This document shows, piece by piece, positions 1 to 64,000 of a stretch of 64,000 nucleotides of DNA. Position 1 is the first letter of the stretch, and each line of letters begins with the position of its first letter. Under the pieces are notes generated by a model. It worked only from the letters and a program-made list of their open reading frames with translations, had not been told where the DNA came from and ran no database searches. Made by a program: the position numbers and the translations under genes. The DNA is taken from positions 1 through 64,000 of the forward strand of contig PDIM01000048.1 in NCBI GenBank assembly GCA_002811675.1, in the 5' to 3' direction. The stretch is from Ichthyosporea sp. XGB-2017a. Lineage: Eukaryota > Opisthokonta > Ichthyosporea.

Positions 1-1100
1 CATTGTATTTTCCAGAACATTCCGATGCGAGTATTGGCATATTTCCTCGAAGTATAAATAAAGGAACGCCAGACCACGCTTAGCGAGGAACGGTAGTTCG
101 ATTCTTATTGGATTCTGGAAGATTGTCTAATTTTACTGACAGTCATTAATGACGGATCATAACAAGCACAATCTATAAAATAAACATTGGACTTGCAATT
201 TCGCTTTAAACGTCCAAGCCAATGTATGCTGGATTGTTAGAAAAGTCACCTGCTGCTAGCCTGCTATCCACAAATGCATTGGTAAAATAGGCGATGTTGA
301 AACACCTCTACAACGATCTTGACGTTCACACGACCACTAGTAGTTTAGTCTATACGACACCAAGTGTGACGTATACGCCAACAACTGTTAATTCAGATCC
401 GTTGTTTCCGCATCGTAAAATGAAGAAGATGGATCTTCATTCTTCAAACTTTTGGACCTAATAGGTTAGAGCCTTCCCCTGAAGCTCTAGTGACAACTCG
501 CAGCCAAGCTCAGTTAAGCCAAGAGAATATACACTGAACCAGGCACTGAACCAGTAATAAACCATGACACTAAAGACAACGACAATGTCATGTGTACGGC
601 TGCGGAGGTGAAAAGTACGCTACTGTTGTTGGCGATTATGTTCCGGAGGCTAATACTGGAGTCTGGAGCTCGTGAGGCAGAAACTGAGCACTTTTTGCAA
701 ACTCTTTCTGAGGAAAACCAAGCACGCGTGAATAGTAGTGACCATTTGAGCAGTTTGGTGACCAGTGGCAATCGGAAGGTTCACGCCGGGTGTTCCTTCA
801 CGTATTTACAAGGGTCAAGGGAGAACAAAAAGTGGCTGGATTTAACAACTGCAGGAGAAAGTCGCGAAAGTGTCCCAAAAATTGCTTTCGTCCCTTTGCC
901 AAAGATAGACAGTTGGTACGGGAACCAAGCTGGGGAATGGGACACTCAAAGAAACTTCCGACTTGAATTGAGAATGTTAGAATGTTCCTCGCGTGGCGAT
1001 CTTTTGCACCAAAAGCCCTACCTGACCCCGCTACCAATACTTGAAAGTTGAAACGACAAAGAAAGCTAAAGAATGCCATTGCACCCTGGACTACCAAGTG
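1..1100. other. Region without a recognisable gene
   Basis: Several short open frames occur, the longest at 590-1051 (+, 153 codons), but none shows a recognisable motif or a credible exon structure. Because a probable retroelement remnant begins just downstream, part of this stretch may be decayed 5' sequence of that element; this is inference only. Confidence 0.35.
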
Positions 1101-1128
1101 CTTTTAGCCGAACTCGGGAACATGTAGA

Positions 1129-1620
1129 CTCTCTCTCCTTTTGTGGTTCCGTCCATGAAACTCCCCAAACCGTTGCCGCTGTGTTTGCATTTGAACGCTG
1201 AAGGAATACAAATTGTGCTCTCGCCTAGGATACCTTTCTTTGACAACCTCCCCGTTTTTCTGCATCCCACCAATGGATTGACTCTTGAAGGTATGGCTAG
1301 GGTGCTGGAACGAAGAAGGGAACCGGAAAACGCTAGGATATAGGAGCAGATGTTTAACAGATGGTGAAAGGAAACTACACATTGTTGACAAGGAACTCAC
1401 TGCAGGTGTATATGGCGTAATAAGCTTTCATCATTTCCTATTATCCATTTTGAGGCCATTAGACGTGCGGTGTCTTTGCAAATGGCTGGAGAACCAATAC
1501 CTTTCCGACTTTCGGACGAACTCAGAGAAAAAGGCATACCCCGGCCTGGTACTTGGTGCCATGTGTTGGGGGAGGACGACAGAGGGGATACGTACCTGGC
1601 AGGAGTGCTTCTGCTCAGTG
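1129..1620 (+). mobile_element. Possible decayed Ty3/gypsy-type pol fragment (RNase H region)
   Basis: Three reading frames in succession carry weak but ordered resemblance to the reverse transcriptase/RNase H junction of Ty3/gypsy-like retroelements. Near 1150-1215 a stretch resembles the KPxxLxxDASxxGIGAVLS region. Near 1340-1430, in another frame, there is YRSRCLTDGER followed by HIVDKELTAGVYG, matching the usual SRxLxxxERxYxxxxKELxAVV pattern. Near 1557-1600, in a third frame, HVLGEDDRGD resembles the HIxGExNxWxDxLSRW pattern that follows RNase H. Frame changes and stop codons show it is not functional. No LTRs, integrase or gag region were identified. The match is by eye only, so it could be coincidence in part. 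Confidence 0.4.
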
Positions 1621-1719
1621 CTCACCCAGTCGTGACCACATTTCTTCTCTCAGCATGCACATACCCCCATTCAAGAGGCTTGTTTGCAACTGGCGGGGAA
1701 GATCATTGAGTTACACGGC

Positions 1720-3592
1720 CTGCAAAGAACACCTGTGCAGTTTCACACTGGCAGTGACAAAGACAAAACCAAATCTGAACTCTGAAGCTAACAACTGAAG
1801 GTCGTAAACTTTGCTAGCCACTTCTGGATATATATTCTTTGTATTCTTTCACAGAATTCAGTACATGCTAACACAATCAAGGCTCAAGGTATCGCTGGAA
1901 CAAAAGTTCAACATGTTAGGCCAACGGGCTGCTCAAACACCCCAGCGAACTCAACAAGGTTCTCAGCAACAAATTAAAACGAAGTATTAAAAACAACCCT
2001 GGCCTTTTTAAATCGGCTTTTCCGGCAATAATAATTCATAGTGAACAATGTGGATACGGGAAATGAAGTTACATATTTAAACCATCTCGGATTGATAAAT
2101 ATTTGGGATACGGTTTGGTCGAATGGGAGCGATATCGGAAGTCCCCAGACAGTTACAGAGAACACACACAAACCACAATCCAGTGAAGCATGTATAGCCC
2201 AGTGCCCACAACACACCCACAGAAACCGCTAGTCCTGTACTACAAAATGGCATATGAAAAGGTGCATGCCAGCAATAGGAAATAAAACTCATTTGCTATC
2301 TCCGAAACAGTCAGCTGCCACTTGCTAGTTGTCACTAAAACAACAGTGCCACAATAGCCAAGCCACACACTTCATATATGTGTGTCACTGGTCAGGGTCA
2401 TGAAGAGGAGGACGGCAATCCCCCAAGCCCCATCCAAGTGCCCCTTGTCCCGTTCGAGACGGGAGGAATCAAATCCCCGCAACAGGACGAAAGGCTAATT
2501 CCCAATTTCCGTAAACAAGAACAAGACAATCAACAGTGGAATCAAAAAATATATAATGTACAATGACATAAAATAAATAATACAAATAGGAGAATAATAA
2601 ATCCCCTTCAAAAGTTGCCCAATCCCCAGAATTAAATAAACAAATTATCAAATCTGCAAGAAAAAAAAAGAAACAATAAAAAAGAAAAGAAACAAAGAAG
2701 AAAAGAAAGATATAGTACACAGAAAAACAGAAAATAACCCAAACAAGCAAAAAGGGGGGATCAGTCCGAGACAGGCAGGGAGGGGGAAGGGAGGGTTATG
2801 GCAGAGAGTGGGGATTCCCTCCACCCCACACTGTCAACTCCTTGGTCAACTATGTAATAACAACCCTCAAATACCTACGCAGGTGCTTCAATAGTCCTGC
2901 CATCATGTGCAGTCACATTTTCTCCAAGGTATCACAACCTGCTGAGACAGGGATTTTGTTTTGTTTAGATTTATTTAGTTGGAAATTTGTTTTTTTGTTT
3001 TTTTGGTGACTGTATAGTAAGTCTGTATTTGTGATTTCGATTTTCTATCCGTGCCTGTGTGATTGTTTTATTAGTTTTTTTTGAATTTCGTTTATTCTGT
3101 GAAACCGAATCTTCTTGTTCACTCCACACACACACACTTTTCTCTCGCCCTTTTTCTCTTTATCTCAAAAAAGGAAGTCTTTTTTGAAACTGCTCCTTTT
3201 AATTGTTATTTGATACACCGCAAAATATAACTACAACGTAAGAGTGGGAAGAGAATGCATAGTCAGTAGATTATACTTTAGTTGTAAGCTCACAAATTTT
3301 GACTCACACCTCATTTTTTTATGAACTTGAAGGAGATTATCGAAAGAACCTGCACAAATAAGTCCCCCCATGTACTGTTGTTTACTTCCTTTGTTTGTTT
3401 ACCCTTTTTGGGAACTTTATTGCTATTTATTGACTACCTGACTTACCTCAACATGTTATATGGATGGACAACGAAGTGAGAGGCGTTTAAACAAGCACAA
3501 ATTTAAACAAGCAAAAATGATGTGGTTGCCATAAGCAAAGCTTTCTGCGCCGTAAAGGAAGAGGCGGTAGAAGGCACGAATTTGTTGCCTGG
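1720..3592. other. Region without a recognisable gene; A-rich and purine-rich tracts
   Basis: No convincing coding region. The stretch 2640-2760 is strongly A/G-biased on the + strand and yields only a spurious hydrophobic frame on the other strand. 2950-3200 is T-rich. No tRNA, LTR or splice-linked exons were recognised. Confidence 0.4.
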
Positions 3593-4000
3593 TTAGCTTG
3601 CGCTTGTTGAACTTGAGGGGGTCGGGTGAGCAGAAGAAGTCCCTTGAGAACTACTGGATGAAGTTGGCATAACTGCTGAAGCAGAAAACGTCACTTGAGG
3701 ACCACTGGAAGACGTTGGCTTTACCGTTGACGAAGACGAAATCACTTGGGGACCACCAGAGGGCGCTGGTTTTACCTGTGGAGCAAAAGATGAAACTTTA
3801 GCACTGCTTGGTGTGGAGCTAGGGACTGCAGTGTTCGAGGGATGAGGTGTTGCCGAAGTTGATAGTGGCTTGGGGAATGTTCCACATCCTTTATGTTCTG
3901 ATGGCGTAAGGAAGTTGGTCATTAGACTAATAGATGAATCATTCGGCGAAGACGAATTAAATTGAAGAACATCAGGGAGGTACATAAAGCCGGGAATCAA
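3593..4000 (-). CDS. Ser/Pro/Thr-rich low-complexity ORF with 17-residue repeats (hypothetical)
   Basis: An open frame of about 135 codons whose C-terminal two thirds is almost entirely Ser, Pro, Thr, Ala and Val. It contains three to four imperfect 17-residue units recognisable by GPQV followed by SSS or SAS and KPTSSS. At DNA level these are 51-nt units beginning near 3650, 3701 and 3752, with a weaker fourth near 3803. Composition is mucin-like or linker-like. It may be the last exon of a longer gene on the minus strand, since no signal peptide or domain is visible, or a non-coding repeat that happens to be open. Function unknown. Confidence 0.3.
   Translation of the reverse strand: MIPGFMYLPDVLQFNSSSPNDSSISLMTNFLTPSEHKGCGTFPKPLSTSATPHPSNTAVPSSTPSSAKVSSFAPQVKPAPSGGPQVISSSSTVKPTSSSGPQVTFSASAVMPTSSSSSQGTSSAHPTPSSSTSAS
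3648..3803. repeat. 51-nt imperfect tandem repeat (about 3 units)
   Basis: Units starting at 3650 (actactgga), 3701 (accactgga) and 3752 (accaccaga) have an exact 51-nt period. The period is a multiple of three, so the minus-strand frame stays open across the array. Confidence 0.65.
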
Positions 4001-4792
4001 GTCTCAAATTGAGGAACGGCGAGGTACTTTAACAACTCGTGAGATACAAAGCTTGAGATTTCAGATTGGCTGCCGTTCGCTTTCTACAAGCAAATGAATA
4101 AATGTATATAGTGTTCAAAATTAGTTCTAGATAATCCGTAGATGTTTATTTAACACAAACTACTGCAATACTTTAAAATTTTTTAGAAAAAAAAAAACAT
4201 TATTATTTGAACTTATTTAGCCTTCGGTGAATCTGTGGGAAGCTAGCTGGCTTCTAGTTATCTACTTGCTTACCAAAAAATAAAAAAAAAAACTAATAAA
4301 ACAAATTCAGTGAAATGATTTGTTTGATTTGATTTCATTTTATTTGAGCAAACAACCAATGAGCCTTGAAACAACAATGACCTAACTTTCTTACGTCTCT
4401 GGCACAAAACTACACTGGTAGACTGATCATGATCATGACATGAATTCACACGGAAAAAGGTTAGCAGGAATTGTTACAACATCTGTGTAATGTTTTAATT
4501 TTGACTGTGTCCCATGGCTTATAGCTATGTCTGTATGTACATAGTTAGCTGTTTAGTGCAGAATGTAATGGGACGTAACAACCCTTTTTCTCAAAAAATA
4601 ACAGCTGTTTCGTTTGTGTTACGTCAGAATATATTTTTCAGCTGCAAGAATTTACAGTACAAATACGAGTGCCAGAACAGAAGAGTGCAACTTGTAAAAT
4701 GTCATTATTGTTTTCTAATTTTAGTTATTTTTTGAGCGAATCAAAATTGCGAAACTGATTGTCGAAACTAGCTAATGTGTCGAAACTAGCTA
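4001..4792. other. AT-rich intergenic region upstream of the FAD oxidoreductase gene
   Basis: AT-rich sequence with A runs near 4185 and 4280; no supported gene. At its end lies a perfect 18-nt tandem duplication (gtcgaaactagctaatgt-type unit, about 4760-4796). Each unit contains an ATG. The first ATG, at 4775, opens a four-codon frame ending in TAG; the second, at 4793, starts the main ORF. Confidence 0.5.
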
Positions 4793-6889
4793 ATGAATGT
4801 GGTGATGAGAAAGATTAATTGTTTTGATTCATGTGTGGGAATCGTTCCCCTCCTTGTCATTGGTTTATGCTTATGTGCATTGGCACTGTTGTCCTCTCCC
4901 AGTGTGGTGATTGTGCAAGCTGCCCCTCCTATCCCTCCCCCCGAGTTTGTCTCTGTGAAGGATGATGACGGTCCTACTGATGATCCCTGGGTGCAGGAAG
5001 GCTGCTGCACCCCCTCTGATTCCTCCTGTTGGCCTACCGAGCATGACATTACCAGACTCGCTGAAGACATGGAGGACGGAAAGGTGGAGAGAAACCTTGT
5101 GAATGGCGTACCTGAAAAAGAATTTATTCTGGCTTTATCCAAGCTTGGGTGGGGCACAGAGCAAATCAATGAGGCCCTAAAGAAATATCATGGAATTGCA
5201 AAAGGCCCAGAAATAACTGTTCATTCTCAAGTGGCTAGTTTAATTAAGCAGCAATGTGCTGGCAATAATTCTGATTCCTGGACTGACACCTGCAACTTCC
5301 TCACTGAACCTTTGGTGGGTCGTGGAAGGGATATGAAGGCGGTGTATGTGGCCAATCTGAAGGATCCACGTGATACACATTGTAGCTTTGAAGAATTGTC
5401 AGGGGGAACCACCGAATTTTGTGCAATGGCAATGCGGAATGCGCCTCAGGTGCAGAGTCCTCCCCTCATTGTTGCATGGCCCACTAAGGCGGAACATGTG
5501 GTGAGCGCTGTCAAGTTTGCCCGCAAGCACAATTTGTGTGTGAGTGTGGCTGGTGCAGGACATGACTACTTCAACAGACACTCCAATGGGAATAGTCTGC
5601 TCATCCGTACCAGTCTGTTGAAGTCTGGCAAATACAATAATGAGAGTGAAACCTTCACACTTGGTGCCGGTATGACCGACATGGATGTGGGTGAGTTTAC
5701 AAGGCCATACGGTCGCATGGTGGTCCATGGATGGGGCGCGACGGTTGGTATAGTTGGCTTCACCACCTCTGGAGGGGAAGGCACGAGCAGTTCCAAGCAT
5801 GGCTTTGCTGCCGATAACATTGAGGAGGCGGAGATTGTGACTGCAGACGGAGTGCTGAGAACAGTGAATAGACACAAGGATGCGGATCTGTGGTGGGCAC
5901 TGCGAGGAGCAGGAGGGTCCACATGAGGGGTCATCACTTCACTGACGGTCAAAGCGTATAAGGAACCAAAGATGGAATATAGAACTGTCACCGCAATTAT
6001 AGGTATCTGTAACGGCACAGACAAAGCACCGTACCGCAAAGCACACGAGAGACTGTTGGACTTTGTATCCAAGTGGGACAGTACCATTAATGGGCAAGTG
6101 GTGTCAATCCCACATCCTTTATCAGGAAGTAGCTGTCTGGGCTGGCAGATTAACTTATTCTTTGTTCGTGAGATTAATGACACACATAGTGAGTGGCCTG
6201 CGGTTACAGAGGAGTTCATAAAGAACTGGGTAAAGGAATTGGAGGAGCTTAAATTGGCGACAGTTACGCATGACCGTTATCCCGTTTCAGATGCTGGCAA
6301 GCTAGTGCTGAGTTACCTTCTAGATACAGAGGGAGTGTCTCCAAACTATGTGGGCAAAGTCGAAACGATCTTTAAACTACCGGTCATCATTCCGCAATTC
6401 GCCGCCACCTTTGCCATATCATCTGGCGCTTTGACCAAGGAGGTGGCGTACGGAGGAAAATTGCTGGATACGATGACCAATGGGGTAGAAAGTTGCCTCA
6501 GGGATATTAAAGAAGGTGCAGCAAAGGGCCCAGATTTCACAAATTTCTCAGGGATGTGCATGTTTGCCGTTGCTTTTGATTACCGATTGGATGTGGCTCG
6601 AAGGAATGATGACAGTCTGGACGAAGACAGTTGCCTCGCGCCGGGATTGCATCAGGCCGCCATGGACGTACATAGCTTTAGCGATTATGATATTTTGTAC
6701 TCCTTGAGTGATATGTCCGTGCAGAACCACGCAAACAGGTACGATCCCAAATGGCAAACTCGCTTCTGGGGCGGTAACTACGATAGGCTGTTGAAGATCA
6801 AGAGCCACTATGACCCAGATAATCTCTTCTGGTGCCGTCATTGTGTGGGAAGTGAGGCATCTCGAAAGCGAACCGTCCGAAAACGATAA
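4793..6889 (+). pseudogene. FAD-linked oxidoreductase, berberine-bridge-enzyme type, interrupted by an in-frame TGA
   Basis: A single frame runs from ATG 4793 to TAA 6889 (698 codons plus stop), broken only by TGA at 5924-5926 (codon 378). Residues about 10-43 are a hydrophobic signal peptide or anchor, followed by a Cys-containing extension. Residues about 225-420 form the FAD_binding_4 (PCMH) fold: GAGHD with His257 at the position of the His that binds FAD covalently in this family, and GFTTSGGEGT plus ADNIEEAEIVTADG. The C-terminus carries the BBE domain (RFWGGNYDRLLKIKSHYDPDN then WCRHCVG). The TGA falls in GGST-stop-GVITSLTVKAY, where relatives have an aromatic residue, often Trp (TGG). 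Neighbouring genes use TGA as a true stop, so this is a nonsense mutation, a sequencing error or readthrough. Likely a secreted or membrane-bound oxidase; substrate unknown. An AATAAA lies 62 nt after the stop. Confidence 0.8.
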
Positions 6890-6950
6890 AGTTTGTAGAG
6901 GGAATGTTAAGCATCTCCCAAGTCTTTTACAAGAAACTTTCGAGGAAAGA

Positions 6951-6956
6951 AATAAA
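6951..6956 (+). terminator. Poly(A) signal AATAAA of the FAD oxidoreductase gene
   Basis: AATAAA 62 nt downstream of the TAA at 6889. The rest of 6890-7270 is the shared 3' space between this gene and the convergent GT32 gene, whose own AATAAA on the minus strand is at 7215-7220. Confidence 0.6.
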
Positions 6957-7214
6957 GACTAAAACAGTAATTTATATTACTGTGATTCTGGCTATGTAAT
7001 AGTAACTGATCACGTGCACAATTTGCCTCTCCAGTAAGGTATCTCTCCAGTCGAAACTCGAAACATTTATGGAATCGGGACGTTTTTGTGCCATCGCTAA
7101 CCCTACCCTAAAAATCTCTTATGTCTCTCTTTTCTCTCCATATCTTTTCTCTTTCTTCTCCGCCCATGCATGCCAAACAGGGAGCTCCCTGATGCCAAAT
7201 GCCAATACATTCAG

Positions 7215-7220
7215 TTTATT
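7215..7220 (-). terminator. Poly(A) signal AATAAA of the GT32 gene
   Basis: TTTATT on the + strand, about 50 nt beyond the minus-strand stop at 7271. Confidence 0.5.
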
Positions 7221-7270
7221 TTCAAATTTCAGGCATTCCGCATTGAATAACTCGAACTGGCTCTTTCAAG

Positions 7271-8404
7271 CTATCCATTGCATCGGTCTTTGAAAAGAAC
7301 ATCCGCAGAATATACCCCATTAACTTTTGCTTCAGCTTCTTCGCTCCAGTGGCCAATTCGCTTTTCATTTCCTTGAGAGTGACCCCTTTGTGTGTTGCTG
7401 TAATTTCCACTAGTGTCCCATTTGAATATTGCATTTATCCCCGCGAAATCGTCGGGGCCGAAATACCGATATTTTCCTAGCCCAGGCTTGCTGCCCCATA
7501 TTTTTTTCTTTTTCTTTCCACTTTCCACATGGGCATCCCAGACTGCCTTATGAATAGATAGAGTCATTATATGTGGTCCTGTAGTAAACAAAATTAGGTT
7601 ACCGCGATGTCCAGGACCGTTGACATTGTCTTCAAAAATGTCCTCTTCCCTACCCAAGTACAGGCTTCTAAGCATAAATATCATGTTGTGAAAAGTCTCT
7701 GCAAGGAAAATGTGACCAGGTTCAGAGAAAATCATCCACTGAATCAGTGTGCGCTTGACCGGAAGCTTTGCTTTGGCCTGGAAGAGCGCGCTTTCAAATG
7801 GTTGATTTTTACCCAAATGTGTGCTATTCCGAGCAATATTCTCAAATGTATGAGGTTCAGATCCGAAAATAAAACCGTCATCTTCGCGAACAAATGAGTC
7901 CAGGTTATAATCAAAACTGGAGTCGGCATCAATGTATGCGCCCCCATAAACATAAAGAACTGCATACCGCCAAATGTCAGCTTTCATAGCCGCTAGACGC
8001 GGATTCACATTATTGAATGCCCAAAGTACACTGGTCCCACTATAAAAATGCTCCATAAATTCTTGACAATCATGATCGTCAACTGCAATGTATTTCCAAG
8101 CTGGATTTCTATCAATAAATGTTTGTGTGTGGGGGGGAATCGTCGACGGCAGCTGTTTCATCGTTTGCCAAATAAATCTTGGAATTCGCTTTCCTCCAAC
8201 ATCACTGGAACTGTATATACTCCTCCACTTCGCTGGGGCTGTATGTAGTGCAGTGAACATTTGTTCGCGGGTGGGCAAAGGAGGCATGTCAAATCCGGGT
8301 GTTTCCCTTAAATGTATTGAGAGCAAAGGCCTGGATGATATACCAGGTGGCGAGAAGCAAACAAATATACAAACAGCGAACCCCAGACTCAAAAGCACTT
8401 TCAT
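7271..8404 (-). CDS. GT32 family glycosyltransferase (OCH1/DXD sugar-binding type)
   Basis: Type II Golgi-like glycosyltransferase, 377 residues from the ATG at 8404. The N-terminus MKVLLSLGFAVCIFVCF is a signal anchor. The catalytic region has the Gly_transf_sug signature: IPRFIWQTMK, then MKADIWRYAVLYVYGGAYIDADSS, whose DAD (about residues 158-160) is the metal/nucleotide-sugar-binding DXD motif. The frame stays open upstream to about 8494, but a canonical intron could occupy 8431-8498 (GTAAGT to GTAG, 68 nt) in the 5' leader. The ATG at 8404 also begins an ideal signal anchor, so I prefer it; an alternative ATG is at 8491. The stop is TAG. The gene is convergent with the FAD gene. The acceptor sugar cannot be told from sequence. 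Confidence 0.85.
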   Translation of the reverse strand: MKVLLSLGFAVCIFVCFSPPGISSRPLLSIHLRETPGFDMPPLPTREQMFTALHTAPAKWRSIYSSSDVGGKRIPRFIWQTMKQLPSTIPPHTQTFIDRNPAWKYIAVDDHDCQEFMEHFYSGTSVLWAFNNVNPRLAAMKADIWRYAVLYVYGGAYIDADSSFDYNLDSFVREDDGFIFGSEPHTFENIARNSTHLGKNQPFESALFQAKAKLPVKRTLIQWMIFSEPGHIFLAETFHNMIFMLRSLYLGREEDIFEDNVNGPGHRGNLILFTTGPHIMTLSIHKAVWDAHVESGKKKKKIWGSKPGLGKYRYFGPDDFAGINAIFKWDTSGNYSNTQRGHSQGNEKRIGHWSEEAEAKVNGVYSADVLFKDRCNG

Positions 8405-8952
8405 TGCCGTCTGCCCCCTAGAAAGTGCGACTACAATCGCAAAAAAACTAGCAGAGACGATATTTGCATCGAAAAACGTGCCTTTTTTCATCACTTACTC
8501 TATACCTCAAGGGTGGTCCCGATTCTTATTTGTTTTTTTCGTGGACTTGAAAGTGTTATGGTATCTGCTGCAGATCAACCCACACAGCAGTACACAGCAA
8601 CGTCAGGTGTCCACTCTGAAGCACACTCACACCTCTCTAGCAGACCCTGGGCCTAAAAACACAGGCAATAGTTGAAGGAATGAAATTATATCTATAACAT
8701 ATATGTAATCAATCAGCTGATGGGGCTGGGGCTCGATCTGCCTTTTTGGCACTAGAGAGTTGGGTAGCCGTGAAAAATCGAGTGTGGAAACTGGAATGGC
8801 GCAGTCCGCAGACAAAAGTCAAATAGAATCAGTTGTTGGCGTCAGCCTGTGCCCTGTGGTAATTTGTGAATTGTGGGCAGATTTTTGCATGAAACGCCTA
8901 ACAATCACAAGATTTCAAAGAAAGTAAGTACCATTCGAGAATTCTAGACTTT
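8405..8952. other. Intergenic spacer between the GT32 and histidine kinase genes
   Basis: Probably holds the GT32 promoter and leader (possible leader intron 8431-8498) and the 3' end of the histidine kinase gene. No other coding signal was recognised. Confidence 0.5.
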
Positions 8953-8957
8953 TTATT
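8952..8957 (-). terminator. Poly(A) signal AATAAA overlapping the histidine kinase stop codon
   Basis: On the minus strand the gene ends GCTGAATAAAAAG, with the TAA stop as the third to fifth bases of AATAAA. No closer alternative signal was seen. Confidence 0.5.
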
Positions 8958-11664
8958 CAGCTTTTACAGACGTTTGCCTGCTAACTGTGGTAGTTACACT
9001 TGATGGCTGCACCACAGCCCATTTCTGATATGGCTTGAGCCTATCACGAGAGCTGAAAATTTTATCTGAAATAGTGTCGAACGAGCATGGGTATTGTATG
9101 AAGGAGGTCAGCGTAATGTCTTTCAAACATTGTCGCATTTCACCACGAACGGATGCTTGGCAAAGAATGAGCTTTGGTGAGCTTATTCCTTTGCTTTGCG
9201 CATACTCATCAATTCCACTTATAATATATTGAATATCAACAGGGCGAATAAACAAGTCAATGATAACAGTGTCAATTTCCTTGCTGTTCTTTATCGCCGG
9301 CAATATATTTCTGCTGTCGCTTATTTCAACAAATTTTACGTCCGCATCGCTGAGAACACCTACCACCATCTCCCGAAAAACTAAGTTATCAAGCGCAACA
9401 ATTACAGAAGCATTACACTTTTCTTTGCTCAAACATGACGTCGTAATATCTACTTTTTTCTGTTCCTCCGTTGCAACCATATTAACACAAATATGGCTTG
9501 ATTTGCAGTTTAAGCAGATTGAAGAAGTTTCAAAAATCAAAGTATGAAAATGGGATATAGATGAAAATTCTTTCATCTTCAACTTCAGAGTAAATACATG
9601 ATCCTCATATATTGCCATTTTGCCGTTGCTGTCAGATTCACACAAAAACAGCAAGTGAATGTGCTTAAATGAATATGCGTGCTCTATAATATGAATGACA
9701 ACCCAAGGTGCAGGAAATGAATCCCCCTCTATGTAGCCGCACATGCTACCAATATCAACAAAAACATAGCATAAGTGATCTTTTCTTTTGGGATCTGCCA
9801 AAATTACCTCCGCAGAATACGTGTTCCGCGCTATTATAAGATCAAAGCCAAATTCTTTACAATAAGCAGAAAATATATCCCCCCAATATATAGATTGTGA
9901 AACAAGGAGCATGTGCGCTTTGCCTTTACTTGACTCATCACTACGTTCACCTAGCACTAATTGACCCATTTTCAAAGTTACATTTGGAATCTCTAACGCA
10001 TAAGGTATAACGAACTGAACGGAGCTACCATTCGAGATATCATCAATCCACATATCCCCCCCTTGAATGTTACACAGAGAATAGCATATCGGAAGACCCA
10101 TACCACTCCCTGTTCGCACCGCTTCGCTGGCATCTGGCAAGGTAGAAAAATAGTCAAACAAGTTAATTGCGTTTGTTTTCCCTTTCTTGAACCCCGGGCC
10201 GTCATCTTCAACTCTGACGTTAACTAATCTTCGATTTGAACCAGGCCCGCCATCCATGCTGCGAGCATATATGCGAATATCAGCACCCTCACAATACTTA
10301 ATTGAATTACCAAGTAGATTTATAATAACCTGGAGAAATCTACTTTTGTCACCTACAACTTGAGCTTTGGTGCTTTCATCAGCAAAACAATTGATATTCA
10401 AATTTAAATTTGAGGACGAACGGGCATTGTATATGGTCAGTTTTGTTGCTTCATCCACAATATCTCTGGGTGCAAATGATTCCACAGTCAGCTGTAAGCA
10501 ACCGCTCAAAAGCTTTCTGCTAAGCAGCACATCTTCGAACAGCGATAAAAGCAAATTTGCACTGCTTTGCATAACCTGAAAAAGGGGGGCCATTTCATCT
10601 TCTGGATCCGTTGTTTCAAGTACCACAGAGCTTATGGATGTTATGGCATTCAGCGGAGTTCGGACTTCATGAGATATGTTTTTCAAAAATGTAGCCTTTG
10701 CTGAATTGGCCAGCATTGAGTTGTTTTTCTCAAGCTTTAAAGACATCTCCATTTTACTGCACAAACCCTGCAAATGGTAAAGTTTAAATAGGTTAGCAAA
10801 GAGATTCATGAGTGGCATGAGACAATCCGCAAGCTCTATTGTATAACCGCCCTTACGATTAGCTATCCCTGCCATTCCCGTAATTGTCCTACCAAATCGG
10901 ATGGGCATCCCAAGAAAACAGTTGAGTTTCGGATGTCCGTGTGGAATCTTACTTTTACCTCCTCGGCGTTTATCTGTCTCGGGGTTATTGGAAATTACAA
11001 CTTCATCGGTAATCAAGCAAATTCCAAATAATGTTTCCATGTTCTTGAAATCCCAACCAAATGGAGCATTCTGCATATAAAACTCACGCGTCGCTTCATT
11101 CCATGAAATATCTGTGACGGCATGCGTGTGAAGATACGTATTCCCATTTTCGTCTATTAACTTTTCCCCAATAAAGCCATACTCACTCCCAGTTAAATGC
11201 AGCAGATGATTAAGACTATTTGCGAACGATTGCATAATATTATTTTGTTCCAAGTAACTCTCTTGAATTTGAGATATGCTTTCTATTATTTGATTGGAAG
11301 ATGGCAACTTGTCAGCCCCTGCAATTTTCGTTAGCAATATAAGAAATAGCCCTTTCTTTAATCCTTCCACCTCAAGCAGCTGCACTCTAAAATGCTTCAC
11401 GCCTTGACCATAATTCCACTCAAACGAGAGCGAATTTCCGGAAATAACTGCCGCGAGGGCGGAGCCCTCTATGTGTGGACAGCCTTCGTTCACATACTTT
11501 CCAAAATCAAAACCTGGGATGTTCTTTATAGATGTACTTTCTTTCAAAAATGAAATCAAAGATTTGTTTGCCCAGACACAAGCACCATGTTTGTTAATGC
11601 ATATAGCAAACTGACAAAGGCAGTCCAGATTGCTCAGCACGCCAAAATCCTCCGTATTCTGCAT
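8953..11664 (-). CDS. PAS-GAF sensor histidine kinase with two receiver-like C-terminal regions
   Basis: 903 residues from the first in-frame ATG (11664); the frame is open to 11688 but without an ATG. Residues about 15-110 look PAS-like. About 140-300 is a GAF domain with the HGHPxLxxFLGMPI and GMAGIANRKGGY signatures common in sensor kinases. HisKA follows with the H-box FLKNISHEVRTPLN (phospho-acceptor His332), then HATPase_c with an N-box (NLLGNSIKY), DDGPGF and GSGMGLPI. After it come two stretches shaped like receiver domains (about 575-700 and 753-880). The second keeps an Asp in the acceptor-like context VIIDLFIRP but lacks the conserved Lys near the end (QYPCS instead of KP), and the acidic pair is reduced. 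No membrane segment, so probably cytosolic. Ligand unknown. The stop codon lies inside AATAAA. Confidence 0.85.
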   Translation of the reverse strand: MQNTEDFGVLSNLDCLCQFAICINKHGACVWANKSLISFLKESTSIKNIPGFDFGKYVNEGCPHIEGSALAAVISGNSLSFEWNYGQGVKHFRVQLLEVEGLKKGLFLILLTKIAGADKLPSSNQIIESISQIQESYLEQNNIMQSFANSLNHLLHLTGSEYGFIGEKLIDENGNTYLHTHAVTDISWNEATREFYMQNAPFGWDFKNMETLFGICLITDEVVISNNPETDKRRGGKSKIPHGHPKLNCFLGMPIRFGRTITGMAGIANRKGGYTIELADCLMPLMNLFANLFKLYHLQGLCSKMEMSLKLEKNNSMLANSAKATFLKNISHEVRTPLNAITSISSVVLETTDPEDEMAPLFQVMQSSANLLLSLFEDVLLSRKLLSGCLQLTVESFAPRDIVDEATKLTIYNARSSSNLNLNINCFADESTKAQVVGDKSRFLQVIINLLGNSIKYCEGADIRIYARSMDGGPGSNRRLVNVRVEDDGPGFKKGKTNAINLFDYFSTLPDASEAVRTGSGMGLPICYSLCNIQGGDMWIDDISNGSSVQFVIPYALEIPNVTLKMGQLVLGERSDESSKGKAHMLLVSQSIYWGDIFSAYCKEFGFDLIIARNTYSAEVILADPKRKDHLCYVFVDIGSMCGYIEGDSFPAPWVVIHIIEHAYSFKHIHLLFLCESDSNGKMAIYEDHVFTLKLKMKEFSSISHFHTLIFETSSICLNCKSSHICVNMVATEEQKKVDITTSCLSKEKCNASVIVALDNLVFREMVVGVLSDADVKFVEISDSRNILPAIKNSKEIDTVIIDLFIRPVDIQYIISGIDEYAQSKGISSPKLILCQASVRGEMRQCLKDITLTSFIQYPCSFDTISDKIFSSRDRLKPYQKWAVVQPSSVTTTVSRQTSVKAE

Positions 11665-13101
11665 TTTTCGAAAATCAAATTTAAACAACTAATAGTGGCT
11701 TCTTCAACATTAAACTACTCCAGCTATTAAAAAATTTTTCTCGAAAACAAGTACCAAACTTCTAATATTTTTTCAAGGCACTGCCCACAGTGATACAGGC
11801 CAAGTGAGCAATGATTGGGTATCAAGGCTGAAGCCAATGATAAGGAACAACTGAATAACAAAGAATAAGACGAAAAAGTAGCTCACATTAAATACAATTT
11901 GTAAAACGCAGTTGATCGAGACACGGAAGTAGCTTCACTATTAGCTCTGTTGGTTCTGGTCTGCTTTGGGCGTCCGTGTGGTAAGACTATTGGTCGTGGA
12001 GAAGGTGCCTGAAATGAGACAGGCATAGAGTCTATAGAGATTAGATGGATTAAAGCTTGCTTGTGTGTGCAGGTCGTACGCAAAATTGGTAGTGCAAAAT
12101 TGTTCGAATGAGAATTCAGAAAATTTGAACATGTACAGCTTCGATGTCGATCTGAGCTGCCCGGACCGGCGGGCGGCGACGACAGGCGAAGTTGTGAGTT
12201 GTGTTCTCTATATTCGATCAAGCATAATTTTGGGCGGGGTTAGGGGACGGGGTTTTATCCAATCAGAAGTTGACCATCGCTGGGATTCGCTGCAGCAGAT
12301 CACGAATCCCTTTTGTCCTATAATGGCTAATAATAACGTACAGTAATTCATAATAATTCGCTTGATCATTTCGGCTTGCACAATGGGGTGCCTTAGAAAT
12401 GTCTGTTTGCATTTATTTGTGGCAGTCGTCAGATAGATGCACTGGTATAAAAGAAATAACACGCGAAGGAATGAAGAAAATCGAGCTTTCCAACGAAAAA
12501 AAACTTCGTTGAAAGGCTAAAAAAGTGCACTTCCTTTTTGCGTCTATTTGAATGAGCAGAAGTTTTCTTATTCTGAACATAAATCTTTTGGGCAGAAACC
12601 TACGGCAAAACCAGCATTATCACATGGTGCACACTTGTGAGCAGTTTTTTTTTACAATTCCAACAAGTGCATCTTCTCCTTCTGGTGCTATCTCCTTCAC
12701 GGACCCTTTCTTTCACAGGTGTGGGGCGAATGGCGCTGTGGATACACCTTGTACTGTCTTCATTAGCTTTCCCAGACCGCGGGGGTCGCGGCCGAATAGA
12801 CTGTACTAGGTGGTGGGTGGATTAGGGCACTCTTTTAAGTCACAGACTGCACCCCAAAATGACAAAGTAACTCACACAACGAGATCCCACCAGCCAACAA
12901 TATACTCTCCAGGAAGCACATTGCTGATCTAAACGGAAATGCTTGGTATGGAAACTGTCCTTGCACTATTCACGCTTTGGTAAATCATTTCGCACTGCCT
13001 CCCACTATAGTTTGGGAAGAGCATACTATAAGACCAAGATCATAGTGTCAAGATTGCAATATTTCTGATTGCTGCCAAAGCTCTCACTTAATTAAACAAA
13101 A
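11665..13101. other. Divergent promoter region between the histidine kinase and GH38 genes
   Basis: About 1.4 kb with no supported coding region. It contains a CCAAT-type box (ccaatcagaag near 12258). Short open frames on both strands lack motifs and exon structure. Confidence 0.4.
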
Positions 13102-16100
13102 ATGGAGTCATTGAAATTCGTAAATTGGCTTCTCATCTTTCTGATTCTGTCAGGCTGGATTAATGTCCTTAAAGCTTTTTCAAATGACCTCAACGTGTAT
13201 GTAGTTCCCCATACACATCTCGATCCTGGCTGGAAAATGACCTACGAAGAGTATTATAGGTCGTTTGTTGATGCTATTTACTCAAATACAATCAAATCAT
13301 TGATCAAAGCACCTTTGCGGAAGTTTGTTATATGCGAAATGGCATATTTTGAACCTTGGTTTGAATCTCAAACAGTGGATGTTCAAGCGAACGTCAAGAA
13401 ATTGATTTCTACCAAGCAGATAGAATTTGTGGGTGGTGGGTGGGTGCAACATGATGAAGCTGTGTCTTCCGCAGGTGATATTTTTGAGCAAATGAATTTT
13501 GGACTGGACTATTTGCAAAGCACTTTTAATGTCCGCCCGACTGTTGCATGGCAGATAGATCCTTTTGGGCACTCCCTTCTCAGTGTTCCGTTGTTCCAAT
13601 CGCTAGGATTCGAAAATGTTGTTTTAAATCGCGTTGGTAATAGTACAAAAGAACGCTTGAAAGAAACTTTAAGCATGGAATTCAAATGGAAGCCAATGTC
13701 TTCCCTTGACAATGAAGGGATATTCACTCATGTACTTTACAATCATTATGAAACCCCTTCTCAATTTGACTTTGAAAGCTACCAAGTGGAACCGGTCTCA
13801 TCGACGAACATAAAGCCACTCTCAGAAGCCTTGGTGTCTTATTTTCAAAAATGTTCGACGGTCTATAAAACTTCAAATGTTCTGTTCCTTTATGGCAATG
13901 ACTTTCGCTACGTACGTGCCGAAAATATGTTTGAAAATATGGAAGCCCTTATTTCGCACATAAATCAGAATCATCGCGGTATTCGGGTGAAATTTTCAAC
14001 TCCGTCGGATTACTTTGCTGCTGTTAAATCTGACAAACTTTTTCGAAAAGGTGCGTTCCCCATAGTTGAGCACGACTTTTTGCCTTACGAAAATTCATTC
14101 TTTGACATCTGGTCTGGCTTCTTTACCAGTCGTGCGTTTCTGAAGAATTATGTTAGGGAAATGGGTGCTCTTTTATCGGATGTGGAGCGTTTGTCAGCCT
14201 ATGTCTTTCTTGTGCACGGCTTCGAAGCTCTTCTCCTTAACGCTGATATGATAAACAGCTTTGAAATTCAGCCAAAATGGCTATCTCCTAGTCGGCACAT
14301 ACTTATTGAAAATGGCACGGTCAGAGTTAAGGGAAACTCCTCCAAACGAAAAGTAACCGTGGAAGACATGCTTGATGCTGTTAGACGCAATGTGTATTTA
14401 ATGTGTCATCATGACGCAGTGACTGGTACAGCAAAAGACTATGTTGTACAGGATTACCTTCATCGTCTTACAACGTCAAACAAAATTCTACAATCTCTTC
14501 AGGCTTATCTCTCCTCTTTTATTCTTCGGCGACAGCCAGCAACCACTCCGCTTACACATAGTGCAGTGCAACATTTCTACCGTGAAAAACTGACAAACAT
14601 GCAGAAGCATGAATTATTGTATATAAGAGGGCCTTTAGAACAATCGCAGAAAACTCTTTCTGGATGGAGTTGCTTCAAAATTCATGTTAGCAACCCTGTT
14701 GCTCGCCCTCGCGCAGAAATGGTGAGGATGGGAATTTCTTTCAGGAACGTGATTGTCATAGGACCTGATGGGAGAAATATATCTTTTCAATTAAGTCCCA
14801 AATTTGAAAAAAGTGTGCAAATCCTTGAAATTCTGAAAAATTGTCAAAAGGGAGCATCTTGCTTTTCGAAAATGTGGTTATATTTTGAAGCTGAAGTTCC
14901 GGCCTTTGGACTTTCTGTCTACTCCGTCTGCGGCAGCAGCAAGGGCGATTTGGGGTCAAAAGAGTATGAATCAAACGTCGAGTTTTTTTCAGTGGATGAA
15001 GACATCATAAGCACCATTGAAAAATCGGCAACTGATTGCCCTTGTAGGATTGTGTGTGCCCATAGAATGGATTCGAAACATCAAAGTAGTTTGGATAACA
15101 ATCATATCAGCTTAAAGTTAAGCCACAAGATGAAAGGCATGGTGGAACGAGTTTTACACACGAACTCTCATGGCCGCGAATTAAACCTCGAACTTACAAC
15201 AGAATTTGTTTCTTACAATGGCGAAATTCCATATCTTTTTGGTGGTGCCTACAAATTTCGATCGAATTTGGGAATATTTTCTGGTGGCATTTTCTTTGGT
15301 ATTTTTTTTATCTGCGTTGCAGCTGTACTGTCGGTAAAGTTTGTATTTAGCTTCCGACTGTGTGGACAGTGGATGACGGGCGAAGGTAGTAAAGTTTATA
15401 ATGCTGTCAGGAAGAGCCAGTATCATTTACCGAAACCAGCCATTAGCCCTTCGGAACAAAAACCACCGCTTGATAACCGAATTTCAGAATTTCATAAAGG
15501 TTTGAAAGCGTCATGTGGGGTGGCATCTGTTGTACATTTAGTGTTTATGATTGGACTTTTCTTGGGCACATATGCACTACGCTTCCAAGTAAAGAATGAG
15601 TGCACTTTTTCAGTAGTAAGCTTGATTTGCTGTTTTGTTTGTGGTCATTGGCTATTTGGTTCATATTCGTTGGCAGAAATGCAAATGGGTGTTCTTTTGT
15701 GGTGTATTTGCTACGTAAACATATGGTTAACTGGTGTAGTAGACCTCTGGGTATGTCTTATTGTTTGTGGAGTCGCTCTAATTATCGTGGTATCCGGCTT
15801 GCAAGTTTCCCGTCGATGGTTTCCCTTGAGTGTGCGCGAAAACACACTCAGAATGAGAACTGGACTTGTTTTGTGGCTTTCTGCATCCGCCTATTTGATT
15901 GGCTTTTTTTATTTTCAGCATATGCATGGTGATATAGTGCCCTTGACTTCATTGAAGACATTTGCTGTAGTCAAGGGACCCCTAGTGGAAGAAGTTCATT
16001 ATTTTTATGAGGACTTTCCCTCTACTTCTTTTTCCCTTCGACTATTTAAGAACGCCGCCCAAAGAAACCAGAACATTTTGGAGTATGAATTTGATGGCTT

Positions 16101-17142
16101 GATGGTTAAAGAGGATGTCGAATTGAGTATGCGTTTCAGTACTGGCATGCAAAGCGAACGATTATTTTATTCAGACTTTGGTCTTGGGTGGGATTTACAA
16201 AATAGGCGTCGAAGGCACGACTTCCCGTTGCCTTTCAACTTTGTGCCCTCTTCGTCAATTTTTGGTATTCATGATAAAAAGCAAGATGCCAATTTGAGTT
16301 TGATTGTATCGCATAGTCTTGGAATTTCTTCTTTGAGGGATGGTCAGATTGAATTTTTTGTTTTTCGAAGACTCACTTCAGATGATGGTGCTGGCCTGAT
16401 GGAAGGATGTGATGATATCCTACCTTCGCAGATGAAATTCTGGCTTGCTCTGGATTCCGATAAAATACGGCTTCGGGAATTAAGTATTAGTAAAAATAAC
16501 CCTCTTCAGCTGGTTATTTTTCCTATGGAAATTGCAAGCTCTCCGAACAATTTCTATGAGTCAGTACTTGCACTGGATCACTGCCTTTTCAGCCCGCTAA
16601 AAGCTTCTTTACCGAAAGGAGTATTTGTTACCAGGTTTCGGATTGATTCGTTTCACTCCTTGCTATCGAAAGATAACACTAATGCTGAAATAGTCTTAAG
16701 GTCTGTTAATATGAATTATCGCAAATCACATGAATTGAAATCTGAATTAGATCCGCTCTTTTATGGAAAGGAAGATTCCCTGGCTTTGTCGGACAGACGT
16801 ACTTGTGCTATGAACGTCTGGAATGGCCATCCCCCTCCCTTTGAGCCAACCTGCTCTGTTCTTAAGAATTTCGAGCTAGCAAATTTCAAATCGAAAAAGA
16901 CATTTCCAGACCCAAGCTTGAATGAGTCAAAGGCGTTTTACGTAGATTCCTATTTTCACACAAATCGAGATGAAGCAGCAAGTGAAGATGTTCAAATTGA
17001 AATTTATGTTGGAAATGCCTTTTATATATTGCTTGTCGTCTTCTTTTTCGGTATTATTATTGCTATTTTGAAAACACTGGGCATCTCGTATAGTTTACTC
17101 TCTATGAAGAAAGAACTTTCAATTCCTGGAAAAAACGACTAG
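13102..17142 (+). CDS. GH38 class II alpha-mannosidase with a multi-pass membrane region inserted in its C-terminal half
   Basis: 1346 residues, single exon. Residues 5-25 are a signal peptide or anchor. The GH38 catalytic domain is intact: HTHLDPGW (His39 and Asp41 as zinc ligands), FVGGGWVQHDEA, WQIDPFGHS (Asp153, nucleophile) and CHHDAVTGT (His437, zinc ligand). Family knowledge places it with Golgi mannosidase II or lysosomal-type enzymes that trim mannose from N-glycans. The unusual part is the C-terminal beta domain. FGGAYKFRSN (about 713-722), which normally leads within a few dozen residues to KGPLVEEV (about 958-965), is here separated by about 230 residues holding roughly six hydrophobic helices (about 723-749, 805-826, 834-857, 862-902 as two, 920-940). 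The beta domain then resumes. A further helix lies at about 1303-1330 near the C-terminus. An even number of inserted helices would keep both halves lumenal. Confidence 0.88.
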   Translation: MESLKFVNWLLIFLILSGWINVLKAFSNDLNVYVVPHTHLDPGWKMTYEEYYRSFVDAIYSNTIKSLIKAPLRKFVICEMAYFEPWFESQTVDVQANVKKLISTKQIEFVGGGWVQHDEAVSSAGDIFEQMNFGLDYLQSTFNVRPTVAWQIDPFGHSLLSVPLFQSLGFENVVLNRVGNSTKERLKETLSMEFKWKPMSSLDNEGIFTHVLYNHYETPSQFDFESYQVEPVSSTNIKPLSEALVSYFQKCSTVYKTSNVLFLYGNDFRYVRAENMFENMEALISHINQNHRGIRVKFSTPSDYFAAVKSDKLFRKGAFPIVEHDFLPYENSFFDIWSGFFTSRAFLKNYVREMGALLSDVERLSAYVFLVHGFEALLLNADMINSFEIQPKWLSPSRHILIENGTVRVKGNSSKRKVTVEDMLDAVRRNVYLMCHHDAVTGTAKDYVVQDYLHRLTTSNKILQSLQAYLSSFILRRQPATTPLTHSAVQHFYREKLTNMQKHELLYIRGPLEQSQKTLSGWSCFKIHVSNPVARPRAEMVRMGISFRNVIVIGPDGRNISFQLSPKFEKSVQILEILKNCQKGASCFSKMWLYFEAEVPAFGLSVYSVCGSSKGDLGSKEYESNVEFFSVDEDIISTIEKSATDCPCRIVCAHRMDSKHQSSLDNNHISLKLSHKMKGMVERVLHTNSHGRELNLELTTEFVSYNGEIPYLFGGAYKFRSNLGIFSGGIFFGIFFICVAAVLSVKFVFSFRLCGQWMTGEGSKVYNAVRKSQYHLPKPAISPSEQKPPLDNRISEFHKGLKASCGVASVVHLVFMIGLFLGTYALRFQVKNECTFSVVSLICCFVCGHWLFGSYSLAEMQMGVLLWCICYVNIWLTGVVDLWVCLIVCGVALIIVVSGLQVSRRWFPLSVRENTLRMRTGLVLWLSASAYLIGFFYFQHMHGDIVPLTSLKTFAVVKGPLVEEVHYFYEDFPSTSFSLRLFKNAAQRNQNILEYEFDGLMVKEDVELSMRFSTGMQSERLFYSDFGLGWDLQNRRRRHDFPLPFNFVPSSSIFGIHDKKQDANLSLIVSHSLGISSLRDGQIEFFVFRRLTSDDGAGLMEGCDDILPSQMKFWLALDSDKIRLRELSISKNNPLQLVIFPMEIASSPNNFYESVLALDHCLFSPLKASLPKGVFVTRFRIDSFHSLLSKDNTNAEIVLRSVNMNYRKSHELKSELDPLFYGKEDSLALSDRRTCAMNVWNGHPPPFEPTCSVLKNFELANFKSKKTFPDPSLNESKAFYVDSYFHTNRDEAASEDVQIEIYVGNAFYILLVVFFFGIIIAILKTLGISYSLLSMKKELSIPGKND

Positions 17143-17188
17143 AGACTTCTGTTTGTTTGCACTGTATGTTAGATATATACTTGAGATT

Positions 17189-17194
17189 TTTATT
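17189..17194 (-). terminator. Poly(A) signal AATAAA of the ATP-grasp gene
   Basis: Minus-strand AATAAA about 94 nt past the stop at 17288. It lies closer to the GH38 stop than the + strand AATAAA used by GH38 (17213-17218), so the two convergent 3' ends should overlap. Confidence 0.45.
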
Positions 17195-17212
17195 TAAATA
17201 TTTTCAGAATGT

Positions 17213-17218
17213 AATAAA
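17213..17218 (+). terminator. Poly(A) signal AATAAA of the GH38 gene
   Basis: AATAAA about 70 nt after TAG 17142, within the probable 3' UTR of the opposite ATP-grasp gene. Confidence 0.5.
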
Positions 17219-17287
17219 ACCACCAGGGCTTTATAAAATAAATATATGAGTGCTTGCTTGTGCTGTTAATTACATATGTTAGTATTC

Positions 17288-18709
17288 TTAACCAACAGTT
17301 TGCTGGACATCACCAGCTTCGATAGATACCTCAGCCACCTTTTCGGTCACCTCGTCCACAATTGGCTTGATGGGGTAAACGATTTGGGATTCGAGTTCTC
17401 TTACCAAAGCAGCGGATGCTTCAGTGCTCTCACCTTCCAAACAGAATTCACCGATCCATTCGGGCAACCCTTGGTCAACACCCTTGATTTTGTCTCCGGT
17501 TTTGGGGAACACACGAGCCCACTTAACGTGAGAGTTCTCCTTAATAAAGTTCAAAAAGTCCACGTTTTCGACCGTTCCACTTACAGGTGGGTTAAGGGCA
17601 TAGTGTGACACATAGGTGAGGGGCTTATCCGCCTGTGGAGGGTTGATGGGAATACCAGCGGCAGAAAGCAAAAAGTTTTCAAACAGATCGACTCCAAATA
17701 CCCACTGATTGAACTCGCGAACAACACCTCCTCCCATACGGGGATTCACTTCAATGAGCATAGGCCCTTGAGTGGTTGTGTATTTGAGCTCAACATGGAA
17801 GCATCCCTGAGTAAAGCCGAGAGCTTTGCAGCATGCAATAGAGTAGTCAATAATTTCCTTCTGCTTTTCGGCAGAGTAGAAGGAGGGGCAGCTCGATCCA
17901 GTTTCCAAAAAGTATGGTTCGTGGGTGGCCCAGTTGTCAGAACATGAGGAAAAGACGGCTTCGCTGTCCCACATAAGAATGTCAACATCAAACTCATCTC
18001 CATCGAGATATGACTCGACCATAATCTTAACATCACAACCAGGGTTCCATGTAAGAAAGATGTTTTCCTTCAAGTCTTCAACGATTTCATTAAAGCCTTT
18101 GACCATTTCTTCCATGTTGTTTACACGAACGACTCCAACAGATCCTGCGCCGCTGGAGGGCTTGAGGACAGCAGGGAAACCAACATAAGCAGCAGCTTCT
18201 TCAATATCAGCTTCAGTGGCGACATGGAAATGCTTTGGTCCATTGATACCGGCCTTTTCACAGATTTCACGGGCAACATTCTTATCTCTGCAGTTGTTGG
18301 CGGCAGCGGCGGTGTTACCAGGGAGTTCCAAAGCATCACTCAACTCGCACACAAGGGGAATAGTGGCTTCGTAGAAGGTGAAGACACCGTCAAACTCAAT
18401 TCCACAATCTTTAATGGCCTTCAACGAGTTTTCGAAGCAGTTCTTTTCGTCGGTGATATCTGCCATCAAACGACCAGCAGTGATTCCAAGGTCAACAATT
18501 TTGTCGCAGAAAGCATGACCTTCGGTTCCCAAAAGATAGATTTCACATCCCATCTTGTGAGCAGTTTCATAAGCAGCAGTGGTCTGCGCAAAAGGGGCAG
18601 TGACAAACACAATCTTTTTGCCTTTCAGAGCCTTCCATCTCAATTCTTGAGTTGCTTTATCGGCCTTGTTGGCCTTGAGCATAGCCTGTTCTTCAACGGT
18701 GAGAGACAT
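17288..18709 (-). CDS. ATP-grasp ligase (carnosine synthase / amino-acid ligase-like)
   Basis: 473 residues, intronless. The N-terminal pre-ATP-grasp region is Rossmann-like (KGKKIVFVTAPFAQTTAAYETAHKMG). The ATP-grasp core includes CRDKNVAREICEKAGI, FPAVLKPSSGAGSVGVVRV (nucleotide-binding Lys and small-residue loop), MVESYLDGDEFDVDI and the metal-binding LIEVNPRMGGG (about 313-323). This matches the ATP-grasp_4 type that includes carnosine synthase and dipeptide ligases, which activate a carboxylate as acyl-phosphate and join it to an amine. The substrates cannot be named from sequence. Codons favour C/G endings more than neighbours, as in DDX3, consistent with high expression. The ATG at 18709 is the natural start. 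Convergent with GH38, whose stop is 145 nt away. Confidence 0.85.
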   Translation of the reverse strand: MSLTVEEQAMLKANKADKATQELRWKALKGKKIVFVTAPFAQTTAAYETAHKMGCEIYLLGTEGHAFCDKIVDLGITAGRLMADITDEKNCFENSLKAIKDCGIEFDGVFTFYEATIPLVCELSDALELPGNTAAAANNCRDKNVAREICEKAGINGPKHFHVATEADIEEAAAYVGFPAVLKPSSGAGSVGVVRVNNMEEMVKGFNEIVEDLKENIFLTWNPGCDVKIMVESYLDGDEFDVDILMWDSEAVFSSCSDNWATHEPYFLETGSSCPSFYSAEKQKEIIDYSIACCKALGFTQGCFHVELKYTTTQGPMLIEVNPRMGGGVVREFNQWVFGVDLFENFLLSAAGIPINPPQADKPLTYVSHYALNPPVSGTVENVDFLNFIKENSHVKWARVFPKTGDKIKGVDQGLPEWIGEFCLEGESTEASAALVRELESQIVYPIKPIVDEVTEKVAEVSIEAGDVQQTVG

Positions 18710-21030
18710 TGCGAAATATCAAGTTTAGATTTACAATTAATTCAAAGATTTACAAGATTATTGTAATATGGTTCACCAACATTATGTTGCTTTGGGTGGT
18801 GGCTTTTATAGTTCTTCTGGGAGGATACTGCAAGTTCCAACCAAAAATTATCAAAGGCGGATAAATTGCAAATGATGAAAACGTTCAATTCAGCTCATCT
18901 TTTTGAATTTGTGTGGGCTTTTAGACAAATTACAATTCAAAATCTCGTATCTGCGCGAGTTTATTACAATCGATGTCAAGCTCAACATTGTATGGCTGTA
19001 CAGGCCGGTGGTAATTTGTGTACTATAAACTGCTAGTATAAGTACCTAGCTGTACTACTCATATATACGTACTGTGCACGAATCCGGCATCGTTGAGGCC
19101 GGTACAGTCAATGGCGTACGATAAATATGCGAGAATTATGAGACGAGGGTCTCCATCAACTGTTTGTCTAGAAAATCAATGAAATATTACTTCATGTTGT
19201 GCCGGAACTTCTTGACAGGAACGTATATCAAAATTCAAAACCTGTGGTCGGGCAGTTAACAATGGGTCTATAAAATATCGGTGAAATGAGACTTGAAAAT
19301 GGGGGTAGGAAGAGTGGTGCAATGCAGATGAATATCCAGCGAGATATCCAGAACCCGATTTCTCTTGGTGCTGATTGGCCAGTGAAGAGGAGATCAAAAA
19401 TAACTTTAACAATGAAGATGATGTCTCGTAATTAGGACCAGTGTTTTAACAGGGCAAGGAAATAATCTTCCAAGACATATGTCTCTCTTTACTCTTTGAA
19501 TCTAGTAATATGGCACTCATTTAGCAATATTTAGTAAGGAACAGACAGTGAAGTGCAGTCTCATTCGATTTTTAGAAAAAGATATCCAATCACAAAGAGC
19601 CATCCCTTGGGAGAGTCTCCCATGGCCATGTGCCCTTTGTAATCCGATGCTAGAACTGATCCGCGGTAATTATAGGATTATATCTGAACTGTGCAAACGT
19701 ACATGTACATGCACAGTTTTGTAATTTGAAAACCGGTTTATATAATACATTTTCGCAGACTTGGAAATGAATTGCAATATTACTTGTAGCAGCTTTTGAT
19801 GCCTAATTGTGTCTTTGTAACCCTGCAACATAGCGTCACTGAGAATTTCGAAACACATGCCAATGCCTTCGATATTGATTGTATTGCACAAGCTTAATGA
19901 TGATTACAGTTCCACAAAGTGTTCAGAAGAGCCAAACTTTGAGCTTGAGTTTCAGGGTTTGCACCCATTCCTTCGACTCATTCTGCATTCATGAGCAAGA
20001 AGCCATACCTTAGGGCTAGTCGTTCAGGAAAAAAATAATAAACTCTCAGGAAGAAGGTTCCGCTGGTAAATGCTGGACATGCTCTGATTTCCGGCGTCAT
20101 CCTGTTTGATGTTTCAGACTTTACTTCCAATGGGTTCGTACGGTCGTGCATCCCCAGATAAAAAAAAAGTTTGAGTTACACTCCTTTGGCAATATAGTAA
20201 TATACGTGGATTAAGTGACCACTAACTTGGGGTGCTTTCTTTAGACGGGGAATGTAAATATGAAGTTATGACTATGGAGTATCTTGATTCAGGGAGTCTA
20301 TGGCACATTTTGATCAGCATTTTCCTCAATATGTACCAGACTTTCCCAAAGGCTTGTAAAAAGTAAATCGGGTTGGTTTTCAAATATTTTCAAAGTCGTT
20401 TCAGGATGGATTTCTTCTCGGGGTCCCCTTCTAGCTAGTCCTTTCCTACCTTTCAAATTTGGAAAATATCTTCCAAACAGCCTGACTACTGTAGCTACTT
20501 TCTACAAGCCTGCACTTTATGTAGCTGGGTTATATGGGCTATTATCTGTCAAGTCTGGCACAGCTAGGGGAGCTTGCAGTATAAGAGCTAGAGCTGTAAG
20601 GTACGTCTTGAGCTCATGCATGGGTGGCACTTCTAGGTACCGAGGGATCGAGGTGCACATAGCTGTCGACATGAGTCATGAGGGCTATATATAGACAGCT
20701 GTGGTAATGGCCTGCAATGGGATATTGGATCGTAATCACTAACCATAACCCTACCTGATAGTATAATTGTTGTGTTTAATTTTAATTGCCCCTCATGGAT
20801 AGTACTGTGGTTAATAATTAGTCGCTAAGGACTGTATGGAAAGGGACCACCAGCCACTACCTCTGTATTGTCCACAAAGCAGTAATCTGAACAGAAGCAG
20901 ATTACTATCAAGTCGATCCATAGCGAGAAATTAATAAGTGGGCTATTGATTATATTGCAACAAATAAGTCAGACTTTCAGTTGTGTGATTGGCGAAGGTG
21001 ATTGCAAATTATTGATTTCAATATTGAACG
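18710..21030. other. 2.3-kb gene-free region
   Basis: No open frame longer than about 80 codons and no recognisable domain, tRNA or repeat array. It contains promoter space for the ATP-grasp gene (left) and the LIM gene (right). Small inverted CTAG/AGCT-rich motifs occur around 20480-20700 without clear function. A lineage-specific RNA gene cannot be excluded. Confidence 0.4.
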
Positions 21031-21825
21031 ATGCATGACAGTGCAGATCAGTCAGTCCCAAATGCAGCCTCAAGAAATGTGGACAGTTGGGAAAATGAAG
21101 AAAATAATACTGATGGAAATGTATTAGTGGAAAATTCAACCCCCCAAGATAATCAAGGCATGAAATTATATTATGAAAAGCTGCTTGCTGACAAGGATGA
21201 ACGGATTAATTACTTAGAGCAAGAGCTTCTAAAAAAGAGCAAAATGTGTGATGATCTTCTAGAAACTATTTCATCCCTGCGGAGTAGAAAAGAATCGACA
21301 ATGACTAAGAATGAAATTGTAGAAGACAAAGTTCAAGAACCTGGGAAAGCTTCTGAGCCCATTGGGCGAAAAGAAGTCCCCGTACAGTCAAATAAGAGGG
21401 AAACGTTTAAACGTGGGCCTAAATCCGAATCCGCCATAAATCCCCCACCGCTTTCTAGCTCGAAAGAAGTAGAAAGCAAAGTGTCGGGAAACAAAAATAT
21501 TGAGGCGGTCAAATCCACCCATGCTTCGTCCCTACCTTCCAGTCCTACGCAAGCACGAAAAAAATTTACAGTGAAAGTAGATAAATGTCAGGTGTGCACT
21601 AAAACTGTGTACCCAATGGAGAAACTTGTAGCAGACGGTACGGTCTTTCACAAAGTTTGCTTAAAATGCGCCGAGTGTAAAAAAGTTTTAAATCTTGGGA
21701 ACTATGCAGCGTTGGAGGGAATGTTTTATTGTAAGCCGCACTTTAAACAGCTGTTTATGAAGAAAGGCAATTATGACGAGGGTTTTGGACGGGAACAGCA
21801 TAAAAAGAAATGGGAAACAAGCTAA
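21031..21825 (+). CDS. Single LIM-domain protein, EPLIN/LIMD2-like, with N-terminal coiled coil
   Basis: 264 residues, single exon. Residues about 45-90 form a short coiled coil ([20 protein letters not shown]). About 90-185 is charged and Ser-rich. One LIM domain follows at about 188-245: [10 protein letters not shown], a central [10 protein letters not shown], and CKPHFKQLF, giving the CxxC / HxxC / CxxC / CxxH zinc ligands. The tail [16 protein letters not shown] directly after the domain is characteristic of the EPLIN (LIMA1)/LIMD2 type, proteins linked to actin and adhesion. The role here is inferred: an actin-associated adaptor. Convergent with IWS1, about 400 nt away. Confidence 0.85.
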
Positions 21826-22225
21826 AAGAAATGGCTAAAGTAGTCAGCTTATGTGTACGTGCATGTTAGCTGTGCCTGTGGTGTTCACGACTCCGTTGCT
21901 TTGAACATTGGATTTGTTCTTTTACCATGTTATGTGCTCTTTGGCTTTCCGCTCTGTGTGTGTATTTATTAATAGGATATCGGTATATGGACTTTTCTTT
22001 GTTTTTAACACCATGGCATTGCAATTTTCATCTTCATTTCATTGGTTGTTCTTTGTTTATAACCTTCGCTTTTATTAACAATATTCAGACTTCAAAAAAA
22101 GCCATGACAATAAAAGGATTAATGCGCGTGAGTAATCTGATATTTTTAACTCTTTTTAGAAGGGGCTTCCAAGTGACAAGGACGGGCACCACAAACAAAA
22201 GCACTTGTGGAGCTCACCAACACAT
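21826..22225. other. 3' space between the LIM and IWS1 genes
   Basis: T-rich 3' UTR-like sequence. AATAAA for the LIM gene occurs near 22110 on the + strand. TTTATT, which reads as AATAAA for IWS1, occurs near 22071, so the transcripts probably overlap. No coding signal. Confidence 0.45.
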
Positions 22226-23428
22226 TCAGTTTTTCACTTTACGACCCTCAATACTCATTTTCATCGCATGCTGCTTTGTTTTAGCATTCATCATACGCTT
22301 TTCTTTGTATTTCCGGCTTATTGTGTCCAGTTTACTATTCTTTCCACTGTTCACTTCCAGATCAGCTGCGTTAATCTTCGACTTCGGCCGAATTTTATAA
22401 TCTCGATCTGATGCTTGAGGAACTCGTGCGTGAAAGTTCAAATCCTTCTCCTTATTCTCGGCCTCTTGAGCTTCTCTTTCCCTAATTCTTTCGAGCGATT
22501 GCTCTTTCATGTGCCCAACATCTATTTCCCTATAATCATTTTCCTCTCCAACTTCACGGTAGCTGCTGTGAAGACCAAAAATTGGCCTAGACCACTGATC
22601 AATTATTCGCTTGGTCAGCTTCTTGTTAGCATCCGTTTCTTTTGGATGCTTATATAGCAACATAACCATTCTTCCAACCCCGCTGTCCTTCAACATCTGC
22701 TTATCAATAGGCATTGAAAATAGTATCTCTAACATTGCAGTTCTAATGCTGATATGCGTGAGTGCCCCGTCGGGTAAAGGCTCCAGCCACTCCCGAATTG
22801 CGGCCAATACCCCTTGATCAAGAAAATTCGCTTGCAAATCTTTCTTCCGCAATTGCTTTGCCACGTTCTTCAGCATTTTCAGTTTCGAAAAGGCGGGCTT
22901 GCCCGCTTCATTGGCTATCCTGTCAAGCGAAGCAGCTTCACTCATTTTGTCTATCAACTCGCTTATTAAATCGTCCATGTCATCCAAATCAAGCTTGTCA
23001 GACTTTCTGCGCCTACTCATTGCCTGCCTTCTCTTCAGCATTTTATCAAAATCACTCAATTCCTTTTGGGGTTTTCCTTCTTCTTCATTGTCACTCTTTA
23101 TAGATCCGCCATCAGATTCTGCACCCGAAATAGGATTCCCGTCCTCATCTATTTGAGAGGCAGATTTTGTACGTTGTTTTCTTTTCTCCGACTTTTTAGA
23201 TCTTTTGCGCTCTTTTTTATCACCGCTTTCACTGGCTGTTCTTTTCTTTTTGGGTATTTTGAACGTTTTAACCGCAACATCTTCTTCGGACAAAGAATCA
23301 ACATCTTCCGCTCGAATGGCGTTAGCCGCCGTTTCGGGAATATTGACATCGTCCTTTTTCAACCCCTGAAAATCTTCCCCATCACTGTCACTATCCCCAA
23401 AAATATCACCCATGTCATTATCAGCCAT
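22226..23428 (-). CDS. IWS1: IWS1/Spn1 transcription elongation factor
   Basis: 400 residues, single exon. The acidic N-terminus (GDIFGDSDSDGED) and a Lys/Arg-rich stretch precede the conserved TFIIS N-terminal-domain fold at about 150-300, including ISELIDKMSEAASLD, MLKNVAKQLRKKDLQ, FLDQGVLAAIREWLEPLPDG and QWSRPIFGL. The C-terminus is basic, as in the family. IWS1/Spn1 binds Spt6 and travels with RNA polymerase II, linking elongation to mRNA export and histone modification. The start ATG at 23428 is followed by the typical acidic start; the stop is TGA, evidence that TGA means stop in this genome. Confidence 0.93.
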   Translation of the reverse strand: MADNDMGDIFGDSDSDGEDFQGLKKDDVNIPETAANAIRAEDVDSLSEEDVAVKTFKIPKKKRTASESGDKKERKRSKKSEKRKQRTKSASQIDEDGNPISGAESDGGSIKSDNEEEGKPQKELSDFDKMLKRRQAMSRRRKSDKLDLDDMDDLISELIDKMSEAASLDRIANEAGKPAFSKLKMLKNVAKQLRKKDLQANFLDQGVLAAIREWLEPLPDGALTHISIRTAMLEILFSMPIDKQMLKDSGVGRMVMLLYKHPKETDANKKLTKRIIDQWSRPIFGLHSSYREVGEENDYREIDVGHMKEQSLERIREREAQEAENKEKDLNFHARVPQASDRDYKIRPKSKINAADLEVNSGKNSKLDTISRKYKEKRMMNAKTKQHAMKMSIEGRKVKN

Positions 23429-23898
23429 CTTGATGAGTTCGTAGAAAGACTGATAAATAATAAATCAAATCCTGCGTTTTCTTTTTTTTCTCAAACCCAG
23501 TCAACAAAGCAATCAACTGCTTCCCACTTCAAATACAAATCAGCACCCCCAGTGATACTATACACCATATAGCAATAGCACAATCATAAACACCCACACT
23601 ATTAGTACTGGCGTAATCTACAATTGCAGTGGCCCCTCAAGTCTCGGCTGACTACACTACACTCCACAGGGCGCTACAGCTATGTAGTCGGTGCACTGCT
23701 GCAGGTGCAGCATGTACAAAAATAATAATAAGGAGCGACAATCCAAATGATCGGACCCCTACTCCCTATAAAAGCAGCTCAATTATGAACAAATGACTAA
23801 GATATTCCCCCGAGGGAATATGTTTTATTGCAATTCATTGATGATTATTATAATGATTTGTTTGCGTCCAACGACTGTACAGCTATACTATGTAGCCA
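23429..23898. other. Spacer between IWS1 and SEN1
   Basis: Holds the IWS1 promoter side and the SEN1 3' end; a minus-strand AATAAA lies at 23824-23829, about 70 nt past the SEN1 stop. No coding signal. Confidence 0.5.
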
Positions 23899-26800
23899 CT
23901 ATAAGTGTCTGTCGCACTTGTTACCTTTCCCGGTAAGGTTCGGTCTCGGTGCACGAACCACACTTGAACTTCTCCCTTTGTCACTAGTGTACTCACTTTC
24001 ACCATTGTACCTACCCTGATCTTTCCTTCTAGAGAACCACTGCGCGAAAGTCTCTTTTCTGGTACCAAAGCTTTGCAGAAGCCGCTCTGGGCAGCTGAAA
24101 AAGGCATTTCTTCGGCGTAGTTCTTCAATAAGCTTTCTCCACGCTTCATTAGATTCTAAAGAACGAGAACTGCCCACGATTATTAGCGAGTACTTTGCCC
24201 GGGTAAGAGCAACGTTCATTCGAGGAAGATCCCCTAAGAAACCCAACCCCCGGTTATTGCTTCTTACAGTGGAAAGAATAATAACATCTTTTTCCCTTCC
24301 TTGAAATCCATCGATTGTATTTACCTCCACTTCCGAGAAAATATCTTCACCATAGTCATTTCTCAGCTTTTCCCTTATTATAACTTTTTGGCGCTTGTAA
24401 GGGGTAATTACTCCTATTTTTCCCCTGAAATCTTCGTCCGAGTACCGACTTGTCAAGCAACGGTACACATCAGATATCACGCTGCTTTCCACCTCATTGT
24501 ACAATGATTTGGAGCTACCTTTGCTGTGTATCGACCCGCGAGATTCTACACCTTCGGCAACATCCAAAAACACACATGGTCCGAAACAAACATCTCGATG
24601 ATACTTTTTGCTATATAGGCCTTTCCTAATCGACACTTCATCATCCTTTAACTTCGAGTCATAAAAGAGCATGGATGGGAAGGCACTAATTAGCGGATGC
24701 ATTCGATATTGAATAGACAGTAACGAAACAGAATTGTGTCCTTGACTTTCCAAATGGCTTGCGTGCCTTTTAAAGAGACTTTGATCATAGTTAAAACTTT
24801 TAGCTTTGGAAGAAAACACCGTAGCGGGAAGCTGATTGGGGTCCCCTATTAAAATCACCTTCTCGCACTCATATTTAAAGGGGATAAGAAGTTCTAACTC
24901 AACGCACTGAGCAGCTTCATCGATAATAACATAATCAAAAGAATGAATATATGTCATCAATGTTTCGTGGCCAGCGCCACTCAGGGTGCAGCATACTATA
25001 TCTGCTTTCAGCAGCACGTCTTTTTCAGCCTTTTTTTTTTGAGTTTCGATTTCTTTATCACAACGCTGGATACTGTTTTTAGTTGCACACATTTTCGCCT
25101 CTATGGTGCTTCGGCACTTTCTCAGCTCATGAATATCATGTACCGTTCTCAAAAGTTCTGCCTCTTCTTCTTCGGAGAGGGGGTGTTTTTTTTTCTTTTC
25201 GAGAGCTATTTTCTCACTTTCTCTTTTGTCTTCTAACTTTACTTTCAGCTCTTGTAAATCATTTTGGAGCTCACGGTATTTGTCTCTCAAATCAGAGCGA
25301 TCTTCTCCCGATGCCTTCGTTTTTCGAGCACCTCGCAATTCTGCCGAAACTAACTCATCAAAGGTGACCTGTGTTAGCCTTTTGTCCAAGGTGGAAATTG
25401 CCCCAACAATTCGAACAATATTTGGCTTAAACTTTCCGTGTACTGTGGCAATACCACCCAGTACGCGCAAAACGAGCTCATCAACAGCAGCATTTGAGGG
25501 CGCACACAACAAGATTTGCTTTTTTTTAAACGAACCGAGGTTCTGTGGAACGGGATTCGAGCTATTGGGCACCCCAATAGTATTCCCTTTATGACCTAAT
25601 ACGACACCCAGGATTCCCACTACAGTTCTAGTCTTCCCAGTCCCAGGTGGACCCTGCAAAAGAGCAATGCCTTTTCGCATTCTCGAACAAGAGTATATGG
25701 CATCTCTCTGCGGAGCGTTAAAGCACTGTTTAGTCAAAAATGCTATAACTTCGTCATCCCTTTGTTCTTGGACGTTTAGTTCAAAGGGCTTCGCATTTAA
25801 AATCTCAGCCAAAAGGTGATACTTTTCAAGCCCTTTGAGCGCTGTAAATTCCCTCTGAATTGTTATCATATTCATAACTTTAAAAATGAAAAATGATGCA
25901 TTGCTCCGCAATGCTCTCTGAAGCTCCCTATTTTTTCCAAATTGGCATCGGATTTCAAACATTTGTCTTTTCCTATCAAGCTTGGTTATTTTTCCAAGCC
26001 CATAAACACTCACTGTATTCATGCCACACCATGACGTCCCACCCCGTTTTGGTGCAATTACTACAAGATCGTTTGTGGAGAACTCCTGCCAATCATTATC
26101 ATCGGGAACTGCCCAACTTGTATCAACGAACTGGTTGATTGACTGATGTTTCTTAAATGTGATTATACTTGGACGTTCTTCACACTCTTCACTGGCATTC
26201 TTCAATTTTTCTATTATCTCGGCAAATAAAAGGGGCTCAAAGACGCTATAATAGCTTGCATAGTTTTCAAACGAATCTGGAACAGCCTTAAGAGCATACT
26301 TTTCAATCGAGAGATTCTTATAGTCTAATGACAAAACTTCTGCTTCTAAAACACTAAGCGAAGGAAACATTCGTTGGGTTCTGTCACTTTCCTTGTTTTT
26401 CTGGAACCGACGCTCCACACGCTGCGGATTGCCTTTAGTTATTGGAGTCCCTAGTGGAATTAGCTTACGCGCCTCTGGCCGAGGTTTGTCTTTGCTGAAC
26501 AAACCCGGCAGTACTGAACTCTTTTTTAAGTTTGCACTCGTTTGCAAGTTAGCTGCTTCATTTGCCATGTCAGCCAAAACATTGCTATCGCGTTTTCTTG
26601 AATTTGCATTTGCCCTCCTTTCAGTCCTGGGTGCGTCTTTAACAGCACTCTTCTTCAATTCCCTGCTTATGTTTTGAATCTTTTCACTCATAAATTGGCG
26701 AGGTTTGGAAGGCCTCGCATCATACGATGAAGACACCAGCGACGAGTGACCAGTCCGACCAGTTGCTATGAGGTCAGATGTTCGAGAAGTTGTTCTGGTA

Positions 26801-29371
26801 GCAGTTTTTGAAGTAGAAGGAATCCCACTGCTTATAGATGAAGAAAGCTTCTTTCGCTTTGAAGTGCTTTCAGGTACATCCAAAACTTTAACAGTTCTAC
26901 TATTCGGCTTGCTAAGATATGATCTTCCTTTCGGTGCGCTTTCGTCACTCACAGAGCTGGCAGTGGATGAAGGCGATTTTCTTTTTGACGGGGCACACGC
27001 TTGTTGCACAATATGATCTTTTCCTTTTAGCTCAACCTCGGTCTTAGGGTGCATTTCACCAGCATGTGGTTCATGTGTAGAGTCCCCTGCGACTCGGACG
27101 GTATCCATGACATCAGCATCATCGTCTTCAATAATTATGCAATCAAATTCCTCCTCTTCCACGGCAGAATTTGTACTAGAATTGCCCTCCTTCACTTGTT
27201 TCAATTTCAGTTCTATGCATGCACTTACCACACTGGCCATACCCTTCGTATCTTCTAGCTCATATTTTTCTATTGCCTCGAATAAAGGCTGAACGAAGGC
27301 AGCCCCCCGCTTCGTAACTTCAACACTTGTGGTTTTCTTTAACCATTTTACAATGTACTCAAGAACTCGTTCAAGAACCACGTACGCATTTCGGTTACTC
27401 ATCGGGTCTTTCGAAAACCAAATTTCAGCCAATTGGAAGCAACTTTCTTTCGACATCACTTCCAAAACACTTTCCAAAATTTTCAATGCTGGTTTAAAAA
27501 AATGAATATCCGAAGATATTAAATATAATATTAAATGGGAAGCGTATTGAACAACCCCACATTTACGCCGTAGAACATTGTTGGTACTGACTTCATTAAG
27601 ATAAAATGCGAAGAACTCACAAAGCAAATCAATATCAGAAGAGTTCAATACAGTTTCTTTGGCAGACATGACATCGGCTATGTACGACCCCCCTGTAATT
27701 ATCGCGATGTGGACATTCAGAGGTAGCTCGCACAGAATTTTCGAAGTGATAAAATCTTGCCAAAACATAACAGCTATACCAAAGGTGTTTGTATCCCCAG
27801 GATAACAAAAAACACTTTTTGCAGCCGCTTCGCAGTCATGCTTCAAAATTGCACAGCAACAGCTATATGGATCATTTTGGTAAGAGGCATCCAGTGCCTT
27901 CCCATCATGTGCATTTTTTATCACCCTCTCCCACGCCGTACAGCTTTGAACGACTGCCGTAGCCCCCTTGCCCCTGGCATATATACCACCCACAACTTCC
28001 AAAATGAGCCGTTCGCATAACAGATAAGTAAAAGACGATTTGCGGTGAAAGTCGTATATTCGAAATACAATAAACTCAATCACTTTCGTAAATATCTTCT
28101 CAAAACGTTCATCTTCAATGGACTCCAAGAACGGTTTTATCCACATCAGCAAAATCCGCTGAGACTCTTTTTCCTCATCCGTTAAAGAAGAATGAAGGAG
28201 ACCTTTGTCAGCGTGCATTGTGTTCCAAAAAAATTCATTTTCAAAAATATTGATAGCAACATCTTCAACCCGTTCCTCAATATCTTGCCACAAGTTTGAG
28301 CCCCCAAGAGAAAGTATATTCGTAAAACAATCAAGCGCACATAACAACGACTCGTCACTGTAAGAAAATTCGGAAATGAGCACTTCACAATAGGCAGGCA
28401 ATTCCGCTTTGGAAAGCTCAAAAAGCTCTTCGCGGCACTCATCACTCAACAGTTTGAGGATGCTGGAAATTGCAAATAAAAAATGGATCCTTTCTTTACA
28501 GACGAAATGGCCATAGAACATTGACTGATCACCCACGGCCATTTCCTCTGGCGAAATGCCTTCTTCTTCTCCCAGAATCCATGACAATAAAGTAAAAAAA
28601 AGATCAAGAGCTTGCTTCACACACACCAAATCACTCACACAAGGTCGAGGTAACCGATTCAATTCAAAAAAAGCTTTCTCCCTCACATTTGGAAGCTTAT
28701 GAACCAAAAGCAGATACAAACCAAAATTGTGTCCTTTTTCGCATACTATATCTACACTTTCCAAGTCCAACAGGGCTGATAACGTACAACCAATGTCTAT
28801 GTCTTTTAAGAACACAGAAGGAAAGGACAATATTTCAAATAGAACTGGGGACAGCATCTTTTGAAGAAGTTTTGCGTTGGATAACTCTTCAGCCAAGTTT
28901 CTAACCGATTCAATTCGCGTTTTCACCCTTCTCAAATCAGAACTACGAAGAGTTTCCTGGTGCCTTGCTTCCAGACCCACACTTACATCATGATATTTCT
29001 GACAACAATCAACACACCCATTCAATGCCCTTTCGAGAATATTATTCTTAACGCGCGCGCAAGCGTGGCTATACTCATTTGACAGTGACAAGTAAAGGAA
29101 TGTCCCACACAAACGTCTGTTTTCACACCAGAGATGGTCTTTATGCTGTTCCATAAATTCACACGCCTTTTCAATAAATTTCTTTAAAAGTAACAGGTCG
29201 TTAGATGCGCACTTCTTTGGCTAAATATTCAAACAATGCCGATGCACTTACTTTGATTGTATTGCTGCCATGAGCTAATTCTAGATATCTATCAGGGAAA
29301 TGCTCCACATTCTCTTTTTTCTCCTTTTGCAAACCATGATCTTCTTGCACACTATTAATTCTTTTCCCCAT
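23899..29371 (-). CDS. SETX: Senataxin/Sen1-type superfamily 1 RNA-DNA helicase
   Basis: The main exon runs from 29220 to TAG at 23899. The first ATG inside it (29154) gives 1751 residues. A better start may be ATG 29371 in a small first exon (29252-29371), joined in frame across a candidate 31-nt intron (29221-29251), giving 1813 residues. The N-terminal half is helical and senataxin-like (GCVDCCQKYHD near its start). The region about 690-960 is Ser/Lys-rich and disordered. The helicase core follows (positions from ATG 29154): QGPPGTGKT Walker A (about 1165-1173), DEAAQ (about 1409), GDPNQLPATV, SIQYRMHP, VNTIDGFQGREKDV and MNVALTRAK. Sen1 helicases resolve R-loops and aid Pol II termination. 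An insert with Lys/Glu coiled coil lies between motifs I and II, as in relatives. Confidence 0.9.
29221..29251 (-). other. Candidate 31-nt mini-intron in SEN1
   Basis: Minus-strand sequence starting GTAAGTGCA and ending TATTTAG, exactly 31 nt. Splicing joins codons ending at 29252 (ATC AAA) in phase 0 to CCA AAG AAG at 29220. Without splicing, the upstream frame ends at TAA within the downstream exon, and the SEN1 frame is closed by the TAG formed at the 3' splice site. The length equals that of the MAGUK candidate at 40575-40605. Confidence 0.5.
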
Positions 29372-30243
29372 TCCATAATTCTTCTTACCATACACTAGCG
29401 ACCCCAAGTTAGAAGAAGATATCTAAACTCATAGTAAAATCAAAACAAAAAACAAAAGAGCTTCAGTCTTCACTTCTTCACCACATCCTACTTTCAAATA
29501 TAACCAATGCGTTACAATGTTCTTACATAATCTATTACAAGTTCATTTGAAGGATCCCCCATTCTCCGAACCTTTGTTCTCCGCTATTAATGCGGCTACA
29601 GCGATGAAATCACCGTACGCAGGGGAACTGATATTTTAAAGGATAGTCTTAAGTTCCACCAAATCAAAACTAAAGCCGCATTCTGGGACTGGTGACATAC
29701 ATTAGACTACAAGTAATTATTTCCGAACTAATCCCCCTCCCTAGAGTATCCCCCTGGTAATCTTACACTTCTCTCTCTTCTCTGGGTCTTACTTCTCAAG
29801 TTCCTTCTCTCTGTCTCTCTTCGCCAAACCAACCAAGTTGCACTTGTGAAGTTGCCGTTGCCAGACTCGCACGTGGAAGGAGAAGCTAACCGCTACCATC
29901 AGCTGACTATTACTATTCCCCCATATAGGGGGGTTAGGCTTTCTAAAATAGACCTATAGTTCGACTATTAGCTGGTGTAGACGAGAACCATTAGCTCTGC
30001 TATATTTTGCTTGGAGCTACTTCTGTCACTGGTGTATCGGTCCCTGTACTCTACGGTATGCAGAGACGGCCCAATACTTACGACTAATCCTCATGATCTT
30101 AAGTAGCGCAAATGACTTAAGGACAAGAAACAAACGAAAGTGTTGTTTATTTTCACAAAAGCTCCGCAAGGCGAAGAAATAAAAAGAGAACTGGCGTTTT
30201 ATGTATTTACAAAGCTAACAGAGCCAGTGAAAGGACCACAGAC
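29372..30243. other. Intergenic region upstream of SEN1
   Basis: Probable SEN1 promoter region. A + strand open frame at 30140-30373 begins with GTG rather than ATG and lacks motifs. Nothing else recognised. Confidence 0.4.
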
Positions 30244-30711
30244 CTATTGGAAAGAATACGAAGACTGGCCTGCGGAGCTTGCTTGCGAAGAGGTTCTCGA
30301 GCTCTTTGAGGAGCGCGAAGACGATCGTGAAAGGCGTTGTAACCCAGACTTTCCCCCACCCTTTGAGATATAATCACAACCACTCCACATATTGGATATC
30401 AAATATTTCTCCCCACCTTTGCCCTTTTCAGATTTCTCATACCCATATTCCCTCTGATTAAAATAGTAGCTCGCCTTGAACTTCATGACAGCCTTCCCCT
30501 GTTTAGCTTGCTTTTTGGACACCGCAACTACTCGCTCCTGCTGTGTGTTCATAAATGGTGCGCCATAGACTTCGTATATGTTTTCGTCTTCATTAATGGG
30601 AAAACTTTCCACAGTCGTTTTTTGGGTTTCAGAAGCCTCACCAGTGTCACCGTGCTTGAAGGCTGCCTTCAAAGACCTCCACAGACTTCTTTTCTTTTTT
30701 GTGCACTCCAT
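30244..30711 (-). CDS. Small hypothetical basic protein with Ser-rich tail
   Basis: 155 codons from the ATG at 30711. It begins MECTKKKRSLWRSLKAAF (basic, amphipathic), continues with an acidic segment (NEDENIYEVYGAPF), then FKASYYFNQREYGYE, and ends in a Ser/Arg-rich tail. No family recognised and no signal peptide. An overlapping opposite-strand frame (30140-30373) lacks an ATG start, so the minus frame is preferred. The Tyr-containing YEVYGAPF and the Ser/Arg tail might be phosphorylation sites, but that is speculation. It could be non-coding. Confidence 0.4.
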   Translation of the reverse strand: MECTKKKRSLWRSLKAAFKHGDTGEASETQKTTVESFPINEDENIYEVYGAPFMNTQQERVVAVSKKQAKQGKAVMKFKASYYFNQREYGYEKSEKGKGGEKYLISNMWSGCDYISKGGGKSGLQRLSRSSSRSSKSSRTSSQASSAGQSSYSFQ

Positions 30712-31531
30712 TGATTCAATCAAAACTACTGTTCCCGGGAATTAATACTTTTCTAATCCGCTACTTGCAAGCTGTTCCGATGCGTCAGTCAGCTATGTAA
30801 GAGATGGCTCTTCGGTGTGACAGAATTTGTAGGGGCTTCTGAATCTTTCGCTTTCGTGGAAGGGGGGGGGAAGGAGGTCTAGCTGGAAGTTTCTTTTTGA
30901 TTGTGCCATAATAGCCAATAGGTTATCCCCCTTACTCATCCCCTGTAACCTCACCTCCATATTAGGACGAGTAATTCTTATCTTCCTCTTTCCACCCAAT
31001 CCCGAACGAGATATTGCATTTAATCGTTACATTATAAAAAAAAAATATTGCAGTCCAGTCCTGCTGGTTTGTGGGCCATGAAGCGTTGTAGTCCACTGGC
31101 CCTCTACTTCTCGCTCGCCTTGGATGGCCTGCAGCAGCTGGGCGGTAAATAATCAAAGTTTTGTCAAGGCCTTGGTTTTTATTAGTCTATGTAATTACAG
31201 TACCCCGATAATAATTAGTACATACCGAGGAATTACACACTACAACTCTTATTGGCCATTTGGTCCACAAATTCTACCAAATTTTTATCATAAAAATTTA
31301 TTATCTGTTCTGAAGCTACTTTCCTTTACATTTGTATCCCACGTAATTACAGTAATGACTTACCGGGATTTTGAAACCGCATACGTAGTCTAATGTTGAG
31401 AATCTTGGTTCACCAGTGATTGAGATTCCTGACAAGTGACAGCGTCTAGCTGAGCACACTTAGAAACGACTTCTCCCGTGTGGTCATTTGTCTTGTGTAA
31501 AGTTCTTTCAAGCTTTGAATTGCTGATTAAT
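30712..31531. other. Intergenic region
   Basis: No gene recognised. A G9 run near 30866 and an A9 run near 31038 are simple-sequence tracts. Confidence 0.4.
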
Positions 31532-31536
31532 TTATT
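31531..31536 (-). terminator. Poly(A) signal AATAAA overlapping a stop codon
   Basis: On the minus strand the gene ends TCGCAATAAATT, so the TAA stop (31534-31532) is part of AATAAA, the same arrangement as in the histidine kinase gene. Confidence 0.5.
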
Positions 31537-34500
31537 GCGATAATATATTTGCTTCTCGAACTAATTCACCCCAGTACTCGAAGGCAAATATATCTGAGCC
31601 TCTCTTGGCATCCCCAATTTGACTCTTAACTGATTCAAGAACATCTTGAAAAGGTTTTGCAAACATTTGGGGAAAAACCCCATCAGAGCTTCCCCTGTCT
31701 GAAGTATTTTCTTGTTCCGTGTTGTTTTTCTTAAGCAACTCGGCTACAAACCTTGCATTTAACTCTTCATAAAACTCGTTGAAAATTTGTTGTAAAGATA
31801 ATATTGTGCTCTCCAAAACTTCTAAGGAAGGTTTATCTAGCGATATTCTATTTTTCAACATATTTTCAAACAGAACACAGAGAGTCTGCTGAAAGATAGA
31901 GCCCGTGAACATAGAAAATTGCGATACTACGTTGGCAGTGATGTTCGATTCCACTGTTGCTTTAGAAATATCTTCTAAATCAACATTAGACACCGTTCCA
32001 ATATAAGATGATCTTTCTGAAACAAACTGTTTGTGTTTAGCAGTTGGCTCAAGCCAATGAATAATAGAATGCAAGACATCCGTAGTAATGCACTTTAGCG
32101 GATCTAGCATATACTTCACAAGAACATGAACGGGGGGAAATAAGCCTTCGGGGGCACTTGCGGCTTCTTTGATGCCCTTAATGTTAATAACTTTTAGAAG
32201 AACACTCTGACGAGCGGAAGAACGTCTTCTCTGGTCTTTGGAAGGTTGAATTTTCAGTGCACTCTGATACACTGCTTGAATGAACAATGAACAGTTGCTT
32301 TTCCACTTACAGAGAATCAGAGTTCTTAATTTCTGCCAGTGAAAAAGGCATTCTTTTGCTTTAATTAAGCATCCTAAGAGCTTGTTTTTCCCAGCTGAAA
32401 TTTCATCCCCTCTCATTCCTTGCGGAAGAATCATATGAAATACAAACATCCTATTAAAGTTCTCAAAAACAGAAATAGTGGTAAACAATTTTAGAAGTAG
32501 GGGCACGGACAGCTCTAGCTGTTTTGATACACGTTCCATACTAATGGAATTCGTAACTTTCGAGCCGAAATTCATCTTGGAAAGAATCTGATTAATTTTG
32601 AACATCACGATCTGTGACAGCTGATTAAAGTGAATACTAACGATAATCAAGTCATGCTGGCTCACAGTTGCATTGTTAAAAGCCCTTTCCATTGCTACTC
32701 TAAGCTCATTCAAAAGTGCAAAAGATGCTTCAGACCACGAAAACAAAGCTTCTTGTGGGTTCTCTGACAAGACTTTAGCTACATTTTGGAAAACATCCAA
32801 GCCCTTTCTTGCTGATTTATCTTGGAATTCAATTGCACTAACATTGATGAAAGAACTAAAACCACTCTTTTGGGAATATACAGGGGAAATAGAACTCTTA
32901 CTTTTCTCGTATTCACAAGAAAGAAGGCTATTGTCAAGAAAAATGGAAATTGATTTCCATTGCCACGAAGAGTTCATTTCAAAGTTTTCTTGAATTCCCA
33001 AGGACTCTGCAATGAAAATTTTTCTTTCAGTTTCTGTTTGAGAAGGTGGGTATTTACAGGAGCAAAAATAAAGTATATTGTACAGTAGTTGCGTATTCGA
33101 ATTGTTTGGAAATGACACAATGTCTTCTCTGATGCTATCCAAGGCCAAATACGTTTTGTCAACATTGTTCTTCTGGATTAAATAGTCGTGTATTTCAATA
33201 AATGCTTTGCGAAGTCTATTCTTTAGAATAAACGCAACAGTGTCATCAGGGGAGGTTACAAGTACGCTCTGCATGAGAAAGTCTCTTGCTCCCTGGTTCC
33301 ATAACATTGATTTTTTCAAAGAATTCATTGACTGATTAAGACGAGCGTCTTTAAGATGACGCATCAGATTATCTATGAACTTTTCCCCATAGAATGCAGC
33401 AACCATCTTCATGCTTTGCAAAAAATCGGTCTGTTCATCAAAATGAAATTCCGGCATATTTGAAAAGAACCTGTGAAGAGACAATTCGCTTGCTCTGTGA
33501 TCGCTTCCAATTCTTCTCAATGCCTTCCCAGCACTTGCCTGCTTTGCTTCAAGCTTGACCTTCTTCTTGTTGATGTGAGAAAGCAAATGAGCAAAGCTTT
33601 GGCAAAGAAGGGACTGGTACAAACAGCGTGCTTTTGCCGTTGCTTTAATAATATCTGTAGAGGAAATGTATAAATATGTCCATATATGATTTGGCCTCAA
33701 AAAATGTGACTGAAAATCGTCACTTATATTGAAGAAATCTTCACATATAGCGTTATACTCGTGTATGAATGGTGAAAATAGAGGTAGTCGACTATATTCA
33801 CTTTCATGCACCGACCGTTTGCCGGTATCTTCATTTGCATTCCCAGGGTGACCAGCGCAAGAGTATGTAATGTAACTAAGACACAGCGTTCTCAATTGAC
33901 TTAACGTTTTCAAATATAGAACGGTGAGAGTTTTAATGGCTTTTTCCACAGAAATCTTCCAATCAGACATGTATACTTTTGAAGCAAATAAAATTTCCAA
34001 GGAATTTAAGCTGGAATTAATTCCATGAAGCCCTGATACCCCGCCTTTACTAAATGCATTGGTCAAAATTTTCTTCAATGTTGCTATTTCTCTGCACAGT
34101 CTCCTGGGAGATTCGATGAACAAGACCAGTTGTCCAATTCTCCCTCTCCATTTTTTCCATACTTGATCACATTTCAGGTATTGTTCGGTGACTTTCTTAA
34201 TTTCCGTATATACTTTCCTTTGTAGAAGAAGAATCATCCTTTCGAAGCAAAGAAAAGAAAATTCTGAATATTCTCCTAAAATGGGCTTTATCTGTCTCAC
34301 CTTTAATGGCGGGCGATCATTCGCGTAACAGGGCTTTAAAATTGTACTCTGAGTTTGAAGTGAGCCCTGAAAAGCGCAGACCGTAGAGAGAATATCCCTA
34401 ACATTTGTAAAAGCTTTTTCATCATACAATTGCTCTTCGGAATGAGTCCCGGAAGAATCGTCTCTAGACTTGGCACTGCGAGACCCTCGAACATCATCTA

Positions 34501-34606
34501 CAGATACAACTAACGATCCTCTAAAAAACAAGGAGCCACGCGCTCCGCCATTCAAAAGGCTATCAATCTCCTCATTTTCCTTCTCTAATTTTCTTTTCCC
34601 AGACAT
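31532..34606 (-). CDS. Large helical protein of unknown family
   Basis: 1024 residues from ATG 34606 (MSGKRKLEKENEEIDSLLNGG), uninterrupted; the frame is open slightly further upstream but without an ATG. Predicted almost entirely alpha-helical, with many Leu/Ile/Phe-rich amphipathic segments and no transmembrane helix, signal peptide or catalytic motif. A basic Ser/Arg patch (QRRRSSARQS) lies in the last third. The overall look, long helical bundles with a disordered charged N-terminus, is that of a scaffold or tethering-type protein, but I cannot assign it to exocyst, COG, GCP or any other family. It lies next to two ciliary genes (IFT56, DYNLT2B), which is only weak context. The stop codon is inside AATAAA. 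Confidence 0.75.
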   Translation of the reverse strand: MSGKRKLEKENEEIDSLLNGGARGSLFFRGSLVVSVDDVRGSRSAKSRDDSSGTHSEEQLYDEKAFTNVRDILSTVCAFQGSLQTQSTILKPCYANDRPPLKVRQIKPILGEYSEFSFLCFERMILLLQRKVYTEIKKVTEQYLKCDQVWKKWRGRIGQLVLFIESPRRLCREIATLKKILTNAFSKGGVSGLHGINSSLNSLEILFASKVYMSDWKISVEKAIKTLTVLYLKTLSQLRTLCLSYITYSCAGHPGNANEDTGKRSVHESEYSRLPLFSPFIHEYNAICEDFFNISDDFQSHFLRPNHIWTYLYISSTDIIKATAKARCLYQSLLCQSFAHLLSHINKKKVKLEAKQASAGKALRRIGSDHRASELSLHRFFSNMPEFHFDEQTDFLQSMKMVAAFYGEKFIDNLMRHLKDARLNQSMNSLKKSMLWNQGARDFLMQSVLVTSPDDTVAFILKNRLRKAFIEIHDYLIQKNNVDKTYLALDSIREDIVSFPNNSNTQLLYNILYFCSCKYPPSQTETERKIFIAESLGIQENFEMNSSWQWKSISIFLDNSLLSCEYEKSKSSISPVYSQKSGFSSFINVSAIEFQDKSARKGLDVFQNVAKVLSENPQEALFSWSEASFALLNELRVAMERAFNNATVSQHDLIIVSIHFNQLSQIVMFKINQILSKMNFGSKVTNSISMERVSKQLELSVPLLLKLFTTISVFENFNRMFVFHMILPQGMRGDEISAGKNKLLGCLIKAKECLFHWQKLRTLILCKWKSNCSLFIQAVYQSALKIQPSKDQRRRSSARQSVLLKVINIKGIKEAASAPEGLFPPVHVLVKYMLDPLKCITTDVLHSIIHWLEPTAKHKQFVSERSSYIGTVSNVDLEDISKATVESNITANVVSQFSMFTGSIFQQTLCVLFENMLKNRISLDKPSLEVLESTILSLQQIFNEFYEELNARFVAELLKKNNTEQENTSDRGSSDGVFPQMFAKPFQDVLESVKSQIGDAKRGSDIFAFEYWGELVREANILSQ

Positions 34607-35227
34607 TATAAACAACAAAAAAGACCATTCAATATCACTTTGCTTTGAGACCCCTTTGGCTAAAACATTGCAAATGCTTCAGATCTAAGCTATTGTGAAT
34701 GACTAAATCCTCACAATGAATAAATATAAAGTTATAAACCCTAAACTCTATAATAAAAACTCATTGTGTATAAAAACCAAAATATTTTTTTCCAGCAGCG
34801 GTTGATCGCGGGCTGAATGATGATGAGCAGCAGTTGTAGTTGCCTTGGATACAGGCTAAAGGGCAAAGCTGGCCCTCTCCCTCTGCAGGGACAGCTGGGG
34901 CAAGATGCTTTACCCAAGGAGCCTTTACCTTCTGCTGCCCTGAATTCTGCACTTTGTCAACGAACCTGCTAGCTTGCTGCGTGCATGACTCGAAATAATT
35001 GCCACCATACGATGGCCTCGGTCTCTATGGGACTCGGGTTTTACCACCTGTCTGTACTCTACTGGGTATGGCCCGTGAGCTCGTCGAAGAAGTGTCATAA
35101 ACCACTGAACATCGGTCTATGCTTTTGTCTTCAATGAGAAAGCCCCAGCTTGACCTTCCTTGGAAGCGTTCTGATATCGAACAGTGTAAATCTAGATACA
35201 GCTAAGTTTGAGTGCTTTATTAATTTT
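34607..35227. other. Spacer between the large unknown gene and IFT56
   Basis: Promoter side of the unknown gene and 3' end of IFT56; a minus-strand AATAAA for IFT56 lies at 35216-35221, 7 nt past its stop. No coding signal. Confidence 0.5.
35216..35221 (-). terminator. Poly(A) signal AATAAA of IFT56
   Basis: TTTATT on the + strand; on the minus strand AATAAA begins 6 nt after the TAG stop. Confidence 0.5.
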
Positions 35228-36889
35228 CTATAGTGGAATGCGATTATCTTTCGCCCATTTCTTCATAATTCGAATGACATACTCTACTTGAGGATTATTG
35301 GTATTTCTCAGCATCGATAATACTTCACGCAGAGTCTCCCGCGGCTCATGCCCAGCAATAATTTGCTGAAATATACCAATGCACGCACCCCTCTTCCCTT
35401 CCCAGTATTCAGGATTCGGATCAAGCCTTTCGAGAACATCGAAGGCCTTGGCGGAATAGTAAAATTGACCCATTTTGTAGCAATCGTTGGACAACAGCTG
35501 AAGAAGACTGAACGACTCGCTTGAGGTTTCCATTTTCAAATATATCTCCCACGCAAGTCTTGGCTTCTTGTTCATGATGTAGCACCGAGCTAGACAGCAT
35601 ACGTAAGTGTATTCTGCTTTGATTTTTTCTGATTGTACCAATAGTAGGGCCTCTTCCGCTTCTTTGTAATCACCAACGGCTGTTTTTGCTTGTCCATAGT
35701 TGAAATTGAACGTATCATCGTTGTAGAAGTAACTTTTGATAGAACTCAAATAGACCAGAACGTCATCAAACTGTTTGAGTAAAAAAAAGCATGAAGCCAT
35801 GCACTGTCGTCCTGGAATTGTATCGCACTCACTAGCCGAGCCCCCTACAAGTTGAAAATACTTTTGAGCCACTTTAAGATGCTCCACAGACTCCTGGTCC
35901 TGTCCCAATGCGGCATTAACAACCCCTTTAAGAATATACTCCTGGGGAGTATTTGGTTGGACATCCTTCAATAAATTATATGCTTCAATGATATCGTCCT
36001 GTTTCAAATAGTAAATTACGAGGTTCAGTCTCGCCTCTGGAATGACATCTACTAGGCCAGGAAAGACTTGAAGGGCTCCTTGTCCTCCTCTAAATACTAC
36101 TAGATTGTGTTTAATTAAATCACTGCCAAACTCCAAACCCTGAGATGCCATTTCCATCAATCCTTTTAATTCCACTTCGGCAGTTTTTCCATTATACAAT
36201 TTAAAGTGGTTACAAGCTTTCAAATTGATAGCAATAGCACTATCCGGATAGTGCTGAAGGTAAACATTTAAAACTTCCTGAGATACGTCATAGTAGTCAA
36301 GCTTATAATAACACAACGCAACATAGACATTTAAAGCTAAGAATTCCCGATTCTCCAGAAGAAGCCTCTTGTAAATGTCTATTGCTTCTTGGTAGTGGCT
36401 TCGCAAATAGTGAATAGAAGCAAGACTCAGTTGGTCTTCAAGAACATCCTGAAGATTTTGATGGTAGGTCATTAGCCTTTTTTCATCGCCAAACTTGTGA
36501 GATAAATGAAAAAGTAGTCTATTTTGAAGCTTCGTTTTTGGTGCCTTGTGAGCTGCTTTATCTGCATCTTCATACATACCCAAGAAGAAATAACAGCAAC
36601 CTAACCATGTGTAAATTTCCGGATCACATTCAGAATTACTAGTCAGCTTCTTATATTCATTAACGGCCTTTTGATATTCACCCAAATGAAAGGCGCAGTA
36701 CGCAATCCACAGCGTTGCCTCTTCTGTAACTGTGCCAGAATTTCTTTTGAATTCAAGCAGAGTTGTGGCCCCTGCATAATCCCTAGCTTCCAGAAACTCT
36801 TCCAGCTTGGGGGCTTTTTTTTCCTTTTTGGCAGATACTGCCTTGCCGCCAGACCCAATATTGGCCGGCTTTGTTCTAGAGAGCATCAT
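35228..36889 (-). CDS. IFT56: Intraflagellar transport protein IFT56 (TTC26/DYF-13)
   Basis: 553 residues, single exon, full family length. A basic N-terminus ([10 protein letters not shown], then [31 protein letters not shown]) is the IFT56 hallmark. It is followed by TPR helices throughout, for example [40 protein letters not shown] and [19 protein letters not shown]. The C-terminus ends [20 protein letters not shown]56 is a subunit of the IFT-B core complex that carries a subset of motility proteins into cilia. It implies a ciliated or flagellated stage. It is divergently oriented to the ciliary dynein light-chain gene DYNLT2B, with about 1 kb between the start codons. Confidence 0.95.
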
Positions 36890-37924
36890 CTTGAAAGGAT
36901 TAAATAGTTTAGAGAAGGATAATAAGATCTAAAGTTATTGCTATTAATTAATCTTTTCTAAGCAAAGAAACAACCAAAAAAGTCCGGGAGAGTAGCTGCT
37001 GATTTCATTCAACTCTGGCCAATGCAGGGGAATGTTCATTATTATAATTTACAGTCCCCAAAAATTTGAGGCCTAGGCTGAGGCCCGTTTTCTCTTTGAC
37101 TCTTCTTCTGGAATGGAAGGTTTCAAAGAGGTTCACACTGCTGTAGCTCTAGACAGTAGCTGACTCCAGGCTCATGCCGAGTACTCACCCCGTGGACCAC
37201 GCGTCCACACCGTGCCAAGGTTGATGGTCTATGAACGGGGCTGGGACGGTCTTTTTAGCGGACATTCCTTCGCCGAGTATATTATGATTTATGCGTTATT
37301 CCAGTGTATGAGGTTAGGGTTAAAATATGTTATGTATAGAAACCTCCATAGTGCCAGGATGGCGGGTAAGGGAGCCAATCAGAGGGCAGCATTTCCAATC
37401 CGTTGCTAAGCTATGTATATCTAGAGCAAAAAAAGCCTCTGTGCCCTATCTATGGAATGCAAGAGTCGGCAAGAGTATAGTGAATAGGCTATAGAGTGTA
37501 GACTGTACTAGACTATAGAGTGTAGTCCATGGACATGACGAATGAAATGACCCGCGGGCTGCGGCACTCGGCAGACCATGAGCATGGCCCGCTGACCACC
37601 GACCACCGTTCTCATCGTGAGTTGTGACTTGTGACTTGTGAGCCCTATGTGATACGTCACTCGCTATAAGGGCTACAGCAGTCAGGTCTGAACTCTGAAG
37701 TAAAGCGCGGCGAAGAGAAATGGACTGTGGTTTATAATCTCTAAATCTGAATAGTGGCTTTGAAGAAAATATAAAAGAGACTCAAAAAGCCTGACCTTTG
37801 CCGTATACTCTCACATCTTGCTTGAAATGAGTGCGACAAATCTGGGCATAATTTAATCCACCTCAGAGACAAGTATAACACAAACAATATCGACTTACTT
37901 TCTTTTATTGCATCTACAGAAATT
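36890..37924. promoter_or_regulatory. Divergent promoter region between IFT56 and DYNLT2B
   Basis: About 1 kb between two ciliary genes transcribed away from each other. It contains two CCAAT motifs (37375-37379 and about 37395-37399) and a GTTGCTAAG at 37402-37410 that resembles one half of an RFX X-box; the matching second half is not evident. A short imperfect repeat of ctatagagtgta lies near 37489 and 37513. No coding region supported. Confidence 0.35.
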
Positions 37925-38335
37925 ATGACGGACTTGGAACCAGAACAAGAAGTGGAAGCTTCTGTTCTTCTTAAGGATACACCAAATTCTTATATCATAA
38001 GACCTAACTACAAGAACAAGTTTAAGCCTAGAGAAGTTAAGACAATTATTCGCGAATATCTAGCTGAAAAGCTAACAGATTATGTATACAATGCGGATGA
38101 AATTGCTCAGATGACTAAAGACATTACTGACGACCTAAGGGAAAAGTTGGAAGATATGAATGTAGATCGGTACAAGTACGTTGTGCAGGTTGTTATCGGC
38201 GAACGGAGGGGGGAAGGCGTCAAAATGGGTGTGCGATGCTTTTGGGATTCCGACACTGATAACTGTGCAAAAGAAATATTTACTAACGATTCAATCTTTT
38301 GTGTAGCCGCAGTATTTGGAGTCTTCTTTTATTGA
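37925..38335 (+). CDS. DYNLT2B: Tctex1-type dynein light chain (DYNLT2B/TCTEX1D2-like)
   Basis: 136 residues, single exon, close to the family's usual length. It begins with an acidic leader, then SYIIRPNYKNKFKPREVKTIIREYLAEKL, a signature of the TCTEX1D2 group. The Tctex1 fold follows: YVYNADEIAQMTKDITDDLREKL, DRYKYVVQVVIGERRGEGVKMGVRCFWDSDTDN and the terminal IFCVAAVFGVFFY strand. This light chain belongs to dynein-2, which drives retrograde intraflagellar transport. The TGA stop at 38333-38335 is 11 nt from the stop codon of the convergent MAGUK gene. Its own AATAAA is at 38463-38468, inside the opposite gene's coding region. Confidence 0.93.
   Translation: MTDLEPEQEVEASVLLKDTPNSYIIRPNYKNKFKPREVKTIIREYLAEKLTDYVYNADEIAQMTKDITDDLREKLEDMNVDRYKYVVQVVIGERRGEGVKMGVRCFWDSDTDNCAKEIFTNDSIFCVAAVFGVFFY
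38328..38333 (-). terminator. MAGUK poly(A) signal lying antisense in the last codons of DYNLT2B
   Basis: TTTATT on the + strand encodes the end of DYNLT2B (Phe-Tyr and the first base of the stop) and reads AATAAA on the minus strand, 13 nt beyond the MAGUK stop. Confidence 0.6.
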
Positions 38336-38346
38336 GTAAAAGCCCA

Positions 38347-40624
38347 TCACGTACCACCAACAGGGACAGGAGATTTGACTACAGCAACATACTCAGACTC
38401 CTCTTCAGCCCCCTCTAAAAACAGAATAATACTCTCTATGAGGGACTCAACATCATTATTTAAATAAAATACCTTATCTATGGCATATTCAAGTTCACTT
38501 TCAACTTGATTAGCAAGATCATAATCATGCAGTCCAATGTTATAATAATCCCCAAGCTCGACGTTATCATCGGTAAGAGTGTTGTTAAGTTTTTCTTTCA
38601 GCTTTGAAACGTTTCCATCTGCATGAGCATGGGCCATTTTGCTACTCAAGTGCTCTTCTGACACAACATTGTCAATTGATATATCGTCTATTTCGGGGTC
38701 CAAGCTTTTACAAGAGGTCCTTGAGGAAGTACCTCCGGCTTCACAATTTTCCACCGTTGGCAGCAACATAATTACAATTGGATCTAGTCCTTCCAAGCAC
38801 ATGGTTTTTAAAGCCTTTGGGTGACCATCCACAATGACTCTCTTCACTTCACCCGACTTCGGTGCACTCAACGATCGAATACTTTCAACAGTTACGCCAT
38901 ACAGATGATTCTCGTACTGGCCCACCTCAGCAAATTCCCCTTGCTCCATCATTTCACTAAATTGAGCTTTAGATTCGTAATAAAAGTCTACACCATCCTT
39001 TTCGTTCTTGCTCTTGGGCCGTGTAGTAAAAGGCACTGGAGTACAGAAATCAGAAGAATAGAGCCCTAACGCTACTTCTACAACCATGTCAGCGGCTGCG
39101 CCGAGGACAAAAAGAGGTCTCACATACTTTGGAAATACATTTTCTTTTTGACAAATGTACTGATAGCCGAGCCAATGGCTATCTTCTCCGGCAAAACGAA
39201 GATCAGAAAGAGTTCTCTGTCTCATGGTGGGCGTATGGGGTACAAGAATGGAAGTAGGTTCTTTGCCCTTTCCGGAATCTTCCTTTTCGATGTGCTCTAA
39301 AGTAACTTTGTTCTTTACAGCTCTCCTAAACTCTATAGATCTAGATCTCTTAAATCCTTCAAACTGAGGAACATCATCAGCATTTAAAAGGCCAGTCTGA
39401 ATAAAAAGGTCTACGGATGGCTCAAATTTAACATGAAGCCCCTTTTCATTAGAATTATTTCTCATTTGAGTAGAACTTGGAATAAACCCTCGTTTGCCAA
39501 CATTCCATCCTGTGGTTTTATCTTCAATCACCTTCGCTATCCACCAGAGTTGATATGTAGAGTCATCTATTATATCGATAATAGCCCCTTTAGCAAATCG
39601 TAGGGCTCCTTCATAATTCGGCGTATCTGGATCACCGTCTTGTCTTGAGTAATCAACCACAGCCCTTACACGAAACAAATGTTCTTTTTTTGAAATGCTT
39701 TGGTTTTTCTTCATATTCGAAACGAAGTTAGAAAATCCCTTTTTGTTAGAAACCACGCCCAGAGCAATATTTCCAGACGAATTAATCAGCATACCAGCTG
39801 TGTCTTCGTAAGACATGCCGTACAAACTTAAGCCGTTGATAGTAAGCAATTCATCACCCACCTACCCACATAGAATGAGCGTCAGTAACACAGAATATAA
39901 ACAATTTGAGCTAATACAGCAGAGAAACACTGCTCAAAGAAGCTGGAAAGAACTCACCTTCAATCTGCCGTCCTGGTAGGCAAGCCCACCCTGACTTATT
40001 CTACTAATAAAAATTCCAGTAGGAAGTATGCGGTCATCAGAAGTCGCAGCAATCACATTGGCCTTTTTTCTCCCAACAATGTTAAATCCCAAATCTTTGC
40101 TTTTGGACTTGTCAAGAACAATAATTCTAATTTCACTCGCAGCAACATCTTCCACTACCGCATTACCAACAACAGTCACTCTCTTTCCGTTTTGGGCAGT
40201 TAAACTTGAACCCGAAACCTGAGCACTGGCTCGTCGTTCCGCCCCATAAGTACTAGCGCGACGAGTAGAAATCCTCGATCCAACTGCACCACTATCAGGA
40301 GCAGCAGCTACAGTTTCCGGCATCCCCACGCCCGAGCTTCCATAATAGCTACCGAAAAATTCTTTTCTCATACAAAAGTTATCGTATACTTCAGCAATGT
40401 GCTGGAACGCTTGCGCATTAACAACTCGATCCAAATCAGACAAGGTTTTCAAGACGTCTTCCTCCACGCAGTCTTTCAGTCTTTCCTTTTCATCTCTCAA
40501 TTTGTACACCAAATCACCTAGTTTGGAAACATCTAATGAGCCATAAACTCCTCTTAGTTTCGAGAAAGGCAATACTAAAGTAGTTACACAAACCACTGCA
40601 CTTACCGTCCTTTACAGTTGTCAT
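38347..40624 (-). CDS. MAGUK scaffold protein (L27-like, PDZ, SH3, guanylate-kinase-like; DLG/MPP type)
   Basis: Three-exon model: 40606-40624, 39958-40574 and 38347-39861, giving 716 residues. The 96-nt intron (39862-39957, GTGAGT to GTAG) is certain because it rebuilds the PDZ sequence GRLKVGDELLTINGLSL. The first intron is a candidate 31-nt one that supplies the only upstream ATG in frame. Domains: L27-like helices (about 20-75), PDZ with LGFNIVGRK (about 160-245), SH3 (FRVRAVVDYSRQDGD and later WWIAKVI), and a guanylate-kinase-like domain with YVRPLFVLGA, VPFTTRPK, GVDFYYESKAQFSEMMEQGEFAEVGQYENHLYG. As in other MAGUKs, the kinase P-loop is not conserved, so it binds rather than phosphorylates. 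MAGUKs cluster membrane proteins at contacts and are known from animals and their unicellular relatives. Confidence 0.9.
38463..38468 (+). terminator. DYNLT2B poly(A) signal lying antisense in MAGUK coding sequence
   Basis: AATAAA 128 nt after the DYNLT2B stop, within the last exon of the MAGUK gene. Confidence 0.5.
40575..40605 (-). other. Candidate 31-nt mini-intron in the MAGUK gene
   Basis: Minus-strand sequence beginning GTAAGTGCAGTGG and ending ACTTTAG, 31 nt. It interrupts a codon after one base (GAC G | TA TTG CCT). The unspliced frame has an in-frame TAA upstream and no ATG until about codon 77 of the exon, so splicing here provides the natural start ATG ACA ACT GTA AAG at 40624. 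Confidence 0.6.
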
Positions 40625-41003
40625 TCTTAATTAACTCTCAGGTTGATCACTAAAAGAATTTAAATACACAGTATCAGTCTCTCTTGAAGTAGTGCTTGTT
40701 CTGGTAACACAGATTGAGATTCACAGCATAGGTCAATATCTGTGTCTGTCTATGCTGGCAGTATTCCTGATATCCACCCTGTTTGCTGGTCTCCCCCTGC
40801 CCTCTCATTGGAATAAGAATAAAAGCCAGTGAGGCTGTACCAAGGGGTATGCCAATTGCCAAGGTGAGAGATCCAGATGCATGCATGAGAGCCACAAACC
40901 CTAACCCCTCTAATAAATATACGTACTGTACTTTGTTGAATGAATTACGACTCCAGGCTGTTTGTTTGTGTTCGATAATTTGGTGATTGAGATTTCAACG
41001 AAT
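40625..41003. other. Divergent promoter region of the MAGUK and TRABD genes
   Basis: About 380 nt between two start codons. No clear TATA box and no coding signal. Short open frames here have no ATG start or motif. Confidence 0.45.
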
Positions 41004-42168
41004 ATGTCTTCTGCTGTGGATAATTTAGCGTCAAAAAAATCATCTAATCATAAAGGTCTTCCCGAAAGCGTTACCCAACTTGTGGGGCGTGATGGCTCAG
41101 AGGTGTATATTGTAAGTGTTTGCCATGTGAGTAAATCAAGTTGTGAAGATGTGCAGAAGACTATGGAGTTGGTGAAACCTCATTGTGTTGTGCTGGAGCT
41201 TTGCAAAAGTAGAAAAGCTATCCTCACACAGAAATTAGCTGTACCAGATGGGGATGTGGGCATGAGCATGTCCGCTATTGTAAGCGCTGCCCAAAGTGTA
41301 AGTGTTCGTCGCGTTATTTGTACAATACACTTGTATGGAATGATTGTATTAACACTGTGCGTCTGCCATTGGCCGGTAGGGAGGTGGTGCTGGCCTAGGA
41401 ATCTTACTTTTAACAACTCTAGTGAACAAGTGCGGAGCAAAAATGAAGATATCGCAAGGGCAAGAGCAGCAAGAAGGCTTGCGCTCTGCTGTAAAGCAGA
41501 ACGAAGCATTTTTAAAGACCTGGGAGGAAGCCGGAAAGCCACCTGTTAAAGAATACAATCCTGAACAGGGTGGGGCCCCTTACTGTCCAGTCCTTCTGGG
41601 TGATAGGGACATGATGACTACCATTCTTCGCGCATATCGCCATTTACCATTGTTGCGAAAGATCAGACTCTTTTTTGAGTTGGTTTTTAGTTTTGGGGAA
41701 GAAATTACGGAAGAAGACATAGATTTCATTCAGAGCCAGGATGGCTTGGATGAAGCATTATCGCTTCTGACAAAGAAGTATCCAGAGCTGGTTAAATACT
41801 TAATCGAGGAGCGTGATCAGTATCTTACAAAGTCTATCAAGTCTGTCGCCAAAGGAGAGTTTTATAAAGGTTTGATATCTTCATGCAGTCCGCAAATTGA
41901 ACGCGGCTCCAATTGCCTTGTGCTGCCCAGGGCTCCTAGTTTCAAAACGTCATCTTCAACAGGAAAGCCTGTTCGAGTTGTCGCAGTCATTGGTGCAGGG
42001 CATGTAAGGGGAATTGTTGAGGAATGGGAGAAGGAGCAGCCACCTTTTGATGAATTGGAAACGATACCTTTAGGCACGCGCCAAAGATACTCTGTAGTTT
42101 ACACTGCGGCAAAGTGGATAACTATTGGCTTTATCGCATATCGATGCTTTCGGCGGTTTGCAAAGTAG
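41004..42168 (+). CDS. TRABD: TraB-domain protein (TRABD-like), mitochondrial outer-membrane type
   Basis: Two exons, 41004-41297 and 41380-42168, joined in phase 0 across an 82-nt intron (GTAAGT to GGTAG). The protein has 360 residues from the first ATG in frame (MSSAVDNLASKK). TraB features: SVCHVSKSSCEDVQKTMELVKPHCVVLELC near the start, GGGAGLGILLLTTLVNKCGAKM at the junction, and VVAVIGAGHVRGIVEEW near the end. This conserved fold of two GxxH-type motifs is shared with the TIKI and PrgY families. A C-terminal hydrophobic helix (WITIGFIAYRCF) suits a tail anchor. Human TRABD is on mitochondria; its biochemical role is not settled. Convergent with the epimerase gene. Confidence 0.9.
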
Positions 42169-42219
42169 GTTTACTTACTAAATTAACTGAAAGAATATCC
42201 GAGAAACAATACATCGATG

Positions 42220-42225
42220 TTTATT
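42220..42225 (-). terminator. Poly(A) signal AATAAA of the epimerase gene
   Basis: Minus-strand AATAAA about 36 nt past the stop, and about 50 nt from the stop of the convergent TRABD gene. Confidence 0.5.
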
Positions 42226-42260
42226 GACTCCGTAAATAGACTTTAGATCGATTCTTTCGC

Positions 42261-43250
42261 TTAACTACGAATTGTCAAGGTTTGTGAGCCCTGCCAGCTT
42301 TGTTGTGGCCCCAAAACCACTCTCTTGCTAACATATCCTGGCTCAACACAAACCATGAATGGGTATTCTTCGTCTCCAAAATCTCCCATTTTCTTGGCAT
42401 TTTCTACCCATGGGTTACACTAGAGTCCGATTGGTGCGCACACAACCCCCCCCCCCACAAAACAGAAATAAAAAAGCAAATGGGTGTTAAAAAGGACCAA
42501 GTAGTCACTGTCAAACTTAAGCAAAATTTGACGATCAATTCACTTACCTGTATCGGGAAAGTTGGTCATTTGCACAACAACAGTGTCACCCCCGACAGTA
42601 TTTGTTACAACACATTCATTCTGGGTACCGATGTACATACGATCCGTATACCCTTGGATAAGGGCAACTTCATTTTCTTCCTTCTTACGGGCCCCTCCAT
42701 CTGCCTTGTCCACATACTCACACCCCGTGAAACCCGTAACTCCCACTTCTTTAACATCATCAACCTTAAGATAAGTGTGCAATAAAGATGTAAAATCGAA
42801 TTCAACCTCACCAATATTGTCCACAATAAATTCTTGTGAAAAACTGTCATCCTTTAAGGTAATGATGCAAATGAGTTTGACTTGAAAGGGCCACATTTTC
42901 CTAGATTCTTCTGTATCTGTCATTGTAAATATGGCACTTGCTACATCGTCGCCTTTCCGCGTAGCCGATTCACTAAACTCCCACATAGTGATTCTGGCAA
43001 ATCCGTGCTGGGGACCCAAATCCCAAGGTCCAAAATTGGGAAAAACCATTGGTATTCCTCCACGAATTGCTTTTTTGTTGTCAAACAGACTCTTTGAGCT
43101 AACAAAGAGCCTTTCTTTCCCCTTGCATTTCCAAGAAGTAACAGTGCAACCCCAAAGATTCACTGTGCATTCTGCATCACCAACGGAGAACTTTACGTTG
43201 CGTTGCTTACTTTCCCCCTCCCCTTCCTCCGAATAAGTAATACTCACCAT
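42261..43250 (-). CDS. Glucose-6-phosphate 1-epimerase (aldose epimerase family), problematic splice junction
   Basis: Exon 1 is 42548-43250 and exon 2 ends at TAA 42261. Exon 1 holds the epimerase fold (CTVNLWGCTVTSWKCKGKERLF, FPNFGPWDLGPQHGFARITMW with the conserved His, YTDRMYIGTQNECVV). Exon 2 holds NPWVENAKKMGDFGDEEYPFMVCVEPG and the C-terminal strand. The enzyme interconverts alpha and beta glucose-6-phosphate and similar hexose-6-phosphates. The 5' splice site after ACA G (phase 1) fits only the acceptor at 42404-42405. That gives an in-frame protein but removes the conserved NPW residues. The acceptor that keeps NPW (exon start 42419) shifts the frame. An indel error, an unusual splice or a damaged gene are all possible. 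AATAAA is at 42220-42225. Confidence 0.8.
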
Positions 43251-45456
<2,206 letters not shown>

Positions 45457-45469
45457 AATGCTTAGTACA

Positions 45470-45475
45470 AATAAA
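45470..45475 (+). terminator. Poly(A) signal AATAAA of SRP54
   Basis: AATAAA begins 14 nt after the end of the stop codon at 45456. Confidence 0.55.
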
Positions 45476-46319
45476 GGTATTCTTGGGAGCGTGCGCAGTC
45501 TCAATAATAAAAACTCGATACATTTATGTGCATCTTCTTTTCTTCCATTGTAAATGCCACTGGCGTTTCTTCCAAATTGATCCGTGCCACCCCACCCTGT
45601 AAGCGGGGCATCGGTCCAAATGCAACGGATCTTTTGTAATTACTTTTGTAATTGCACACCCGTTTCTTTCCTTTAACCATGGTATCCATTTCAGTAACTC
45701 GTTTCTTATCTCTTCCGCAACCACGAATCTCCTTTCCAACCGTTCTCGCTGGTCAGTTTTGCTAATAACCTGTACACACTGGGCATCCTTCTTCTCAAAT
45801 CTCGCATCGCAATCATAGCAGTCTGCATCTGTCTAACCACCTTCGCTCAAATAAAATTTACCTTCAATGTTTTTTGATTTGCACTTTGGGCTGAAGTTTT
45901 ATCGTCATTGAAGTTCTGTGCAAGACAAGACCTAACTGAGGAGCTGGAGGGGGGGTGTACTACAGTCGCGGGAGGATATTGACATGAGGAGGATCTATAA
46001 CTGGTGATGATGGACCTGCATGATGATATGATCATGGCGGCCGGGATTGCGGGGGTGGTGATCATGTGCATGGGGCGGCTATGTCTAGGGGAAGGGTTAT
46101 AGAAGGGATGGGGTATAGAGTGATGGGATAGTCCGTGAGTCATTATAGTAATATCCATAATGAAAACCTGCCTTTATAATACCCCGGTTATAACCAGGCA
46201 CTGCTCTAGATACCAACGCCAACACAACACTTAAAGTAAGATTTGGAATTGAAGGAATCTACCACCACAGACCATTCGTATATATCTATATTTCATAGCA
46301 ACAACTTGAGTATTTGAGA
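45476..46319. other. Intergenic region between SRP54 and UQCRH
   Basis: About 840 nt with short frames on both strands but no motif or exon structure. Presumed UQCRH promoter near its right end. Confidence 0.4.
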
Positions 46320-46857
46320 ATGACTTTCGAAAACAAGGATCCCGTTGAAGAAGTTGAGGAGGAAGAAGAGGAGGATCCCGAAGATCACATGCCCGAAGTT
46401 ATGGAAAACTGTGGGGAATCCCATCACTGCATAGGATTGAAAGGTAGGTGCTTCTTCTTAAGCAAGAGTGGAAAAAGGGGGAGCTGTTATTGAGTGGTGC
46501 CTGGGAAGGGGGAAATGGGGTGCAGTACCGCCGAGGGACAAATGGAAGGGATCTTTATTATTCATCGTGTATACTAATTACTTAATTACCTTTATATTGC
46601 TTGGATGTGCTACTGGTATTGTGAATAACAGAGGAACTTGCACGCTGTACAGAGAGGGTTGAAGGAAAGCCCGGTACTGCAGAGACCTGTGAACAAGAAC
46701 TGATAGATTTTCTTCATTGTGTAGATCATTGTGTAAGTATTGGAAAGTACTGTGCAAGGAAATTGCCAAAATGAACATTCAATTTTGACTCACCTTCATG
46801 GATTTGCTTTTTTTTTTGCTTTAGGCTGCAAACAAGATCTTTGAAAAATTGGTTTAA
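46320..46857 (+). CDS. UQCRH: Cytochrome bc1 complex hinge protein (UQCRH/QCR6)
   Basis: Three exons, too short to stand out as open frames: 46320-46443, 46632-46732 and 46825-46857. Introns are 188 and 92 nt with GTAGGT/GTAAGT donors and CAG/TAG acceptors. The product has 85 residues. An acidic N-terminus (runs of Glu) precedes the Cys-rich hairpin: ENCGESHHC, ELARCTERVEGKPGTAETC and EQELIDFLHCVDHC, then AANKIFEKL. Cys spacing and the tail match the hinge protein of respiratory complex III, which helps cytochrome c1 meet cytochrome c in the mitochondrial intermembrane space. The phases join exactly (1, then 0). Confidence 0.92.
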
Positions 46858-47636
46858 ATGGGGCAAGCAGACATGTGTGAGGAATGCAAAGGGCGAGGAA
46901 ATGTTTTGGGAAATACGGTTGAGTAATCGTGTACGCCCTAGTGCTCTGTCTTCGGATGTGTAAAACTGTGTGGTGGTTTTGTACAGTGCTCCCTCGGCGG
47001 CTGGAGAGATCTCGAATGGAAATGGGAGCCGCGAGGGCGCTTAGCAATTATATGGGAATAAGAAAATAGAGTTACAGTATTGTGCACGGTATCAGTGAGT
47101 GTAATTTAAACGGGCATGATCAATAAATCTATGTTCGAAGAATTCCGAAACAAAACAAAGTGTGGAGTTGTTTTGTTCTTTATTTGTTTTGACTTCTTAT
47201 TTACTTAGACTGTGAAGGTATTGAGCGCAAATGTTGTAAAGCTTTGCTACTCACTGCAAAAACACTAGAGTCCTGTCCATTCAGTGGGAGCCCTCACACT
47301 TCCAGGAAGCAAAAGAAATTGCTGGCAGTGGCTTCCTAAAGACCTCCTCGCCTTCGGAGAGTGACTGCGTGACCGTGTGCCATTTATGAAAGGTGTTGGC
47401 TCAGTAATTTGTAACTAGGATCTACTCAAGATCCTCTTCAAGAACCAAGGCCCGTACATGAGTGAAGAAAGAAGGGTGCTTGGAAGACCTAAACCCTGCA
47501 AAGGGCCTCGCCTAATATTTAGTCATTATTTGGACAAGTTAGGTCGCCGGTCGGGTCTCGCTTGTTCCATTCTTGTGAAAATCTACCGGAGCGTTTCAAG
47601 AAAGAGATTCGGTAGTTCTTCCCTAGTCTTTTGAAA
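46858..47636. other. Intergenic region between UQCRH and COA7
   Basis: An AATAAA at 47122-47127 may end UQCRH. No coding region recognised; the right end should hold the COA7 promoter. Confidence 0.4.
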
Positions 47637-48434
47637 ATGGGTAAAGAGGGGAAGCAGGAAGACGTTGATCAATTGAGGGCTGAGTACTTTGCTGGCCTTA
47701 AGCGCGAGTACGAAAATGAATGCTATTCACTGAATAAAGCCTCAGGTAAGCAGTACTTGTCGGATTAGTGTCATTCAAAATTGATTGTTAATACGCCAGA
47801 TCCATTCTCAATTTGTATTAGGATGCAATCAACTCGGGGAGTTTATAATGCAAATGGAAAAGGATTTTCCAACAGCAGCTAAGCATTTTCGTCGTGGCTG
47901 TGAGAAGTTTTCACAAGGTACTGGAAAGCCTTGCTTCAACCTTGGTAGCCTGTACATGGCTGGGAATGGTAAGTGCTTTGCTCTGGAAGAATGTTTGAAG
48001 ATTTGATAAATCTAACAGATATGGTGTTGTTTGTAACAGGTGTTGAAAGAAATGAGAAGCGGGCATACGAGTACTTTAAGCAGGGCTGCGACAAGAACGA
48101 CATGGATGCGTGCAATAATGTCGGAATGGGTCTTTGGAAGGGAAGGGGTGTGGACAAGAATGTAGAAGAGGCAATCAAGTTCTTTGAACTGGGGTGTAGG
48201 AAGAAGTATGCTCTGTCTTGCTTTAATTTATCAATATTATACCTAGTGGCAGATGGTGTTCCCAAAGATATGCCAAAGGCGGTTCAGTATTCAGAGAAGG
48301 CATGTGATTTGGGATTCGTTGCTGGTTGCGTGAACGCTCATGTTGCTTATAAGAATGGGGATGGAGTGGAAAAAAATGCAGAAAAGGCTGCAGAACTAAA
48401 AAAAATAGCGGAAGAGATACACGCTTCAAGTTAA
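47637..48434 (+). CDS. COA7: Sel1-repeat protein COA7 (cytochrome c oxidase assembly factor 7)
   Basis: Three exons: 47637-47745, 47822-47968 and 48040-48434, with introns of 76 and 71 nt. The product has 216 residues. After an N-terminal acidic helix come Sel1-like repeats: CNQLGEFIMQMEKDFPTAAKHFRRGC, PCFNLGSLYMAGNGVERNEKRAYEYFKQGC, ACNNVGMGLWKGRGVDKNVEEAIKFFELGC and further units. Cys recur at the repeat junctions in the CX11C-type pattern of COA7, an intermembrane-space protein needed for complex IV assembly. Each repeat shows the G-x-G-V-x-K/R-N loop. Phases 1 and 1 join cleanly. Convergent with NOP16. Confidence 0.92.
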
Positions 48435-48445
48435 ATCACTGCTCT

Positions 48446-48457
48446 TTATTTAATAAA
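48446..48457. terminator. Back-to-back poly(A) signals shared by COA7 and NOP16
   Basis: The near-palindrome TTTATTTAATAAA carries AATAAA on the + strand (48452-48457, 18 nt after the COA7 stop) and on the minus strand (48446-48451, about 165 nt past the NOP16 stop). Confidence 0.5.
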
Positions 48458-48616
48458 GATTGTAATATATATAAAAAGGAAACTTGATCGTGTTGATGTC
48501 ACTGGCGTCCCCCACCACTGATCTGTTCCTCTGAGTGATGATTTCCCTGTGTGTCTTGTCTTTTCTACCCAATCTAAACTCTTGCAGTTAGAGTATGCCC
48601 CCATTCCCAGTTCAAA

Positions 48617-49117
48617 CTACAGATATTTTGCAAACTTTTCAAACATTTTCTTGATCTGCTTGGGGGTCTTTTGCATGTAGTTCAACTTAAGATCTTTGCT
48701 CATAGCCTTGAAATCATCCCCATACTTTTCAGACATTTTTTTGACAAAATCTAACTGGCCGTCACTAGGATGCACTTCCCTCTGTACACCACACTTTGCC
48801 CTTTCTTCAAACTCTTTAATCAAAGCAGTTCTTTCTTGCTCTTGCTCCTCATTCAACGACTCTACTGACTCCTTGGTCATAGATTCTTGACCTTTGATGC
48901 TGTTAAGTGTGCTGATATCACCGTTAGGATCAGCACACAAACCGAGCTTGACCATGTTTTGCTTCAGCGTCAAGGATTTATCCCATTGCTTTTTAACAGC
49001 TTCGTCTTCTATTCGGATTTTGTGATAAAATTTTGATCTTGAACTCTGGCCCTTCTTTGCTGGAGTCTTGGCCACCTTTGACCTCCTAGACTTTCTCTTT
49101 CTGATTGCGTTGGCCAT
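48617..49117 (-). CDS. NOP16: Ribosome biogenesis protein NOP16
   Basis: 166 residues, single exon. The basic N-terminus (MANAIRKRKSRRSKVAKTPAKKG) is nucleolar-targeting in character. The Nop16 core follows: RIEDEAVKKQWDKSLTLKQNMVKLGLCADPNG and the C-terminal YGDDFKAMSKDLKLNYMQKTPKQIKKMFEKF, both diagnostic. NOP16 takes part in 60S ribosomal subunit assembly in the nucleolus. Complete at both ends; stop TAG. Confidence 0.93.
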   Translation of the reverse strand: MANAIRKRKSRRSKVAKTPAKKGQSSRSKFYHKIRIEDEAVKKQWDKSLTLKQNMVKLGLCADPNGDISTLNSIKGQESMTKESVESLNEEQEQERTALIKEFEERAKCGVQREVHPSDGQLDFVKKMSEKYGDDFKAMSKDLKLNYMQKTPKQIKKMFEKFAKYL

Positions 49118-49496
49118 TGTTAATTGTTAAACTATTCCTTGTCCCCAGTGACACTACCTAATCCAGATCTACTCGTATGGTGCGGTGTGTGCAAGGCAAG
49201 GGAGGGCACTTGTCTTACAGCCTTCCCCTAAGTACTTAAAATATAGCAAATAATAGAATAATATTAATGGAAATAATAATAACAATAGGATCAGCTGGCC
49301 ACGTCCACCAATTCCAATTCCACATGGGCGCCCCTTCCCTTCCCTTGAAATTCTTATTTCTTCTTCTCCTCTCATGTTGTGTGCCCATTCCATTCTTACA
49401 CGACACCCTTTGCTAGCTTCTTTTTTTCCTCTTTGCATTATGGATTTATTGCTTTCTTGTTTACTGTGGAGCACACCTTTTTGGTGATGCTTATCA
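49118..49496. other. Spacer between NOP16 and VWA8
   Basis: About 380 nt: NOP16 promoter side and VWA8 3' end. A minus-strand AATAAA for VWA8 lies at 49445-49450. Confidence 0.5.
49445..49450 (-). terminator. Poly(A) signal AATAAA of VWA8
   Basis: Minus-strand AATAAA 46 nt past the stop codon (49497-49499). Confidence 0.5.
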
Positions 49497-52400
49497 TTAG
49501 TTCTTCAGCATCTTATTGGTAAATATCTCTTTGATAATCTTAGGCAGGTTTTTCGTGTCCATACATACAAAGCCTTTCCCGGTAGGAAGTCCCTTGCGCA
49601 GTCTAAAAAAAGAGTAATAGCACCCATTAGCACACCATCAACACAATCACCTTGTATACATTTATATCAATTATACATACCTTGCCGCCTGGTTCCCAAG
49701 GGACCCAATAAATATAGCGAATGTATTGACATTTTCGTCGCTTTTCATAGCTTTGCCCATCGCCGATGGCGGAATACCGTAAATATCAAGGTTGGCGTCA
49801 CTCAAAACAATTACAATTCGCTCGTCGCTTTTCTTTGCAGAAATATCCTTGATGGCTCGTTTGATTGCCTGAATATATAGTAAGAAATTATTATCTCCAA
49901 AATTAATACAATACATAAGAATAAGAGCAATCAATTTCAAACATTGGATTCGAAGCTTACCGGAAGTGTATGATCACCACTCATACAAAATTGGGAATGT
50001 GCATGAATTCTTTCCATCACATTCAAACGCTCTCGATTATTTGATGGCAACTGGTCTTCACTAACAAATGGAACACAGTCTGACTCTCCTGAATGACCAA
50101 CGACTTCCACTTTGTATTTATCTTTCGATACGCCCTGAAAAGCTTCCAGCATCATACACACAACCTCCATCATTCGTTCCAATCTTCTATCAGTGCCGTT
50201 GAATCTGTACATGCTGCCGCTGCAATCTACTACAAGTTTGATGCGTTTCGGTGAATCTTGAATGGCACCAACTTCTGGTGGCTTGTCAATTCTCCGCTTG
50301 AAAATATTTCCTTCCCCAATAACTCCTTCCACTAACTTTCCTTCATCCAAGTCCCCTACTGTTTGGTTTTTGGCCCATACACGCTCATTCCCTTTAGCTT
50401 CAGCAGATTCCAATACCACCTTCAGCTCTTTTATCTCTTTGCGCACTCTGGAAGCATACTGCTCATAAACAGAAGCATCATACTCACTCATGTTGATCTC
50501 TTTCAACCTCTGTTGGTATGCCTTCTGACCCATTTCCCTCGCTGCCGCTTTTACATGATCAGGAACATCATCCTTCTCCCTCTGGGACAGCTGATGCACA
50601 TCGTGACCAGCATCAAGACGGTATGGTCCACCTTTACCTCCTAGCCCAGCCGTATCGCGTCCCCCCGTCCCCCCAGCCCATGTGTTACCTCCGACATGGG
50701 GAGTATTATCAGGATCCACTTTTCCATGTTTAGGAGAACTAACTTCCTTTCCGCCTGCGGCCTCATACTCAACCCTTAAATTACTTTCGTCCATTTGCTC
50801 TCCTACCATCTTTCTCCACGCTCCCAAAGAATGTTCAAGTTCTCCAATGTCAGTTTCTATAATACGAACCCATCCAGCAGGGTCTATCAGTACAAGCTCC
50901 CCATTGCTCAAATCAAAGAGGTGCGTTGAGGAGGGGATGTGATTCTTGCCACGACCACTGAGGTACTGAACACTGCTCGGTAATGTCAGTCTTCGAAAAC
51001 TATGCCTCTTTAAATCGACAATTTCTACATGATTATCAAACGTTTCTTCGAATTCACTTTTTCTTTTCGCGCTTTCAATGTACCAACTGTGAACAACATG
51101 TCGACCATCGCGCATCACAAGGCTTTTAAGGTTTTCCAGAGGACAGTTTTCTTCCATTTTTGGAATGCTCAATCGGGTTATATCTATATTCTCAGAGCCA
51201 GACCTTTGGAACGTTTCCAGATCAGCGAAAGAAACAAGCGATGAGCCAATTCTTGACTTGATGAGGCTGTCTGCATCGATATTCGTGCTATTGACTCTAG
51301 TCAAAAATGAATCTCGAGACTCATTTGAAAGCGACACGGCCGACATCCTCGCATTGTGGTTGTCTCCACTATCAGTAGCAATTTTGACAGGAACTATCAC
51401 TCCACCATTGCCATGAAACATCGAGTTGCTACTTTCAAACTTAAGCAGATACTTGGAACCATCGGAGGAATGAATATAGGCTTTCTCGTCGTCAATCAAG
51501 TCAATAGAATCAACGGCAACATTGTCTGGTAAGTCGATGCGATTCACATTTCTACTGATTATATTTAACTCGGCGATGAACGATTCGCCGGGTTTAAACA
51601 CAAACAGCGAATGGGGACTTCCGGGTTTTGTACCTGCTACTTTCACAGAAGCTTCCTTGGGTTGGTTTCCTCGCTGAGACAAGAAGCTATTTGTAAATCT
51701 TTCCTGCACTCTTGCAAATGCTCCGGAAAACATTTTTCCCATTTGCAGCAGCTCAATCTCACTCTTCCATGGTTTCGCCAACAAAAGGTGACCATCGCTT
51801 TCATCATATATGGCAATTGTGGTATTGCTCTTGTCTCCATCTTCTACAGAGAACATCTTCACATTTCGCTGCTCACCAAATGTTAGGTAGGAAAAAAAAT
51901 CACCCAACTTCAACGTTTCTACTTTCATATGGTTTTCATCAACCATATGCAAAATATATTCATGGTTTGCGGCCTCCCTTGAAAGAATAGCAAATCCTTT
52001 ATCCGATAAGTTGCTAAGCAAAAGAAAAAAGAAGTTTCATTTCGAATTAGTACAATTGAATGGATTTGCAACAAACGGTTCAACGTGCGCATAGAAGATA
52101 CCTGCAAGTCGCCAAAATTTGACCGCGCCGTGACAACGACAGTCGCCAATTGTATTTTTCTTCCTGAAATTCCATTGAACGGGTTTCGTTTCGCAAGAGA
52201 TCCGATTGATGAGGCAGACCAAGTAACCATGGACCTTCACATTTAAACTTTGAACGCGAAACGCCATATGTTTGATAATTTTCTGAATCCAAAAGCCACC
52301 TTGAAATCATTTGAGGAGCTGGTAATGTTTCCCTACACAGTGCACATTTTTGAACGTTTCATTAGAACGCCGTAAGATTTATTAAATCATACGCTTGATA

Positions 52401-55400
52401 ATGACTATACAATACTACAACTTACTCTGCCGATAATGATACATTATTCGCATTTGCATTCACAGGGATTCCATGTCTCAGTAATGTACTCATTAAAAGC
52501 TCTGATACATCTTTTTCATAAGAATCAAAATCAAATACATTCCTCAAAACACTTCCAATACCCTCATTAGGATATTCCTGAATGGCAAAATTATAACAAA
52601 GACATAGACTTATAAATAACAAACACAACAAAGATAATTACACGCAACATTTTCTACTAATCGCTCTACTCACCTCCAAATGCTTTACTACGTTCACAAG
52701 TTCCCTGGTGGAGTAAGGATATGTAATCAACCCTTCATCGACCATAACGCGAAGATCTTTGAACGCGCCGGCAAGGCGCAATAAAACGTCTTCCGAAACT
52801 GATGGGCCATATTTTCGCAACATTGCAAGCTCAGACTTTTGGTCAGGATTATCTATTGCATGAGAACTGAATACATCGCCAAGAGCAGAAAAAAAATCGC
52901 TTCCTAGGAAAGGAAACCCCGGCCTATTTGCCAATACGAACAATCGAAAGTCGGGATGCATTACCAATTCTTTATCAGCAACATTTCCCAATGCTTCCCA
53001 TGAAGATGACGATGGCATATCAGAAATATTGACTTTTGAGTTTGGTGGAACAATACGCCTGCCGTCGGAAAGCAGCATTTCTTGGTTTTCTACAAGCGTC
53101 TTCAAAACGCAAGTAACGTGGGGACTTACTTTGTCAGCTTCATCAATAACCAGGACACGGCCATATTTCACAGCTTTTACAAGCGGACTATCTTCATAAA
53201 CAATCACACCACCCTGAACTGATGGTTGTAGAGTTAGCGACTGAACAGTAGTATCCCTATGAAGCTGCAAATACTCTCTTGGTCTATCCATAAGCTGAAG
53301 AAACCTGTCTACAACTTTGTTTTTACCAACCCCTTGGTTTCCTACCAGAAGGAGGTGTTCGTTCATAACATAGTCTTTGAGCATATCTTGCATAACGCGA
53401 GTGTGTTTTGGATTGTCATAGAACACTATATCTGGAACTTGGACTCGGTTCTCGGGTTCGTAAACAGGTGCTTTGATGTTACCAATCTCAAGCATTTTCC
53501 CAGAATCAGGATGGTTCACATATTTCCACTCAAGGGTTTCATTCGTGCTGCCATTCCCCAACTCGATTCCAGAATCCGCAAACACTTTGTGCAAGCTATC
53601 CCTTGCCAGGCTTGGCAAAAAGCTTGATAAGCAAGCTTTTTGTATAATATCCGCAAGGCCGGTGTCCGGGAAAAGGGACAGATATTTCCCTATGCGCAGC
53701 AATTGTCGAGTTGACAAAGTCGCAGCTAAAGACAGCATTGAATGATCAGACGCCTTGCGCAATTCATGAGCACACCTTAAAAGTGTCTCTAGTTTTTCTT
53801 TTGGAATCCCAGGAACAACTCCTTCCAGGACAGCGCGTTCTTCTCTAAGATGCAAAGGACGCAAGTAGTGGAAGTTAAACATTGACATCACTTCCGAACT
53901 AAGCCATTCACCCGTCTTACCCTTAGCCGGTGGCTCCGCCAGCGCCACGAGGCGAAAATTTGGGTGAATGCAATATATACCTCTAGAAAATAGCCCATCT
54001 TGATCTAAGCCCAGCTTCATTTTCATTGAATCGAAAACGGGACTCGATACCAGGCGAGAGCCGTCATTCAGAGTCAATTCTCTATCCTGAACCAGCCTTT
54101 GAAGCACCGACAAGGTTCCATTATTCAGGCGATGCACACCATCCATGATCACCAAATTACCCTCAAGGGCTGCTTTAACCAACCTCGATGCCTTCCAGAT
54201 GGTATCCCCATTACTCAACGTGGTTCTCTGCTGCACAAGGTCCCTTGAAGTCATATCCTGGTAACAGGTGAAGACTTCTGTTTTGTATTTAAGTAGCGAC
54301 GCAAATTCTTCAACAAGAGCACTCTTTCCTACACCTTTCTCCCCCACAACACAAAAGTCTCCTACTTTGTGTGACTGCAAAAGAGAAGACATTGCTTCTT
54401 CGTGGAATTGCGCATAAACAAATACTTTGGACTTTACCCTTTCAAATACCCCCCCCTTAAGTACAACCTGCTCCTGATTTCCACTTTTCATCTCGCTCAG
54501 CGTCAATTTTGCTTCTGGATACATCCCCTCATTTGACACAACGTATTCGATACATTTCCTCTCGGTTTGATAGTGGGTGCCTTTGGTGGCACTGATTTCA
54601 AATTTCTTTAAAGTCTCCGTAATTAGTTTCGCATCTTCTTCTTCGCAAAGCATTCGGTACGGATAAATCGTCTCGAAAACTTCTTTGACCGATGCACTCG
54701 GAAACGAATTCAAAACCTCAATAATCTTTGATATAGACTCCACAGGAAACGGAGGAACTGTAATCCCACTTGCATCATCTTCAAACGCTTTGATTGTCAA
54801 AGATGCCGATACAACATTTTCTACAGTCTTTTTAGGAACAGCCGGAAAGCTATTTGCCAAGGCGCTGACGTAGAAATCATAATCGAGAGCTCTGATGTCT
54901 CTTCCTTGAAAACGCGAACGCAGCGGGGGATCCAGAGGATTTCCCGCAAAATGTGGAACAGGAAGACCTAAAGCTATCACACGGAAGTCTTCATGTACAC
55001 GCACTAGATTCATAGCATTCAATTCATCACGACTATGATCCTTAAGCAAGGTATCAAATTTAGCAGGCGCCATCAGAAATCGTCCATCTTCCAGCATCAT
55101 TTCTCTATTTTCCAAAAGATTGTTCAAGACAGGAAGAACATTTCTTTCTGCCTTTTCAATTCCATCCAGTATTAAAACTCGACCGTTCACTGCAGCTCTA
55201 ACTGCGCATTGATCGACGTAATACGCACTTCCATTCTTGATTTCCCTACGCTGTTTCAAATCGGACTCTGTGGTATCCCTAGACAAGGCGACGTATTCAA
55301 CTTCACGCTTGGTAATTTCGCAATATTTCATTGCCAAGCTTCGCCGAAGGGGACCGGGACTTCCAATCAGAAAAATATCCTGACCAAGTTTATCCTTTTG

Positions 55401-55670
55401 AAGCATCCATTGAAAGTGACGCAGTGGAGTATTCTGTTCGTGGAGATAAGCATATGGGCCTTCTGGTTTCAAAGAAGGGATTAACTCTGGCTTATGAGCC
55501 TGCCGAAGGGCTTTTTCGACAGAACCAATTTTAATAACACCAGGTGACTGAGAACAGAAAGATCTCTTATGCCTCAAAAAGGATCCCCGCGTCAACAACC
55601 CATAAAGGTCACAACGATACAAAGAGGAGATGCGGCCCATCCTTCCGGTCACACACCCCCGTCCAAGCAT
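49497..55670 (-). CDS. VWA8: Mitochondrial AAA+/von Willebrand factor A protein VWA8
   Basis: Six exons: 52674-55670, 52426-52577, 52102-52332, 49961-52013, 49681-49868 and 49497-49602. All five introns (78-96 nt) are GT-AG and keep frame, giving 1908 residues, almost the human length. The N-terminus is a basic mitochondrial presequence. Three AAA+ ATPase modules follow: the first has a degenerate P-loop (GSPGPLRRS), the second GEKGVGKSA, the third GNQGVGKNK, each with acidic DG/DE Walker B-like motifs. The C-terminal third ends in a VWA domain with the MIDAS motif VDCSGSM and later LSDANLD. VWA8 is a matrix-side dynein-like ATPase of poorly known function. The exon structure was rebuilt by eye from splice signals and conserved protein. 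Confidence 0.93.
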
Positions 55671-56323
55671 TCCCCTGCTAGTCCGTGATCACGCAGCCCA
55701 ACACCAACCCAGCTATAAACTATTTGCACCTTCGCTTCCAAATACACAAAGGAAAGCTTGCTCGACCCAAGTGCCAATGGGGATGCGCTACAATCACAAC
55801 ACTCCAATGTTCTTCACAGCTCCTCATAGTGTACACAATTCAGGAATAGCACTATTAGAGCGGGGACCATCAGCTGGTCCACTCACCATAATGTACGCAC
55901 ACGGCATTGGCTGAAAGGTTTGGCAGTTGCCAAATACTATTTGCTCTGTGCAGGTAACTCTTCTACATAGCGAGTTGCTCTTGCCTTCTGTGGTCCCCAT
56001 GCCGAAGACACTTCACTAATGCTGTTGATGAGCGCTATAAACTGCTATATCTTTAAACTTTATTATTGTGTGCTTTTTGACGTCTTTGTCATTACTTAAA
56101 TTACAATTACAACTGTGTGCATAAGGATACCCAGGTGAGAACTTAAATAACAACAAAATACAAATCTCTCAAAACCCAGCTCCATACTTTCTTCTTATCA
56201 ACCTGCAGGAGAAAAAAATCCAGAGCATACTTCTGCTAAAATCCCACTTCCAGCTGTACAAAAGTAGTAACAAACGCAAAGCCTGTTGCCCAACTTACCG
56301 GAAGTGAGAACAAACTCAAACGT
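55671..56323. other. VWA8 promoter side and DDX3 3' region with a possible 3' UTR intron
   Basis: On the minus strand GTAAGT at 56298 and CTGCAG ending at 56203 could bound a 96-nt intron in the DDX3 3' UTR, 25 nt after the stop. A minus-strand AATAAA at 56059-56064 would then end the transcript. No coding signal. Confidence 0.4.
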
Positions 56324-58430
<2,107 letters not shown>

Positions 58431-59639
58431 AGATAAAAATAAAAACTGGGACAACTTAAAGTCCACGAAAAAACTACTTTCTTCTTAGAAAAAAAAAGAC
58501 AAAAAAAAAACCAAAGAATACCACACAAAAAGCAAGAGCTCAAATCAAATCCACTCAAAATATTCTAATCACACACTCGAGTAAAGCAGTCAATTAGAGG
58601 TAGTTTAAGTTTCTGGAGATTCACACACTTGTCCTAGGCCAGTATACAAATATCAATAACAGTCAATGTTGATTCAATAACAATAAATCCAAATCTAACA
58701 TTATAATATCTGCCCCCCCCCCAGCTTGTCCCTCGGCCTGGAAAGGGGGTAGCTAGTACGCGGCCACTCGATCATCACCCTCCCCTCCTCTACTGGACTC
58801 CCCATACTAATATTATTGAGGCCCGGGACCAGTCCAATATGAAGATAATCATAATTATTCCTACTCTATGGAAAGGCCAATACATAAGGCCACTCAAATA
58901 GCAGTCCAGAGCACGAGGGCTATCCCATACTGAACTCTACTGAACTTGGTCCATGCATGGTCGACACAGCTCTAGCTAGAGAGTAGACTACAGTAGAGTA
59001 GAGCTGCCGGGCCATAATTATAGTATTTTTTAGTTTCAAATTCCTTTACTGGAATGTTACTCTCGGGAATCCCAACTGTTATGTTGATGCCCGATGCTCC
59101 TACTAATAAATAAAGGCTGACTGCCTGCTATGTCCTTTTTGCCAGAAAGCTATGACCTTTACATTTCAGTCTCCCTTTTCGAGTCCTCAACAGTAACAAA
59201 GGCTACTAGAATAAATAAGAGAATGACAATACTTTTTCAATCGAGCCTACACGACTACACATTTTTTGCTTTTTAACTATAAGTGGGGGTTTATCAAAAT
59301 TCCAAAAGCATGAATCACTTAAGCTCTTCAAACTTTTATTCCCATAAAGTTAATGGCAACACTATTCAATTTGACAACGTGTGCTCAGTTCACAAGTTAT
59401 AAAGCGAAGTTCTCTTGCGCTTCTGCAGCTATCTTCGCATTGCTCTCTCGGTATATATGTTTATATTTTCTTCTAAACGCCAGTGCAATGATATTCAAGT
59501 CCTATTCATAATAAGCCGAGATAACTCGACTCGCTCGGAATTATCGACCAAAGCAGATAATACAAGTAACACATATTTATGTGCGACTCCAGTGCCGATG
59601 ACAATAGCTCCGCATGGGCCCTTCACATGCCTCGGTGGG
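58431..59639. other. Divergent promoter region of DDX3 and the NDRG-like gene
   Basis: About 1.2 kb, with a C10 run near 58715 and CTAG-rich sequence near 58960-59010. No coding region supported; an open frame at 59415-59696 does not start with ATG and has no motif. Confidence 0.4.
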
Positions 59640-61176
59640 ATGAGTGAGTCTAACATGAGCCATCAATGGTCGGTGTCCATTCAATGTCTTTGGTAGTTCT
59701 TGTTGGTTCCTCCTCTATACATCACTGTGCCATGGTACATATAACATATCTCGATAGCAGCAGCTGATTCATCAATGAAATAATTACTGTAATAATTTAG
59801 CAATTATTAACCCGCGTTGATAGAAATTATTTTACAAAATAAATTGTAGTGTTTGCGGTCGCCTTGATAATATTCGGTACTCGGGGTGTTTGCTGTGCAG
59901 ATTGGGATTTATTTCAAGAAATGTTTGGAAATATGTGTGACGAAAAGCATCTTGTGGAGTTGAAAGGCATAGGGACTGATTGCTCTTTTTCTAATGCCGC
60001 CGAGGAACGGGTACAGGGGCTTTCAGCCACCGATGAATGCCATTTTGTTACAACAGCTCTTGGAAACTGTCGCGTGTATGTGCAGGGTGATAAATCAAAA
60101 AAGGCGCTGCTGACCTTTCACGATATTGGCACCACTTTTGAAACATGCTTCACTGGTTTCTTTGGATTTCCTCTCACTAGCCAGCTACTCGATCTTTACT
60201 GTGTCTATAATATATGCGCCCCAGGTCATCATCCTCTTGGAGCTGATATCCACAAAGGGGAAAGTTATTCTCAAACAACCGAAGTATATGCATCATTTAC
60301 TCTGTGGGATCTTGCTTCTGTAGTGACTGATGTGACGGAGTATTTTAATCTTACCCGTGTGCTTTTGTTTGGTGTAGGAGCTGGTGCTGATGTTTTGTTG
60401 CGGTATGCGATTAAGAATGATAAAAAAGTGAGGGGAATAATCCTCATTGGAGGGGATCCATGTAGAGCGTGCTATTCTGAATGGGGCTATTTTAAGGTAA
60501 GCACATAATGGCGCTTGTAGGATGATATTGAATGATTCATAGTAATTAAATTTATTGCTGCCTTGTGAAGGGAGGGATTTTGCAAATGAAAGCCTTGGGT
60601 GTGAATGAGTTGGCGGTTAATCAATTCATGTTCAGATTTTTGGGTTCTTATTGCATTGAGAACAACATTGACATTGCCAATAGCTGCAAGGCTGACATCA
60701 AAAGCACATTGAGCAATTCTGTGTCTAGTGCATGTGAGTATTTTAGTGTCAATGTATTGGTTTTTTGTTAACTTGTATTTCTAACATTTCTGCAGGCAAT
60801 TATGTGGAAGCGGAAATTGCCAGAGACGATATATCGAATGAACTGTCTTCCCTGAGTTGCAGAATGTTGCTTTTAGCTGGAGCCCAATCCCCATTTTATC
60901 AGGCGTCTTTGAAGATCAAGACACAGCTGAAGCCAGAGCAAGTTTCGTGGATAAAGGTATGTTTTTTCTTTCATTTTGGAACTAAATGAAGTTTGTCAAG
61001 CAAGGAAAAGAAACTGCTTACTAATCCTTATGAAAAAAATATAGGTCAGTGAAGCTGGTATGTTTGTCCATGAAGAACAGCCCGCCAAAGCTTTTACTGC
61101 AATCAAGCTATTTCTAGAGTCTGTTGCTGGGGATAGCACAGAAGTCCACGCTCTAAGGAAAATGAGGGCTTCGTAG
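59640..61176 (+). CDS. NDRG-like alpha/beta-hydrolase-fold protein with a signal peptide
   Basis: Five-exon model: 59640-59643, 59850-60496, 60571-60733, 60796-60956 and 61045-61176, giving 368 residues, the usual NDRG length. Exon 1 contributes only ATG A; its donor A|GTGAGT and the acceptor TTGTAG|TG make MMFAVALIIFGTRGVCCADWD, a clear signal peptide. NDRG signatures: KALLTFHDIG then CFTGFF, APGHHPLGAD, DLASVVTDVTEYFNLTRVLLFGVGAGADVLLRYAIKN and the C-terminal EAGMFVHEEQP. Catalytic Ser is absent (GVGAGA), as in the family, so no hydrolase activity is expected. Several extra Cys in the N-terminal part suit a lumenal or secreted protein. Exon 1 is the least certain part. Confidence 0.85.
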
Positions 61177-61219
61177 CCCGTAGGTACGCATAAAGGCTTT
61201 GACCGAACTCCCAGCGTCT

Positions 61220-61225
61220 TTTATT
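61220..61225 (-). terminator. Poly(A) signal AATAAA of ATG3
   Basis: Minus-strand AATAAA 71 nt past the ATG3 stop and about 44 nt from the NDRG stop on the other strand. Confidence 0.45.
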
Positions 61226-61296
61226 TAAATACCTTTTGGCTCAACATAGAGACTATCTCTTTCTTCACCCTCCCAGGCACGTCCTTTTTTAACTTA

Positions 61297-62547
61297 TTAC
61301 ATTGAAAATTCCCTGGTGAAATCATATTCGATTGTGGGAATGACAGACTGAACAAATTTTAGAAAAACCATTAAATACATGTGAACTCCAAAGTCATTAT
61401 TTCCCGAACTCTCAACGTTTTGAAGAATCTTTTTCATTACATTCGCGTGTCTACACGGATGAATTGATGCCATATTCAGAGGAAGATGTGGATGGGCTTC
61501 TATAGTGACAGTTTTCTTAGCATGATCCGCACTTAAATCTTCAAACATCTGCTTAACTTCTAAAGGCTCAGAATTCTAGTGAAAATCGCACAAATAAATA
61601 TGTTAGCACCCATGACTGAAGTTGCCATTACGAACAAAGTCACTTACTTCATTGTATCCAAACAGCCACAGTCTTGGAGTTTGATAATATTTGTCATATG
61701 TGATGGATAAATCATAAGTTCTCGTTTTAAGAATGTTGTCGTCTTTCTTAGAAGAAGGCTCAGCGGTAACCAAGGCCCCCTAAGAGTTAAAAAAAAGAAA
61801 AAAAAAAACAGCCCAACAATAAATCAGCATATAGTCAAGCTATAAATCAATTCAAGATTCCCTCTATTCGCACTTACAGCGTCGTCTTCTACGAGATTTT
61901 CATCTTCGAAATCGTCAATATCCGGGATTGACTCTGCATCACTATCTTCGTTATTCCCTTCAGGCTCATCATTTTGAATGTCAACGTTTTTACTAATAGA
62001 CATTTCTGACACAATTTCTTCCAGTTCATCAGTTTTCCCAGAGGTAGCTCCTTCTAAAAATTCAAAAAATACAAGTTAATCGACGTTCCACCCATTACAC
62101 CCACAGTACATATCTTATACTTCGAAAGCAAGTTACTTACCATCTGTGTGGTAAGTTTCAATCCAGCCATCATCGTCATTTTCGTCAACTGCCCCCGCAA
62201 CTGTACGCTCTGCCGAATCCGCATAAATCTGTTTCACTCTTTTAAAGCAAGGAACATTACGAGTTGTCAGAAACTGTTTATCTGGCGGAAGGTAAGGACG
62301 CCTCTGTTTTTCTTCACCACTTTCCCTGTACATATTACTTATTTAGTCATTGCCTCCTTTGCAAACAAAAAAAAATAAAAAGTTCCATAAAGTTTCATAC
62401 TCACCATGTCCATGTGGGACACCTGTACACCAAAAAATCCCCAGCCACCACAAACTCTTCTGGTGTCAGAACCCCCGTTTCCCTGAACTTTGAATTCTTC
62501 AAAACTGGAGTGATAGACTCCCCAATAGAATGAAGAAAGCTTTGCAT
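61297..62547 (-). CDS. ATG3: Autophagy E2-like enzyme ATG3
   Basis: Five exons: 62405-62547, 62141-62325, 61878-62053, 61648-61779 and 61297-61575; introns of 79, 87, 98 and 72 nt, all GT-AG and in phase. The product has 304 residues, close to the family length of about 310. It begins [21 protein letters not shown], followed by [24 protein letters not shown], then [15 protein letters not shown] flexible acidic region (exon 3) comes before [26 protein letters not shown]. The catalytic Cys lies in [14 protein letters not shown]. The C-terminus is [22 protein letters not shown]3 transfers ATG8/LC3 to phosphatidylethanolamine in autophagosome formation. Convergent with the NDRG gene, stops 120 nt apart. 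Confidence 0.96.
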
Positions 62548-63000
62548 GTTTAAGATGCTATTTAAAAACTAAAGTGAAGGCAGAAAGTAATTTCACTTTC
62601 AAAAATCGATTCAAGAAGTAGAAGCAACACTACAGTGTGAAATGTCCAGATGGATACTAAGCCCAAAATCTATACTGTGAAAAGAAGGGTGGCTAAGATG
62701 TATACAAGAAGTGCGGCACCAGTAAATCAAAATCTAAGACAGCAACTAACTAACTCCTCACAGATATTCTCACCAGTAGTAGTCTATACCCAATGCAGAT
62801 GTACAAATGTGAACCCCAATACAGCACACACACACAGCTTAAATCTACAAATCCAAGTCTGAGCTTGAACTAGAGCTACCTGCAATGGTCACTGGCTCTA
62901 ATTGTTTTGTAATTTGGAAATGAGGCCCCAAACACACACAGCTTGATAATAATACTATGATCAAAGGAAGATCTTGTAATAACCCTAATAACCCCTGCGG
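62548..63000. repeat. Left copy of a contig-end duplication (62649-63000) and ATG3 upstream region
   Basis: 62649-63000 (352 nt) recurs after the gap at 63101-63428 (328 nt). The copies differ by a 32-nt segment present only here (62764-62795), an 8-nt segment present only in the other copy (63307-63314) and at least one substitution (acaaatg versus acaattg). No coding signal is convincing. Confidence 0.85.
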
Positions 63001-63100
63001 NNNNNNNNNNNNNNNNNNNNNNNNNNNNNNNNNNNNNNNNNNNNNNNNNNNNNNNNNNNNNNNNNNNNNNNNNNNNNNNNNNNNNNNNNNNNNNNNNNNN
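63001..63100. other. Assembly gap (100 N)
   Basis: Exactly 100 undetermined bases, the usual placeholder for a scaffold gap of unknown size. Confidence 0.99.
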
Positions 63101-63428
63101 GATGGATACTAAGCCCAAAATCTATACTGTGAAAAGAAGGGTGGCTAAGATGTATACAAGAAGTGCGGCACCAGTAAATCAAAATCTAAGACAGCAACTA
63201 ACTAACTCCTCACAGCAGATGTACAATTGTGAACCCCAATACAGCACACACACACAGCTTAAATCTACAAATCCAAGTCTGAGCTTGAACTAGAGCTACC
63301 TGCAATTATAAGCTGGTCACTGGCTCTAATTGTTTTGTAATTTGGAAATGAGGCCCCAAACACACACAGCTTGATAATAATACTATGATCAAAGGAAGAT
63401 CTTGTAATAACCCTAATAACCCCTGCGG
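63101..63428. repeat. Right copy of the contig-end duplication
   Basis: Near-identical to 62649-63000; the left copy stops precisely at the gap (ccctgcgg) while this copy continues into unique sequence. This is what two unmerged alleles or overlapping contig ends look like. Confidence 0.85.
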
Positions 63429-63683
63429 TTGTTACTTGTTGGTTACAAATTAGCGCTGTTCCGGATGGGAAAGGCCATCAGCAATCAGACATGTAAGTTG
63501 TAACATGTTCATCATACTTCATAGTCCTCGTTATTTTTCCATTTCCAAGGTATTTTACAGCCTCCCCCTCTATTCTCTTGACTCTTCCCATTGCGGTCTG
63601 TGGTCTAATTATTGTAACTTGTTTGAACTATTGGAAGTGTATTCATTTCGATTTATGGTTTGTGGAATCTAGGAATTGGAACA
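63429..63683. other. Upstream region of SPRYD7
   Basis: Probable promoter and leader of the SPRYD7 gene; no other feature recognised. Confidence 0.4.
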
Positions 63684-64000
63684 ATGGGTAACTGCTTAGA
63701 CTGTATTTACTCTGGTAATCCAGGGTCAGAAGACTACAATGGCGGCATGAAGACTTCCCCGGCGGTCGAGTTAGACATGCGTTACATGGGCAAAGATTGT
63801 GTACTTGTGAAGAACAATTCGAGAGTGTGTGGAAATGGTGGCACCCTTGCAAATGCCCCAATTGTTCAAGACAAAGCCTATTTTGAAGTTACAATTCAAG
63901 CCAAAGGTGTTTGGGGTGTTGGGGTCGCTTCCCGAGATGTGAATCTCGACAATGTCCCAATGGGGGCTTGTAAGAGCAGTTGGGTGCTGCGGAGTGATTC
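63684..64000 (+). CDS. SPRYD7: SPRY-domain protein SPRYD7, N-terminal part (cut by window end)
   Basis: Open from ATG 63684 to the window edge, about 105 codons. MGNCLDC is a classic N-myristoylation/palmitoylation start. The body matches SPRYD7: VELDMRYMGKDCVLVKN, then RVCGNGGTLANAPIVQDKAYFEV and GVWGVGVASRDVNLDNVPMG, followed by the start of the next strand. SPRYD7 consists of little more than a SPRY beta-sandwich; its cellular role is poorly known. The C-terminal half is beyond the window, so completeness and introns cannot be judged. Confidence 0.88.
   Translation, partial: MGNCLDCIYSGNPGSEDYNGGMKTSPAVELDMRYMGKDCVLVKNNSRVCGNGGTLANAPIVQDKAYFEVTIQAKGVWGVGVASRDVNLDNVPMGACKSSWVLRSD

Follow-up and report, generated by a model that had tools for sequence, protein, structure and literature searches.

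A GH38 alpha-mannosidase reading frame with six predicted membrane helices inserted in its C-terminal beta domain, from the genome of an ichthyosporean

The window, i.e., the whole stretch of DNA that was analysed, covers positions 1-64000 of contig C48 in a genome of 25.06 Mb and 291 contigs. One gene of the window encodes a GH38 alpha-mannosidase; its 1346-codon frame is open without interruption over 13102-17142 and ends at a TAG, in agreement with the sequence-only reading of this DNA. The Pfam domains GH38N (209.1 bits, cut-off 25), Alpha-mann_mid (56.3 bits, cut-off 31.1) and GH38C (27.3 bits, cut-off 25) follow each other in that order, all three above their cut-offs. The GH38C match spans only profile positions 67-205 and begins directly behind an insert; on this match, the part of GH38C before the insert is too divergent for the profile to recognise. 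Hydrophobic segments were assessed by a scan with Hessa-type values, and the helices claimed earlier for both protein ends were recovered. The parts of the gene outside the insert are as follows.

13102..17142, + strand: gene for the GH38 alpha-mannosidase (1346 codons in one open frame, TAG stop)
13114..13170, + strand: N-terminal hydrophobic segment, signal peptide or signal anchor (residues 5-23; Hessa-type scan)
13192..14088, + strand: GH38N catalytic domain holding H39, D41, D153 and D267 (residues 31-329; Pfam)
14107..14499, + strand: GH38 middle domain with zinc ligand H437 (residues 336-466; Pfam)
15178..15219, + strand: GH38C strands just 5' of the insert (residues 693-706 of the full-length protein; structure model)
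15952..16389, + strand: remainder of the GH38C domain (residues 951-1096; Pfam)
17014..17070, + strand: C-terminal membrane helix (residues 1305-1323; Hessa-type scan), then a 23-residue tail with YSLL at 1330

Other genes were noted within the window. Two ORFs in the same frame (4793-5926 and 5972-6889, + strand) together resemble one gene, which we take to be an FAD-linked oxidase by its sequence, with one TGA (5924-5926) parting them; nonsense change, sequencing error and read-through are alike possible. A histidine kinase with GAF, HisKA and HATPase domains lies at 8953-11688 (- strand) in this holozoan-like genome. At 38347-40596 (- strand) is a MAGUK-like PDZ/SH3/guanylate-kinase gene, with its guanylate kinase above the Pfam cut-off, its PDZ and SH3 domains below, and a 96-nt intron in the PDZ domain. 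Elsewhere in the genome a stop-free frame of 767 codons belongs to the p53 family (C38:203000-208000). p53 is reported only in Holozoa (PMC6981761); with the p53 and PDZ/SH3/guanylate-kinase genes, the genome looks like that of a unicellular holozoan. The p53 of Corallochytrium limacisporum (24.1 Mb, 0.0 introns per kb; PMC5560861) has a listed length of 623 aa and a pI of 5.50 (PMC6981761); provided that the gene here has no introns, none of the ATGs in its 767-codon frame yields such a length, and the long forms differ in pI. A search of the genome for integrin-beta, made with no positive control, found none.

When the window protein was aligned with Golgi alpha-mannosidase II of Drosophila (dGMII; PDB 1hty, published numbers being the chain index plus 30 as judged from alignment ranges), H39, D41, D153, D267 and H437 fell on H90, D92, D204, D341 and H471. 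D204 is the nucleophile and D341 the acid-base catalyst, as named in PDB entry titles. H90, D92, D204 and H471 make up the zinc ligands and nucleophile of dGMII. The GH38 catalytic motifs are thus intact, as had been proposed: all tested catalytic residues are present and the enzyme looks competent. N266 replaces the aspartate of dGMII position 340, and asparagine stands at the same place in a Selaginella relative (P0024).

The insert lies in GH38C, between one beta-strand and the next. Between Y717 (of GGAYKF) and G959 (of KGPLVEE) the window protein has 241 residues; in 41 other aligned GH38 proteins, our own choice from the 120 relatives listed of 1442 that passed, the same interval was 7-38 residues with a median of 22, and was 20-26 in 39 of the 41 (the value 7 comes from a row gapped at the Y column). 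The extra sequence amounts to about 229 residues. The long insertion between GGAYKFRSN and KGPLVEEV recognised earlier was therefore real in the alignment, and its limits, previously put at 15241..15966, are corrected to about 15265-15951 (residues 722-950). The beta domain is present as claimed: AlphaFold recovered the whole GH38 fold, modelled on either side of the insert and closing around it. The insert itself was drawn within the full context as low-confidence helix (pLDDT mostly below 50), and, when modelled alone, had a mean pLDDT of 54.9 and a pTM of 0.34. Its parts are these.

15265..15951, + strand: insert (about residues 722-950), six predicted membrane helices, no detected relative
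15274..15336, + strand: membrane helix 1 (residues 725-745; Hessa-type scan)
15337..15528, + strand: long loop with ten K/R, predicted cytosolic (residues 746-809)
15529..15585, + strand: membrane helix 2 (residues 810-828; Hessa-type scan)
15601..15657, + strand: membrane helix 3, cysteine-rich (residues 834-852; Hessa-type scan)
15685..15741, + strand: membrane helix 4 (residues 862-880; Hessa-type scan)
15745..15801, + strand: membrane helix 5 (residues 882-900; Hessa-type scan)
15802..15858, + strand: loop with five K/R, predicted cytosolic (residues 901-919)
15859..15915, + strand: membrane helix 6, weakest of the six (residues 920-938; Hessa-type scan)

All six helices were detected by the Hessa-type scan; a plain Kyte-Doolittle scan at 1.6 found four of the six, so that helices 4 and 6 must be counted the weaker ones. 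Read from lumen to lumen, the seven pieces of the insert outside the helices hold 0, 10, 1, 0, 0, 5 and 0 K/R residues, i.e., the basic residues cluster in the two long, putatively cytosolic loops; all six N-glycosylation sequons of the protein fall outside the insert. The charges of the loops follow the positive-inside rule, by which six helices would leave the two halves of the enzyme in the lumen; the earlier suggestion that an even number of inserted helices leaves both halves on that side is supported by the prediction, and the pattern of charges and helices fits a module that crosses the membrane six times and has its two ends on the lumenal side.

We compared this layout with that of the GH38 family. 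Among the 120 listed relatives (of 1442), none had two or more internal hydrophobic segments, consistent with the view that a multi-helix insert is unusual for GH38; seven had one such segment, and the length of five of these (1891-2059 aa) suggests two fused copies. An N-terminal hydrophobic segment within 90 residues of the end was present in 109 of the 120, making that of the window protein ordinary for the family, and a C-terminal one in four: Balamuthia P0010 and Stygamoeba P0012 (both amoebal), P0013 and P0014. These four run against the earlier generalisation that family members are soluble or have a single N-terminal anchor. Like the window protein they combine a hydrophobic N terminus with one C-terminal segment; unlike it, they have loops of 20-26 residues and lack two or more internal hydrophobic segments. 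Golgi alpha-mannosidase II (dGMII 1hty, plant alpha-mannosidase 2) has the same three domains, zinc and catalytic residues and overall fold; it has a single N-terminal anchor, and differs by a loop of about 22 residues, against 241 here, with no internal hydrophobic pair in the listed relatives. Lysosomal and vacuolar alpha-mannosidases are soluble; that of jack bean (6b9o) gave the best PDB sequence score and the best Z for the window protein. The bovine lysosomal enzyme (1o7d) is cut into chains; in chain D, its match to the part of the window protein after the insert starts at residue 78, an indication that the insert site falls within this chain. Among the titles and abstract openings covered from papers on GH38 or multi-pass glycosidases, no GH38 with internal membrane helices appeared, which is not proof of absence.

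Besides this gene the genome has at least two more for GH38 enzymes, one Ams1-like (on C55) and one of lysosomal type (on C178). The C178 enzyme, with a 22-residue loop, falls among the plant vacuolar enzymes in the tree (support 100/99); its gene is adjoined by one for a metal-independent GH125 alpha-mannosidase (positions 1-5539 of the C178 locus analysed), both on the - strand. In the tree the window GH38 stands beside plant MAN2 at 91/89 on a long branch, and this join may be false. GnTI (MGAT1, PF03071), the enzyme that would supply a Golgi alpha-mannosidase II with its substrate, was not found in the genome, nor above the cut-off in any of 14 control genomes, so that the search had no positive control.

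Relatives of the insert were sought by shared 5-residue words or by family models, by which a distant relative could escape. None was found among 248 candidates of GH38-length proteins (E <= 10), 1208 candidates of 0.55-1.75 times the insert length (E <= 1), PDB sequences (E <= 10) or NCBIfam (E <= 0.1); in viral contigs none of the 10 stretches that fitted a pattern was confirmed, and in its own genome the insert found only itself among the candidates scored, with no second copy. The sole Pfam match of the insert, to DUF6057, fell short of the cut-off of 29.8 bits, at 16.7 bits (E 0.0036), or 14.6 bits (E 0.016) with the insert alone as query, and was discounted as probably due to hydrophobic composition. 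The insert, as far as these searches reach, is an orphan known from one genome, in a layout unusual for GH38.

This orphan status also bears on a reading in which a T-rich non-coding segment was exonised or arose de novo, its helices being real and merely tolerated in a surface loop, with no selected function. The insert has 36.7% T compared with 31.7% in its flanks, and T-richness by itself favours hydrophobic residues. Further genes of the genome hold long in-frame stretches within conserved domains: a GH47 match (C162:107058-109142) is broken into four pieces that share a frame of 892 codons, in a kinase (C180:169930-171306) the two matched halves stand 618 nt apart within a single 1307-codon frame, and a kinesin match (C211:52445-53911) takes 1467 nt, stop-free, for 327 positions. 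An insert within a domain thus need not mean a function, and that in GH38 may be one of many such in-frame insertions. However, the lack of a relative does not show recent origin, and six helices with alternating charge and both ends correctly sided probably exceed what a random T-rich frame need give. We regard an insert that is tolerated but not selected as unlikely, though the strongest competitor to the reading we prefer.

A second alternative is that the hydrophobic stretch is an unspliced intron, so that the mature mRNA would lack it and encode an ordinary GH38 with a C-terminal anchor. The genome looks intron-poor but not intron-free. Four introns, one in the PDZ/SH3/guanylate-kinase gene and three in an NDRG gene, measure 62-96 nt and have the donors GTGAGT, GTAAGC, GTGAGT and GTATGT (boundaries judged by eye); in addition, kinase pieces lie in different open frames across gaps of 70 nt (C155), 100 nt (C241), 80 nt (C10), and 136 and 194 nt (C80, where the gaps also hold unmatched residues). 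By comparison, each of the 20 kinesin matches in the genome is a single piece spanning 290 or more of the 327 positions, and 18 of the 20 have no internal stop. Donors were sought in 15225-15329 and acceptors in 15890-15999, which gave 26 in-frame GT-AG pairs round the insert edges. Three of them, 15316-15975, 15284-15937 and 15325-15975, would leave loops of 21, 23 and 24 residues, near the 22 of the family, and a fourth, 15299-15970 (672 nt), would leave 17; these pairs and the T-richness of the stretch speak for an intron. Against this, none of the 26 donors resembles those of the four known introns, and both these introns and the gaps between kinase pieces are short.

The frame of the insert itself is also difficult to reconcile with an intron. 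It contains 0 stops, compared with 19 and 10 in the other forward frames and 11, 8 and 8 in the reverse frames; none of 2000 base-shuffled versions is stop-free, and dinucleotide shuffling, repeated 5000 times, likewise gave none (mean 11.8 stops, minimum 2). Codon usage is in keeping with that of the flanks but discriminates poorly, the bias being small and a wrong frame scoring nearly as high (0.075 per codon for the insert, 0.061 in its frame +2). The charge pattern, finally, suits a membrane domain with an even number of helices. An open, hydrophobic intron of 600-750 nt with ordered charges is the less likely of the two readings, and we judge removal of the stretch from the mature mRNA improbable.

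It is quite doubtful, on present indications, that the insert is a selected module beyond anchoring (a channel, a metal-delivery unit, or a bundle binding lipid or a partner), by which one polypeptide would run both glycan processing and a membrane event. Much less probable again is its action as an active transporter, e.g., bringing Zn2+ to the zinc-dependent mannosidase or moving released sugar. The six helices would suit such a role, and they contain 10 Cys in 131 residues compared with 3.4% Cys in 40 other hydrophobic segments of the genome; helices 2 and 3 also contain His, and Asp precedes helix 5. Mammalian Golgi mannosidase II depends on zinc from ZNT5-6 and ZNT7 (PMC11209640). This cysteine excess is modest, however, and the ends of the insert are predicted to be lumenal, opposite to those of ZnT proteins, both of which are cytosolic. 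Pfam and NCBIfam gave no match to a transporter family, CDF/ZnT zinc transporters included.

That two genes were joined in assembly, or that the contig is chimeric, as the failure of the insert to match elsewhere in the genome might suggest, is hardly credible given that both joins are in frame and within one loop, that both flanks belong to one GH38, and that 14900-16300 contains no direct repeat of at least 14 nt. The only inverted repeat there is one imperfect pair (22 nt, 73%).

We think it reasonably probable that the gene encodes a polytopic GH38 of the secretory pathway, of Golgi or lysosome type, with a membrane-embedding module. Made as read, the protein would span the membrane seven times after its leader, by the six helices of the GH38C loop and the C-terminal helix. 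The chain would enter the lumen, where the catalytic domain would form together with the first portion of the beta domain; the six insert helices would then cross the membrane and return to the lumenal side, where the remainder of the beta domain would pair with that first portion. The insert would in this way serve as a membrane-embedding module keeping the beta domain against the membrane, with its two basic cytosolic loops offered for retention or sorting; the C-terminal helix would contribute to this attachment and leave its short tail in the cytosol. YSLL, in that tail seven residues past the helix, and YNAV, in the first loop of the insert, both fit the YxxPhi sorting pattern. As 9 of the 49 tyrosines of the protein fit this pattern, either is at most a weak hint of a sorting signal.

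If the protein is made as read, a lumenal beta-sandwich can be completed across a six-helix membrane excursion, in a family whose members are otherwise, as far as seen, soluble or held by a single helix. It would offer a natural test of two questions: how domains of this kind fold when a membrane insert interrupts them, and whether a retention or transport unit can be built into a processing glycosidase. It would also represent an orphan membrane domain placed in an old enzyme, in a probable relative of the animals.
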